Positions 1 through 50,285 of a DNA stretch of 50,285 nt are shown here, in pieces (position 1 is the stretch's first letter; the number at the start of each line of letters is the position of its first letter). The notes under the pieces were generated by a model that saw only the letters and a list, made by a program, of their open reading frames with translations, was not told where the DNA came from and made no database searches. The position numbers and the translations under genes are program-made. Source of the DNA: Gammaproteobacteria bacterium (GTDB lineage: Bacteria; Pseudomonadota; Gammaproteobacteria; GCA-2400775); the NCBI GenBank assembly GCA_013151045.1, contig JAADIY010000004.1, positions 1 through 50,285 of the forward strand, read 5' to 3'.

Positions 1-2
1 CA

Positions 3-2102
3 TTAAAAAATCAGTTATATAGAAACTGGACTCTGACAGTAGTCAGCAAGTGTTCACAAAATAGTTATGGTGTTGATGCTGATTCGATAAACAATTTGGT
101 TCAATCTGATGATGTGTATTCTGTGATTAACCAAGAAATGCTTACTACTCAATCAGATTGGTTAGCATTTCTAAAATGCGGTGATAGATTGGCAATTCAT
201 TGCCTATTCTCCATCGCAGACTACGACAATATAGATGAAAAAGGTTGGAGAATTATCTATAGCGATGAAGACTATATGAATGATGAGGGAGAACGATATT
301 CGCCGTTGTTTAAGCCAGACCTCAATATAGATTACTTGCGTTCATACCCATATATTGGTCGATTTTGTTTTTTTAATAAAAGTTTATTACTTGCTATAGG
401 TGGAATGCCTAATATATCAACTTGTTATAATGAAAGTCTCGTATTAAGTGCTGTTGAGTGCTTTGGCGAATCAGTAATTGGTCATATCGCCGATGTGTTA
501 GGTCATAGACACGGACAAGGTGAGGCGTTAGAAAAAATTGATGAGGAGGAGTGGCGTAATGTTGTTTCATCACACCTAAAGAACAGCAATATAGATGCGA
601 TTGTAGCTGAAGGTTATGTTGCAAAAACAACGCGTGTTTTATATAACCACGCTAGTAAACCACTGATAACTGTAATAATACCTACAAAAAATAAACCAGA
701 CCTGATAGAGCCCTGTATTACATCACTATTTGAATTAACAGAATATCAAAATTTTGAAGTTATTATTGTCGATAATGCAAGCGACTCTGAAGACGTATTT
801 TATTATTACGACTTATGGGAGAAAAAATACAAGGATCGTATTCATATACTTTCATATGATAAGCCTTTCAATTTTTCTGCAATGAATAATTACGCTGCTC
901 AACAAGCTAAAGGTGAGTATTTATTATTATTGAATAACGATATCGAGATTGTGAATGGTGCATGGATGGAACGAATGTTAATGCATGGTCAGCGTAAAGA
1001 GGTGGGAGTGGTTGGGGCTCGATTGTTATTTCCAACGGGGGAAATACAGCATGCTGGAGTTGTTATGGGGATGGGTGATTCAGCATCGCATCCTGGTAGC
1101 GGAGTCAAATTTCGTGATGAAGGTAGAATGGCACGTTATCAAGTAGATCAAAATTTTAGTGCTGTGACAGCGGCATGTATGATGACCAAAAAAACTCTTT
1201 ATTTTCAGCTAGAAGGCTTGGATGAAGATGTGTTCAAGGTGCTTTTCAATGACGTTGATTATTGTTTACGGGTGAAAGAGTTAGGATATAAAATTGTTTG
1301 GACGCCATATGCTAGTTTGGTGCATAAACAATCTTCATCATTAAAAGATATTCCACAAAGTAAAGAGAAAATGGATTGTACTAGTCAAGAGATTGGTGCA
1401 TTGTTGACTAGGTGGGGAGAAGTGGCAGCCGATGATCCTGCCTATAACAAGAACTTGTCTTTTCACTCTAGTAATTATATGCCATGTGTTGACTATAGTC
1501 CTAGGTGGGACACTCATGTGGTATCGAAACCAAGGATATTTGCTTTACCACAAGATTTTTTTGGTTGTGGTAACTATCGTGTTTGTGGCCCACTGCAAGC
1601 TTTGAGCAATGCGTCAAAGGCTGAAATACATGTCGGGCCTCGACAAGATATTTATGTGGTTGAGCCATCAATCCCTACTACCACAGACCTGATCAGATTG
1701 AACCCTGATTCAATATTTATTCAAGCATCATTGTCAGATCAATTGATTGGTTGGGTAGAGCAATATAAACGGTATTTGGATGTGCCGCTTATTACAGATA
1801 TAGATGATTTAAAAACTGATTTACCAGAAAAAAACTGTAACAAACGTTTCATATCAAAAGACGTTAGAAGTCGCTTAAGAAAGTTTTTATCATTTTTTGA
1901 TCGATTGACTGTTTCTACACAACCACTAGCGAATGCTTATTCGGGTTTGATTGAAGATATAGTGGTAATGCCAAACCGGTTAGACAATACGCTATGGGGT
2001 GGGCTTGTTTCTCAACGTCGTTCAAGTTCTAAACCTAGGGTAGGGTGGGTTGGTGCGCAAACAACACCAAGGAGATTTAGAAATTATTGTCGATGTGATT
2101 AA
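3..2102 (+). CDS. Multi-domain glycosyltransferase, 5'-partial and frameshifted (likely flagellin glycosyltransferase)
   Basis: The frame is open from base 3 with no plausible start, so the gene enters from outside the window. The TTG at 96 is internal: upstream codons read like the first strand of a GT-A domain (LYRNWTLTVVS). Two GT2-type domains are visible. The first ends with the DED-like YSDEDYM and a GG motif near base 400. The second spans about 655-1350 with ITVIIPTKNK, the nucleotide-sugar-binding LNNDIEI and DYCLRVKELG. A GT-B-like part begins near 1530. The frame runs off into nonsense at 2061-2102, while the next frame carries the true continuation. Large RfbC/Fgt-type enzymes beside flagellin genes are known to glycosylate flagellin, so that role is an inference from family and position. 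Confidence 0.85.
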   Translation, partial: LKNQLYRNWTLTVVSKCSQNSYGVDADSINNLVQSDDVYSVINQEMLTTQSDWLAFLKCGDRLAIHCLFSIADYDNIDEKGWRIIYSDEDYMNDEGERYSPLFKPDLNIDYLRSYPYIGRFCFFNKSLLLAIGGMPNISTCYNESLVLSAVECFGESVIGHIADVLGHRHGQGEALEKIDEEEWRNVVSSHLKNSNIDAIVAEGYVAKTTRVLYNHASKPLITVIIPTKNKPDLIEPCITSLFELTEYQNFEVIIVDNASDSEDVFYYYDLWEKKYKDRIHILSYDKPFNFSAMNNYAAQQAKGEYLLLLNNDIEIVNGAWMERMLMHGQRKEVGVVGARLLFPTGEIQHAGVVMGMGDSASHPGSGVKFRDEGRMARYQVDQNFSAVTAACMMTKKTLYFQLEGLDEDVFKVLFNDVDYCLRVKELGYKIVWTPYASLVHKQSSSLKDIPQSKEKMDCTSQEIGALLTRWGEVAADDPAYNKNLSFHSSNYMPCVDYSPRWDTHVVSKPRIFALPQDFFGCGNYRVCGPLQALSNASKAEIHVGPRQDIYVVEPSIPTTTDLIRLNPDSIFIQASLSDQLIGWVEQYKRYLDVPLITDIDDLKTDLPEKNCNKRFISKDVRSRLRKFLSFFDRLTVSTQPLANAYSGLIEDIVVMPNRLDNTLWGGLVSQRRSSSKPRVGWVGAQTTPRRFRNYCRCD

Positions 2103-2565
2103 ACAGACGGCTCATGAAATAGATTGGATATTTATGGGTATGTGTCTTGATGAGTTAAAGCCTTATATTAGAGAGATGCACGAATTTGAAGTAAATTTCT
2201 CTGATTATCCGAAAAAAATGGCAGATTTAAATCTTGATTTAGCGGTGGCTCCGCTCGAAGTGCATCCATTTAATGAGGCGAAGAGTAATTTACGCTTATT
2301 GGAATATGGAATGTTAGGTTGGCCAGTAGTCTGTACCGATATATATCCTTATCAAAATGCGCCTGTTAAGCGAGTTAATAACACGACTACTGAATGGTTA
2401 ACTGCGATTCGGGAACGCATCTATGATCTTGATAATACCGCACGAGAGGGTGATATTTTAAGAGATTGGGTCGTGAATAACTGGATTTTGCAAGATCATT
2501 TAGATGAATGGATGCATAGTTTAGTGCCTGTTGTGGATGAAAAATCATCTGTAAAAGTTGCATAA
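2050..2565 (+). CDS. C-terminal part of the frameshifted glycosyltransferase (GT-B-like domain)
   Basis: This frame continues the protein of the preceding entry. HQGDLEIIVDVI follows naturally on RVGWVGAQ, and the motif NEAKSNLRLLEYGMLGWPVV is typical of the GT-B (family 1/4-like) nucleotide-binding lobe. There is no ribosome binding site at 2050, so it is unlikely to be an independent gene. One extra base, most simply one A of the AAA run at 2059-2061, separates the two frames. Either the gene is recently broken or the assembly has a homopolymer error. It ends 265 bases before the first flagellin. Confidence 0.8.
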   Translation: MVRKQHQGDLEIIVDVIKQTAHEIDWIFMGMCLDELKPYIREMHEFEVNFSDYPKKMADLNLDLAVAPLEVHPFNEAKSNLRLLEYGMLGWPVVCTDIYPYQNAPVKRVNNTTTEWLTAIRERIYDLDNTAREGDILRDWVVNNWILQDHLDEWMHSLVPVVDEKSSVKVA

Positions 2566-2604
2566 GGCATTGAATTTAAATAAATTAATTCATGTGAGCT
2601 AAGT

Positions 2605-2643
2605 TATGTTTTAACATATTGACTGCGATTGACCGTATGTCAA
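2605..2643. promoter_or_regulatory. Palindromes upstream of flagellin 1
   Basis: TATGTT-TT-AACATA (2605-2618) is followed by ATTGAC repeated at a 10-base interval (2618-2623 and 2628-2633) and by TTGAC-N5-GTCAA (2629-2643). They lie about 55 bases before the flagellin -35 element and could bind a regulator. No specific factor is recognised. Confidence 0.3.
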
Positions 2644-2677
2644 CGGCAATCTCCCTCCCCCAAGCTTCATTTTTGTG

Positions 2678-2717
2678 AAAAGCGGCAAGCTTTTGCCTAA
2701 AGCTTTTGCCGCTTTTT
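2678..2717 (+). terminator. Rho-independent terminator after the glycosyltransferase gene
   Basis: An 11-bp perfect stem (2678-2688 with 2706-2716) encloses a second 5-bp stem (2689-2693 with 2699-2703). The downstream arm ends in a run of five T. It would end transcripts entering from the glycosyltransferase gene. It overlaps the sigma-28 promoter: the -35 element lies in its loop and inner stem. Confidence 0.7.
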
Positions 2718-2725
2718 GCCGATAG
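2698..2725 (+). promoter_or_regulatory. Sigma-28 (FliA) promoter of flagellin 1
   Basis: TAAAGCTT (2698-2705), a 12-base spacer and GCCGATAG (2718-2725) closely match the enterobacterial FliA consensus TAAAGTTT-N11-GCCGATAA. The flagellin 2 promoter has the same 12-base spacing. Transcription should start near 2731-2733, leaving a leader of about 100 bases. Confidence 0.85.
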
Positions 2726-2735
2726 CACACTCGGA

Positions 2736-2823
2736 AGCGGTAAATATTGGCCAGTTCAGTATATCCGCTAGCGACAAATCAGAGTGTGGTGCTACTGCTG
2801 CGACAGTAGACGGCACGAAGGAG
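2736..2823 (+). promoter_or_regulatory. Structured flagellin 1 mRNA leader (two hairpins and ribosome binding site)
   Basis: Hairpin 1 (2736-2769) starts a few bases after the expected transcription start. It has five pairs, a bulged T, eight positions with one A-A mismatch, and a 7-base loop. Hairpin 2 has a perfect 6-bp stem, CTACTG (2792-2797) with CAGTAG (2804-2809), and ends 8 bases before AAGGAG (2818-2823). The flagellin 2 leader folds the same way at the same positions, with a G-C pair replaced by A-T. A role in stability or translation control is an inference. Confidence 0.6.
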
Positions 2824-2830
2824 AAGCATT

Positions 2831-3673
2831 ATGGCTTTAGTAGTTAATACAAATATTGCATCATTAAATGCACAGCGTAACTTGCTGAGTTCACAAAGTG
2901 AATTGAACACCTCATTACAGAGATTGTCTACGGGGCTGCGTATTAACAGCGCACGTGATGATGCTGCTGGTCTATTTATTTCTGAACAGATTACTGCAGA
3001 TATTCGTGGTATTAATCAGGCTGCACGAAATGCTCAAGATGGTATTTCATTGGGCCAGGTTGCCGAAGGGTCTTTGGGGGAAATTGCCAACAACCTGCAA
3101 CGTATTCGTGAAATTGCCGTTCAGTCTGCCAACGTCACGGTGCAGGATCGTACGGGTCTACAACAAGAGGTGGATCAGTTAACCCAAGAAATTTCACGTA
3201 TCGTTGCTACTTCAAGCTTCAATGGTGTGGACTTGTTAAGTGGAGCCAGTTCGCTGGTTTTTCAGGTTGGACAAGATGGTAATGCATCTAATCAAGTTTC
3301 GATTACTACAACTAACTTGGCTAATAGTGGAACGTTAGCAGCATTTAGTGCAACTTTGACTGCTACCGGAACAATCGATGTGTCTACTGCCGCAGCCTCT
3401 TCAGGTGCGTTGGCAACGTTGGATACTTCTATTAACACTATCTCGCAAACACGTGCAACGTTCGGTGCGGTTCAAAACCGTTTTGAAGCGGTTATTTCTA
3501 ATCTACAAAACACAGCTGAGAACCTAACGGCAGCACGTAGCCGGATTGTTGACGCAGATTTTGCTGCAGAAACAGCCAACTTGACACGTGCTCAAATTAT
3601 TCAGCAGGCAGGTGTGTCAGTGTTATCACAGGCAAACTCATTGCCACAGCTAGCATTGTCATTATTGAACTAG
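2831..3673 (+). CDS. fliC: Flagellin 1
   Basis: This 280-residue filament subunit has both conserved flagellin ends: an N-terminal D0/D1 region starting [18 protein letters not shown], with [17 protein letters not shown], and a C-terminal region with [20 protein letters not shown] ending in LSLLN. The central part is only about 80 residues, so the outer D2/D3 domains are essentially absent, as in many polar flagellins. The ATG follows AAGGAG by 7 bases. It is transcribed from its own sigma-28 promoter. It is paralogous to the flagellin at 4422, with near-identical ends and a diverged centre. Ser/Thr in the centre are possible sites for the neighbouring glycosyltransferase (inference). Confidence 0.96.
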   Translation: MALVVNTNIASLNAQRNLLSSQSELNTSLQRLSTGLRINSARDDAAGLFISEQITADIRGINQAARNAQDGISLGQVAEGSLGEIANNLQRIREIAVQSANVTVQDRTGLQQEVDQLTQEISRIVATSSFNGVDLLSGASSLVFQVGQDGNASNQVSITTTNLANSGTLAAFSATLTATGTIDVSTAAASSGALATLDTSINTISQTRATFGAVQNRFEAVISNLQNTAENLTAARSRIVDADFAAETANLTRAQIIQQAGVSVLSQANSLPQLALSLLN

Positions 3674-3690
3674 TTAGTAAGGGTGTAATG

Positions 3691-3723
3691 CTGGCCTCGA
3701 AAATTAGTTTATTTCAAGGCCAG
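3691..3723 (+). terminator. Hairpin between flagellin 1 and flaG
   Basis: CTGGCCT (3691-3697) pairs with AGGCCAG (3717-3723), with an inner GAAA/TTTC stem, followed by AACTTTT. It looks like a partial terminator or 3'-end stabiliser. That would give much flagellin mRNA and less flaG read-through. Confidence 0.55.
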
Positions 3724-3749
3724 AACTTTTAAAGATTGAGGTATAGCTT

Positions 3750-4136
3750 ATGGCGACTGAAATTACAGCGGTCAATACCGTCGTTAATCGCCAAGTCGCG
3801 GCTACTACGAGTTCGGCTAGATCGGATGCAGCATCAACCGGTCGAGTAGAAGGGAATACGAGTTCAGCAGTTCGAAACAATGGCGAAGAACAAGTTAAGG
3901 TGCGTGAGCCTGATCAACAAGAGGTCGATCAGGCAGTACAAAACCTTAACGATTATGTGCAAAACATTGAGAGGAATCTTGAGTTTTCTGTGGATAGAAA
4001 TAACGGTAACACAGTGATTAGCGTTATAGATTCTCAAACAGAAGAAGTAATCCGACAAATTCCGCCGGAAAAAGCGGTGAATGCTGTGAGAAATTTACAA
4101 CGTTTGGAAGGCTTGCTGTTATCAGCTGAAGCCTAG
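3750..4136 (+). CDS. flaG: FlaG family flagellar protein
   Basis: This 128-residue protein has a disordered Ser/Thr/Asn-rich N-terminal half. A conserved FlaG C-terminal domain follows (about 65-125), with NLEFSVDRNNGNTVISVID and EEVIRQIPPEKAVNAVRNL. FlaG proteins are known to affect filament length, but their mechanism is not settled. The ATG follows a GAGG-type site by about ten bases. It has no promoter of its own that I can see, so it probably depends on read-through from flagellin 1. Its position between the two flagellin genes, rather than after both, is unusual. Confidence 0.9.
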   Translation: MATEITAVNTVVNRQVAATTSSARSDAASTGRVEGNTSSAVRNNGEEQVKVREPDQQEVDQAVQNLNDYVQNIERNLEFSVDRNNGNTVISVIDSQTEEVIRQIPPEKAVNAVRNLQRLEGLLLSAEA

Positions 4137-4286
4137 TACCACCGAGCTTAGACTTGGTAATAATAAAATTATAAATTGTATAGGTAACAGGAGAAAAGAT
4201 ATTGGGTATTTACAATAGCGGTTAACACATAAGGTCGTTGTTTTTTCTTGATTTTTTAAGAATTACAGAAAAAGGCATTATTGGCC

Positions 4287-4314
4287 TAAAGTTTGTATTG
4301 TCTCCTTCCGATAG
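4287..4314 (+). promoter_or_regulatory. Sigma-28 (FliA) promoter of flagellin 2
   Basis: TAAAGTTT (4287-4294) is a perfect -35 match, followed by a 12-base spacer and TCCGATAG (4307-4314). Transcription should start near 4320, giving a leader of about 100 bases before the ATG at 4422. Confidence 0.87.
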
Positions 4315-4324
4315 TAGTGATGGA

Positions 4325-4414
4325 AACGGTAGATATTGCTATGTGCAGTATATCCGTTGCGGCTCAAATCGGACGGCGTGCTATTGCGTTTTGCATTAGC
4401 TATGCTCGAAGGAG
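4325..4414 (+). promoter_or_regulatory. Structured flagellin 2 mRNA leader (two hairpins and ribosome binding site)
   Basis: Hairpin 1 (4325-4358) reproduces the fold of the flagellin 1 leader: same bulged T, same single purine-purine mismatch, 7-base loop. A4326-T4357 replaces G2737-C2768. Hairpin 2 pairs GCTATTGC (4380-4387) with GCATTAGC (4393-4400), with one T-T mismatch and a 5-base loop, and ends 8 bases before AAGGAG (4409-4414). The loop sequences differ between the two leaders, which suggests structure is what is conserved. Confidence 0.6.
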
Positions 4415-4421
4415 ATATATC

Positions 4422-5267
4422 ATGGCTTTAGTAGTTAATACAAATATTGCGTCGTTGAATGCGCAACGTAATCTACTTGGTTCACAAAATGAATTAAATA
4501 CGGCGTTGCAGCGTCTTTCCACTGGTTTACGATTAAATAGTGCGCGAGATGATGCGGCGGGCTTATTTGTGGCCGAACAAATTACGGCAGATATCCGCGG
4601 GCTTAATCAAGCTGCACGAAATGCTCAAGATGGTATTTCATTAGGTCAGGTTGCTGAAGGAGCATTAGGTGAAATCGCTAATAACCTTCAGCGTATTCGT
4701 GAAATTGCTGTGCAATCGGCCAACGTAACCGTACAGGACCGTACTGGTTTGCAGCAAGAAGTTGATCAGTTAACCCAAGAAATTTCACGTATTGTTGCAA
4801 CATCACAATTCAACGGCACAAATTTATTGAGTGGTGCAGCATCGACGTTAACTTTTCAAATTGGACAGGATGGTACGGCGAGTAATCAGGTTTCGATTGC
4901 AACGACGAACCTTGCAAGTAGCGCGAGTATTTCTGCATTTAACGCGAATTTGTCTGCAACAGGTACAGTCAATGTGTCTACTCAGGCAGCCTCTTCAGGT
5001 GCTTTAGCTGCTTTGGATACATCGATTAATACGGTTTCTTCAACACGAGCAACATTTGGTGCGATTCAAAACCGTTTTGAAGCGGTTATCTCGAACTTAA
5101 CTAATACTTCTGAGAACCTAAGTGCTGCGCGTTCACGTATCGTTGATGCTGATTTTGCAGCTGAAACTGCTAATTTGACGCGTGCACAGATTATTCAGCA
5201 GGCTGGTGTATCGGTGTTATCTCAGGCGAACAGCATTCCTCAGTTAGCATTGTCGCTGCTTCAGTAA
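4422..5267 (+). CDS. Flagellin 2
   Basis: This 281-residue flagellin has the same architecture as the first: conserved ends and a short, diverged centre. The ATG at 4422 is chosen because it follows AAGGAG by 7 bases and gives the normal [15 protein letters not shown] start. A longer in-frame reading from 4293 would translate the leader and begin inside the sigma-28 -35 element. The last residue is Gln instead of Asn. It is an independent sigma-28 transcription unit. Two flagellins may be used at different filament positions or conditions, which the sequence does not show. Confidence 0.96.
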
Positions 5268-5283
5268 GTTTTTAGATTATCTG

Positions 5284-5316
5284 GCGAGCTTAATATTTTT
5301 TCGTGTATTAGCTCGC
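5284..5316 (+). terminator. Hairpin after flagellin 2
   Basis: GCGAGC-T-TAATA (5284-5295) pairs with TATTA-GCTCGC (5306-5316), giving an 11-bp stem with one bulge and a 10-base loop. There is no proper T tract, so it may stabilise the flagellin mRNA 3' end rather than act as a simple intrinsic terminator. Confidence 0.5.
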
Positions 5317-5385
5317 TAAAATGATAAAAACTCTTATTTAGAAGTCTACGTTTGTGTCGATATATGACTTACGGTTGAGTTGGCG

Positions 5386-5395
5386 CTGACGTCAG
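5386..5395. promoter_or_regulatory. Palindrome upstream of fliD
   Basis: CTGACGTCAG is a perfect 10-bp palindrome about 75-80 bases upstream of the candidate sigma-54 promoter of fliD. That is a usual distance for an enhancer-binding protein site. It does not match the FleQ consensus well. Confidence 0.3.
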
Positions 5396-5466
5396 TGATG
5401 TACGTTAGCACATTATTAGTACGCCTTAGACGCCAGCAGTATCAAAGCCGTTATGATTATTAGGTT

Positions 5467-5484
5467 TTGGACTGATTTTTGCTT
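5467..5484 (+). promoter_or_regulatory. Candidate sigma-54 promoter of fliD
   Basis: TTGGAC...TTTGCT places GG (5469-5470) and GC (5481-5482) exactly 10 bases apart, as sigma-54 requires. The -12 half is good and the -24 half is imperfect. fliD is sigma-54/FleQ dependent in Pseudomonas aeruginosa. Confidence 0.5.
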
Positions 5485-5522
5485 TTTCAAAGTATTTAGC
5501 GCAGTCATTTGAGGATGACAGT

Positions 5523-6848
5523 ATGGGTACAATTACCGCTCCGGGTGTAGGTTCTGGTCTAGATATTTCTGGAATTATTCAGTCTTTGGTTGCTGTTGAG
5601 CGGGAGCCGCTGAATCGTATAGAAGCTAACCAATCGGCTGCTCGAACTGAATTGTCAGCATTTGGTCGGCTCAATAGTTCGTTAGAAACTTTTGAAAGTG
5701 CGCTGGGTAGCCTTGATTCCTTTTCTAGCTTTAGAATCTTTGAAACGACAAGTTCCGATGAAGATATAGCCACTGCGACAGCAAGTAGCGATGCGGCAGA
5801 GGGTGAAACTGATATTGTTATTACTCAACTTGCTCAGCGCAATGTATTGTCATCGGCAGCCTTTGCTGATACGAGCACCATTGTCGGTGAAGGCACTTTA
5901 ACTATCTCGGTGGGTGCGGATTCATTTGATGTTGTGATCGACAGCACTAACAGTACTTTGTCGGGTATACGTGATGCGATCAATAATGCAGCGGATAATA
6001 CAGGCATTACAGCGACAGTAATTAACGCTAATGATGGCAGTCGCCTGATTTTTAGTTCAGATGATGAAGGCGTAGCAAATGCCTTGACCCTAACGGGGGG
6101 TGGTACTTTAACGTCATTAAGCAGTGCTAATTTGACGGTGCAAGAACCCTCACTTGATGCACAATTTACTGTATCTGGTTTCGCTGTTACGAGTAGTTCA
6201 AATACGGTTAGCAATGTTTTGCAAGGTGTTACCTTTGAGCTGGGAGCAATAGGTGCGAGCACAATAACTGTAGGACGTAATAATTCTGCAGTACAAGAGT
6301 CTGTGCAAGAATTTGTTGACGCATTTAATGCGGTGAATACGACGATTACTCAATTACGCGCAGGTGACCTTCAAGGTGAATCGTTGCTACTAACCATTGT
6401 GTCCGATTTGCGTAATGTTTTTAATACGGCAACAACTGGCCTCGGTGGCACGTTTTCGTCACTTTCTGAAATTGGTGTTGCCTTTAATGATGAAGGTGCT
6501 TTGGCTTTGGACGCTGACGCGCTAACAACAGCACTTAATGCTGATTTCCGCGGTGTTTCGAATTTATTCGCCGACCCAACGCAAGGATATGTAACACGTT
6601 TGCAGGATATCGCAGAATTGCTAGTTCAGACGGGTGGTCTGATTGATACGCGAGAAGAAGGTGTTAATACGCGTATTGATAACTTTGATGCCCGTATTGA
6701 TCAATTTGAATTGCGCTTAATAAGCATAGAGCGGCGTCTAACGAGTCAGTTTGCTGCTCTTGATACGCTTTTGAGTTCTTTGAATAATACGAGTCGTTTT
6801 CTTACCTCTTCATTAGCATCATTGCCGACGATACAGCGAAGGCAATAA
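5523..6848 (+). CDS. fliD: Flagellar filament cap protein FliD
   Basis: This 441-residue protein forms the cap (HAP2) that folds flagellin at the filament tip. The N-terminus has the FliD_N signature GVGSGLDISGIIQSLVAVEREPL, then a middle region of beta-rich domains. The FliD_C part has DADALTTALNADFRGVSNLF and a coiled-coil C-terminal helix rich in Arg/Leu (about 375-430). Length is typical. The ATG follows GAGGATG. It begins the fliD-fliS-fliT-PilZ unit, probably from the sigma-54-like site at 5467-5484. Confidence 0.95.
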   Translation: MGTITAPGVGSGLDISGIIQSLVAVEREPLNRIEANQSAARTELSAFGRLNSSLETFESALGSLDSFSSFRIFETTSSDEDIATATASSDAAEGETDIVITQLAQRNVLSSAAFADTSTIVGEGTLTISVGADSFDVVIDSTNSTLSGIRDAINNAADNTGITATVINANDGSRLIFSSDDEGVANALTLTGGGTLTSLSSANLTVQEPSLDAQFTVSGFAVTSSSNTVSNVLQGVTFELGAIGASTITVGRNNSAVQESVQEFVDAFNAVNTTITQLRAGDLQGESLLLTIVSDLRNVFNTATTGLGGTFSSLSEIGVAFNDEGALALDADALTTALNADFRGVSNLFADPTQGYVTRLQDIAELLVQTGGLIDTREEGVNTRIDNFDARIDQFELRLISIERRLTSQFAALDTLLSSLNNTSRFLTSSLASLPTIQRRQ

Positions 6849-6898
6849 TTGTTTGGTGAAAGTGGATCATTTATTGCTTACTTAGTTTATATAGAAAA

Positions 6899-6918
6899 CG
6901 TGTTATATCACTAACACG
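6899..6918 (+). promoter_or_regulatory. Hairpin between fliD and fliS
   Basis: CGTGTTA (6899-6905) and TAACACG (6912-6918) form a perfect 7-bp stem with a 6-base loop. There is no T tract. It could be an RNA processing or stabilising element, or an operator. Confidence 0.3.
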
Positions 6919-6941
6919 TGATTGTTTGAAAGGAGTGGAAA

Positions 6942-7379
6942 ATGTCATTGAATATTCAAGGCGCTGTTCAAAACTATAGCAAGGTCGCTAACGAAAGCGG
7001 TGTTATGAACGCGACACCCTATCGAATTATTCAGATGTTAATGGCAGGTGCCTTAGATCGCATATCTGCAGCAAAGGGTCTTATCGGGCGTGGCGATATC
7101 GTCGGTAAAGGCAGAAAAATTTCTGACGCAGTTTCGATAATTAATGGTTTACGCCGCAGTCTTGACCATAAAATAGGTGGTGAAATAGCGGCTAACCTCG
7201 ATGCGTTATATGACTATATGGTGAGACAGCTTACGCATGCGAGTGTGCACAATGATGTGGATGTGTTGGACGAAGTTGCGAGACTATTAAATACCATCAA
7301 AAATGGTTGGGATAGCATCCCAGATCCTGCTGCTGCAAAAGCCGGTATGGCATCTCAGTCTGTTGGTGTTTCGGCATAA
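6942..7379 (+). CDS. fliS: Flagellin export chaperone FliS
   Basis: This 145-residue helical protein has the FliS pattern: a Tyr-containing N-terminus (VQNYSKVANESGVMNATPYRI), the QMLMAGALDRI helix, and the GEIAANLDALYDYMVRQL helix near residues 85-102. FliS binds the C-terminal D0 helix of newly made flagellin and keeps it monomeric until export. The start follows AAGGAG. It lies 93 bases after fliD and 26 before the FliT-like gene, consistent with one operon. Confidence 0.94.
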   Translation: MSLNIQGAVQNYSKVANESGVMNATPYRIIQMLMAGALDRISAAKGLIGRGDIVGKGRKISDAVSIINGLRRSLDHKIGGEIAANLDALYDYMVRQLTHASVHNDVDVLDEVARLLNTIKNGWDSIPDPAAAKAGMASQSVGVSA

Positions 7380-7405
7380 AAGATAGATAGCAAATACTCA
7401 ATACG

Positions 7406-7717
7406 ATGTCTTATAACGATTCGATCTGGTCGACAGTTACGACCATGACCCAAAAAATGCTGAATTACGCGCGCATTGACGATTGGGCAGAGGTTGCTAA
7501 AGTAGAAAGTCAGAGACAAGTCTTATTAAAACAGTGTTTTGATGGGGATATCCCTCTTTTTGCATTGGCTAAAGTACGAAACAATATTAAAAAGATCATG
7601 GGTGTTGATACGGAGATTAGTAGTCTTTGTACGAAAAAACGTGATGCTATTGCTGTAGATATGGATAGCCACCGTCATTCTCGCAAAGCGTGTCAAAGTT
7701 ATCAGCAATGCGGTTGA
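7406..7717 (+). CDS. fliT: FliT-like flagellar chaperone
   Basis: This short (103-residue) helical protein directly follows fliS. It opens with a helix containing WSTVTTMTQKMLNYA and a DDWAEVAKVESQRQVLL segment, and ends KACQSYQQ, the pattern of the poorly conserved FliT-type proteins found after fliS. FliT proteins chaperone FliD and can modulate regulators in enterobacteria. No strong catalytic motif is present. The assignment rests on size, helix pattern and position. The ribosome binding site is weak. Confidence 0.65.
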   Translation: MSYNDSIWSTVTTMTQKMLNYARIDDWAEVAKVESQRQVLLKQCFDGDIPLFALAKVRNNIKKIMGVDTEISSLCTKKRDAIAVDMDSHRHSRKACQSYQQCG

Positions 7718-7743
7718 TGTAGTCATCTTAACCCTGTCTTATC

Positions 7744-8319
7744 ATGACTGACTCGCGTAATAGTGATGGCCATCTTGGTCAACGCCTTGTTTTTGAAGAC
7801 AGTCTACCTTTAGCATATAAAGTTGTTGAAGCCTTACCTCAAGGCAATGAATATTTATCTTTACAAATGAGCAATGAAGAGACGCTTCATGCCATTATGA
7901 TGGTCGAAGATGCGCCTAAAGAAAGCCCGGAGGATAGTAGCGCTGAAGCACAAGATATATTGCGGCTTGAATATAAAATTAATGTCATGTTTGATTTGTT
8001 AGCGGGCTTATATCAACGAGAATTCGAATTTCCTCCATGTGCTGATGTGGTGCTACGTTCAGATGCGTTGCAATGGCAAACTACTGATTCTATATTGGTG
8101 GGCAGTTGCGTGATGGTTGATCTGCATATCAGTCGAAAATATCCTAAGCCGATTACCTTGCCGGGAACCATTACCTTAGAGGGTGATAACGGTTTGCTAA
8201 CGATGACTTTTGATGATTCGGTAGGAGAGCGTACACGCGATTGGATTGATAAATTTATATTCCGTTACCACCGACGTGCCGTGGCAATTGCGCGCCGACA
8301 ACTAACCGGTACTTCTTGA
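7744..8319 (+). CDS. PilZ-like domain protein of the flagellar cluster
   Basis: This 191-residue protein has an N-terminal segment QRLVFEDSLPLAY and a beta-rich C-terminal half (about 110-170) with the fold pattern of a PilZ domain: VVLRSDALQW, ISRKYPKPITLPGTI, DWIDKFIFRYHR. Genes of this kind occur between fliS/fliT and fleQ in several gammaproteobacteria. The canonical RxxxR and D/NxSxxG c-di-GMP-binding motifs are not clearly present, so it may be an atypical or non-binding PilZ protein. I infer a link to c-di-GMP control of motility, but the sequence does not prove ligand binding. Confidence 0.6.
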   Translation: MTDSRNSDGHLGQRLVFEDSLPLAYKVVEALPQGNEYLSLQMSNEETLHAIMMVEDAPKESPEDSSAEAQDILRLEYKINVMFDLLAGLYQREFEFPPCADVVLRSDALQWQTTDSILVGSCVMVDLHISRKYPKPITLPGTITLEGDNGLLTMTFDDSVGERTRDWIDKFIFRYHRRAVAIARRQLTGTS

Positions 8320-8365
8320 TAAGCATCAGTATGATGTGCATAAGTACTTGACATTCAGACTCTAT

Positions 8366-8379
8366 GTCAGATTTTTGAC
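8366..8379. promoter_or_regulatory. FleQ-box-like palindrome at the fleQ promoter
   Basis: GTCAGATTTTTGAC keeps both half-sites (GTCA and TTGAC) at the spacing of the known FleQ consensus GTCAATAAATTGAC. It overlaps the -35 hexamer, where binding would repress, suggesting autorepression. A related TTGACATTCA direct repeat occurs at 8348-8357 and 8375-8384. Confidence 0.45.
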
Positions 8380-8403
8380 ATTCAATGGTTTCAGTGGTTT
8401 ACT
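8375..8403 (+). promoter_or_regulatory. Sigma-70 promoter of fleQ
   Basis: TTGACA (8375-8380), a 17-base spacer and TTTACT (8398-8403): a perfect -35 and a 4-of-6 match at -10. This fits the top position of fleQ in the cascade. Confidence 0.6.
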
Positions 8404-8471
8404 AGCGTTCTGGGTCAGAAAATACAAATGCGGCCTAAAATGAGAACAACGAAACCGGGGGGTATTGAGGG

Positions 8472-9899
8472 GTGTCTTTATCCAGTGTGTTTGTTGTCGA
8501 ACCAGACACTGGTCGCCAGCAGACAATTAAACAAACACTTGAGTTTGTCGGCTGTGAATTTGTCACAGTAACTGAAGATAGCAATTGGTCTGGGGCGTTC
8601 GATACGTCGTCTGCGCGAGTTATTTTACTTGGCCCGACAATTTCTGATCACAGTAGTTTTCTCGATAGTGCAAACGAATCAGCGAAAGGTGTGCCAGTTA
8701 TTGTGTTGGCTGATGTTGATGGCGAGTGTAGTCCCAGCCCTGAAGTCATGCGACGTGTTTTAACCGTTGTTAGTTTTCCATTGAAATTTGCTCAGTTGAA
8801 TGAAGCATTGCTACAAGCAGAATTATTTCTTGAGAGTAAGCAAAAGGCTGAAGGTAAGCGAGCACCTGAATTATTCCGCAGCCTCGTTGGTAATAGTCGC
8901 AAAGTCCGTTTCATCAGAGATCAAATTGATCAGGTAGCAAAAACTGATGCTAATGTATTGATCCTCGGAGAATCAGGTACGGGTAAAGAAGTTGTAGCGC
9001 GTAATTTACATTATTATTCTGCGCGTAGAGATGAGCCTTTTGTACCCATAAACTGTGGCGCGATACCAACAGACTTATTAGAGAGCGAGCTTTTTGGTCA
9101 TGAGAAAGGGGCGTTTACTGGTGCGATTAGCGCGCGTAGAGGCCGTTTCGAAATTGCTGATGGAGGAACCTTATTTCTAGATGAAATTGGTGATATGAGT
9201 ATGCACATGCAAGTGAAATTATTGCGTGTATTGCAAGAGCGTACTTATGAACGCATTGGTAGTAACAAAACCATGATGGCCGACGTGCGTATTATTGCGG
9301 CGACTCATAGGAACCTTGAAGAAGCGATTGCTGATGGTCATTTTCGTGAGGATTTATATTATAGGCTTAATGTCTTTCCTATTGAGATGCCGCCACTACG
9401 TGAGCGGAAAGATGATATTACACTGTTAATTAATGAAATTATTACACGTTTAGAGCATGAGAAACGTGGGTCAGTACGATTGACGCCTGCTACAGTGATG
9501 GCGTTAACGGAATATCAGTGGCCCGGAAATGTTCGTGAACTCGCGAATTTGGTTGAACGCATGGTGATTATGCATCCCTTTGGCGTAGTCGATGCGGCTG
9601 ATCTACCAGAAAAATTTCGTATCCATGTGACGGCTACCTCTACAGCTTCTTCGCTAGGAGTGACTTCTACCGAACCTGATTCTATTACCATTGATGGTAA
9701 TGAAATGCCGAGATTGCCACGTGATGGAATAGATCTGAAAACACATCTTAATATGATGGAACGTCATCTCATACTGCAAGCGTTAGAAGACAGTGGTGGG
9801 GTTGTTGCTCATGCTGCAAACCGTCTCAAGCTACGTCGTACAACCTTGGTGGAAAAATTACGCAAATATGGTCTTCAGCGTGCCGAGGAAACGACATAA
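8472..9899 (+). CDS. fleQ: Flagellar master regulator FleQ (sigma-54 enhancer-binding protein)
   Basis: This 475-residue activator has three parts. The first is an N-terminal FleQ receiver-like domain (1-120), lacking an obvious acceptor Asp in the usual context. An AAA+ domain follows, with Walker A GESGTGKE (166-173), the sigma-54-contacting GAFTGA (213-218) and Walker [10 protein letters not shown] (233-241). A C-terminal Fis-type helix-turn-helix (about 440-470) ends the protein. FleQ homologues activate class II flagellar genes and respond to c-di-GMP and FleN/FlhG. The start is a GTG behind a G-rich stretch. It is a separate sigma-70 unit followed by fleSR. Confidence 0.95.
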
Positions 9900-9968
9900 T
9901 TTTGACGCCAGTATTTTACCCCTCTTAGTAACTCATTGATATTTAAAATAAATATTTCATAGTATGCT

Positions 9969-9984
9969 CGGCATACTTCTTGCT
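9969..9984 (+). promoter_or_regulatory. Sigma-54 promoter of fleSR
   Basis: CGGCAT-ACTTC-TTGCT places GG (9970-9971) and GC (9982-9983) 10 bases apart with a good -12 half. It is about 50 bases before fleS. FleQ-dependent sigma-54 transcription of fleSR is established in Pseudomonas. Confidence 0.7.
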
Positions 9985-10032
9985 CAATAGCTTATAAACT
10001 TTAAAGCTATTAATAATAATGAGCAAGAAACG

Positions 10033-11151
10033 ATGCAAGCAGAAGCACTAGAGTCGATGTCAAGCGCCGGTCGGGCGCATATACTTGCAACACCTATTCA
10101 TGTAGATAGTACGATTGCGGTAAGCGATGATGCTCCCGCCGCATATTTGACTCGCTTGCTTGATGCCTTGCCTGCTGGTGTCATAGTGCTTGATGCGAAA
10201 GGTTATGTGGAACGTAGTAATGCGGTGGCCTGTGGTCTATTAGGGGAACCTTTGGTAGGCCAACCATGGTATGACGTGATTAGTCGCTGTTTTGAAAGTG
10301 GCTCCAGCGATGCTGATTATCTACGCATTAAAGGTGGTCGCTATGTCAGCATCGCCACCAAGCCACTCGATGGTTTGCCTGGCCAAGTGTTACTTATTTC
10401 TGATGTCACTGAGAAATACCGCCTTCAAGATCGTCTTCGTTGTTATAAGCGTTTATCGACAATGGGTGAAGTGGCCGCTTCACTTGCTCACCAAATTCGT
10501 ACACCTTTAGCTTCAGCATTACTTTACGCATCAAACTTACAATCGGTTGAGTGTGATAAGAAAACACGCGACTCTTTTACTGACAAAGTGGTCTCTCGGC
10601 TAAATCACTTAGAAAACTTAGTAAACAGTCTGCTTATGTTTGCTGGTAAAGGGCGTTTTACCGTTAATCATATCGTGGTCGATACGCTGCTGAGCGAATT
10701 GTTGAGTGGTATCGATACTAAAGTTAATAACTCATTGTGTCAGATTAGCTATGTGAATCAATGCACTGATGCCGTAGTGATGGGTAATCAATCTGCATTG
10801 TTAAGCGCGATACAAAACATTGTTATCAATGCAACGCAAGTATGTGGAGATAGCGGCAAGATTAATATTGTGTTTGACAAGGCATTGGATGATCAATGTA
10901 AAGAAGTTGTTCAAATACGTATCCAAGATAATGGACCAGGTATTAGTAAAGACGTGTTGCAAGAAATTTTCAAACCATTCTATACAACAAAGAAAAATGG
11001 AACAGGACTGGGTTTAGCTGTAGTTAACGAAGTTATTAAAGCACATAGCGGTCGTATACAAGTTGAATCAGAAGTAGGTGAGGGTACGGAGTTTATTATC
11101 AGCCTGCCATCCGTCAGTATAAAAAACCAATGTAATGGGAAAAATAGGTGA
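10033..11151 (+). CDS. fleS: Flagellar two-component sensor kinase FleS (FlrB-like)
   Basis: This 372-residue cytosolic kinase has no membrane segments. It has a PAS domain (about 38-130), an HisKA helix with the phospho-acceptor in SLAHQIRTPLAS (His153), and an HATPase domain with N (IQNIVINA), G1 (DNGPGI), and G2 (GTGLGL) boxes. FleS phosphorylates FleR, which drives class III (hook and distal basal body) genes. It ends 5 bases before fleR and shares its sigma-54 promoter. Length and layout are normal for the family. Confidence 0.93.
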   Translation: MQAEALESMSSAGRAHILATPIHVDSTIAVSDDAPAAYLTRLLDALPAGVIVLDAKGYVERSNAVACGLLGEPLVGQPWYDVISRCFESGSSDADYLRIKGGRYVSIATKPLDGLPGQVLLISDVTEKYRLQDRLRCYKRLSTMGEVAASLAHQIRTPLASALLYASNLQSVECDKKTRDSFTDKVVSRLNHLENLVNSLLMFAGKGRFTVNHIVVDTLLSELLSGIDTKVNNSLCQISYVNQCTDAVVMGNQSALLSAIQNIVINATQVCGDSGKINIVFDKALDDQCKEVVQIRIQDNGPGISKDVLQEIFKPFYTTKKNGTGLGLAVVNEVIKAHSGRIQVESEVGEGTEFIISLPSVSIKNQCNGKNR

Positions 11152-11156
11152 TCGGT

Positions 11157-12515
11157 ATGAATCAATCAACTGTACTCGTTGTTGAAGACGATAGTGATTT
11201 AAGGGAAGCGCTTTGTGACACGCTTAAGCTAGCAGGTTATGACGTAGAAGCTGCATGGGACGGTCGTTCAGCATTAGAAATTGTTAATCAACGCAAAGAT
11301 GATCTGGGCTTAATCATAAGTGATATTCAGATGAAGCCAATGGATGGTGTCTCGTTGTTAAAAAGAGTAAGACGTGTTTGTTCAGATATTCCAGTATTGC
11401 TGATGACGGCATACGGCACAATCGAGCAAGCGGTATCAACCTTACGCGATGGCGCTTCAGACTATATGGTAAAACCTTTTGAAGCGAAGGTTCTCGTTAA
11501 TATGGTGAGTCGCTACATTATCCAGCACGATGAAGAATCAAATTTGATTGCAATATCTACACCGAGCAAAAAATTAGCTGCTTTGTCACGTCGAGTTGCT
11601 CTTAGCGATGCAACGGTATTAATTAGTGGTGAAAGCGGAACAGGTAAGGAAGTTATTGCACGTTATATCCATGAAAATTCTACTCGCAGCAAAAATTGTT
11701 TCGTCGCAATTAACTGTGCTGCGATCCCAGATAATATGCTTGAATCAACGTTGTTTGGTTATGAGAAGGGTGCTTTTACTGGTGCGTATAACGCGTCACC
11801 TGGAAAGTTTGAACAGGCTCAAGGGGGCACACTGCTCCTTGATGAAATTTCAGAAATGAACTTGGCTTTGCAAGCAAAATTATTGCGAGTATTGCAAGAG
11901 CGTGAAGTTGAACGTTTAGGTGGAAATAAACTCATTGAGTTAGACGTGCGTGTGTTAGCTACAACGAACCGGAATTTAGCAGAAGAAGTAAAGGCCCATC
12001 GTTTTAGGGAAGATTTATTTTATCGCCTAAATGTATTCCCATTACAAATTAGCGCATTACGTGAGCGCAAGGACGATATTATGCCCTTGGCAAAAAGTTT
12101 TATTGAGCGTATTGCGATAGAGCAATCACAGCCGATTCCAACGTTAAATGATGCAGCGAAAGAACGCTTGTTAAGTCATCCGTGGCCAGGAAATGTACGT
12201 GAGTTAGATAACGTAATACAGCGTGCAATGATCCTACAACTTGGTGATGAAATTGAACCAGATGATTTGCAACTGACCTCATTTAATGGCTTTGAAACCA
12301 GCATTATGAATGTTGAGCAGACACACGTTGATGCAGAAAATTTGGCGCAAGATATGTTGGATCATGAGCAGAATCTCATTCTTGATGCATTGAAAAATGG
12401 CAACCGTAAACAGGCAGCAGAGAAGCTCGGAATTAGTCAGCGTACGCTACGTTATAAGTTAGCAAAAATGCGTGATTCCGGTATTGAAGTACCGCGACGT
12501 GTAGCATTAGCATAA
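11157..12515 (+). CDS. fleR: Flagellar response regulator FleR (FlrC-like)
   Basis: This sigma-54 activator has a receiver domain (1-120, acceptor Asp56 in IISDIQMKP, Lys in MVKPFEA) and an AAA+ domain with GESGTGKE, the GAFTGA loop and LLLDEISE. A Fis-type helix-turn-helix lies at the C-terminus (KQAAEKLGISQRTLRYKL). I chose the ATG at 11157 over the GTG at 11148, which would overlap the fleS stop; TAGG lies 8 bases before it. It is the cognate regulator of FleS. The next gene, fliE, follows after 39 bases without a recognisable promoter. Confidence 0.93.
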   Translation: MNQSTVLVVEDDSDLREALCDTLKLAGYDVEAAWDGRSALEIVNQRKDDLGLIISDIQMKPMDGVSLLKRVRRVCSDIPVLLMTAYGTIEQAVSTLRDGASDYMVKPFEAKVLVNMVSRYIIQHDEESNLIAISTPSKKLAALSRRVALSDATVLISGESGTGKEVIARYIHENSTRSKNCFVAINCAAIPDNMLESTLFGYEKGAFTGAYNASPGKFEQAQGGTLLLDEISEMNLALQAKLLRVLQEREVERLGGNKLIELDVRVLATTNRNLAEEVKAHRFREDLFYRLNVFPLQISALRERKDDIMPLAKSFIERIAIEQSQPIPTLNDAAKERLLSHPWPGNVRELDNVIQRAMILQLGDEIEPDDLQLTSFNGFETSIMNVEQTHVDAENLAQDMLDHEQNLILDALKNGNRKQAAEKLGISQRTLRYKLAKMRDSGIEVPRRVALA

Positions 12516-12554
12516 CTATTTTTTGTAGTAATAAATTTTGTTTAGAGGTGTGTA

Positions 12555-12875
12555 ATGGAAAGAATTGAAGTAACCCAACTATTAGACCAAATGCGTACTA
12601 TGACCGCTCAGGCTCAAGGTGAGCCAACAGAAATCGGTGCGGTACAAGGTGGTGATAGCTTTTCTTCAATGTTTTCGAATGCGATTAATACGGTTAATGA
12701 TATACAAAAACAATCCGGTGCACTGGCCAAAGGTTTTGAACAAGGAAATCCCAATATCGCATTAAGTGATGTCATGGTTGCTTCGCAAAAATCATCTGTT
12801 GCATTCGAGGCCACTATTCAAGTGAGAAACAGATTGGTTGAGGCATACCAAGCAGTTATGAGAATGCCAATATAA
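12555..12875 (+). CDS. fliE: Flagellar hook-basal body adaptor FliE
   Basis: This 106-residue protein links the MS ring to the proximal rod. The typical FliE features are SFSSMFSNAINTVNDIQ, then NIALSDVMVASQKSSVAFEATIQVRNRLVEAYQ, which forms the conserved C-terminal helices. The ATG follows AGAGGTG. It starts the fliEFGHIJK run. No GG-N10-GC element lies in the 39 bases upstream, so transcription may come from fleSR or a promoter inside fleR. Confidence 0.95.
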   Translation: MERIEVTQLLDQMRTMTAQAQGEPTEIGAVQGGDSFSSMFSNAINTVNDIQKQSGALAKGFEQGNPNIALSDVMVASQKSSVAFEATIQVRNRLVEAYQAVMRMPI

Positions 12876-12905
12876 CGCCGAATATAGAATAACGAGATAA
12901 TAATA

Positions 12906-14594
12906 ATGGCACTAATAAATACTGGAAATATCGCATTACAATCGCAAGGTTTTAACGCTTTGCCATTTTTACGACAAATTGGCCTGATGGTGGGTTTGGC
13001 AGCAAGTGTGGCGATCGGTGTATGGGTAGTAATGTGGGCGCAGGAGCCAAGTTATCGCGTGCTATATGGTAGTTTAAGCGAGACTGATGCGGCAGCAGTA
13101 TCATCTGAGTTAGCTAAATCAAATATTCCTTATAAAGTGTCCGATGCAAATGGCTCGATTATGGTGCCGTCAATTGATTTGCATAATGCACGACTAAAAT
13201 TGGCTGCGGTTGGGTTGCCTAATAGTAGTCATTCAGGCTATGAAATTTTAGATAAAGAGCAAGGGTTTGGTACCAGTCAATTTATGGAGAACGCACGTTA
13301 TCAGCGAGCGATAGAAGGTGAATTGGCGCGAACTATCGGTGCGATGAATAATGTACAAACCGCCCGTGTCCATTTAGCAGTTCCCAAACAGTCGGCGTTC
13401 CTACGAAACCGTAAAAAGACAAGCGCATCAGTTTTTGTGCATCTGCATCCTGGTCAACAAATTCAAGAAGGACAGGCAGGTGCAATCGTGCATATGGTTG
13501 CTTCTAGTGTGCCGAATTTGGATATAGAAAACGTAACGCTGGTTGATCAGCGTGGTCGTCTACTAAGCAACGGTGGAGCAGAAGATACGCTACTCAGTTC
13601 AACGCAATTTGATCATCGCCGAAAAATTGAAAATCATTATATGCAACGTATTGAGGATATTCTTACCCCTATTCTTGGCTTAGGTTCAGTTAAGGCGCAA
13701 GTCATCGCTGAACTCGATTTTACTTTTAGGGAAGAAACTGCAGAAACGTATAACCCGGAAGGCGCAGCGATTCGTAGTGAAGTCGTTAGTGAAGATGAAG
13801 TGCGCGATGGTAGCAGCGAAGTAGGTGGTGTCCCAGGTGCGTTATCTAATCAACCCCCTGTTTCCCCGGTAGGTGCAGAAGAGGGATCGAGTCGGTTAAA
13901 TTTAAGCCGCCGTTCTACGCGTAACTTTGAATTAGATCATACGATTAGTCGTACACGTCAGGCTAGCGGTACTGTGCAGAAGCTTTCTGCTGCGGTTGTG
14001 CTCAATGATAGGCAATCATATGGTGAAGCAGGTGAGGTGACTAATACACCGTTGACCGACGAAGAAATTCAACGTTTTACTTTACTAGTTCAAGAAGCAA
14101 TTGGTTTTGACGCTGAGCGTGGTGATAGAGTCAGTGTTATCAACGCTTCATTTTCGGTGCCTGAACCAATAGTCGAGCTAGAAGCGCCACCAATCTGGGA
14201 GCAAGCTTGGTTTGCCGGTACGTTAAAACAGGTTGCTGCAGGTATTGGTGTATTGATTTTGATCTTCGGTGTACTGAAACCGATTCTAAAAGACTTGGTA
14301 AATAAGTCGACTTCGGCAACTACCAATACTATTGCTTTGGCTGATGGATCAGGTGCCCAGTTAGCAGTAGATGAAAATGGTGAGCCAATCGCAGCACCAG
14401 CAGGATTGCCGCCCGGTGCTATGCAAGGGGGTGGCATGCCACCAGCCGTTATGGGCGCAGACGGCGTAGCAATGTTACCTACTGGTAATGCCGCATACGA
14501 TACACATTTACAACAAGCAAGGATGATGGTGGGTGAGGATCCTAAAGTGGTTGCTCAAGTAGTAAGAAATTGGGTGACAACTGATGGCAAGTGA
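12906..14594 (+). CDS. fliF: Flagellar MS-ring protein FliF
   Basis: This 562-residue protein has two membrane helices, near residues 25-45 (LMVGLAASVAIGVWVVMWA) and 440-460 (VAAGIGVLILIFGVLKPIL), flanking a large periplasmic ring-building region. Motifs include GSLSETDAAAV, GFGTSQFMENARYQRAIEGEL and QTARVHLAVPK. The C-terminus (QQARMMVGEDPKVVAQVVRNW) is the FliG-binding tail. A Gly/Pro/Ala-rich stretch before it (about 480-530) is a flexible linker. It overlaps fliG by 11 bases, indicating translational coupling. Confidence 0.97.
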   Translation: MALINTGNIALQSQGFNALPFLRQIGLMVGLAASVAIGVWVVMWAQEPSYRVLYGSLSETDAAAVSSELAKSNIPYKVSDANGSIMVPSIDLHNARLKLAAVGLPNSSHSGYEILDKEQGFGTSQFMENARYQRAIEGELARTIGAMNNVQTARVHLAVPKQSAFLRNRKKTSASVFVHLHPGQQIQEGQAGAIVHMVASSVPNLDIENVTLVDQRGRLLSNGGAEDTLLSSTQFDHRRKIENHYMQRIEDILTPILGLGSVKAQVIAELDFTFREETAETYNPEGAAIRSEVVSEDEVRDGSSEVGGVPGALSNQPPVSPVGAEEGSSRLNLSRRSTRNFELDHTISRTRQASGTVQKLSAAVVLNDRQSYGEAGEVTNTPLTDEEIQRFTLLVQEAIGFDAERGDRVSVINASFSVPEPIVELEAPPIWEQAWFAGTLKQVAAGIGVLILIFGVLKPILKDLVNKSTSATTNTIALADGSGAQLAVDENGEPIAAPAGLPPGAMQGGGMPPAVMGADGVAMLPTGNAAYDTHLQQARMMVGEDPKVVAQVVRNWVTTDGK

Positions 14595-15609
14595 TAAAGA
14601 GCAAGCCGTTGATTTGTCCTCAGGGACGACTAAAGCGGCAGTGTTACTGCTTACGCTTGGTGAAGAAGATGCAGCTGAAATTCTTAAGCACATGGGCCCC
14701 AAAGAAGTGCAAAGGGTCGGTGGCGCTATGGCGACGTTATCCAATATTAGTAAAAATCAAGTTGATACCGTACTAGAAGAGTTTATTAGCATCGTTGGTT
14801 CTCAGACTTCCTTAGGGGTGGGTTCCGACGATTATATTCGTAAAACAATGATTAATGCGCTGGGTGAAGATAAAGCTGGCGCTTTAATGGATAGAATATT
14901 ATTGGGTGGTTCGGCCAGTGGTTTAGAGCAATTAAAATGGTTAGACTCCCGTGGTATTGCTGAAATGATTCGGTTAGAGCACCCGCAAATTATTGCAATT
15001 GTACTTTCTTACCTTGAGTCTGATCAGGCAGGTGAAGTATTACAACTACTTCCTGAGAATACCCGCTCTGATTTGATTCTACGAGTTGCAACGCTTGATA
15101 CCGTGCAGCCGTCAGCGATTCAAGAGTTGAATGTCATTATGGAAAAACAATTTTCTGGTGGTGGTAACGTGCAATCAGCAGGTTTTGGTGGTTTAAAAGT
15201 TGCTGCTGACATTCTTAACTTTCTTGATGGTTCGGTTGAAGAAAAAGTCATGGCCAATGTCAAGAAAACGGATGAAGACATGGCGACTCAAATTGAAGAT
15301 CTCATGTTTGTTTTTGACAATATTAAAGATGTTGATGATCGTGGTATGCAGGCATTGATGCGCGAAGTTTCCAGTGATGCGCTAGTGCTAGCACTAAAAG
15401 GTTGTGATGCTGAATTAAAACAACAATTTATCGGTAACATGTCCAAGCGTGCAGCAGAAATGTTAGTGGAAGATCTGGAAACACGTGGCCCAGTTAAATT
15501 AAGTGAAGTGGAAGGCGCGCAAAAAGAAATTCTCGCGATTGTTCGGCGGATGTCTGAAGCCGGTGAAATTATTTTAGGCGGTGGTGGTGGAGGAGAAGAA
15601 TATGTCTAA
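14584..15609 (+). CDS. fliG: Flagellar motor switch protein FliG
   Basis: This 341-residue rotor protein has N, middle and C domains. Visible are AAVLLLTLGEEDAAEILKHM at the N-terminus, the middle-domain EHPQ motif in IRLEHPQIIAIVLSYL, and the C-terminal torque helix with the charged stretch LMREVSSDALVLALKG. FliG joins the MS ring to FliM and contacts the stator. A glycine run precedes the C-terminus ([10 protein letters not shown]). Start and stop overlap the neighbouring genes. Confidence 0.97.
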   Translation: MASDKEQAVDLSSGTTKAAVLLLTLGEEDAAEILKHMGPKEVQRVGGAMATLSNISKNQVDTVLEEFISIVGSQTSLGVGSDDYIRKTMINALGEDKAGALMDRILLGGSASGLEQLKWLDSRGIAEMIRLEHPQIIAIVLSYLESDQAGEVLQLLPENTRSDLILRVATLDTVQPSAIQELNVIMEKQFSGGGNVQSAGFGGLKVAADILNFLDGSVEEKVMANVKKTDEDMATQIEDLMFVFDNIKDVDDRGMQALMREVSSDALVLALKGCDAELKQQFIGNMSKRAAEMLVEDLETRGPVKLSEVEGAQKEILAIVRRMSEAGEIILGGGGGGEEYV

Positions 15610-16225
15610 TGCTGCGAGTGATAGTAATACTGATTGTCAACCTTGGGCGTTCCCTCAAGTTAATCAATCGGCAGGGTTAAATGCTAATGGCGGACTGAGT
15701 GGAAAGCGTTCTGAGAAGCGTCAAGAACAAGATGCCTATAAGGCTGGTTTTGCACGAGGTCTTGCAGATGGCATGGCATCATCACAATCAGAGTTAAATT
15801 ATCGCTTGTCGCGGCTGGATCAGGCCTGCGAGTTTATCTCAAAGCCTATGGATGCAATAGACGAGCATGTTGAACAAGAGTTAGCGAGTCTAGCCATTGA
15901 GATTGCTCGCCAAATTATTCGTCGTGAAGTCAAATTAGATTCTGGACATGTTGTTGCTGTAGTGCGTGAGGCGATAGCCAGCTTACCGATTAGCACAGAA
16001 CCTATGAGTGTTCACCTTAATCCGGTTGATGCATCATGTGTCAAAGATGCGCTATCGTTAAGTGAATCGGATCATAGTTGCAAAATAATTGAAGACCCTG
16101 TGGTATCAAGTGGTGGTTGCCGCATTGTTTCGGCGGCTTCACAAATTGATGCAACAATAGAAAAACAAGTAGCAGCGATCTCTGCAAGAATTTTTGGCGG
16201 AGAGCGTGATGCAGACATTAACTAA
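15602..16225 (+). CDS. fliH: Flagellar export ATPase regulator FliH
   Basis: This protein of about 207 residues binds FliI and links it to the C ring. The N-terminal third is variable. [15 protein letters not shown] resembles the GxxxG region, and the C-terminal domain carries [19 protein letters not shown] and [15 protein letters not shown], the FliH/YscL signature. The ATG at 15602 lies just after GGAGGAG and overlaps the end of fliG by 8 bases. A longer reading from 15581 lacks a ribosome binding site. Confidence 0.92.
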
Positions 16226-17582
16226 TGAGCAACATAGCCAACGTTGGCAGCGATACCTAGGTTCCCGTCGACAAAGCATCCAAGAAAGAGAACCCTTTAT
16301 TGTCGAAGGTAAGTTGACGCGTATGGTCGGCCTGACCTTAGAAGCTGCGGGTTGCCAGGCACCTGTAGGCGGTCGCTGTGTTATTCAAAGTGCTGCAAAT
16401 CAAACTATTGAAGCTGAAGTGGTGGGCTTTTCGGGTGATCGTACCTACTTGATGCCGACCGGTGATATTCGTGGTTTACTACCGAATTCACGTGTCATTC
16501 CAACGGGTCAAATTTACGATGCTGCAGTGGGCGGCGATATGATGGGGCGCGTTATTAGTGGAGTCGGTAAACCGCTTGATGGCCGTGGACCAATTAATTC
16601 GACTCATAGAGTGCCATTAACAGGCGTCCGTAAAAATCCTTTAGAGCGTCAACCTATTCGTGATGTGCTTGATGTCGGTGTTAGAGCCATTAATGGTTTA
16701 TTGACGGTAGGTCGCGGCCAGCGTTTAGGTTTATTTGCCGGCAGTGGCGTAGGTAAGAGTGTTTTGCTCGGTATGATGACGCGTTATACCAATGCCGATG
16801 TGATCGTTGTCGCACTTGTCGGTGAGCGTGGCCGAGAAGTGAAAGAATTTGTTGACGACACCTTAGGCCAAGAAGGTTTGGCACGCTCTATTGTTGTTGC
16901 GACACCAGCAGATGATCCACCATTGTTACGTATGCATGGTGCGATGTTGGCAACGAGTATTGCTGAACATTATCGTGATCAAGGCAAACATGTATTGTTA
17001 TTGATGGACTCTTTGACACGTTTTGCGCAAGCACAGCGTGAAATTGCTTTGGCTATTGGCGAGCCACCTGCGACCAAGGGTTATCCACCCTCTGCTTTTG
17101 CTAAGTTGCCTGCTTTGGTTGAACGCGCAGGTAATGGCGGTGTGAATGGTGGCTCTATTACGGGTTTATATACTGTATTAGCCGAAGGAGATGATCAGCA
17201 AGATCCAATTGTTGATGCAGCGAGAGCCATACTTGATGGACATATTGTACTATCACGAAAAATGGCTGATAGCGGATGTTATCCAGCTATCGATATTGAG
17301 GCTTCTATTAGTCGTACTAAAAAGCAAATTACTAATGCTCAACACCAATCAACGGCACGTTATTTTCGTGAGTTCTATTCTAAGTATCAGCAAAATAAAG
17401 ATTTAATTAGTGTTGGAGCTTACACCGCTGGTGCTGACCCTGAGCTTGATCGAGCGGTATCGTTATATCCGAATTTAGTTAATTATCTAAAGCAAGATAT
17501 TGATAACCATGTCAGTTTTAATGATAGCGTACAGCAATTGGATGGTTTATTTATGAATCAATCAGTAGGAAATGCAGGCTAG
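16209..17582 (+). CDS. fliI: Flagellum-specific ATP synthase FliI
   Basis: This F1-beta-like ATPase energises the export apparatus. It has Walker A GSGVGKS (about 178-184), [11 protein letters not shown], Walker [12 protein letters not shown], and the conserved [14 protein letters not shown] and [14 protein letters not shown] segments. The ATG at 16209 gives about 457 residues and follows GGCGGAG. It overlaps fliH by 17 bases. Earlier in-frame TTG and GTG codons exist but sit on the ribosome binding site. The length is normal. Confidence 0.97.
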
Positions 17583-17593
17583 GGAGATAGTGT

Positions 17594-18046
17594 ATGACTA
17601 AATCGCAACGTTTGCGTCCAGTTGCAACAATGAAACACAAAGAGCAAATGAATTCGGCAAGAATACTTAATGAAAGTTTTGGCGAGCTAAAGAAACAAGA
17701 GGAGTATTTAGCAGAGCTGCGACATTATCGCGACGATTATTTAACTCAGTTTCGACAGGTTTCTAAGGAAGGCGCTAGTATTGATCGTATTCGTCACTAT
17801 CAGGAGTTTATTGCGCGCTTAGATCAATCTATCGTAGTGCAAATGCAGCGCTTCGAGGAAGTGAAGCATCAAGTTGAATTGAAAAAGGTAGACTGGAAGC
17901 AAGCGCGAGCACGTTCAGATGCGTTCGACAAGGTGGTCGATCGCTACCGTAATGAAGAGCATCTACTCAGTGAGAAAAGAAGCCAAAAAGAAGCTGATGA
18001 TCAAGCGCAGCGAAGTGGTAATCACGGTATAGGTTCACATCATTAA
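17594..18046 (+). CDS. fliJ: Flagellar export protein FliJ
   Basis: This 150-residue, almost wholly helical coiled-coil protein is rich in Glu, Lys, Gln and Arg. It follows fliI by 11 bases, the normal position of fliJ. FliJ inserts into the FliI hexamer and couples it to FlhA. Typical features are LAELRHYRDDYLTQF and IRHYQEFIARLDQSI. The ATG follows GGGAGA. The His-rich tail is not conserved in the family. Confidence 0.9.
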   Translation: MTKSQRLRPVATMKHKEQMNSARILNESFGELKKQEEYLAELRHYRDDYLTQFRQVSKEGASIDRIRHYQEFIARLDQSIVVQMQRFEEVKHQVELKKVDWKQARARSDAFDKVVDRYRNEEHLLSEKRSQKEADDQAQRSGNHGIGSHH

Positions 18047-18152
18047 TAGGATTGGATTATCGTCGGCTTGAGAATGTAGCGCGTCTTAAGTCAGTGGCAT
18101 GTTACTTGCCCCCTTACTGTTTAGGAAGTCTAAACAGGTGATGGGAGAGGCC

Positions 18153-19448
18153 ATGTCGGTACAAGCAAGTTTGAATGTCGCAGCTGCACTAAGCAATACA
18201 AAACCGAGCAGTAATGCCAATGCGTTATCGGGGGCAAATGGATTAAGTCAGGAAAATCAATTATTTAGCGGGATTCTAGATAGTGTCGGTGGTAGTGACG
18301 CTGAAACTACATCGTTGCCAGCTAGTGGTTTGGCTGAAGAGCTAGGTGAGTTTATTGGTCCAGTAGCCCAAGATACAGGCAGCCCTGGGTTTCTATCTGA
18401 GGCAAACCTTAGCGAGTTACAAGGCAATCTTTTGCCGTTACTTTCCAATTCTGGTTCGATAGGTGTGGCAGGGTTGGATGTGGCGGCTCTAGATGGGATA
18501 AATGGGTTACTTAATATAGACTCATTGTCAGCCTTACCTCTTCTTTCCGGTTCGAATACTGTTTTAGAAAATTTGCGCAGTTTGTTGACTGGAGCGAGTG
18601 CTGAAGGGGATTCAGATGAAGTGATAGAGCTGCGTAGTCAATTGCTTTCTTTCCTCGATAATAAGCAAGCAAACTTACGTCAAGAGGCTGATGCGACGCT
18701 AAGTAATGTACGTGGCGCATTCAATGATTTCTTCGATAAAATCGAACGTACCCGCAGTAACAATTTTTTTGATCTTGACCAGGTGTTTTTCGGTGGTGCA
18801 CAGAAAAAACCAGCAGGGCTTGATGATTTGTTGGCAACATTGACTAAAACGAGTAGTGCTGATGTTTCTGTTAATACGCAAGTTAGCCAAAACCCTATTC
18901 TTGCACAAATTACGAGTCTTATAAGTGGTAACACTGTTGCTGCGCAGCCCTTACTAGGAGCAGTAGCTGATACGAGTTCATTATTGTTAAGTAACTCTAC
19001 GCAAACACAGGTTTCAGCATCGCTAAATAGTTCGCGGTGGTCCGAAGAATTAGGTCAGCGTGTGCGTTGGTTAGTGGGCCAAAATATTGGTTCTGCGCAA
19101 ATACGCTTGAACCCAGCTGAATTAGGTCCAGTTGGGATTCGCGTCAATGTCTCAGGTGATCAGGTTAGTGTGGCCTTTAATTCACAATTTGGTGTGGTTC
19201 GTGAAGCGATTGAAGCGGCGTTACCGAAATTACGTGAAATGTTAGAGAGCCAAGGGCTTAACTTAGCTGAGGCAGATATAAACCAAGGCAATACAGCAGA
19301 CAAGCAGAATGGCCAAGATGCTAATGCTGCAAATGACGATCGATTGGCATTGGATGGTTCTCTAGATGGAGCAGACTCTGCGGTTAGTAATATTGCAGCG
19401 AATGTAATTGAGCTGAATTCGTCTAATCTTGTTGATCAATTTGTTTAG
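18153..19448 (+). CDS. fliK: Flagellar hook-length control protein FliK
   Basis: FliK measures hook length and switches FlhB specificity. The N-terminal 290 residues are low-complexity, rich in Ser, Leu, Gly and Asn. The C-terminal FLG_HOOK domain is clear: WSEELGQRVRWLVGQNIGSA, then RLNPAELGPVGIRVNVSG and FGVVREAIEAALPKLREML. I place the start at the ATG at 18153 after GGGAGAGG, which gives about 431 residues. A start at 18099 is possible but has no good ribosome binding site. It ends the fliE-K unit at a strong terminator. Confidence 0.93.
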   Translation: MSVQASLNVAAALSNTKPSSNANALSGANGLSQENQLFSGILDSVGGSDAETTSLPASGLAEELGEFIGPVAQDTGSPGFLSEANLSELQGNLLPLLSNSGSIGVAGLDVAALDGINGLLNIDSLSALPLLSGSNTVLENLRSLLTGASAEGDSDEVIELRSQLLSFLDNKQANLRQEADATLSNVRGAFNDFFDKIERTRSNNFFDLDQVFFGGAQKKPAGLDDLLATLTKTSSADVSVNTQVSQNPILAQITSLISGNTVAAQPLLGAVADTSSLLLSNSTQTQVSASLNSSRWSEELGQRVRWLVGQNIGSAQIRLNPAELGPVGIRVNVSGDQVSVAFNSQFGVVREAIEAALPKLREMLESQGLNLAEADINQGNTADKQNGQDANAANDDRLALDGSLDGADSAVSNIAANVIELNSSNLVDQFV

Positions 19449-19470
19449 TTAAATAAAACTATTTTGATGA

Positions 19471-19493
19471 AGGGCGCATTGCGCCCTTTTTTA
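19471..19493 (+). terminator. Rho-independent terminator after fliK
   Basis: AAGGGCGC, a three-base loop and GCGCCCTT form a perfect 8-bp stem (19471-19478 with 19482-19489). Six T start at 19488. It separates fliE-K from the fliL unit. Confidence 0.9.
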
Positions 19494-19589
19494 TTGAATC
19501 ATCACGCCCTGCCTATTGTGCAGCTGGCTATCCACACGAGTTACCAGTCAATACGCTGTCGCTTACCAATTTTCTTCTCTATAACGACT

Positions 19590-19603
19590 GTCAATAAGCT
19601 GAC
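19590..19603. promoter_or_regulatory. FleQ-box-like site upstream of fliL
   Basis: GTCAATAAGCTGAC differs from the known FleQ consensus GTCAATAAATTGAC at only two positions. It sits about 75 bases upstream of the sigma-54 -24 element, an ordinary enhancer distance. Confidence 0.6.
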
Positions 19604-19674
19604 TTTTTAGTAAAACTTCCAAAAGTACGAGTCATAAGTGATTGTTATATAAAGAAATATTTTCTTATTGCCCG

Positions 19675-19690
19675 TGGCATAGCTTTTGCT
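19675..19690 (+). promoter_or_regulatory. Sigma-54 promoter of the fliL operon
   Basis: TGGCAT-AGCTT-TTGCT has GG (19676-19677) and GC (19688-19689) 10 bases apart, close to the consensus TGGCAC-N5-TTGCA. It lies 42 bases before fliL. Confidence 0.8.
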
Positions 19691-19731
19691 AAAGCACTAT
19701 CGTAGGCATTTATTTATGAAAGGAAACTGGC

Positions 19732-20256
19732 ATGGCGGATGAGAAAGAGGAAGAAAAGAAGAAAGGCGGCGGTATGAAGATCATATTGATCGTATTGATA
19801 TTACTTATTGTTGTTGGCGGTAGTGTCGGTGGCGGCCTTTATTTCGGCGGTTTCTTTGGATCGAAGGAAGGCGAAGAGGAAGGTGAAGAAAAGCACGCAA
19901 AAGAAGTGGCTGTTGCAAAGATGCCGGCGATTTACGTTGCACTTGATCCTGCATTTGTTACCAATTTTTCAGATCCAAATGCTAAAGCGCGATTTCTTCA
20001 GATTAATGCTTCAGTTTTGACGAGAGACCCATTGGTGGAAGCAGATCTTACAACGCATATTACTGCTATTCGCAGCAAACTCAGTTTGTTATTTAGCACG
20101 CAAAAAGAAGCAGAGTTACGAACGGTTGCGGGTCAAGAAAAGCTTGCTGCCGATGCGCTAGCGGTGGTGAGCAAGATTATTGCAGCAGAAACCGGCAAGG
20201 CGATGGAAGAGACTGGTGTGGAAGAGTTTTTAATTACCGGCATGGTAATGCAATAA
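19732..20256 (+). CDS. fliL: Flagellar basal body-associated protein FliL
   Basis: This 174-residue inner membrane protein has a very charged cytosolic tail (MADEKEEEKKKGGG) and one membrane helix, IILIVLILLIVVGGSVGGGL (about 16-35). An acidic linker and a periplasmic stomatin-like domain starting near IYVALDPAFVTNF follow. FliL rings surround and stabilise stator units. The ATG follows AAAGGAAAC. It leads the fliLMNOPQR-flhBA run from a sigma-54 promoter. Confidence 0.95.
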   Translation: MADEKEEEKKKGGGMKIILIVLILLIVVGGSVGGGLYFGGFFGSKEGEEEGEEKHAKEVAVAKMPAIYVALDPAFVTNFSDPNAKARFLQINASVLTRDPLVEADLTTHITAIRSKLSLLFSTQKEAELRTVAGQEKLAADALAVVSKIIAAETGKAMEETGVEEFLITGMVMQ

Positions 20257-20300
20257 CTCTAACGTTGATGAATAACAATAATAAAAGAGCATAAAGCAAA

Positions 20301-21311
20301 GTGGATGATTTACTCTCACAAGACGAAATTGATGCCCTGCTAAATGGTGTAGACGGCGGTGATGTTGATACTGAGGCTGACGTTGTCGATGACGGTTCTG
20401 CTAAAGGCTATGATTTTAATAGCCAAGACAGAATTGTTCGTGGGCGCATGCCTACACTCGAGATGATCAATGAGCGTTTCGCGCGTAATTTCCGTTTAAG
20501 TCTATTTAATATCCTACGTCGCAGTGCAGAAATCGCCGTTAGTGGTGTGCAGATGCTTAAATTTTCTGAGTATATGCACACCTTGTTTGTTCCAACTAGT
20601 CTCAATATGACACGTGTCGCTCCTCTAAAGGGTACGGCATTAATCGTATTTGATCCAAAATTGGTTTTTGCAGTGGTGGATAACTTCTTTGGTGGTGATG
20701 GCCGATGGCACGCGAAGATTGAAGGGCGTGAATTCACCGCAACTGAATTACGTGTGCTGAGTATTCTTTTACAAGAAGCTTATAAAAATATTATGGAAGC
20801 TTGGGGGCCGGTTATGCCAATTAACCTCGAGTTCATTAATGCAGAAGTGAACCCACAGTTTGCAAATATTGTTAGTCCTTCTGAAATTGTTGTGGTTTCA
20901 ATATTTCATATTGAACTAGAAGGTGGTGGGGGTGATTTTCATATCACTATGCCTTATTCAATGTTGGAACCCATTAGAGAGCTACTTGATGCTGGTATAC
21001 AAAGTGATAGCGATGATAAAGATGAACGCTGGCAGCACTCATTACGTCACGAGTTATTAGATGCGCCAGTTGAAATTATTGCTAATTTGACAGAACAAGA
21101 TATTAGTTTGCGAGACGTAATGAATTTTAAAGAAGGTGATGTTATTCCGATAGATACGCCCCAGGAAGTTATCGCAACAATCGAAAATAACCCCGTTATC
21201 CGAGGAAGTTATGGTTGGTCTGATGGTAATAATGCTATTCAGGTTAGAGAAAAAATTAGTTCCTCTTCACCAAGAACAATACCCGTAATATCAGGAGAAC
21301 AAAATGGCTGA
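20301..21311 (+). CDS. fliM: Flagellar motor switch protein FliM
   Basis: This 336-residue C-ring protein starts at GTG. The extreme N-terminus, LLSQDEIDALLNGV, is the known CheY-P-binding peptide. Next comes the middle CheC-like domain with RIVRGRMPTLEMINERFARNF, and the FliG-binding region with GTALIVFDPKLVF and FFGGDGR. A C-terminal SpoA domain (about 255-325) includes LDAPVEIIANLTEQDISLRDVMNF and ends at GSYGWSDGN. It overlaps fliN by 8 bases. Confidence 0.97.
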   Translation: MDDLLSQDEIDALLNGVDGGDVDTEADVVDDGSAKGYDFNSQDRIVRGRMPTLEMINERFARNFRLSLFNILRRSAEIAVSGVQMLKFSEYMHTLFVPTSLNMTRVAPLKGTALIVFDPKLVFAVVDNFFGGDGRWHAKIEGREFTATELRVLSILLQEAYKNIMEAWGPVMPINLEFINAEVNPQFANIVSPSEIVVVSIFHIELEGGGGDFHITMPYSMLEPIRELLDAGIQSDSDDKDERWQHSLRHELLDAPVEIIANLTEQDISLRDVMNFKEGDVIPIDTPQEVIATIENNPVIRGSYGWSDGNNAIQVREKISSSSPRTIPVISGEQNG

Positions 21312-21828
21312 TCCAGTCGATGGCGAAGACATTAGCCAAGATGATGTCGATAGTCTAATGGACGGTGGTGTTGCTGCAATACCAGATGGTGTTGATGCAA
21401 CAGCAGGTGGTGTTGATAACACATCAGGCAGTGATTCTGATGCAGATGCAATGGATGCATGGGGTGCCGCCCTTGATGAACAAGCAGAGGCTGAGGGAGA
21501 AGATGTTGTTGCAGCCGAGACGGTTGCCTTTGATAACTTGAATCCTAGTAGCGGAAATCTTCAAGGCGAAGTTAATCTGGATATGGTTTTAGATATTCCA
21601 GTCACTATGGCGATGGAACTAGGCCGCACTCATATTAGTATTCGCAACTTACTTCAGCTAAATCAAGGTTCCGTTGTAGAACTCGATCGCATGGCAGGCG
21701 AGCCAATGGATGTTCGTGTCAATGGCACATTGATTGCTCGTGGTGAGGTAGTCGTGGTTAATGATAAATTTGGTATTCGTTTAACAGATGTAATTAGTGC
21801 CGCTGAACGAATTAAAAATCTTAAATAA
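21304..21828 (+). CDS. fliN: Flagellar motor switch protein FliN with an N-terminal CheY-docking-like motif
   Basis: The C-terminal 85 residues form a standard SpoA domain (NLDMVLDIPVTMAMELGRT, LLQLNQGSVVELDRMAGEP, VVVNDKFGIRLTDV). The N-terminal 85 residues are acidic, Gly/Ala/Asp-rich and disordered. Residues 10-22, ISQDDVDSLMDGG, closely resemble the FliM peptide SQDEIDALLNGV that binds CheY-P. Ordinary gammaproteobacterial FliN proteins have acidic extensions, but such a motif recalls FliY of other phyla. The docking role is an inference. The gene lies directly after fliM. Confidence 0.95.
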   Translation: MADPVDGEDISQDDVDSLMDGGVAAIPDGVDATAGGVDNTSGSDSDADAMDAWGAALDEQAEAEGEDVVAAETVAFDNLNPSSGNLQGEVNLDMVLDIPVTMAMELGRTHISIRNLLQLNQGSVVELDRMAGEPMDVRVNGTLIARGEVVVVNDKFGIRLTDVISAAERIKNLK

Positions 21829-21863
21829 TAGTTATATGCATTTAACCCAATAGGCAGAATATT

Positions 21864-22316
21864 ATGTCTAAAATTATAACAATAATAAAAAATACTTTAA
21901 CAATGATGATTATATTTCTATCATCTGCAGCCATAGCAGATGAAGGGGTCTCAACACAATCTACCTCTATAGCGAATAATGAGCCATTTGCCATGGCGAA
22001 TATTTTGCAAATGTTAGCAGGCTTGGCATTTGTCATTATTTTAATATTACTTTTAGGTTGGTTTTATCGCCGTTTTGGCACTATAGGCACCAATAATAAT
22101 AGTGATTTTCGTATCGTAGCTAGTTTATCAATGGGGCAGCGCGAACGCGTCGTAATGTTACAGGTTGGGCACCATCAAATATTGCTTGGTGTTGGGCCAG
22201 GACACGTTGAAAAGATACATGTCTTTGACGAGCCTGTGATTAAAGAATCAAATTCTTCAGGCGGCAGTTTTTCAGATAGCCTTGCTAAAGTTATTAGTCA
22301 GCGAGGTCAACGTTAA
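21864..22316 (+). CDS. fliO: Flagellar export gate assembly protein FliO
   Basis: This 150-residue protein has an N-terminal hydrophobic signal-like segment ending in IAD (about 10-26) and one clear membrane helix, ILQMLAGLAFVIILILLLGW (about 46-66). A conserved cytosolic beta-rich domain follows, with RIVASLSMGQRERVVMLQVG and QILLGVGPG. FliO helps assemble the FliP ring. It overlaps fliP by one base (TAATG). Confidence 0.92.
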   Translation: MSKIITIIKNTLTMMIIFLSSAAIADEGVSTQSTSIANNEPFAMANILQMLAGLAFVIILILLLGWFYRRFGTIGTNNNSDFRIVASLSMGQRERVVMLQVGHHQILLGVGPGHVEKIHVFDEPVIKESNSSGGSFSDSLAKVISQRGQR

Positions 22317-23053
22317 TGCGTGTGCTTATAACACTATTATTTATTATGCTCCCGCAAGTGTCATTATTTGCTGCTCCAGGGCTTGATGCCATTTCGGTGA
22401 CCACAGCAGCTAACGGAGAAGAAACCTACTCAGTATCACTGCAAATACTTTTGCTAATGACAATGCTGAGTTTGTTGCCAGCGGCATTGTTAATGATGAC
22501 TTCATTTACTCGTATTATTATCGTATTAGCATTGCTTCGTACGGCGATGGGAACCGCGCAAACACCGACGACTCAGGTGCTAGTTGGCGTCGCATTATTT
22601 CTTACATTTTTTATTATGGCGCCAATATTTGAACAAGTTTATGACGATGCAGTAACGCCATATCTTGAAGAAGAAATGTCGGTTCCTGATGCGTTAAAGG
22701 CGGCAAGTGAGCCGTTTCGAAACTTTATGATGGAACAGGTTCGAGATAGTGATTTGCAGCTTTTTGCTGAATTATCTGGAAAAGAAGAATTTCAATCAGT
22801 AGATGATGTGCCAATGTCGCTATTGATGCCAGCTTTTGTGACCAGTGAGATTAAAACAGGGTTCCAGATTGGGTTTCTTGTATTCATCCCTTTTTTGGTT
22901 ATTGATCTAGTCGTTGCGAGTGCTTTGATGTCCATGGGTATGGTTTTTTTATCACCCATTATTATTTCACTTCCATTTAAGATCATGTTGTTTGTACTTG
23001 TCGATGGTTGGGTGCTATTAGTGGGCACCTTAGCATCTAGTTTTTATGTGTAG
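22316..23053 (+). CDS. fliP: Flagellar export gate protein FliP
   Basis: This 245-residue export-gate subunit has an N-terminal signal peptide (VLITLLFIMLPQVSLFAAPG) and four membrane helices. Family motifs are MMTSFTRIIIVLALLRTAMGT, QVLVGVALFLTFFIMAP, and near the end SEIKTGFQIGFLVFIPFLVID. FliP, FliQ and FliR form the helical gate through which rod, hook and filament subunits pass. The length is normal. Confidence 0.97.
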   Translation: MRVLITLLFIMLPQVSLFAAPGLDAISVTTAANGEETYSVSLQILLLMTMLSLLPAALLMMTSFTRIIIVLALLRTAMGTAQTPTTQVLVGVALFLTFFIMAPIFEQVYDDAVTPYLEEEMSVPDALKAASEPFRNFMMEQVRDSDLQLFAELSGKEEFQSVDDVPMSLLMPAFVTSEIKTGFQIGFLVFIPFLVIDLVVASALMSMGMVFLSPIIISLPFKIMLFVLVDGWVLLVGTLASSFYV

Positions 23054-23064
23054 CGGTGTAGCGA

Positions 23065-23334
23065 ATGACTCCTGAAACAATATTAGCCATAGGTGGTCGA
23101 GCAATTGAATTGACCATAATGTTGAGTAGCGTATTACTTTTACCAGCACTGGCAGTAGGTTTGATAGTTAGTATTTTTCAGGCTGCCACCCAGGTGAATG
23201 AAATGACTTTAACGTTTGTTCCAAAATTAATGGTTATTTTTGGGCTGCTAGTTTTGTTGGGACCTTGGATACTATTTCAAATCACTAATTTTACTCGAAA
23301 TTTAATTTTGGAAATCCCTAGCTTAATCGGGTGA
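23065..23334 (+). CDS. fliQ: Flagellar export gate protein FliQ
   Basis: This 89-residue, two-helix membrane protein matches FliQ: TPETILAIGGRAIELTIML at the N-terminus, then GLIVSIFQAATQVNEMTLTF and the second helix after VPKLMVI. It follows fliP by 11 bases and precedes fliR by 13. It is part of the export gate. Confidence 0.96.
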   Translation: MTPETILAIGGRAIELTIMLSSVLLLPALAVGLIVSIFQAATQVNEMTLTFVPKLMVIFGLLVLLGPWILFQITNFTRNLILEIPSLIG

Positions 23335-23347
23335 GTTAATAGCCATT

Positions 23348-24133
23348 ATGAATTTTAGTGATGAGCAAATAATGTTATGGCTAGGTTCATTTCTTTGGCC
23401 ATTGATTCGGGTTGGCGCGATGTTAAGCGTGGCGCCGCTAGTTAGTTCACGTTCTATTTCAGTTCGTATTCGTGGCGCTTTAGCAATATTAATTGCAATT
23501 GCTATTGGGCCAGCCATTCGTTACGAAACAGTAATAGATCCATTTGGCTTGGATGCTTGGTTAGTTACTGCTAATCAAATAATAATTGGTTTGGCTATGG
23601 GGCTGGTTTTACGTTTTGTATTTTCTGCATTAGAAGTAGCTGGACATTTAATAGGAATACTTACGGGATTAGGTTTTGCTCAATTTATTGATCCTGATAG
23701 TGGGGTGCCTACCCCAGCTATTGGCCGTTTGTATACTGTAATCGGATCATTATTATTTCTCAGTTTGAATGGCCATATAATTTTGATACTAGTGGTAGCA
23801 AAAAGTTTTGAGGTGATCCCTGTTTCTCTTGTGGGCCTTAGTGCTGATAGTGTTTGGCAGATTATTGAGTGGGCAGCCGTAATGTTTGCTGGTGGAGTGA
23901 CCATTGCTTTGCCTGCCGTGGCCACTTTGCTTTTAGTTAATGTTGGTTTTGGTGTTATGACGCGTGCGGCACCTCAGTTTAATATTTTTAGTGTTGGCTT
24001 TGCTATTACCATTACTCTTGGCTTTATTATTGTTCTGTTTTCTTTGCCTTATACCGGCGATCAATTCGTTAAATTACTTGAATTGGGTTTCGAGCAAATT
24101 GATCGATTAGAGTTGTCGAGTGGTGCCCCCTAA
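23348..24133 (+). CDS. fliR: Flagellar export gate protein FliR
   Basis: This 261-residue protein has about six membrane helices. Family features include FLWPLIRVGAMLSVAPL, RGALAILIAIAIGP, the GLAMGLVLRFVFSALEVAG segment, and a C-terminal NIFSVGFAITITLGF helix pair. FliR completes the export gate as a FliP-FliQ chimera-like subunit. Its stop overlaps the flhB start by one base (TAATG). Confidence 0.96.
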   Translation: MNFSDEQIMLWLGSFLWPLIRVGAMLSVAPLVSSRSISVRIRGALAILIAIAIGPAIRYETVIDPFGLDAWLVTANQIIIGLAMGLVLRFVFSALEVAGHLIGILTGLGFAQFIDPDSGVPTPAIGRLYTVIGSLLFLSLNGHIILILVVAKSFEVIPVSLVGLSADSVWQIIEWAAVMFAGGVTIALPAVATLLLVNVGFGVMTRAAPQFNIFSVGFAITITLGFIIVLFSLPYTGDQFVKLLELGFEQIDRLELSSGAP

Positions 24134-25257
24134 TGGCAGAAGAGACAGGTCAAGAAAAAACCGAACAGGCGACCCCTAAGAAATTAAGTGAGGCCGCCAA
24201 AAAAGGTCAAGTTCCGCGTTCAAGGGAGCTCACTACAGTTGCTATGCTTCTGGGTGCCGCTAGCGCGTTGTTAGTTATGGGTGATTATATTGCTGGAACC
24301 ATGACTTCTATATTGTCAGCAGGTTGGAATATTCCACGCGTCTACGCATTTGACACCATCAAGATGACTGAAACTTTGTACGACCAAGTACAAAGTGGGT
24401 TGTTAATGTTGGTCCCGCTTTTTGTGGTTATGGTAATCGTTGCAATATTGGCTTCTGTTGCTATAGGGGGCATTGGCTTTAGTGTTGAATCACTCCAGTT
24501 CAAAGCGGAGAAAATGAGCCCTTTAAAAGGCCTAAAACGTATGTTAGGCGTTCAGGCGTTAATGGAAATGGTTAAGGCTGTTGCTAAAGTATCGTTGGTT
24601 GGTTCGGTTCTCATTCTATTGCTTTGGCTTAACGCAGACTGGATTGTTGGACTATCAAATCGAGATGTTGCTAGCGGGCTTGGTGTTGCTGTCAATTTTG
24701 TTTTATGGAGTTTTGTATTTCTATCTGCAAGCCTATTAATTGTAGCGTCTATCGATGTTCCCTTCCAGATGTGGAATCACGCTAAGCAATTGAAGATGAC
24801 TTTGCAAGAAGTTAAAGATGAAAGTAAGGATACTATGGGTAACCCAGAGATGAAAAATCGTTTGCGACAATTGCAAATGGAAGCTTCTCAGCAGCGCATG
24901 ATGTCTGCGGTACCCGAGGCTGATGTTATCGTTACTAACCCTACGCATTATGCTGTGGCATTGCGTTATGACCAAGAGAATATGGGTTCGCCTATTGTTG
25001 TGGCAAAGGGTGCTGATCTCATTGCTATGCATATACGTAAGATTGGTGACGCACATAACATAACGAGAATTGAGGCTCCGCCACTGGCGCGTGCAATTTT
25101 TTATAGTACTGAAATTGAACAGCCTATACCGCGCGGCCTGTACATGGCGGTTGCACAACTATTGGCCTACGTTTATCAGCTAAAACAAAACCCAAGAAAT
25201 AAAAAGAATGTGGTGCTACCTGATTTTCCAATTCCAGATGAGCATAAGCACAATTAA
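24133..25257 (+). CDS. flhB: Flagellar export switch protein FlhB
   Basis: This 374-residue protein has a charged N-terminus (GQEKTEQATPKKLSEAAKKG), four membrane helices and a cytosolic C-terminal domain. The self-cleavage motif NPTH is present at Asn269-Pro270, inside VTNPTHYAVALRYD. FlhB with FliK switches export from rod/hook to filament proteins. It is intact. A second, broken copy of its C-terminal domain lies at 41109-41395 on the other strand. Confidence 0.97.
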   Translation: MAEETGQEKTEQATPKKLSEAAKKGQVPRSRELTTVAMLLGAASALLVMGDYIAGTMTSILSAGWNIPRVYAFDTIKMTETLYDQVQSGLLMLVPLFVVMVIVAILASVAIGGIGFSVESLQFKAEKMSPLKGLKRMLGVQALMEMVKAVAKVSLVGSVLILLLWLNADWIVGLSNRDVASGLGVAVNFVLWSFVFLSASLLIVASIDVPFQMWNHAKQLKMTLQEVKDESKDTMGNPEMKNRLRQLQMEASQQRMMSAVPEADVIVTNPTHYAVALRYDQENMGSPIVVAKGADLIAMHIRKIGDAHNITRIEAPPLARAIFYSTEIEQPIPRGLYMAVAQLLAYVYQLKQNPRNKKNVVLPDFPIPDEHKHN

Positions 25258-25285
25258 GTCAGCGTGTTAACGAGAGAATAATAAT

Positions 25286-27382
25286 ATGATTGCAAATTCA
25301 CAGGCGAGCAGCATAACAGCACCAGGGTCATTTAACGGTGCGGGGATTGGCGCATTAGTTATTTTGGTTGGGATGTTGGCGATGATCGTTTTGCCTATGC
25401 CGCCTCTTCTTTTAGATTTACTTTTTACATTTAGTATTTCTTTTGGAATTGTAATTTTACTTTCTAGTGTCTATACCAAACGACCGCTTGATTTTACTAT
25501 TTTCCCTACTATTATTCTTATGGCAACCTTATTAAGGCTTGCCCTCAACGTTGCTTCAACTCGTGTGGTGCTATTAGAAGGGCATACCGGTACGGATGCA
25601 GCTGGAGCAGTGATTCAAGCGTTTGGTGATTTTGTTGTTGGCGGCAACTATATCGTCGGTATTGTTGTTTTTGCCATTCTTGTGATTATTAACTTTGTTG
25701 TGGTGACTAAAGGTGCGGGTCGCATATCGGAGGTAAGTGCACGTTTTACTTTGGATTCTATGCCTGGCAAGCAAATGGCGATTGATGCCGATTTGAATGC
25801 GGGAATTATTGATCAGGATGAAGCAAAAGAACGTCGCGAGACGATTGTTCAGGAAGCTGACTTCTATGGGTCAATGGATGGTGCGAGTAAGTTTGTTCGC
25901 GGCGATGCCATTGCGGGCATTTTGATTTTATTTATCAATATTATTGGTGGGTTGTTAATTGGAACTATTCAACATGGCTTAGATGTTTCAGAAGCTGCTC
26001 ACAACTATACATTGTTGACAATTGGCGATGGCCTTGTCGCACAAATTCCGGCATTAATTTTATCTATTGCTGCAGCTATTACCGTGACCCGTGTTTCTTC
26101 CGCGACGCAAAGCATGGGTGATCAGGTGATGACTCAGCTATTTGAGTCACCAAAGCCTTTGGCTATTACTGCAGCGGTATTGGGCATTATGGGTGTCATA
26201 CCTGGTATGCCAAATATCGTATTTCTATTGATGGCTGCGGGAGCAGGCTATGGCGCTTATATGATTGCGCAGCGTGTCGCACAGCCAAAAATTGTTGAAG
26301 AAGATGTTGTCGAGGCCCCGGTTGATGCTGAGACACAAGAAATTAGTTGGCAAGATGTTATTCCTGTTGATGCATTAGGACTTGAAGTAGGTTATCGCCT
26401 AATACCGTTGGTGGATAAAAACCAAGGCGGCCAATTGTTATCCCGTATTCGTGGTATCCGTAAAAAGCTAACTCAAGACCTGGGATTTTTGATTCCACCT
26501 ATCCATATTCGCGATAACTTAGACTTGACGCCAAATGTTTACCGCGTGAGTTTGCTTGGTGTAACACTAGCAGAAGCAGAAATACACCCTGAAATGGATC
26601 TTGCCATTAATCCCGGGCAGGTATTTGGGACGCTTAATGGAATACCAACTAAAGACCCTGCCTTTGGTTTAGACGCGGTATGGATCGAAGCACGTCAACG
26701 TGATGAAGCGCAAACAATGGGCTATACCGTTGTTGACGCGAGCACGGTTGTCGCAACACATATTACGCAATTAATTCAATCTCATGCTGATGAGTTATTG
26801 GGTAGAGATGAAGTTCAGCAGTTACTGGACACCTTAGAGAGCTCTGCACCGAAACTTGTTGAAGAGCTAATCCCTGACATCATGCCTATCGGCATCGTAT
26901 CACGCGTATTGAAGAACTTATTACAGGAAGGTGTGGCGATTCGTGATGTCAGAACAATTGTCGAAACCTTGGCGGAGAATGGCTCGAAGAGTCAAGACCC
27001 TGCCGTATTAACGGCAATGGTTCGTATCGCTCTTGGCCGGTCAATTGTCCAAAGTATCAGCGGAATAAGCCAGGAACTGGAAGTTATCACTTTAGATCCG
27101 TCGCTGGAACAGATATTGCAAAACTCTATGCAGGGGCCGGATCAGTCCGGTATAGCACTTGAACCAGGGCTTGCAGACAGAATGCTTCAATCTTTGATAA
27201 CGATGACACAACGTCAGGAAGCTTTGGGTAGTGCAGCAGTAGTGCTGGTATCTGCTGCGATTAGAAATTTGATTGCTCGTTTTGTGAAGCACTCGATACC
27301 GAATTTAAAAGTGCTGTCTTATAACGAAGTACCGGATAACAAACAAATTAAGATCGTGGCGACAGTCGGCGCGAACGCTTAA
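25286..27382 (+). CDS. flhA: Flagellar export gate protein FlhA
   Basis: This 698-residue protein has eight membrane helices in the first 330 residues and a large cytosolic C-terminal domain forming the nonameric ring. Motifs include LLSSVYTKRPLDFTIFPTI, ATLLRLALNVASTRVVLLEG, the FHIPEP-type RISEVSARFTLDSMPGKQMA, and DADLNAGIIDQDEAKERR. FlhA binds FliI/FliJ and chaperone-substrate complexes. It is followed by flhF after 18 bases. Confidence 0.97.
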   Translation: MIANSQASSITAPGSFNGAGIGALVILVGMLAMIVLPMPPLLLDLLFTFSISFGIVILLSSVYTKRPLDFTIFPTIILMATLLRLALNVASTRVVLLEGHTGTDAAGAVIQAFGDFVVGGNYIVGIVVFAILVIINFVVVTKGAGRISEVSARFTLDSMPGKQMAIDADLNAGIIDQDEAKERRETIVQEADFYGSMDGASKFVRGDAIAGILILFINIIGGLLIGTIQHGLDVSEAAHNYTLLTIGDGLVAQIPALILSIAAAITVTRVSSATQSMGDQVMTQLFESPKPLAITAAVLGIMGVIPGMPNIVFLLMAAGAGYGAYMIAQRVAQPKIVEEDVVEAPVDAETQEISWQDVIPVDALGLEVGYRLIPLVDKNQGGQLLSRIRGIRKKLTQDLGFLIPPIHIRDNLDLTPNVYRVSLLGVTLAEAEIHPEMDLAINPGQVFGTLNGIPTKDPAFGLDAVWIEARQRDEAQTMGYTVVDASTVVATHITQLIQSHADELLGRDEVQQLLDTLESSAPKLVEELIPDIMPIGIVSRVLKNLLQEGVAIRDVRTIVETLAENGSKSQDPAVLTAMVRIALGRSIVQSISGISQELEVITLDPSLEQILQNSMQGPDQSGIALEPGLADRMLQSLITMTQRQEALGSAAVVLVSAAIRNLIARFVKHSIPNLKVLSYNEVPDNKQIKIVATVGANA

Positions 27383-27400
27383 TTACTAGGACAATAATAA

Positions 27401-28669
27401 ATGAAGGTAAAACGTTTTTTTGCTGAGGATACGCGGACTGCGATGCGTGAAGTACGCGCGGCATTCGGGTCTGACGCAGTGATTTTGGCCAACCGTGAAG
27501 TTGATGAGGGTATTGAGCTAATAGCCGCTATTGATTATGACGAAAATGCATTGTCAGAGTCGGTGAATAAAGCTGAAAAGCAAGCAGCAAAAAAATCAGT
27601 GGCTTCGTTTTCTGAACATCGAGCAAAAAAATCTGTAGCAGATCGCGATAAACCTCGGGTAAAAGCTCCTGCTCAGGCAGAGCAAACTTCGGCAGCTATA
27701 AAGAAACAAACGAATTTATCTTGGATTCAAGAGCCAGCGATTGAAAAAATGCAGGAAGAGCTTTCTTCACTGCGCCATGTAGTTGAAGATCAACTATCAG
27801 GTTTAGCGTGGGGTGACTTTGAAAGACGTCATCCACAGCGTACCGAGCTTCTAAAACGTTTAATGGGGCTAGGGCTTAATGCGAGTATTTGTCAGAGCAT
27901 CTCTAATAATATCGATGATAGCGGTGATATAGAACATACTTGGCGCCAGGCATTGGGACAGCTCGCTGCAAAGATTAATGTGTCTGATGATGATGTGCTT
28001 AATAATGGCGGTGTTATCGCGATGGTTGGTCCGACAGGTGTTGGTAAGACAACTACCATTGCTAAATTAGCCGCACGTTATGTTTTACGTCACGGGCCTA
28101 AAAGTGTCGCACTTGTTACTGCCGATAATTACCGCGTTGGTGCTTATGAGCAACTACGAGTTTATAGCCGAATCTTAGATGTCCCTCTTCATTTGTTGAG
28201 CAAAGAAGATAAACTCGAAAATGTATTAGATAAGTTAATAGATAAAAAATTAGTACTTATTGATACCGCAGGTGTTAGTCCTCGTGATATTGAGTTACGA
28301 CAACGTATTCAACCATTGATCAATAATCGTGAGCTGTTCGATACCTATTTGGTATTATCAGCAAATTCCCAATCGTCCAGCATGGAAAAATGTTTTGAAG
28401 CATTTTCAGAACTTAATCCAGTCGCGTGCATTTTGACAAAAACCGATGAAGCAGAGAATTTAGGTGCTGCTTTGGGTTCGCTTATTCATTCTAAAACACC
28501 TTTGGCCTATGTCTGTGACGGTCAGCGAGTGCCTGAAGATGTACATCTAGCAAGGCCGCACAGTTTGGTTAACGATGCTGTGGCACTAACACAAGATAAT
28601 GACCAAACATTTGACTGGGAAGCACTAGCGATTGTGCTCGGCGGGAGTTCAGCTAATGCTTACAACTAG
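27401..28669 (+). CDS. flhF: Flagellar placement GTPase FlhF
   Basis: This 422-residue SRP-family GTPase has a basic/Ala-rich N-terminal region (KVKRFFAEDTRTAMREVRAAF at the very start) and NG domains. The G1 loop GPTGVGKTTT lies near 210, followed by TADNYRVGAYEQLRVYSRIL, DTAGVSPRD and a TKTDEAENLGAAL motif. FlhF recruits the first basal-body parts to the cell pole. It overlaps flhG by 14 bases, so the ratio of the two is probably translationally coupled. Confidence 0.96.
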   Translation: MKVKRFFAEDTRTAMREVRAAFGSDAVILANREVDEGIELIAAIDYDENALSESVNKAEKQAAKKSVASFSEHRAKKSVADRDKPRVKAPAQAEQTSAAIKKQTNLSWIQEPAIEKMQEELSSLRHVVEDQLSGLAWGDFERRHPQRTELLKRLMGLGLNASICQSISNNIDDSGDIEHTWRQALGQLAAKINVSDDDVLNNGGVIAMVGPTGVGKTTTIAKLAARYVLRHGPKSVALVTADNYRVGAYEQLRVYSRILDVPLHLLSKEDKLENVLDKLIDKKLVLIDTAGVSPRDIELRQRIQPLINNRELFDTYLVLSANSQSSSMEKCFEAFSELNPVACILTKTDEAENLGAALGSLIHSKTPLAYVCDGQRVPEDVHLARPHSLVNDAVALTQDNDQTFDWEALAIVLGGSSANAYN

Positions 28670-29540
28670 TTCACTTTATGATCAGGCTCATGGTTTGAGA
28701 CAAATGCATTCCAATGGCCCGGTGCGTGTCATCGCGATTACGGGTGGTAAGGGCGGCATAGGTAAAACTAATATATCGATTAATCTTGGTGTGTCGATGT
28801 CACAGCTAGGTAAGAATGTCTTGCTTCTTGATGCTGACTTAGGCCTTGCTAATGTCGATATTTTATTAGGTTTGCATCCTAGAAAAAATTTATCGCATGT
28901 CATTAATGGTGAATGTGACCTCGATGACATTATCGTTACTGCACCGGGCGGCTTGAAAATTGTACCCGGTGCATCGGGTATTCAGGCAATGGCTGATTTG
29001 TCGAGTGCTGAGCGCGGTGGTTTGGTTACAGCGTTTAGCCAGATCAATACCAGTGTCGACGTAATGTTAATCGATACGGCGGCAGGTATATCAGATTCCG
29101 TACTGAATTTTGTTCGTGCTGCGCAAGAAGTTGTCATTGTAGTCTGCGATGAACCGGCTTCAATGACGGATGCCTACGCCATGATTAAGACATTAAGTTG
29201 TGAATACGGTATTCATCGTTTTCGTGTCGTTGCCAATATGGTAGCTGGGGTAAGAGAAGGGCAAGAACTCTACAAAAAGCTCTCTGCGGTGACAAGTCGC
29301 TACCTCGATGTTGCGCTCGATTTCGTTGGTGCTATCCCTTATGACGAATATTTACGTAAGGCAATACAAAAGCAAAAACCGTTAGTTGAAGCTTATCCTA
29401 GGAGTAAAGGATCTATGGCATTTAAGAATTTGGCCCAAAAGGCCGATAAATGGCCTGTACCTAAAGAGGCTCAGGGGCATTTAGAGTTTTTTTGGGAACG
29501 TTTGATTGGTAATCAATGTGCTCAAGGGGCCCAATTATGA
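28656..29540 (+). CDS. flhG: Flagellar number regulator FlhG (FleN)
   Basis: This MinD/ParA-type ATPase of about 294 residues begins LTTSSLYDQAHGLRQM, the DQAxGLR motif that stimulates FlhF. The deviant Walker A is GGKGGIGKTN. LLDADLGLANVDILLGL, DTAAGISDSVLNFVRAAQEV and ANMVAGVREG follow. FlhG limits flagellar number and antagonises FleQ. The ATG at 28656 follows GGCGGGAG. Its last four bases overlap the fliA start (ATGA). Confidence 0.96.
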   Translation: MLTTSSLYDQAHGLRQMHSNGPVRVIAITGGKGGIGKTNISINLGVSMSQLGKNVLLLDADLGLANVDILLGLHPRKNLSHVINGECDLDDIIVTAPGGLKIVPGASGIQAMADLSSAERGGLVTAFSQINTSVDVMLIDTAAGISDSVLNFVRAAQEVVIVVCDEPASMTDAYAMIKTLSCEYGIHRFRVVANMVAGVREGQELYKKLSAVTSRYLDVALDFVGAIPYDEYLRKAIQKQKPLVEAYPRSKGSMAFKNLAQKADKWPVPKEAQGHLEFFWERLIGNQCAQGAQL

Positions 29541-30274
29541 ATGGTGCAGCAATGTACGCATCGGTAAGGCCTAACGGCTCAGAGCAAGATGAAGTTATTG
29601 CTCAGCACGCGTCGTTAGTCAAGCGAATAGCTTATCACTTAATGAGTCGATTGCCAGCTAGTGTTCAAGCTGATGATCTTATTCAGGCGGGGATGATTGG
29701 TTTGCTAGAGGCAGCGCGAAATTATGATGCCAGCCAGGGGGCTAGTTTCGAAACCTATGCAGGGATTCGTGTGCGCGGCGCCATGCTCGATGAAATTCGT
29801 AAAGGCGATTGGGTGCCACGGTCAGTGCATCGTAAAGCTCGACAGATGGCTGAAGCGGTGCGTTCTATTGAGCATAAACATGGTCGTGATGCACGAGATC
29901 ATGAAATTGCTGAGGCAATGGAGTTAGGTCTCAATGATTATTACAAAGTATTACAGGATGTCAGTGGTCATCGGGTATTGAGTTTCGAAGACGTTGGTGT
30001 GGATGAAGATGCAATGTCTACACTAGCCGCTGACCAATCGACAAATCCAGATGAGAGTTTGTTGAGAGAGGATTTTAAACGTTGTTTGGCGGAAGGTATA
30101 TCAGGTCTGCCAGAGCGAGAAAGACTGGTGCTAACACTCTATTACGATGAAGAACTTAATCTTCGAGAGATTGGTGCCGTTATTGGTGTAAGTGAATCGC
30201 GAGTTAGCCAAATTCATAGTCAGGCATTAATTAGACTTAAGGCGCGCATGGCTAATTGGTTAGGGAAAGACTGA
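29537..30274 (+). CDS. fliA: RNA polymerase sigma factor FliA (sigma-28)
   Basis: This 245-residue sigma factor has all regions. Region 2 has HLMSRLPASVQADDLIQAGMIG and RVRGAMLDEIRKGDWVPRSV. A region 3 helix pair and region 4 (GLPERERLVLTLYYDEELNLREIGAVIGVSESRVSQIHSQA) follow. It directs transcription of late genes such as the flagellins upstream, whose promoters match its consensus. The ATG at 29537 overlaps the flhG stop and follows AAGGGG by 7 bases. No flgM is present in this window. Confidence 0.97.
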   Translation: MNGAAMYASVRPNGSEQDEVIAQHASLVKRIAYHLMSRLPASVQADDLIQAGMIGLLEAARNYDASQGASFETYAGIRVRGAMLDEIRKGDWVPRSVHRKARQMAEAVRSIEHKHGRDARDHEIAEAMELGLNDYYKVLQDVSGHRVLSFEDVGVDEDAMSTLAADQSTNPDESLLREDFKRCLAEGISGLPERERLVLTLYYDEELNLREIGAVIGVSESRVSQIHSQALIRLKARMANWLGKD

Positions 30275-30318
30275 AGTCATGTCTCGTATAGAAAAGAGAA
30301 TAGTTTGGAGGTCAATCA

Positions 30319-30708
30319 GTGGATAAAAATATGAAAATCTTGATTGTGGATGATTTTTCCACAATGCGTCGAATAATCAAGAACCTATTACGTGATTTAG
30401 GATTTAATAATACTACTGAGGCCGATGATGGCCAGACAGGACTGCCTATTTTACAAGCAGGTGGTATCGATTTTCTTGTAACGGATTGGAATATGCCGGG
30501 TATGCAAGGAATTGATTTGTTAAAAGCAGTACGTGCTGATCCTAAATTGGCGAGTACGCCAGTGCTAATGGTCACCGCAGAGCAAAAGCGTGAACAAATT
30601 ATTGAAGCCGCCCAGGCAGGTGTAAATGGATATATTGTTAAGCCATTTACAGCGGCAACATTGAAGGAGAAGATCGATAAGATTTTTGAACGCATAGACG
30701 CCGCTTAA
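30319..30708 (+). CDS. cheY: Chemotaxis response regulator CheY
   Basis: This 129-residue single-domain receiver has the acid pair in [10 protein letters not shown], acceptor Asp56 in LVTDWNMPG, Thr in LMVTAEQ and Lys in YIVKPFT. CheY-P binds FliM to reverse rotation. The GTG at 30319 lies 7 bases after GGAGG, which favours it over the ATG four codons on. It is followed by cheZ after 24 bases. Confidence 0.97.
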
Positions 30709-30732
30709 AATGAAAAAATGCAGGGGAGCACC

Positions 30733-31476
30733 ATGCAAAATCAGGCTATAGAAGAAGATATACGGTTAATAAAAGCACGTGAACTCGTCCTTTGCCTAGA
30801 AAAGGCAGACGAAGAGTCGGCTATAGAAATTATTGACGACATTACTAATGTTCGTAATACCGAGCTATTCAATTCAATAGGTCGCTTAACGCGAGACCTT
30901 CATAACGCTATCTCAGGTGTTGGTGACGGTGCAGATGTGTCGCAGTTAACTTCATTTGAAATTCCTGACGCTAAAGAGCGGCTCAATTATGTTGTTAAGA
31001 TGACTGAACAAGCCGCAAATAAAACACTTGGCGCAATTGAAGAAATTTTACCACGTTGTGATCAGTTGCATGATCGTTCAGCTCGACTCACATCGATTTG
31101 GAACCGTTATGCCTCTGGTGATATGCCAGAAGATGAGTTTCATTCAATGTCAGATGTCATCAAAACATTTCTCAATAAATCAGAAATTGATTCTGATGTA
31201 ATGCGCATAAAGTTGAAAGAAGTTTTGATTGCTCAGGAATATCAAGATATTACCAGTCAGGTTATTGGGCGCGTAATTAAGCTTGTCGAAGATGTAGAAA
31301 GCAGCCTAATGAAAGTATTGAAACTTACTGGAGCGACAGCCGATGGCGCTGATCAAGACTCAGGTAAGCGCAGTGGGGATGAGTTAGAAGGACCGCAGAT
31401 ACCAGGTCATAAATCCTCAACGGCGCTAAATGGCCAAGATGAAGTTGATGATTTGTTATCAAGCCTCGGTTTTTAA
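30733..31476 (+). CDS. cheZ: CheY-P phosphatase CheZ
   Basis: This helical protein of about 247 residues has the catalytic region with the active-site glutamine in LIAQEYQDITSQVIGRV. The C-terminus, QDEVDDLLSSLGF, is the known CheY-docking peptide. The first helices include ELFNSIGRLTRDLHNAI. CheZ dephosphorylates CheY-P. The ATG at 30733 is preceded by AGGGGAG. An ATG at 30718 would place this ribosome binding site inside the gene. Confidence 0.95.
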   Translation: MQNQAIEEDIRLIKARELVLCLEKADEESAIEIIDDITNVRNTELFNSIGRLTRDLHNAISGVGDGADVSQLTSFEIPDAKERLNYVVKMTEQAANKTLGAIEEILPRCDQLHDRSARLTSIWNRYASGDMPEDEFHSMSDVIKTFLNKSEIDSDVMRIKLKEVLIAQEYQDITSQVIGRVIKLVEDVESSLMKVLKLTGATADGADQDSGKRSGDELEGPQIPGHKSSTALNGQDEVDDLLSSLGF

Positions 31477-31488
31477 GGACTAATAGAA

Positions 31489-33447
31489 ATGTCTTACGAT
31501 CTAAATGATGAAATCTTACAAGATTTTTTGGTCGAAGCAGATGAATTGCTTGAGTTACTTGCCGAGCAACTGGTCGACCTAGAAAAAAACCCCGAAGATG
31601 CTGATTTGCTCGCAGCGGTCTTTCGTGCATTCCATACCGTCAAAGGTGGAGCAGGTTTCTTAGCCATTACGCCATTGGTTGAGATCTGCCATCGTGGTGA
31701 GGATGTATTTAACGTATTGCGACAGGGCGACCGCGTTGCTGATACGGGTTTAATGGATGTTATTTTACAGGTTATGGATAGCATCAACGAAATGTTTGAC
31801 GTCGTTCGTACAGGTGAAGAACCCGATCCCCCTGATCCAGCGTTAATGCAAGCTTTAGAAAACTTGGCAAAGGTACCTGGTAAGGAAGCTGCAACCGTTG
31901 CAGAGTCAAGTCCTGAGTCTGTTAGTGCGGCGGCACCAGAAAGCGATAATATTACCGATGATGAGTTTGAAGCGCTGCTTGATAACTTACATGGTGAAGG
32001 GAAATCAACAACACCAGGTGATGATGTTGCGGCATCTGTAAGTGCTAGTGACGTAATTAGTGAAGATGAATTTGATAGCATGTTGGATGACCTTTATGGC
32101 TCCGGCCCTATTGGTGGTGCATCAGCCGAAAAATCAGAGCCTGCTTCAGTAGAGGCAAAGTCCGAAGCTGTCGCAGAAGATAAACCCGCAGAAAAAATGC
32201 CAGTCATTGCTGAAGAGGCGACTCCTCCAGCTAAGCCTGCCGCAAAAGCGAAACCAAAGCCGCCTGCACCTAAAACTGAGAGTGTAGTGCGGGTTGATAC
32301 GGAGCGTTTAGACGAAATCATGAACATGGTTGGTGAGCTGGTGCTTGTTAGAAACCGCTTACAAACTTTACAGATTGAAGTTGAAAATGAGCGTATGGCA
32401 AAAGCCGTCAGCGATTTAGATTTAGTGACTTCTGACTTGCAGACTTCAGTAATGAAGACGCGTATGCAACCAATTAAGAAAGTGTTTGGTCGATTCCCGC
32501 GCGTGGTTCGTGACCTAGCTCGCAGTTTGAATAAAGAGATTGAATTAGAGTTAGTCGGTGAAGACACCGATATGGATAAAAATATGGTTGAGGCTTTGGC
32601 TGACCCATTAGTTCATTTGGTACGTAACTCGGTTGATCATGGTGTTGAAACGCCAGCGATACGCGAAGTAGCAGGTAAAGAGCGCCAAGGTAAAGTGATT
32701 CTGTCAGCCGCACAGCAAGGTGATCATATCCTGCTGAGCATTGAAGATGATGGCGCAGGTATGGATGCTGAAGTGTTACGCGCTAAAGTCATTGAAAAAG
32801 AGTTGATGGATGCAGAAACCGCTGCGCGATTGGACGATCGTGCATGCTATAACTTGATCTTTATGGCTGGTTTTTCAACGAAAGATCAGATTTCTGATGT
32901 CTCAGGTCGAGGCGTTGGTATGGATGTGGTGAAAACACGAATTACCCAATTGGGTGGCTCTATCACCATAGACTCAGAGTTAGGTAAAGGTACAACGATA
33001 CGGCTTAAATTGCCGTTAACCTTGGCAATTTTGCCGACACTGATGATTGTATTGCAGGATCAAACGTTTGCATTACCGTTAACCTCTGTGGTTGAAATTT
33101 TCCATGTCAACATTAATGAAATCAGTGTTGTCGATGGTAATCCGGTGATTGTTATTCGAGAGCAGGCATTACCACTGTTACATGTTGGTGAATGGTTGGT
33201 TAACGGTTATGACAAAGAACATTTAAATTCTCAGATGGCACATGTGGTCGTTGTTAACGTGGGTTCACAGCAACTTGGTTTTGTCGTAGATCAATTGGTT
33301 GGCCAAGAAGAGGTTGTGATTAAGCCGCTAGGTGCCTTTTTACATGGAACCAAAGGTTTAGCTGGCGCAACGATTACTGGTAACGGCCAAATTGCACTGA
33401 TTCTCGATGTGCCGGGCTTAGTTATGCAGTATCGAAACATCGCCTAG
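31489..33447 (+). CDS. cheA: Chemotaxis histidine kinase CheA
   Basis: This 652-residue kinase has HPt/P1 with His49 in FHTVKGGAGF. A long acidic then Pro/Ala/Lys-rich linker (about 125-262) stands where a P2 domain would be. P3 (about 265-325) follows, then the ATPase domain with HLVRNSVDHGVETP, DDGAGMD and GRGVGMDVV, and a C-terminal CheW-like P5. The linker holds two copies of a short motif, ITDDEFEALLDNLHG (155-169) and ISEDEFDSMLDDLYG (190-204). They resemble CheY-docking peptides of FliM and CheZ. They may serve CheY or, as in Vibrio LID regions, ParP (inference). Confidence 0.96.
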   Translation: MSYDLNDEILQDFLVEADELLELLAEQLVDLEKNPEDADLLAAVFRAFHTVKGGAGFLAITPLVEICHRGEDVFNVLRQGDRVADTGLMDVILQVMDSINEMFDVVRTGEEPDPPDPALMQALENLAKVPGKEAATVAESSPESVSAAAPESDNITDDEFEALLDNLHGEGKSTTPGDDVAASVSASDVISEDEFDSMLDDLYGSGPIGGASAEKSEPASVEAKSEAVAEDKPAEKMPVIAEEATPPAKPAAKAKPKPPAPKTESVVRVDTERLDEIMNMVGELVLVRNRLQTLQIEVENERMAKAVSDLDLVTSDLQTSVMKTRMQPIKKVFGRFPRVVRDLARSLNKEIELELVGEDTDMDKNMVEALADPLVHLVRNSVDHGVETPAIREVAGKERQGKVILSAAQQGDHILLSIEDDGAGMDAEVLRAKVIEKELMDAETAARLDDRACYNLIFMAGFSTKDQISDVSGRGVGMDVVKTRITQLGGSITIDSELGKGTTIRLKLPLTLAILPTLMIVLQDQTFALPLTSVVEIFHVNINEISVVDGNPVIVIREQALPLLHVGEWLVNGYDKEHLNSQMAHVVVVNVGSQQLGFVVDQLVGQEEVVIKPLGAFLHGTKGLAGATITGNGQIALILDVPGLVMQYRNIA

Positions 33448-33459
33448 AGGATTTTATAG

Positions 33460-34515
33460 ATGAGCGTTCGGGTGCTGGTCGTCGATGACTCCAGATTTTA
33501 TCGTCGCCGTGTATCCGAAATTCTAAGTTCCGACCCAAGTCTAGAAGTGGTCGGTACTGCAAAGGACGGAGCCGAAGCGGTAGAGTTAACCGACTCCTTA
33601 CGCCCTGACGTTATTACCATGGACGTTGATATGCCGGTGATGGATGGTATCACTGCAACACGACGTATCATGGCTTCTTCGCCAACACCCATACTAATGT
33701 TTTCCTCACAGACAACGACCGGCGCTAGAGCAACACTCGATGCGTTAGATGCTGGTGCCGTGGATTATATTCCTAAGCGCCTTGACGATATAGCAGGGCA
33801 TCAAGACAGCGCGATTGCGACTTTATGTCGGCGAATACATCAGCTTAAATCAATAAAGCAGTGTTTTGAAACGCAAAAAGTTACCTATCAATCCCCCGCT
33901 AAGAGAGTTGTTAAGCAAGAGCTAAAGAAAGACATTAACCTTCGAAGTTATCGAATTTTAGTTATTGGTACGTCGACGGGTGGGCCGGTTGCGTTACAGT
34001 CAATTTTGACGCAATTACCTAAAAATTTCCCTCTGCCTATTTTACTCGTGCAGCATATGCCAGGAAACTTTACCCCAGCATTTGCGACGCGATTAGATCA
34101 GCTATGCCAGATAAAAGTAAAGGAAGCAGAAAAAGGTGAAACTTTGCAATCAGGTGTTGCCTATGTTGCGCCGGGTGGCTATCAAACCACCGTAACAGGC
34201 TCGATAAGCGCGATGAGATTATTAATAGAGCCAGCGCAGATAGGCCAAATATATAAGCCTTGTATTGATATGACTTACGACTCTTTATCTAAATTAAATG
34301 CTACCAATAGAGTGTTAGCAGTCATATTAACAGGTATGGGTTCTGACGGAACTCAAGGGGCTAAATCATTAAAATCGGGTGGTGCGACAATTTGGGCGCA
34401 AGATGCCGCCAGTAGTCTTGTCGCAAGTATGCCAAGCTCTGTGACCGAAGCAGGTGTGGTTGATAGAGTACTTTCATTAGATGAAATGTGTTCGGTGTTG
34501 GCGGGCTCGGCATAG
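33460..34515 (+). CDS. cheB: Chemoreceptor methylesterase CheB
   Basis: This 351-residue protein has an N-terminal receiver (Asp55 in ITMDVDMPVMDG) and a C-terminal methylesterase. Catalytic motifs are visible: GTSTGGPVALQ with the nucleophile Ser, LVQHMPGNFTPAFATRLD with His, and LTGMGSDGTQGAKSL with Asp. It demethylates or deamidates receptors during adaptation. No cheR methyltransferase is in this window, so it must be encoded elsewhere. Confidence 0.97.
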   Translation: MSVRVLVVDDSRFYRRRVSEILSSDPSLEVVGTAKDGAEAVELTDSLRPDVITMDVDMPVMDGITATRRIMASSPTPILMFSSQTTTGARATLDALDAGAVDYIPKRLDDIAGHQDSAIATLCRRIHQLKSIKQCFETQKVTYQSPAKRVVKQELKKDINLRSYRILVIGTSTGGPVALQSILTQLPKNFPLPILLVQHMPGNFTPAFATRLDQLCQIKVKEAEKGETLQSGVAYVAPGGYQTTVTGSISAMRLLIEPAQIGQIYKPCIDMTYDSLSKLNATNRVLAVILTGMGSDGTQGAKSLKSGGATIWAQDAASSLVASMPSSVTEAGVVDRVLSLDEMCSVLAGSA

Positions 34516-34518
34516 ACT

Positions 34519-35259
34519 ATGGATTTTCTAAGCCTGTTAGGTATTCTCATCGCGTTGGGTGCTATTCTCGGCGGTAATATTATTGAAGGCGGTCATACTT
34601 CATCGTTAGTGCAAGCAACGGCATTTGTCATCGTTATGGGTGGGACAGTCGGTGCCATCATGTTGCAAGTTCCCGTGCGTGTGTTTTCTCGCTCCTTAAA
34701 AATTGTGTCATGGGTGTTTATGCCGCCTAAGGTTAATTTTGAGGAATACATAGGCAAGATTGTTAACTGGAGTAATGTCGCGCGTCGTGAAGGTTTATTA
34801 GGCCTGGAAGTTATTGTCGAAGATGAAAAAGAAGACTTCGCTCGCAAAGGGCTGCAATTACTTGTCGATGGTAGTGAGCCAGATTCAATCCGAGCAATTT
34901 TAGACGTCGATATTATGGTTAAAGAAGACTTTGACCTGCAAGCTTCCAAGGTCTATGAAGGCATGGGAGGTTACGCACCTACAGTTGGTATTCTTGGCGC
35001 AGTGATGGGGCTGATTCATGTCATGAATAACTTGGCTGATCCATCAAAGCTTGGGCCGGGTATTGCCGTGGCCTTCGTTGCAACTATTTATGGCGTTGGT
35101 TTTGCAAACCTCTTCTTTTTGCCTATTGCCGCCAAATTAAAGGCACAAATTAAGCAGCAAAGTCGATTGCGAGAAATGATACTCGAAGGTGTTGTGGCGA
35201 TTGCCGAAGGCGAAAATCCACGTAATATTGAAACTAAGTTGCAAGGTTACCTGATTTAG
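34519..35259 (+). CDS. motC: Flagellar stator protein MotC (MotA family)
   Basis: This 246-residue MotA-type protein has four membrane helices: two near the N-terminus (LLGILIALGAILGGNIIEGG) and two near 150-205 (GGYAPTVGILGAVMGLIHVM, FVATIYGVGFANLFFLPIA). A cytosolic charged loop between them contacts FliG. It pairs with the next gene. Position after cheB and before motD is typical of the Pseudomonas-type second stator set. The start lies 3 bases after cheB. Confidence 0.94.
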   Translation: MDFLSLLGILIALGAILGGNIIEGGHTSSLVQATAFVIVMGGTVGAIMLQVPVRVFSRSLKIVSWVFMPPKVNFEEYIGKIVNWSNVARREGLLGLEVIVEDEKEDFARKGLQLLVDGSEPDSIRAILDVDIMVKEDFDLQASKVYEGMGGYAPTVGILGAVMGLIHVMNNLADPSKLGPGIAVAFVATIYGVGFANLFFLPIAAKLKAQIKQQSRLREMILEGVVAIAEGENPRNIETKLQGYLI

Positions 35260-35265
35260 AACCTT

Positions 35266-36081
35266 ATGAAATCAAATAGAAGACGCCAAGAAGAGGAGCA
35301 TGTTAACCATGAAAGATGGTTGGTTTCCTATGCCGATTTTATTACCTTGCTCTTTGCATTTTTTGTTGTGTTGTATTCGGTGTCTTCTGTCAACGAAGGT
35401 AAATATCGTGTGTTATCAGATGCCTTAGAAGCTGCATTTCGCGCGCCAGCAAGCAGTTTAAACCCAGTTAATGTGGGTCGCGGAGGACAACCGGCACCCT
35501 TTGATCCTTCCAATGCAGTAATGATTCAGTTGCCAAGAATGCCGTTAGCACATTTTATTCCTGAAAAAGAAGAGCAGGTTGATATTGATAAGATTGCTGA
35601 AAATGTTGAAAGCGCATTAGAGGGCTTAATTGATCAAGGGTTAGTGAGTGTAAAGAAAGAGGGTTTGTCACTCGAGATTGAACTAAAGTCACGCATTTTA
35701 TTTCCTAGTGGCAGTGCCGAGTTAGCAGGCAGCGCGAGGCCAATACTACTGCAACTTGCAGACATTATTCGTGGTTTTGATTACCCAGTAAGGGTAGAGG
35801 GTTTCACCGATAATGTTCCCATTAGTACACGTCAGTTTCCTTCTAATTGGGAATTGTCTGCAGCCAGAGCGTCAAGTGTAGTGCGACTTATTTCTAGTGC
35901 GGGCATTGATCCTTTACAGTTAACAGCGTCAGGTTTTGGTGAGTATCGACCTATTTCGAATAACGATACTGAAGAGGGGCGCGCCGATAACCGGCGTGTT
36001 GTCGTCGTAGTTGATGCGGGTGCTAGCGTCAAAGTAGACTCGGCAACAGCGAGAAGCTTGGGTATTTCGCCAGGATTTTAG
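35266..36081 (+). CDS. motD: Flagellar stator protein MotD (MotB family)
   Basis: This 271-residue protein has one membrane helix with the ion-binding Asp24 in SYADFITLLFAFFVVLYSVS, a plug/linker region, and an OmpA-like peptidoglycan-binding domain (about 140-255). That domain includes LFPSGSAELAGSARPILLQLA, VEGFTDNVPI and SNWELSAARASSVVR. With MotC it forms the torque-generating stator. The coupling ion cannot be told from sequence alone. Confidence 0.95.
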   Translation: MKSNRRRQEEEHVNHERWLVSYADFITLLFAFFVVLYSVSSVNEGKYRVLSDALEAAFRAPASSLNPVNVGRGGQPAPFDPSNAVMIQLPRMPLAHFIPEKEEQVDIDKIAENVESALEGLIDQGLVSVKKEGLSLEIELKSRILFPSGSAELAGSARPILLQLADIIRGFDYPVRVEGFTDNVPISTRQFPSNWELSAARASSVVRLISSAGIDPLQLTASGFGEYRPISNNDTEEGRADNRRVVVVVDAGASVKVDSATARSLGISPGF

Positions 36082-36112
36082 ACAGTAGTACGATGGTTTG
36101 GAGGATATTGAG

Positions 36113-36901
36113 ATGAAAGTATGGGCCGTATCAAATCAAAAAGGGGGTGTAGGTAAAACTACAACTGTTGCGACATTAGCGGGTATTTTAGCATCACGCG
36201 GCAAGCGTGTATTGATGCTTGATTTGGATCCGCACGGCTCACTTACTAGCTATTTTGGTGGAGATCCTGATTCATCGAGCAAAAGTGTCTATAACTTATT
36301 TCAGCAAGGGCCCCAATGTGCCGATACGGTAGTGCAGGAAACAGCAATAGAAGGACTTAGCTTGATTCAGGCTACTACTGCAATGGCAACGTTGGATCGT
36401 CAAATCGGCGCCAGTGGTGGTAAGGGCTTAGTAATTAGCCAGGGTTTAGCGCAGTTGTATGAGGAATATGATTATGCGTTGCTCGATTGCCCGCCAATGT
36501 TAGGCGTGTTAATGGTCAACGCGCTCGCAGCATGTGAGCACTTATTTATTCCGGTGCAGACGGAGTTTCTGGCGTTGAAAGGATTAGAGCGTATGTTGAA
36601 TACACTGAAAATGGTGATCAAAGCCAAACAAATGAAGTTGGCCTACACGATATTGCCAACAATGTTTGATAGACGTACGCGCGCGTCGATTAAAAGCCTA
36701 AGGTCATTGCGAGAAACCTATCCAGATACTATCTCACCGAATGTTATTCCTGTTGATACTCAGTTTCGAGATGCAAGTTTAGTTGGTAAGCCACTATCAA
36801 TGATAAACCCACGGGCGAGAGGGGTTGTCGCTTATAACAGTATTTTAGAAGAAATACTGGGTGAAAGTGCTGTACTCAAACCAAGAGCGATTGCCTCATG
36901 A
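36113..36901 (+). CDS. parC: ParA-like ATPase ParC for polar chemotaxis arrays
   Basis: This ParA/Soj-type ATPase of about 262 residues has Walker A QKGGVGKTTT (about 9-18), LMLDLDPHGSLTSYFG and LLDCPPMLGVLMVNALAACE. In the motCD-parC-parP-cheW neighbourhood, ParC is known from Vibrio to place chemotaxis arrays at the pole. The ATG at 36113 lies 8 bases after GGAGG. It overlaps parP by 4 bases. Confidence 0.93.
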   Translation: MKVWAVSNQKGGVGKTTTVATLAGILASRGKRVLMLDLDPHGSLTSYFGGDPDSSSKSVYNLFQQGPQCADTVVQETAIEGLSLIQATTAMATLDRQIGASGGKGLVISQGLAQLYEEYDYALLDCPPMLGVLMVNALAACEHLFIPVQTEFLALKGLERMLNTLKMVIKAKQMKLAYTILPTMFDRRTRASIKSLRSLRETYPDTISPNVIPVDTQFRDASLVGKPLSMINPRARGVVAYNSILEEILGESAVLKPRAIAS

Positions 36902-37878
36902 GTCAGAAAAGTCATGTCGCAGTGCAAACTCAGTTGGCGGATGCCAGCTCGGCGCTAAATGATTACTTTGATGTCTTGTTGCAAGAGGTTACGGGTATCG
37001 TTGAAGACGCTACAGATGATAAAGACGTTGTACGGGCGGTCGCGCAAGAACCGGCCAGTGTTGATAGCACTGAAAAAGCGACATTAAAATTTGTTGTTAA
37101 AGAGCCTGAAGAAATAGAAAAAAACGAAACAATAGTAACAAGTGAAGTTGTAGAAGAGCCCGTAGCCGTTGAAGTGGCAAGTAAAACAGAGGGTAAGACT
37201 GCTGAAATCAGCATCGAAGTTGCTCCTATACTCGGAGTCAGCACTCAAACTAAAAAAATTGTTAGTGATTCAACTGAAACACTCGAGGTAACTGAATCTG
37301 AAATTATTATCGATGAACCTAATGCCGATGAAGTTGAAGACGCTGTAGAGATAGATAGCGAAGATTATTTTGTTGAAGGTGCGCCTGACTGGGCATGCCG
37401 ACCATTTCAGGCTTTAGAATTTACCGTAGCTAAATTAAAACTGGTTATCCCTCTTGTCCATCTTTGTGGAATTTTAGATTGGGAGTATGCCGATCTGACA
37501 CAAATGCCGGGCCACAGTGAGCACTTTATAGGTGTTTGGCCAAATCATGGAATCAACTCAAAAATTGTTGATATCGCCAATATGATTGTGCCGCAGCGAT
37601 ATCAAAGCAAAATCAGCCCTTGGCAAGAGAGAATAAGTAAAGTAGTGCTTATCGATGAATCTATCTGGGGCTTAGCTTGTGACGATATTTTAGGAGTTGT
37701 TACATTAGATCCGCGAGATGTACGTTGGCGCACAGATCGTGCACGGCGGCCTTGGTTAGCAGGCACATTAATCGAACAGATGTCGGCCATTATTGATGGT
37801 GAGCAATTTGCAGTAACACTGTTGCAAGGTGAAAAAAATGAAGATTGTGAAGCATCATGTACCCCGGAGGGCACGTAG
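36898..37878 (+). CDS. parP: ParP-like CheW-domain protein
   Basis: The N-terminal half (1-160) is very acidic, low-complexity and probably disordered, rich in Glu, Val and Thr. The C-terminal half (about 165-310) is a CheW-like domain with WACRPFQALEFTVAKLKLVIPLVHLCGIL and MPGHSEHFIGVWPNHG. ParP in Vibrio binds ParC and CheA and tethers arrays to the pole. The name rests on that domain pattern and on the overlap with parC. Confidence 0.88.
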   Translation: MSQKSHVAVQTQLADASSALNDYFDVLLQEVTGIVEDATDDKDVVRAVAQEPASVDSTEKATLKFVVKEPEEIEKNETIVTSEVVEEPVAVEVASKTEGKTAEISIEVAPILGVSTQTKKIVSDSTETLEVTESEIIIDEPNADEVEDAVEIDSEDYFVEGAPDWACRPFQALEFTVAKLKLVIPLVHLCGILDWEYADLTQMPGHSEHFIGVWPNHGINSKIVDIANMIVPQRYQSKISPWQERISKVVLIDESIWGLACDDILGVVTLDPRDVRWRTDRARRPWLAGTLIEQMSAIIDGEQFAVTLLQGEKNEDCEASCTPEGT

Positions 37879-37891
37879 CACATAAGTGGCA

Positions 37892-37938
37892 TATTTTCTG
37901 CTTAGGTAATGTATAAGTAGAAAATACGCCGATTTTTT
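37892..37938 (+). terminator. Hairpin and T tract between parP and cheW
   Basis: TATTTTCTGCTTA (37892-37904) and TAAGTAGAAAATA (37914-37926) form a 13-bp stem with one G-T wobble and a 9-base loop. Six T follow at 37933-37938 after a six-base gap. It may be a partial terminator that sets cheW apart from parP. Confidence 0.5.
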
Positions 37939-37991
37939 GACTAACATCTGCTTGCAGTAATGGCGGCAGGATAGAGCGAAGGAGTAAGACG

Positions 37992-38495
37992 ATGGCAGAA
38001 GTCGCGTACGACGAGTACCAAGATCCAATTAATCAGGATATTCAAGATCCATTATTACAATGGGTCACATTTCGTTTGGATGAAGAAAAGTACGGCATTA
38101 ACGTTATGGCTGTACAAGAGGTGCTCAAAGTCACCGAAATTACGCAGGTGCCTGGTGCGCCTGACTTTGTGTTAGGCATTATTAACTTACGCGGTAACGT
38201 TGTTACGGTCATTGATGCACGAACACGGTTTAACTTAAGTCATCGTGATCGTGATGATAATTCACGTATTGTGATTATCGAAGCGGAAGATCAAGAGGTT
38301 GGTATTTTAGTAGATAGTGTCGCCGAAGTAGTCTACATGCGTGGTTCTGAGATAGAGCCAGCGCCTGCTGTCGGTAGTGATGATAGTTCTAAATTTATTC
38401 AAGGCGTAAATAGTTCTGGTTCAGAGCTACTGATTCTTGTTGAGCTTGATAAATTGTTATCTGAGAAAGAGTGGGGTGAGATTGCCGCTTTGTAA
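37992..38495 (+). CDS. cheW: Chemotaxis adaptor CheW
   Basis: This 167-residue SH3-like adaptor joins CheA to receptors. Conserved features are WVTFRLDEEKYGINVMAVQEVLKV, APDFVLGIINLRGNVVTVIDAR, and VGILVDSVAEVVYM. It has an acidic 20-residue N-terminal tail. The ATG follows AAGGAG. It is the first gene after the hairpin at 37892, followed closely by the 54-residue gene. Confidence 0.96.
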   Translation: MAEVAYDEYQDPINQDIQDPLLQWVTFRLDEEKYGINVMAVQEVLKVTEITQVPGAPDFVLGIINLRGNVVTVIDARTRFNLSHRDRDDNSRIVIIEAEDQEVGILVDSVAEVVYMRGSEIEPAPAVGSDDSSKFIQGVNSSGSELLILVELDKLLSEKEWGEIAAL

Positions 38496-38514
38496 GCGGT
38501 AATTGAAATACGCC

Positions 38515-38679
38515 ATGATTGAGGTGAGCGATATTCCGCCCATCAATCCGGTATTGCCGAAAAAATCGGTAGTAAAAAAACAGCGGCAGCAGCAGCAATC
38601 AAACACTCCTCAGAAAAAATCGCAGAATAAAGAAAAGCGTGATCGCTATGGTCGCGGTCATATTGATGAGTTTGCCTAA
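38515..38679 (+). CDS. Small conserved protein of the chemotaxis tail (54 residues)
   Basis: An ATG-to-TAA frame of 54 residues lies between cheW and the DUF2802 gene with spacings of 19 and 21 bases. It reads SDIPPINPVLP at the start, then a Lys/Gln/Arg-rich centre, and ends GRGHIDEFA. From memory, many gammaproteobacteria carry a small protein here with the same opening Pro pattern and a C-terminal HIDEYA-like tail, so I believe it is real. It is probably disordered. Function is unknown. Confidence 0.65.
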   Translation: MIEVSDIPPINPVLPKKSVVKKQRQQQQSNTPQKKSQNKEKRDRYGRGHIDEFA

Positions 38680-38700
38680 TAGGTTTTGGAATTGATTGTT

Positions 38701-39108
38701 ATGTCTATAAGTATGTTTGTTATTGCCGTTTGTTTAGGCCTAAGTGTTGCGTTAGCCTATGGTTATTACCAGCTTAATTTACGCTTAAAAAGCGCGCACC
38801 AAGTGATACGCGGTTTACAAAATGACGTATCTGCACTCTGCACGGGGGCGGTGGGCGTTAGCCAACATTTAGATAAGATTGAAGATCAATCTCGTTATTT
38901 AGCCGACAGACAGGATCAAATTAACGTCAGCGTCAGTGATGATAAACCTTATATTCAAGCCATGCGTATGGCAGAAAAAGGCATGGATATAGAAGAATTA
39001 ATGAATACTTGTGATTTGTCTAAGGAAGAAGCAGGGCTTATCTATGCGCTGCATTCAAATCAACAAGAGAGTGGAAAAACGATCGGTTTAGATATTCGTT
39101 TTGAATAA
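38701..39108 (+). CDS. DUF2802 membrane-anchored protein of the flagellar/chemotaxis locus
   Basis: This protein of about 135 residues has one N-terminal membrane helix (SMFVIAVCLGLSVALAYGYYQ), a coiled-coil stretch (about 35-75) and a C-terminal helical motif, MAEKGMDIEELMNTCDLSKEEAGLIYALH. That C-terminal motif is the DUF2802 signature. This family sits at the end of polar-flagellum chemotaxis clusters. Its role is not firmly known. A TTG at 38686 would add five residues, and neither start has a strong ribosome binding site. Confidence 0.85.
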   Translation: MSISMFVIAVCLGLSVALAYGYYQLNLRLKSAHQVIRGLQNDVSALCTGAVGVSQHLDKIEDQSRYLADRQDQINVSVSDDKPYIQAMRMAEKGMDIEELMNTCDLSKEEAGLIYALHSNQQESGKTIGLDIRFE

Positions 39109-39120
39109 CACTATGATTAG

Positions 39121-40974
39121 CTAGTCACTTGGTATTGGTAAGGGTAACGGCTTACCAATAAAGTATCCCTGTACATAGTCCACGCCATAGCTTGTCAATA
39201 AATCCAGTGTTTCTTGGTTTTCGACAAATTCAGCAATGATTTCCTTGTTTAGTGAGCGTCCGACTTCAATCATTGATTTGACCAATGACTGATCGACAGG
39301 GTCATTGATAAGGTTACGAATAAACGCACCATCAATTTTTAATTGATCGACAGGGAACTCTTTAACATAACTAAATGAGCTGAACCCGGCGCCAAAATCA
39401 TCTAATGCAAAGCGGCAGCCCAGCTCGCGCAATTTAACAACCATTTCGCGTGTTTGTATCGCATTGGCTACAGCAGCTGTCTCAGTAATTTCAAATAATA
39501 TACGAGCTGGGTCAATGTTATGTTTGGCAATAAGCTCACGAATCAAACCGTATAGTGTCGGGTCTTGAAAAGCATGCCCAGAAAGGTTGACGTGTAGCGA
39601 TATATCGTTTTGACTTTTTGGTAGTTTTGCCAATGACTTAATAACGCTAGTGACCATATAGCGGTCGATTTCATGGATAAGCCCCATGCGCTCAGCAACG
39701 GGTATAAATTCACCTGGGCCAATAATTTCACCTGACTCATCAACCATACGTATCAATGCTTCATAGTGGCGAATTTTTCCACTGGCTACGTGTTGTACTG
39801 GTTGAAATGCTAAACGGAATGAGTCATTTTTTAAGGCTTTTCTAATTATTGGTACCCAATGCGCTGCACTGCGCAAAATATGCATTTCAGAATCTTTATC
39901 ATTAAAGACATGAACCATATTACGGCCATGTGTTTTAGCGACAAAGCATGCTTGATCAGCACGTACCAAGGCTTCACTGGCGGTACAGTGGCTGTTAGGC
40001 AAAATGATTGATATGCCTATGCTGGCGCCAATGTGGTAAGTACGGCCTTCGGTGTTAAAAAATAACTGATTTAATGTGTTGTGCAGAGTTTGAGCAAACT
40101 CAAGTGCACGTGTTTCATCAACATCGTTGGCTAGAACGACGTATTCATCAGAACTAATTCTGGCTAATAAATCATTTTTTTGAATATGCTTACGTAACGT
40201 ATTGGCCACGAGAATAAGTACTTTATCGCCAGCAGCATGACCTTCAAGATCGTTGATGACTTTAAATTGATCGAGATCAATATAAAATATTGATGAATAG
40301 CGCTCATTATAATTTGACTGAATGACAGCAAGCTCGATAGCTTGTTCTAATTTACGACGGTTGCATAAGCCTGTTAGGTCATCATGGCTGACAAGGTATT
40401 GTAGCCTTGCTTCCATAATTTTGCGTTCGGCCAATTCAGTTTCGAGTTCGTATTCGCGTGATTTTCTTAGATCACGCTCACGCTTCAGGCTAAGCGCAGA
40501 GATAACACGTGGGACTAACTCCATACGCCTGAAAGGTTTAAACATAATGTCAGACGCGCCACAGTCAAGGCTGGAAATGGCGGTATCGTCTTGCCACATA
40601 TTATTGGCGGTTAACATGATTACGGGGATATCAACCCATTCACTATGCTGGCGAATTTTTCGGCATACTTCGTAGCCATCCATGTCAGGCATCATTACGT
40701 CAAGTAGAACTAAATCAATATCGCTGACATCATCACGAATGCTTTTTTGTAATACATGAATGGCTTCAGCACCATTACTCGCAGTGATAATATTCGGAAA
40801 GTTACTTTTTTGTAACATGGTTTTAGCGAGACGAACATTGTGTTCGGTGTCATCGACAATGAGAATACGCATATCGCGCAAATGTTCGAAGGTACTAGCG
40901 AGGTTTAACGGCTGTTGAGCCTTATTCCTCTGTTGCACGTTTGCCTCTTTGCTATACAGTATTGAATGTGCCAT
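39121..40974 (-). CDS. Response regulator with degenerate GGDEF and EAL domains (likely c-di-GMP phosphodiesterase)
   Basis: This 617-residue protein has a receiver (about 35-155; Asp92 in LLDVMMPDMDG), a GGDEF domain (about 195-355) and an EAL domain (about 370-610). The GGDEF signature is changed to SSDEY (274-278) and the inhibitory RxxD is QKND, so cyclase activity is unlikely. The EAL side keeps YEALIRM (Glu405), NLSGHAF, EITET, ALDDFGAGFSS and KIDG, as expected of an active phosphodiesterase. It faces the flagellar genes convergently with a 12-base gap. An effect on motility is an inference. Confidence 0.92.
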   Translation of the reverse strand: MAHSILYSKEANVQQRNKAQQPLNLASTFEHLRDMRILIVDDTEHNVRLAKTMLQKSNFPNIITASNGAEAIHVLQKSIRDDVSDIDLVLLDVMMPDMDGYEVCRKIRQHSEWVDIPVIMLTANNMWQDDTAISSLDCGASDIMFKPFRRMELVPRVISALSLKRERDLRKSREYELETELAERKIMEARLQYLVSHDDLTGLCNRRKLEQAIELAVIQSNYNERYSSIFYIDLDQFKVINDLEGHAAGDKVLILVANTLRKHIQKNDLLARISSDEYVVLANDVDETRALEFAQTLHNTLNQLFFNTEGRTYHIGASIGISIILPNSHCTASEALVRADQACFVAKTHGRNMVHVFNDKDSEMHILRSAAHWVPIIRKALKNDSFRLAFQPVQHVASGKIRHYEALIRMVDESGEIIGPGEFIPVAERMGLIHEIDRYMVTSVIKSLAKLPKSQNDISLHVNLSGHAFQDPTLYGLIRELIAKHNIDPARILFEITETAAVANAIQTREMVVKLRELGCRFALDDFGAGFSSFSYVKEFPVDQLKIDGAFIRNLINDPVDQSLVKSMIEVGRSLNKEIIAEFVENQETLDLLTSYGVDYVQGYFIGKPLPLPIPSD

Positions 40975-41108
40975 GAATTATTAATTACCCTTAGGGGTAT
41001 ATTTATCTCGTTATAGTTGAGGCTGATGCTATCTAGCTCAATATGTAGCACTAAGTTAGGTCGCAAGCAATAAGGCGAGCGGATACCCTATTTAGCGGCG
41101 AAGGTGGG

Positions 41109-41395
41109 CTAATCTTTAGGGTACCTAGTATTGCTTACAGGAGGGGTTTGAGCGGAAATTAGGTAGGCAAATGCGAGTATTTCGGTGAGGATAACGAATA
41201 AGTCTTTGGGTATGGATTAACCCAATTCAATTTGTGAGAGTATTTCTGCCAATGCTGGGTTCTTATGAATGGGATGTCGTATTGGCACACAAGTTCGATG
41301 GTATCTTGGTCGCCTTGTCCGCTGTCTTTAGCAGTGATTTGAGAGGGTGTAGCACCATCATATTTTAGCGCCACTGCTATAGGTTCGTTCCACAT
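41109..41395 (-). pseudogene. Broken FlhB C-terminal paralogue (FlhX/FlhB2 type)
   Basis: Reading from the ATG at 41395, PIAVALKYDGATPSQITAK is the start of a FlhB C-terminal-like domain, a family of small proteins encoded beside flagellar genes. After DIPFI the frame is lost. The next frame continues NPALAEILSQIELG, then an in-frame TAA, then SIPKDLFVILTEILAFAYLI, exactly the rest of the domain. So there is one single-base deletion and one nonsense mutation, the latter most simply GAA to TAA. It lacks an NPTH motif, as this family does. It is almost certainly non-functional. Confidence 0.8.
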
Positions 41396-41454
41396 GTGTT
41401 TATGTTTCGGCAGATTTTGCCTGTGTTGGACTGGGTTTGGTTTGAGCAATCATG

Positions 41455-41648
41455 TCAGTCAATCGAGTTGATTGTTAATTGTGCTGATAACTTTGCGTCA
41501 AATCTCTGTTGTGAGGTCTCATCGACGGCAACTCTAGTACGTAGTGGTTGTCCTACTTCGAAGCTCTTAATAAGCTCGCTATTAGAACACCAGCATCAAT
41601 ACGTACGGAAATTTGTGCTGTTAATTGAGATAATTGACTAATAGCCAT
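41455..41648 (-). pseudogene. Short frameshifted remnant upstream of the FlhB-like pseudogene
   Basis: An ATG at 41648 follows AAGGA at a good distance. The product begins AISQLSQLTAQISVRIDAGVL and shifts frame near the middle. SELIKSFEVGQPLRTRVAVDE then continues to a TGA at 41455. The segment FEVGQPLRTRV resembles the N-terminus of FliK-like proteins that are often encoded before small FlhB-like genes. Most of such a protein would be missing. The identity is tentative. Confidence 0.45.
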
Positions 41649-41700
41649 TACTTTCCTTAAGTCGTTGCTAGCGGAAGTCGCTGTAAAGTGATCAGCCCCG

Positions 41701-41706
41701 TATAAT
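41701..41706 (+). promoter_or_regulatory. Candidate -10 element for the pentapeptide protein gene
   Basis: A perfect TATAAT lies 31 bases before the ATG at 41738. No good -35 hexamer is present at 16-18 bases. Confidence 0.4.
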
Positions 41707-41737
41707 TACTATCAGACAATTACGCTATATCTGAACT

Positions 41738-42622
41738 ATGAAAAGAGAACCACTTTGGTATATCAGACGTGAAGGAGTTGTAAGCGGGCCTTTCCCGGTT
41801 AGGCTCATAGAGCGTTATACCGTACTTGGTCGTGTTAATGCTGCGACAGAGCTCAGCGCTGATAATATCCATTGGGCATTTTTTGCAGAACTGCCAGAGT
41901 GGGTGGCTTATATTGAAGATTTTAAGTCGCAAGATGATAGCGAAGAGCATATGGAAGCACTGCGACGCTGGGAAGATGAACGCGGTGGCTATGATAGACG
42001 TCGAGGGACGCCAACAAATATCGCTTCAGATCAGCGTAACTCTGGTGACCGTAGAGACGATGAAGAATATGAACAAATAGAGAAAAGGCAACAACGCTCG
42101 CAGCGAAAACCGGATACTCGAATGTATTCATTGAAAGTGGCGGCAATACCCATATTTGCCGTGATGATGTTGATAGGATTTTATTTGGTTTTATATAAAC
42201 CGTCTGCGATACAAGATCCAATTGATTGTTTTATAGGTGCTGCTGAAGGAGTTAACTGGAGCTACTGCGATTTACAAAATATAGATTTACAAAATGTCAG
42301 TTTGCGTCATAGTGATTTAAAAAGTAGCAACCTAACTGGCGCGCGTTTTATTGCGGTTGATGTGTCGGCATCTGATCTATCATTTTCATTGTTAACGCGA
42401 ACACGGATTAGCGATTCGAGCTTTTCTAGATCAAGAATGATTGGAGTTAGTTTTCGTAATTCATTGATAAATAATGTTAAATTTATAGATTCAGACTTAA
42501 CTTATACCGACTTTTCAAATGCCGAATTTATTAATGTTGATTTTTCTGGAGCACGTCTTGACCACGCAATTTGGATAGATCGTAGACGTTGTGCAGCGAA
42601 TTCAATAGGAATATGTCGCTAG
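41738..42622 (+). CDS. GYF-domain and pentapeptide-repeat membrane protein
   Basis: This 294-residue protein has an N-terminal GYF_2-type domain (about 1-65; LWYIRREGVVSGPFPVRLIERYTVLGR). A charged, Arg/Glu/Asp-rich segment (70-128) and one membrane helix (about 133-153; AAIPIFAVMMLIGFYLVLY) follow. The C-terminal domain is a right-handed pentapeptide-repeat helix: about twenty A(D/N)LxX-like units from CDLQNIDLQNVSL to FSGARLDHAIW. It closes with RRCAANSIGICR. The repeat domain is on the far side of the membrane from the GYF domain. Function is unknown. GYF-like domains bind Pro-rich peptides. Confidence 0.8.
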   Translation: MKREPLWYIRREGVVSGPFPVRLIERYTVLGRVNAATELSADNIHWAFFAELPEWVAYIEDFKSQDDSEEHMEALRRWEDERGGYDRRRGTPTNIASDQRNSGDRRDDEEYEQIEKRQQRSQRKPDTRMYSLKVAAIPIFAVMMLIGFYLVLYKPSAIQDPIDCFIGAAEGVNWSYCDLQNIDLQNVSLRHSDLKSSNLTGARFIAVDVSASDLSFSLLTRTRISDSSFSRSRMIGVSFRNSLINNVKFIDSDLTYTDFSNAEFINVDFSGARLDHAIWIDRRRCAANSIGICR

Positions 42623-42649
42623 CAATTAGACATATAAACAAAGAAACAT

Positions 42650-42676
42650 TAAAGTATCCGCTGATTTTATCGAAAT
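42650..42676 (+). promoter_or_regulatory. Candidate sigma-28 promoter for the orphan receiver genes
   Basis: TAAAGTAT (7 of 8 match), an 11-base spacer, then ATCGAAAT, which keeps only the CGA core of GCCGATAA. A TATACT at 42676 could instead be a sigma-70 -10 element. Confidence 0.3.
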
Positions 42677-42727
42677 ATACTATACTGGGCGTAGGTATCG
42701 CGCCGGACTAACAGGGATTCATGGAGG

Positions 42728-43144
42728 ATGTTGGTAGCAACTAAGAATATACTCGTTGTCGATGATGACGAAGATTGCCGAATTATTGCTCGACGTATTT
42801 TGACACGTGCAGGATATACGGTAGACACCGCTTGTGATGGTGCAGAGGGACTGCAAAAAGCACAAGCTCGCCAATTTGATTTAATACTTCTCGATGTGAT
42901 GATGCCAAAACTCGATGGTTTTGAGGTTTGCGCACGTATTCGCAGAGAAAAACCCAACGCAGATACGCCGGTGGTTATGGTGACGGCGCTTGATTCAATG
43001 AGTGATCAAGCAAAGGCAACCGAATCAGGCGCGCAGTGGATGGTTAATAAGCCTTATGATTCTCGCTACTTAGTTTCGGTAGCCAATCATCGTATTGCCC
43101 CGTCCGACGCATCGTTAGACGCTCGACAAGATTCAGGGGGCTAG
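42728..43144 (+). CDS. Orphan single-domain response regulator 1
   Basis: This 138-residue CheY-like receiver has VVDDDEDCR, acceptor Asp in LILLDVMMPKLDG, MVTALDS and NKPYDS. There is no output domain and no kinase nearby. The assigned ATG overlaps the end of GGAGG (42723-42727), leaving no spacer. Translation may instead begin at the TTG three bases later. It is a tandem paralogue of the next gene: both share RILTR and DVMMPK-DGFEVC. Confidence 0.88.
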   Translation: MLVATKNILVVDDDEDCRIIARRILTRAGYTVDTACDGAEGLQKAQARQFDLILLDVMMPKLDGFEVCARIRREKPNADTPVVMVTALDSMSDQAKATESGAQWMVNKPYDSRYLVSVANHRIAPSDASLDARQDSGG

Positions 43145-43148
43145 GCGC

Positions 43149-43562
43149 TTGTTACTAGGCCAAAAGCGGATACTTGTTGCCGACGATGACGAGCCAAGTA
43201 GAACTTTGGCTGAGCGTATTCTTACGCGTGGTGGTTTTGACGTCGAGACCGCCGCAGACGGCAAGGAGGCGCTAGAAAAAGCCACAGCGTTTGAGTTTGA
43301 CTTGATCGTGCTCGACGTGATGATGCCAAAAATGGATGGTTTCGAGGTGTGCACGAAGTTGCAGCAAAATAGCAAGACCGCAGATCTACCGGTGGTGATG
43401 CTGACAGCCTTAGATTCTTTGAATGATATGACTAAAGCCACTCAGGCGGGCGCTAAGTGGTTCGTCACCAAACCTTTTGATTCAAAATATCTGTTAAGAC
43501 GTATTCGACAAATACTGTTCTATCAAGAAAACCCACATCAGCCCAAAACGCCGCCTGATTAG
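43149..43562 (+). CDS. Orphan single-domain response regulator 2
   Basis: This 137-residue CheY-like receiver has VADDDEPSR, acceptor Asp in LIVLDVMMPKMDG, MLTALDS and TKPFDS. The TTG start at 43149 lies about 8 bases after a run of five G, itself inside the end of the preceding gene. It is clearly duplicated from, or with, the gene at 42728. The C-terminus is a short Pro-rich tail (PHQPKTPPD). Partners and output are unknown. Confidence 0.87.
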   Translation: MLLGQKRILVADDDEPSRTLAERILTRGGFDVETAADGKEALEKATAFEFDLIVLDVMMPKMDGFEVCTKLQQNSKTADLPVVMLTALDSLNDMTKATQAGAKWFVTKPFDSKYLLRRIRQILFYQENPHQPKTPPD

Positions 43563-43578
43563 CCGACCCAATTAACGC

Positions 43579-43644
43579 AGCAAGTTGACATTAGCGATTT
43601 TGCCTTGGCAAATCCTTGCTGTAGGCCGCATAAATAGTGGCGGC
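43579..43644. repeat. Two adjacent hairpins after the orphan regulators
   Basis: GATTTTGCC-TT-GGCAAATC (43596-43614) is flanked by AGCAAG (43579-43584) and CTTGCT (43615-43620). GCCGC (43625-43629) and GCGGC (43640-43644) follow. There is no T tract. They may end transcription or stabilise RNA. Confidence 0.35.
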
Positions 43645-43710
43645 TAGCTGTCGATCAATCTAAACAATCTGGTATCATAGTGACATCATAATAAATGTCT
43701 CAATACGCAC

Positions 43711-44214
43711 GTGTCAGTCTATTCCGTCGATAAGCTCATTAGTGAAGCTAGGCAACTCGCCGCCGAGTATCGGCGTACTACGGGTGGTCCTTTGCCTGGT
43801 ATTAGTGGTGAAATTGCACGTCATGACGCGGTACGCTTATTGGATCTCACCTTGGTTGAAAATGGCGTTAGCTATGATGCGACAGGCAATGGTGATCGTG
43901 AAGGTAAGCGCATTCAGATTAAAGGACGTGTTATCCAAGACGATAATCAAAGAGGCCTACGTATCGGTCAAATTAAGGTTGAGCAAGAGTGGGATAGCGT
44001 CGTTTTGGTATTGCTTGATAGTGAATATGAACCGTTTGAAGTCTATGAAGTTGACCGCGACGAAGTTGTAGAGGCTAGTGCAAACTCATCACAAGGCAGA
44101 AGTAAACGTGGTGCGATGACATTAGCGCGCTTCAAAGCGATAGCCAGTCTTGCCTGGACGCGCGAAGATGGTTTAACAAAAGATGGGGTTTGGATCAATG
44201 AAGATAGTGATTAA
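43711..44214 (+). CDS. Conserved protein of unknown function (DUF6998-like)
   Basis: This 167-residue soluble protein starts at GTG. Its conserved core is GPLPGISGEIARHDAVRLLDL, then VSYDATGNGDREGKRIQIKGR and EQEWDSVVLVLLD. I believe it belongs to the family filed as DUF6998, but cannot verify this. The YDA...RIQIKGR pattern, with Asp followed by Gln-x-Lys on a later strand, is reminiscent of PD-(D/E)XK nuclease cores. This is only a suggestion. The gene lies 12 bases before tsaB. Confidence 0.6.
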   Translation: MSVYSVDKLISEARQLAAEYRRTTGGPLPGISGEIARHDAVRLLDLTLVENGVSYDATGNGDREGKRIQIKGRVIQDDNQRGLRIGQIKVEQEWDSVVLVLLDSEYEPFEVYEVDRDEVVEASANSSQGRSKRGAMTLARFKAIASLAWTREDGLTKDGVWINEDSD

Positions 44215-44226
44215 ACCGCGATTATT

Positions 44227-44907
44227 ATGAGCCGTATTCTTGCTATCAATAGCGCTAGTGATTTTTGTTCTGTCACGATTTCAGATACCGATACAGTGAC
44301 TACGACAACACGTTCAGCACCGACTGAGCGCGGTCATGGTGATGCCGTCTTAGCAATGATAGATCAAATACTGCAAGAGACGAATTACGCAAAAACCTCA
44401 ATTGATGCTTTAGCTTTTGCTTGCGGCCCAGGTGCCTTCACCAGTTTACGTATTGGCGCAGGGATTACTCAAGGTTTGGCGGTAGGCATTGATCGACCCG
44501 TTGTGCCAATCTCATCGCTCGCTATGTTGGCGCATGGCGTTTATCGACAGCATCAACGGCAAAGGACGCTTGTCGCTATCGATGCGCGAATGGGGCAAGT
44601 GTATTTTGCTGCTTATGAAACCGCCGTAATAGGCGACAGCCAATTAGTATCTGAGGTGCGCGTATGTGACCCGGTCGAGCTAACATGGTCAAAGGGCGCA
44701 TGGACGACGGTAGGTAATGGTTGGCAAGTCTATGCCGACGAAATACCGCCTGATAGTGCACTGAAATATATAGGGGGCGGTGCAGAGGATAGTGCGATAG
44801 ATGTTGCGTGTCTAGCTGAGAAAATAGTTAAAGAGGGTAAAGCCTTGCCCGCTGAATTTGCCTTGCCTGTTTATGTTCGTGATCGGGTTGTACATCAGGC
44901 CTGTTAG
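44227..44907 (+). CDS. tsaB: tRNA threonylcarbamoyladenosine biosynthesis protein TsaB
   Basis: This 226-residue ASKHA-fold protein is the partner of TsaD in making t6A37 of ANN-reading tRNAs. Typical features are ILAINSASDFCSVTI at the start, GPGAFTSLRIGAGITQGLAVG, and VAIDARMGQVYFAAYE. It lacks the metal-binding site of TsaD, as expected. The length is normal. Confidence 0.95.
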   Translation: MSRILAINSASDFCSVTISDTDTVTTTTRSAPTERGHGDAVLAMIDQILQETNYAKTSIDALAFACGPGAFTSLRIGAGITQGLAVGIDRPVVPISSLAMLAHGVYRQHQRQRTLVAIDARMGQVYFAAYETAVIGDSQLVSEVRVCDPVELTWSKGAWTTVGNGWQVYADEIPPDSALKYIGGGAEDSAIDVACLAEKIVKEGKALPAEFALPVYVRDRVVHQAC

Positions 44908-44923
44908 CTGTCGAATATTAAAT

Positions 44924-45115
44924 TTAGCGTAGTTGCTCTTTTTCTTCCAAACTGATTTGCCGCGCTTCGCTCTCAAGCATGACTGGAATGCCATCACGAA
45001 TAGGGTAAGCTAGAGCGCTGGCTTTGCAGATTAACTCATTTTTACTCTTGTCATAGATAAGGGGTGCCTTACTGACAGGGCAAACCAAAATATCGAGAAG
45101 TTTTTTATCAATCAT
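44924..45115 (-). CDS. Trm112-like zinc ribbon protein (YcaR family)
   Basis: This 63-residue protein begins [19 protein letters not shown] and has [16 protein letters not shown], the signature of the bacterial Trm112/YcaR family. Only one Cys of each expected CxxC pair is clear (CPVS, ICKA), as in many bacterial members that bind no metal. Function in bacteria is uncertain. It faces tsaB convergently. Confidence 0.9.
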
Positions 45116-45233
45116 TACTACTGTGCCGTTTACTTAATCACTTACGGCAAGATTATACGCTAAAAGTAAAACAATTAGACCCAGAAGCTAGACCGGAAAG
45201 ACAGGGTTTGAAAAACGCGATGTTTATAGTAAA

Positions 45234-45265
45234 ACCGAGAGAACAAAGAGCTGTTCCCTCGGTTA
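45234..45265 (-). terminator. Rho-independent terminator of mscL
   Basis: Read on the minus strand, AACCGAG-G-GAACA pairs with TGTTC-T-CTCGGTT around a short loop, then TTTTA. It lies 17 bases past the mscL stop. Confidence 0.8.
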
Positions 45266-45281
45266 ATAACAAGATTACTAA

Positions 45282-45701
45282 TTATTTTTTCAATGAATCG
45301 CGAATTTCTTGTAGCAATAATACTTCGTCGTTAGGTTTTGCGGGTTCTGCAGGAGCTTCTTCTTCCTTCTTCTTCAGTGAATTCATGGCTTTAATGACCA
45401 TAAAAATAGCAAAAGCAATAATAATGAAGTCGAGCATCGTTTGAATAAAGTTACCATAGTTAATGGTAGGGGCGCCTGCTTCCTGGGCTAGCGCTAGAGA
45501 TTCATAACCCGTGTCGCTTAAGTTAATGAATAGCTGGGTAAAATCAACGCCACCTAATAATTTACCGATAGGAGGCATTAAAATATCACTAACGAACGAG
45601 CTGACAATTTTACCGAAAGCGCCACCGATAACGATACCGACAGCCATATCCATCACATTGCCGCGCATTGCAAAATCCTTGAACTCTGACATCATACTCA
45701 T
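45282..45701 (-). CDS. mscL: Large-conductance mechanosensitive channel MscL
   Basis: This 139-residue channel has the N-terminal helix [29 protein letters not shown] (pore-lining TM1), [14 protein letters not shown], a periplasmic loop, TM2 ([23 protein letters not shown]) and a charged C-terminal bundle. It releases solutes upon hypo-osmotic shock. The start follows GGAG by 9 bases. It has its own terminator. Confidence 0.97.
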
Positions 45702-45943
45702 CGTCTTACTCTCCTATATATTTTTTTGATTAGTTTTTTTGTTATTAAGATGGAGCCTTCCCCCACTACGTGATTGCATCAGTGTCATTGACGCTTAGCA
45801 ATAGACTCATTGTGATTTATTCACTGGGTGATCATATAATTAGTTTGCAGGCAAAACAACGACAACATAATAACCTTGTTATTATAAAGGTTAATAACCC
45901 ATTATAAGTGCATCAATAAAACACCTATGAAATTGAATCAATT

Positions 45944-46684
45944 ATGAGCATCCCCTTAAAACTGATACATATTACAGATTTACACTTAGGTGATAAGGCA
46001 GGAGACCAGCTCTCAAATATTGATTGTGATGAATCGCTTAAACACGTTATGAATTTGTTTAAAGAGGACACATACGATGCCTTATTAATTACCGGTGATA
46101 TTGCAGCCAACGGTGCGCGCGAAGCCTATCAACGCTTGCAGCATATTCTTCCTGATATAGAGGCACCCATTTATCTGCTACCAGGCAATCACGATAATCT
46201 TGCAGCCATGCAGCAAGTGTTTGGCCAGCTAGAAAAAAATAATGTACTCGGTGATTGGCAAATCATCTTATTAGACTCCAATGAAGACAATAGGTATTTT
46301 GGTCAATTGTCGAGCGATGAACTCAATTTTTTAGAGCAAAGTCTGCAAAAGGAGAGAGATAAACATAGCCTAATCGCATTGCACCACCCGCCAGTAGATA
46401 TTGGTAGCCAATGGATGGATGCCATGCAGTTGAAGAATAAAAACGAATTTTTCGCTATCATAGAGTCTTATAGCTCGCCCCAAGCCATAATATGGGGGCA
46501 TACCCATCAGGAATTTGACCAACAGCGTAAAGGTGTGCGTCTACTATCATCGCCATCAACTTGCAGCCAGTTTTTACCGCGTAGTGACCAACATCAAAAG
46601 GACACGCTAGGCCCAGGTTATCGTTGGTTAGAACTGCATGCTGATGGGCGAATTAAAACAGGTGTTATTCGCGTCAGCGAATAA
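45944..46684 (+). CDS. cpdA: 3',5'-cyclic AMP phosphodiesterase CpdA
   Basis: This 246-residue calcineurin-like phosphoesterase has the metal-binding motifs in order: DLHLG, GDIAANG, GNHDN, LHHPPVDIG and GHTHQEF. The C-terminus SPSTCSQFLP and PGYRWLELHADG match CpdA. CpdA hydrolyses cAMP and so tunes CRP/Vfr-type control. The 240-base gap to mscL is divergent and contains AT-rich overlapping inverted repeats near 45871-45893 but no clear promoter. Confidence 0.92.
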   Translation: MSIPLKLIHITDLHLGDKAGDQLSNIDCDESLKHVMNLFKEDTYDALLITGDIAANGAREAYQRLQHILPDIEAPIYLLPGNHDNLAAMQQVFGQLEKNNVLGDWQIILLDSNEDNRYFGQLSSDELNFLEQSLQKERDKHSLIALHHPPVDIGSQWMDAMQLKNKNEFFAIIESYSSPQAIIWGHTHQEFDQQRKGVRLLSSPSTCSQFLPRSDQHQKDTLGPGYRWLELHADGRIKTGVIRVSE

Positions 46685-46709
46685 GTACGCTATATTGGAG
46701 AACGATTTG

Positions 46710-47138
46710 TTGAAGTATCAAAGTAAATATTTGTTAACGAGTTTGGCCTTATTGACTGTTGTCAGTAGCAATACGCAAGCGGTTGAATTCGAAGCTGGCG
46801 AATGGGAAACAGAAGTACGTATCGAATTTAATGGCGCTATATTTCCGGTGCCATTTTTTACTGAAAAATGTCTTAGTCCAGAAGATCCTATACCCAATAC
46901 TACGGCCAATAATAGCAATTGCAATATTAGTGATGTTAAAGACAGTGACAATAAGCTCGATTGGACGCTGCATTGCGATGATGAAAAAGGAACGCTTCAT
47001 GGAGTTGGTGGTATCACCTTCGAAAACGAAGGGTTTACCGGCGTCATGGAAATGGAAATACGTGATGACGAAGGCGAACTAGAAAATAAGCATCGCTACC
47101 ACATGAGTGGAGTGCGCCGCGGGCCTTGCAAAGAATAG
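46710..47138 (+). CDS. DUF3617-type secreted protein
   Basis: This protein of about 142 residues has a signal peptide (YLLTSLALLTVVSSNTQA) and the pattern of DUF3617: FEAGEWETEVRIEF, CLSPEDPIP, NCNISDVKDSDNKLDWTLHC, GTLHGVGGITFENEGFTGVMEM, and a final GVRRGPC. The two TTG codons at 46707 and 46710 follow GGAG. I use the second. An in-frame extension to 46638 would overlap cpdA and lose the signal peptide. Function is unknown. The product is probably periplasmic. Confidence 0.8.
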   Translation: MKYQSKYLLTSLALLTVVSSNTQAVEFEAGEWETEVRIEFNGAIFPVPFFTEKCLSPEDPIPNTTANNSNCNISDVKDSDNKLDWTLHCDDEKGTLHGVGGITFENEGFTGVMEMEIRDDEGELENKHRYHMSGVRRGPCKE

Positions 47139-47192
47139 CAGCATAAGCCATTATTTTTCTATTAAAGACAGTCGCGAGAATAAAGCAAGAAC

Positions 47193-47822
47193 ATGACTGA
47201 AGTGAGCCATCAAATTATCGCTGTAGTAGTAGGGTGGCTAGCCTATTTTGTTATTCATTCGCTGACAGCATCGACACAATTCAAAGACGCCAGTGCTCAG
47301 CGCTTAGGCCTTGGCTCAGCTCGATACCGCCTACTTTACGTTGTTGTATCAACGGTATTGCTATTGCCGCTGGCCTATCTTATAGGGTCAGATAGCACGC
47401 CTATGCTTTGGCAACACGCTGGCGTAGTAAAAATCATTTTAAACGTCATCTCTTTATTGGCAATTGTTGGCTTTGTTATCGTAGCTCGTAGTTACAATAT
47501 GATCAGCTTTTTAGGCCTAAAAACACAAGAAGTACCACACGAATTTAAAATTTCATGGCTGCATCGCTATGTCCGTCATCCATGGTATTTTTTTGGCTTA
47601 ATAATCATCTGGACACGTGATATGAGTCTGCTGTGGTTGATCAGTTGTATTTGTATTACGGTATATCTCATTGTAGGCTCATGGCTAGAAGAGAAAAAAC
47701 TCGTCACAGAGTTTGGTGAAGTCTATCGTTATTATCAAAAGCAAGTGCCAGGCCTATTGATGATTCCAGGTCGCTATATCAGCGATAACGATCTTCAAGA
47801 AATAGAGCGACTCAAGGCCTAG
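47193..47822 (+). CDS. Membrane protein related to isoprenylcysteine methyltransferases / NnrU
   Basis: This 209-residue protein has about five membrane helices. The C-terminal part has the ICMT/phospholipid methyltransferase pattern: WLHRYVRHPWYFFGLIIIW, then LEEKKLVTEFGEVYRYYQKQVPGLL. These carry the SAM-binding His-Pro and Glu residues. The N-terminal helices resemble NnrU-type proteins. The substrate is unknown. Confidence 0.8.
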   Translation: MTEVSHQIIAVVVGWLAYFVIHSLTASTQFKDASAQRLGLGSARYRLLYVVVSTVLLLPLAYLIGSDSTPMLWQHAGVVKIILNVISLLAIVGFVIVARSYNMISFLGLKTQEVPHEFKISWLHRYVRHPWYFFGLIIIWTRDMSLLWLISCICITVYLIVGSWLEEKKLVTEFGEVYRYYQKQVPGLLMIPGRYISDNDLQEIERLKA

Positions 47823-47860
47823 TAAATCATCATTCAAAGAATTAGCAGGAAGAGAGCATC

Positions 47861-48205
47861 ATGACAGAATGTTTGTTTTGTAAACTAATCAGCGGTGATA
47901 TTCCAGCAAATATCGTATACCAAGATGATGAAGTATTTGCTTTTCGCGATATTAGCCCGCAAGCGCCAACACATATCCTCGTAATACCCAAACAACATAT
48001 CGCCACGATTAACGACGCCGATGAATCACATCAAGCGCTATTAGGTAAGCTTATTTTAACCGCACAAACACTCGCTAAAGAACAAGGCTTGGCTGATGAC
48101 GGTTATCGACTGGTTATGAACTGTAATCAAGATGGTGGGCAAATGGTTTATCATATTCACTTGCACTTGCTAGCAGGTCGAGCCTTAAGTTGGCCGCCAG
48201 GTTAA
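47861..48205 (+). CDS. HIT family nucleotide-binding protein (HinT-like)
   Basis: This 114-residue protein has CLFCKLISGDIPANIVYQDD, HILVIPKQHIATIND, and the active-site triad HIHLHLL near the C-terminus. HinT enzymes hydrolyse aminoacyl- and other phosphoramidates of AMP. The length is typical. It lies 38 bases after the methyltransferase-like gene. Confidence 0.93.
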   Translation: MTECLFCKLISGDIPANIVYQDDEVFAFRDISPQAPTHILVIPKQHIATINDADESHQALLGKLILTAQTLAKEQGLADDGYRLVMNCNQDGGQMVYHIHLHLLAGRALSWPPG

Positions 48206-48249
48206 GCATTATTCATTGAGCACTATTTATATAGTGTGTTGGAATTAGC

Positions 48250-48726
48250 ATGAAACAAGATCAAAAAATTGCATTAGCACAATTAATTAGACGTCAACGT
48301 TGGGCGGGCTTAGCAACGGTCAGTGTCGATGGTGAACCTTTAGCCGCGATGGTGGCATATGCTTTTGCAGAAGACTTCACAGCCTTTTATATTCATATCA
48401 GCACATTGTCACAACACACAAAGCAGATGCTTGAGCGACCTAAAATTTCCTTGGTTATTGCCGAGCCTGATAAAGGAGCGGGTGATCCACAAACCTTACC
48501 GAGAGCCAGTATCAGTGGTGATGTAGAAGTGATTGAGCGCGATAGTGCATCGTATGCGAGTATTAAAAATACCTATTTAGAGCGCTTACCTGCATCAGAA
48601 CAATTATTTGGTTTTGGCGATTTTGTCTTGTTTCAGTTGAATCCGCAGTCTTTACGGTTTGTTGGGGGATTTGCGCAGGCGCATAGTGGGACTAGAGTGA
48701 CGTTGTTGGAATGTGCCAAACTATAG
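48250..48726 (+). CDS. Pyridoxamine 5'-phosphate oxidase-fold protein
   Basis: This 158-residue split-barrel flavin/heme-type protein has RQRWAGLATVSVDGEPLAAMV, YIHISTLSQHTKQMLERPKISLVIAEP, and LQLNPQSLRFVGGFAQAH-like C-terminal residues typical of HugZ/PPOX family proteins without the extra DUF2470 domain. The cofactor is not determined. It is the last intact gene before the IS-remnant region. Confidence 0.88.
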   Translation: MKQDQKIALAQLIRRQRWAGLATVSVDGEPLAAMVAYAFAEDFTAFYIHISTLSQHTKQMLERPKISLVIAEPDKGAGDPQTLPRASISGDVEVIERDSASYASIKNTYLERLPASEQLFGFGDFVLFQLNPQSLRFVGGFAQAHSGTRVTLLECAKL

Positions 48727-48827
48727 GGTTCGCCCTTATTTGGCGAGTTATTTTTGCGATCAAAAATACCCTAAAAAACCGACTTCCACACAGCCGCCGC
48801 CTTCCAGGCGTAACCTCGATGTTCTAC

Positions 48828-48888
48828 CCACTACGCGGAGTTGCGGAACTCGGGCAGGTGATCTCCCCCGAATTGAGTAGTGTAGTGG
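48828..48888. repeat. Large imperfect hairpin
   Basis: CCACTAC (48828-48834) and GTAGTGG (48882-48888) are perfectly complementary. Between them AACTCGGG (48847-48854) pairs with CCCGAATT (48867-48874) with one mismatch. It abuts the IS3 remnant and may be a transposable-element end or a dispersed palindromic repeat. Confidence 0.35.
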
Positions 48889-48899
48889 CATAGTGAATT

Positions 48900-49165
48900 T
48901 GGCCACCTAACTAGAGGTGATAGTATCATCTTGATCAAAGATAGGTGGCACGATAATAAAACGAATACGTCCGACTTTCAGCCCGGAATTTAAATTAGAA
49001 GCGGCAACTGGTACTTGGCCAAAGTTGCTCCATTCGTGAAGCGGCAAGTGCCATGAATGTGGGTAAATCCACGATGGATAGACGGCTACGGCAACTTAAA
49101 AGTGAGCGCAATGGTACCGCGGTCATTCTCATGCCATAACGCCAGAGCAGCGAAAAACACTACAA
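48900..49165 (+). mobile_element. Decayed IS3-family OrfA remnant
   Basis: From 48956 the frame reads KRIRPTFSPEFKLEAA. After a short deletion near 49007 it continues LVLGQSCSIREAASAMNVGK, STMDRRLRQLKSERNG, then shifts again to AITPEQRKT. This is the helix-turn-helix N-terminus of an IS3-family OrfA. The start codon has become ATA and there are two frameshifts. The inverted pair GGCCACCTA (48901-48909) and TAGGTGGC (about 48942-48949) lies just upstream. No OrfB follows. Confidence 0.7.
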
Positions 49166-49182
49166 TCGTTTTTTTCATTTCT

Positions 49183-49247
49183 TGGACTCTCAATTATTGG
49201 TTTGCTTAATAAACAACCAGTTTCTGCTTTAGGGTGAGGAGAGTCCA
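49183..49247. mobile_element. 65-base element with TGGACTCTC...GAGAGTCCA ends
   Basis: Perfect 9-bp inverted ends, TGGACTCTC (49183-49191) and GAGAGTCCA (49239-49247), enclose 47 bases. TG...CA ends are typical of IS3-type elements. It may be a collapsed insertion sequence whose interior was deleted, or a small non-autonomous element. Confidence 0.4.
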
Positions 49248-49292
49248 ATTACCCCTCCCTGGCGATCAGCGAATGAGAGACCCAGGAAAACA

Positions 49293-49440
49293 TTAGACTA
49301 CCAGACGCCAAGTGAAGTATTGTTTGAGCGTGTTGCAATGACTCATTGAGCTCACAGCGGCTTTTTTTAGAATTGTATTCTCCTTTTTGAGTTGATCATT
49401 CTCTCGTTTGAGTTTTACGAGCTCATCATCCTACCCAGAA
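49293..49440 (-). mobile_element. Second IS3-family OrfA C-terminal remnant
   Basis: On the minus strand the frame reads DDELVKLKRENDQLKKENTILKK, the leucine-zipper end of an IS3-family OrfA. It is followed by a run of seven A and a G, the kind of slippery site at which these elements shift by -1 to make OrfAB. A stop interrupts the frame just upstream, and no OrfB is present. It is opposite in strand to the remnant at 48900, so at least two elements decayed here. Confidence 0.55.
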
Positions 49441-49460
49441 CGCAGACCCTTACCTGTATT

Positions 49461-49824
49461 GTCACAGCTATATTAAATTATGTAAACATTCAGTAACTCA
49501 ATGTTTTAAATGTATATTTTTATTTTATTTAATATTAAGCTTGAATTCATCTATAACGTTGGTCTAGTATCTCTGCAAATTACATATGAGTTAAAGAATA
49601 AACAATTATTATAATGAATTCCTTGAGATAAGGGCTTCAATTTATTGATTTTTAACAATAAATTTTTTTATTTTTTTCTATTTAGAATAAAAAATTTTGA
49701 GATGGATTTTTATAAACAATAAAAATGGATCAGTGATGTAGCGATTGGATCGCTAGCTATTCCACTGTTGAATTGGAAGAACAAAGGAAATTTATGCTGG
49801 ATGCATTAAGGGAGAATAGAGGCA
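49461..49824. other. AT-rich intergenic region
   Basis: About 360 bases, strongly AT-rich, with many A and T runs (for example 49640-49730). I see no gene, RNA gene or clear promoter. It separates the IS remnants from the secreted protein gene. Confidence 0.6.
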
Positions 49825-50285
49825 ATGGATGGCGTATTCGCTAGATTAATCTGTTTCCTATTCGTTTTGTCGATACCTCAGTTTGTCTACGCAGCTGGAG
49901 TTGATATTCGCGTTGACGGCGTTCTTAATGGGGGCGCTGATACAATTTCGTATTCTGCTTCTGTTGGTAATTGTTCAAATTTACTTTCTATAGAAGCTGG
50001 TTCTATCGGTGACTTGCAGTCATTTACTAATGAGCTCGTAACGCTCGATCCGTCCTTCCCTAATACTTGTTTTATTAATTTTTCGTTGTCGGGTGCCGGT
50101 AGATTAACTCCCACACTGGAACTATTGTTTAATGACGATGAGCCTGTTGAGGTGTTTAGTGAGACTTACTCAGAAGAATCGATTTCACCTGATTTGTCTT
50201 TCGGCACTGTTTCAATCGTTGAAGACTCGGGTCGCCAATATCTGACCGTTGCTGTTAACGCATCAGATAATCAGGATATTTCCTT
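49825..50285 (+). CDS. Secreted protein, 3'-partial
   Basis: An ATG at 49825, after AGAGG, opens a frame that runs to the window edge (153 codons seen). The product starts with a signal peptide, RLICFLFVLSIPQFVYA, with likely cleavage before AGVDIRVDG. The mature part is rich in Ser, Asp, Leu and Val with two Cys (GNCSNL, NTCFIN). It has a [14 protein letters not shown] pattern that suggests an extracellular domain. No family is recognised from this part. Confidence 0.6.
   Translation, partial: MDGVFARLICFLFVLSIPQFVYAAGVDIRVDGVLNGGADTISYSASVGNCSNLLSIEAGSIGDLQSFTNELVTLDPSFPNTCFINFSLSGAGRLTPTLELLFNDDEPVEVFSETYSEESISPDLSFGTVSIVEDSGRQYLTVAVNASDNQDIS

Follow-up and report, generated by a model that had tools for sequence, protein, structure and literature searches.

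Two short repeated motifs in the linker of a CheA without P2 resemble CheY-binding peptides and may dock CheY

The 50,285-nucleotide stretch of gammaproteobacterial DNA analysed here (hereafter called the window) contains an operon with the gene order flhA-flhF-flhG-fliA-cheY-cheZ-cheA-cheB-motC-motD-parC-parP-cheW, the names being assigned from Pfam matches and homology. The segment fliA-cheY-cheZ-cheA-cheB-motCD-parC-parP-cheW is the arrangement of an F6-type operon, and the Pfam matches of the CheA product (Hpt, H-kinase_dim, HATPase_c and CheW) are those of an F6-type kinase, a class of flagellar CheA. The protein is composed of P1 (Hpt, residues 8-99), P3 (265-324), P4 (372-511) and P5 (518-645), with a linker of about 135 residues between P1 and P3. 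Two linker motifs had been placed 35 residues apart by the original prediction from this DNA, and their positions were confirmed to the base (Table 1).

Table 1. Features of the window discussed in the text.
Feature	Position	Strand	Basis or remark
cheA	31489-33447	+	652-residue open reading frame; P1, linker, P3, P4 and P5, without P2
Disordered P1-P3 linker (CheA 131-262), where P2 would lie; bears the motifs	31879-32274	+	AlphaFold2, profiles
Candidate docking motif, copy 1, ITDDEFEALLDNLHG (CheA I155-G169)	31951-31995	+	Conservation in orthologues; AlphaFold2 helix 157-167
Candidate docking motif, copy 2, ISEDEFDSMLDDLYG (CheA I190-G204)	32056-32100	+	Conservation in orthologues; AlphaFold2 helix 192-202
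cheY, proposed partner	30319-30708	+	64% identity to E. coli CheY
CheZ C-terminal peptide NGQDEVDDLLSSLGF, known type of CheY-binding peptide	31429-31473	+	CheZ Pfam match
FliM N-terminal peptide LSQDEIDALLNGV, known type of CheY-binding peptide	20313-20351	+	
cheB, possible second receiver partner	33460-34515	+	Homology
parP, CheW-like AIF domain with conserved RPWLAG segment	36898-37878	+	Candidate linker partner, instead of CheY or besides it
parC, ParA-like ATPase	36098-36901	+	Pfam

The suggestion that this CheA lacks a folded P2 was borne out by three approaches. Pfam found no P2 or CheY-binding domain (PF07194, PF09078) in the window CheA, profile comparison recovered none, and AlphaFold2 predicted no folded domain in the P1-P3 linker. 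Across the CheA proteins compared, Pfam matches to these domains were present in none of 69 motif-bearing sequences versus seven of 48 motif-free sequences (Fisher p = 0.0015, uncorrected for relatedness), and no match emerged when motif-bearing CheA were compared as profiles with P2 alignments. The motif is missing from the E. coli-type CheA of Leclercia, from a P2-like CheA paralogue in the same genome as the window (L002) and from four other P2-like proteins. P2 is also missing from many CheA that have no motif, which makes the motif one solution among others. In the paralogues L002, L089, L090, L091 and L092 the segment separating P1 from P3 holds a conserved domain, GWxIxFxPHxxMLxTGNDPxRMxRxL, that has no Pfam match and is probably a divergent P2. 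Profile-profile comparison of this domain with clostridial P2 gave a probability of 13.7 (E 0.002) and a second comparison gave no match; because this link is weak, the domains are named P2-like only.

The motifs were originally described as a feature of one CheA; they proved instead to be class-wide, in one to eight copies. One gammaproteobacterial genome per family was surveyed, with a CheA match at E<=1e-100, mostly to orthologues, in 53 of 143, and a named genome collection contributed a further 80 loci. Many gammaproteobacterial CheA linkers share the consensus DE-I-[TS]-[DE]-[DE]-E-F-E-x-L-L-D-x-L-H-G-x-G, among them those of Pseudomonas, Stutzerimonas, Vibrio, Photobacterium, Shewanella, Alteromonas, Glaciecola, Colwellia, Moritella, Marinobacter, Marinobacterium, Allochromatium, Thioalkalivibrio, Cycloclasticus, Succinivibrio, Dyella, Stenotrophomonas and Acidithiobacillus. 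At least one copy scoring above 12 bits was found in 81 of the 82 F6-type gammaproteobacterial CheA compared, the exception (L055) being degenerate; six proteins had one copy, 22 had two, 42 had three, 10 had four and one had eight, as counted with a profile whose training set was drawn from the counted proteins themselves, the window excluded. Copies were separated by a median of 41 residues, and none of the 82 proteins had a copy past the start of P3. Near-identical tandem copies in some arrays (for example L074) indicate that the array expands and contracts. The eight copies of L048, in a frame of 1073 residues, are followed by a long PAKPAAA repeat.

Within the motifs, E159, F160, L163, L164, D165, L167 and G169 of copy 1 and E194, F195, L199 and D200 of copy 2 were conserved in at least 90% of 80 orthologues. 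The mean majority fraction was 0.79 and 0.73 for the two motifs and 0.77 for P4, versus 0.33 for the spacer between the motifs and 0.32 for the tail. Conservation of the motifs, more than chance would give, thus equals that of the catalytic domain, and the remaining linker drifts. When ten whole genomes were searched with a 22-column motif profile, CheA proteins were the sole matches below E = 0.003, and the next match stood at 0.07.

In the same organisms FliM begins with [LI]LSQ[DE]E[IV]DALL[HNK]G and CheZ ends with GQD[DE]VDDLLSSLGF. The pattern of the FliM-N/CheZ-C class of CheY-binding peptides, hydrophobic-S/T-x-D/E-E-hydrophobic-D/E-x-L-L, is present in the CheA motifs, and FliM-N (L-S-Q-D-E-I-D-A-L-L) aligns in register with the CheA motif (I-T-D-D-E-F-E-A-L-L), which then continues as CheZ-C does (LLDNLHG in CheA, LLSSLGF in CheZ). 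For nearly all motif-bearing CheA, the segment of the whole protein that best matched a profile of 51 FliM N-termini was the motif, with scores mostly between 9 and 17.6 and clear exceptions in L055, L059 and L142; motif-free CheA mostly scored lower, with a few overlapping values (Campylobacterota at 8.6-11.1, and L090 at 10.9 in a P3 segment). Over the 20,419 residues of the window's open reading frames, a FliM-only profile with a soft prior ranked FliM and the FliN N-terminus highest, then CheZ-C, CheA motif 2 and motif 1, all of them within the top six; one FlhA segment, unrelated, scored in this range too. Motif 2 scored 14.0 versus 14.3 or 13.2, by prior, for CheZ-C. A strict FliM and CheZ profile, which was too narrow, placed the CheA motifs much lower, so the ranking depends on the prior. 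The resemblance to the FliM start and the CheZ end that had been proposed is real, though short.

Judged from sequence, the likeness points to a short linear motif rather than a homologous domain; the CheA motif profile returned no FliM or CheZ match at E<=10 in the ten whole genomes. Shared with FliM-N are an S/T-capped helix, acidic residues, hydrophobic and LL anchors in register and a flexible setting. Unlike FliM-N, the CheA motif lies inside a kinase, repeated along its linker, and has invariants of its own that lack a FliM counterpart, namely F at the I/V position and an additional D-x-L-H-G after LL. CheZ-C shares the DE[VF][DE]xLLxxLxx spacing and a similar FliM-profile score, but it is terminal and single, whereas the CheA motif occurs internally in one to eight copies. 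The FliN N-terminus of the window (21331-21369) starts with MADPVDGEDISQDDVDSLMDGG, is FliM-like and scored next after FliM with the FliM profile; it resembles the CheY-binding peptide at the start of FliY-type proteins.

AlphaFold2 prediction of CheA alone, from a 33-row alignment, gave pLDDT values mostly of 29-42 across residues 132-266, and the only two linker helices predicted were those of the two motifs. Because cheY, cheZ and cheA lie in one reading frame, CheY-CheZ-CheA(1-262) could also be folded as a single chain, from 22 related rows, with the two TAA stops read as Gly; this was a linking device, and no readthrough is claimed. The mean pLDDT of motif 2 (CheA 191-200) was 63 in CheA alone and 81 in the chain, the alignments differing, while motif 1 moved from 54/58 to 60/62 and the CheZ tail stood at 54/42; the pTM of the chain was low, at 0.29. 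The gain in motif 2 would be expected if this motif met a surface on CheY or CheZ, and weakly supports such a contact. Of the structural checks that had been proposed, the one for the linker with CheY gave this gain for one motif only, in a chain that also contained CheZ. Searches of the PDB with the CheA linker and with the motif profile gave nothing useful.

The best explanation, to which we assign a probability of about 0.6, is that the two peptides are repeated short CheY-docking motifs that mimic FliM-N and CheZ-C, take over the role of the absent P2 and may be shared with ParP. The motifs would be strung along the disordered linker, between P1, the phosphotransfer domain, and the kinase core. 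On contact with CheY each would fold into an amphipathic helix with a Thr or Ser cap, laying F160 or F195 and the pairs L163-L164 or M198-L199 on the alpha4-beta5-alpha5 face, which is conserved in CheY and largely retained in that of the window. CheY would thereby be held near P1 for fast phosphotransfer, and several copies would raise the local CheY capacity. We infer CheY binding, the face used, the faster phosphotransfer and any preference between CheY and CheY-P alike. The P2 or CheY-binding domain occupies the same place between P1 and P3 and has the same proposed job, but P2 is a folded domain of about 100 residues, whereas the segment seen here is a disordered linker with short helices and without a profile match to P2. 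In known systems the CheY surfaces bound by FliM, CheZ and CheA overlap (literature cited in PMC3774744). FliM was present in 46 of the 47 motif-bearing genomes searched (the genome of the window itself, 29 of 30 further genomes and all 16 of a third, gammaproteobacterial set).

The main rival, which we regard as unlikely, holds that the motifs form the core of the LID. This segment of CheA binds the AIF domain of ParP and, through ParC, tethers arrays to the cell pole. The LID has been reported in Vibrio between P2 and P3, only in CheA accompanied by ParC and ParP; by reported position it falls in the same linker and CheA class as the motifs, and parC and parP are both present in the window operon. 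In a Vibrio CheA (L117) the three motif copies are the only strongly conserved elements of the linker, and the C-terminal segment of the ParP AIF carries an invariant Trp. ParP was searched for in 17 genomes with a 24-sequence profile, which matched three controls at E values of 1e-72 to 1e-84, two genomes at 1e-14 to 1e-15 and three weakly. In the other nine of the 17 (two Dyella, Stenotrophomonas, Hydrocarboniphaga, Acidithiobacillus and four others) ParP was undetectable genome-wide, yet eight of these nine retain one to three clear motif copies, unlike the LID, which is reported only with ParC and ParP. The LID reading also leaves unexplained the likeness to CheY-binding peptides and the absence of the motif from P2-bearing CheA. 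ParP as the sole cause of the motif is rejected on the eight genomes without detectable ParP, and CheZ recruitment as the sole cause by two motif-bearing, near-complete genomes in which CheZ was undetectable, L049 (G101) and L063 (G022). Since the motif is kept without detectable ParP in the former and without detectable CheZ in the latter, neither partner alone explains it. The original prediction had offered ParP binding as the alternative, and conservation due wholly to another partner as grounds for abandoning CheY docking; the first is weakened as a sole role and may hold as a shared one, and for the second neither ParP nor CheZ suffices alone. Mean copy number was higher in ParP-bearing genomes (3.1 versus 1.8 in ParP-less genomes), which fits the LID and leaves room for use by both CheY and ParP. 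Such dual use, with the two partners bound by different copies or by the same copies at different times, comes next among the rivals and seems improbable: both partners map to the same CheA linker and copy number varies, but the copies within one protein are very similar and their number is confounded with phylogeny.

Apart from the shortness of the FliM match, its low rank with the strict profile and the invariants peculiar to the motif, docking of CheY by FliM-like peptides meets a further difficulty, in that FliM-N and CheZ-C prefer phosphorylated CheY, which by analogy would be odd for a dock that serves the substrate. The same general preference of FliM-like peptides would suit a sink for CheY-P rather than a substrate dock, a reading that we group with other targets (CheB, CheZ, CheV or FlhF) and consider very unlikely as a group. 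CheB, the other receiver, is likewise docked by P2 in other CheA, and the AlphaFold2 chain held CheZ beside CheY; however, the motif persists in the two genomes without CheZ, and FliM is nearly always present. We give almost no credence to the motif being an acidic helix, SHOCT-like or generic, with no function tied to a particular partner. Pfam SHOCT (PF09851) matches occurred in 38 of the 69 motif-bearing CheA, and the motif shares the ITxEEFE pattern of that family. The match in the window CheA is weak, covering profile positions 12-27 only; at 14.4 bits versus a curated cut-off of 27, and with the first half of the 28-position model missing, it does not place the protein in the family. SHOCT moreover has KK where the CheA motif has its LL pair, and against a generic helix stands the motif conservation, equal to that of the catalytic domain in a linker that otherwise drifts.

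Over half of CheA proteins are without P2, and only an unstructured region has been described in its place; how these kinases hold CheY is not explained in that work (Berry et al., PMC10542144). In the searchable open literature we found no description of a FliM-like or CheZ-like peptide or of an FEALLD or EFEALLD motif in CheA. Its conservation across the gammaproteobacteria, in one to eight copies, suggests that the proposed docking device is probably widespread as well as undescribed. A small, conserved and mutable peptide in the CheA of Pseudomonas, Vibrio and Shewanella makes the question of how CheY is held directly testable. If these peptides do dock CheY, kinase, motor and phosphatase would compete by way of the same type of peptide. 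This would also offer a clear example of a bacterial kinase in which a short linear motif, present in several copies, stands in for a folded docking domain.

Conserved linker peptides were also seen in CheA of other lineages. Betaproteobacterial linkers (L131, L132, L134, L136, L137, L144) contain a single conserved PDWxxLHxAVTG that resembles the local FliM DALLKGVTG and was ranked 1-3 by a betaproteobacterial FliM profile in five of eight proteins. It is conceivable, and we advance it only tentatively, that P2-less CheA across the Proteobacteria dock CheY by lineage-specific, often repeated peptides that mimic FliM (EFEALLDxLHG in gamma, PDWxxLHxAVTG in beta, LSAEEVEAEIERLL in Campylobacterota and GEVSxAELExAFQ in alpha). 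In that event kinase, motor and CheZ would be rivals for a single face of CheY, all using peptides of one kind, and CheY capacity would be tuned by the number of copies. The Campylobacterota linkers (L126, L127, L128, L146), whose FliM-profile scores are given above, carry a motif of the LSAEEVEAEIERLL type, of which the linker of Sulfuricurvum has two copies. The alphaproteobacterial linkers (L163, L165, L168) contain GEVSxAELExAFQ, which is repeated in L163 and L168.
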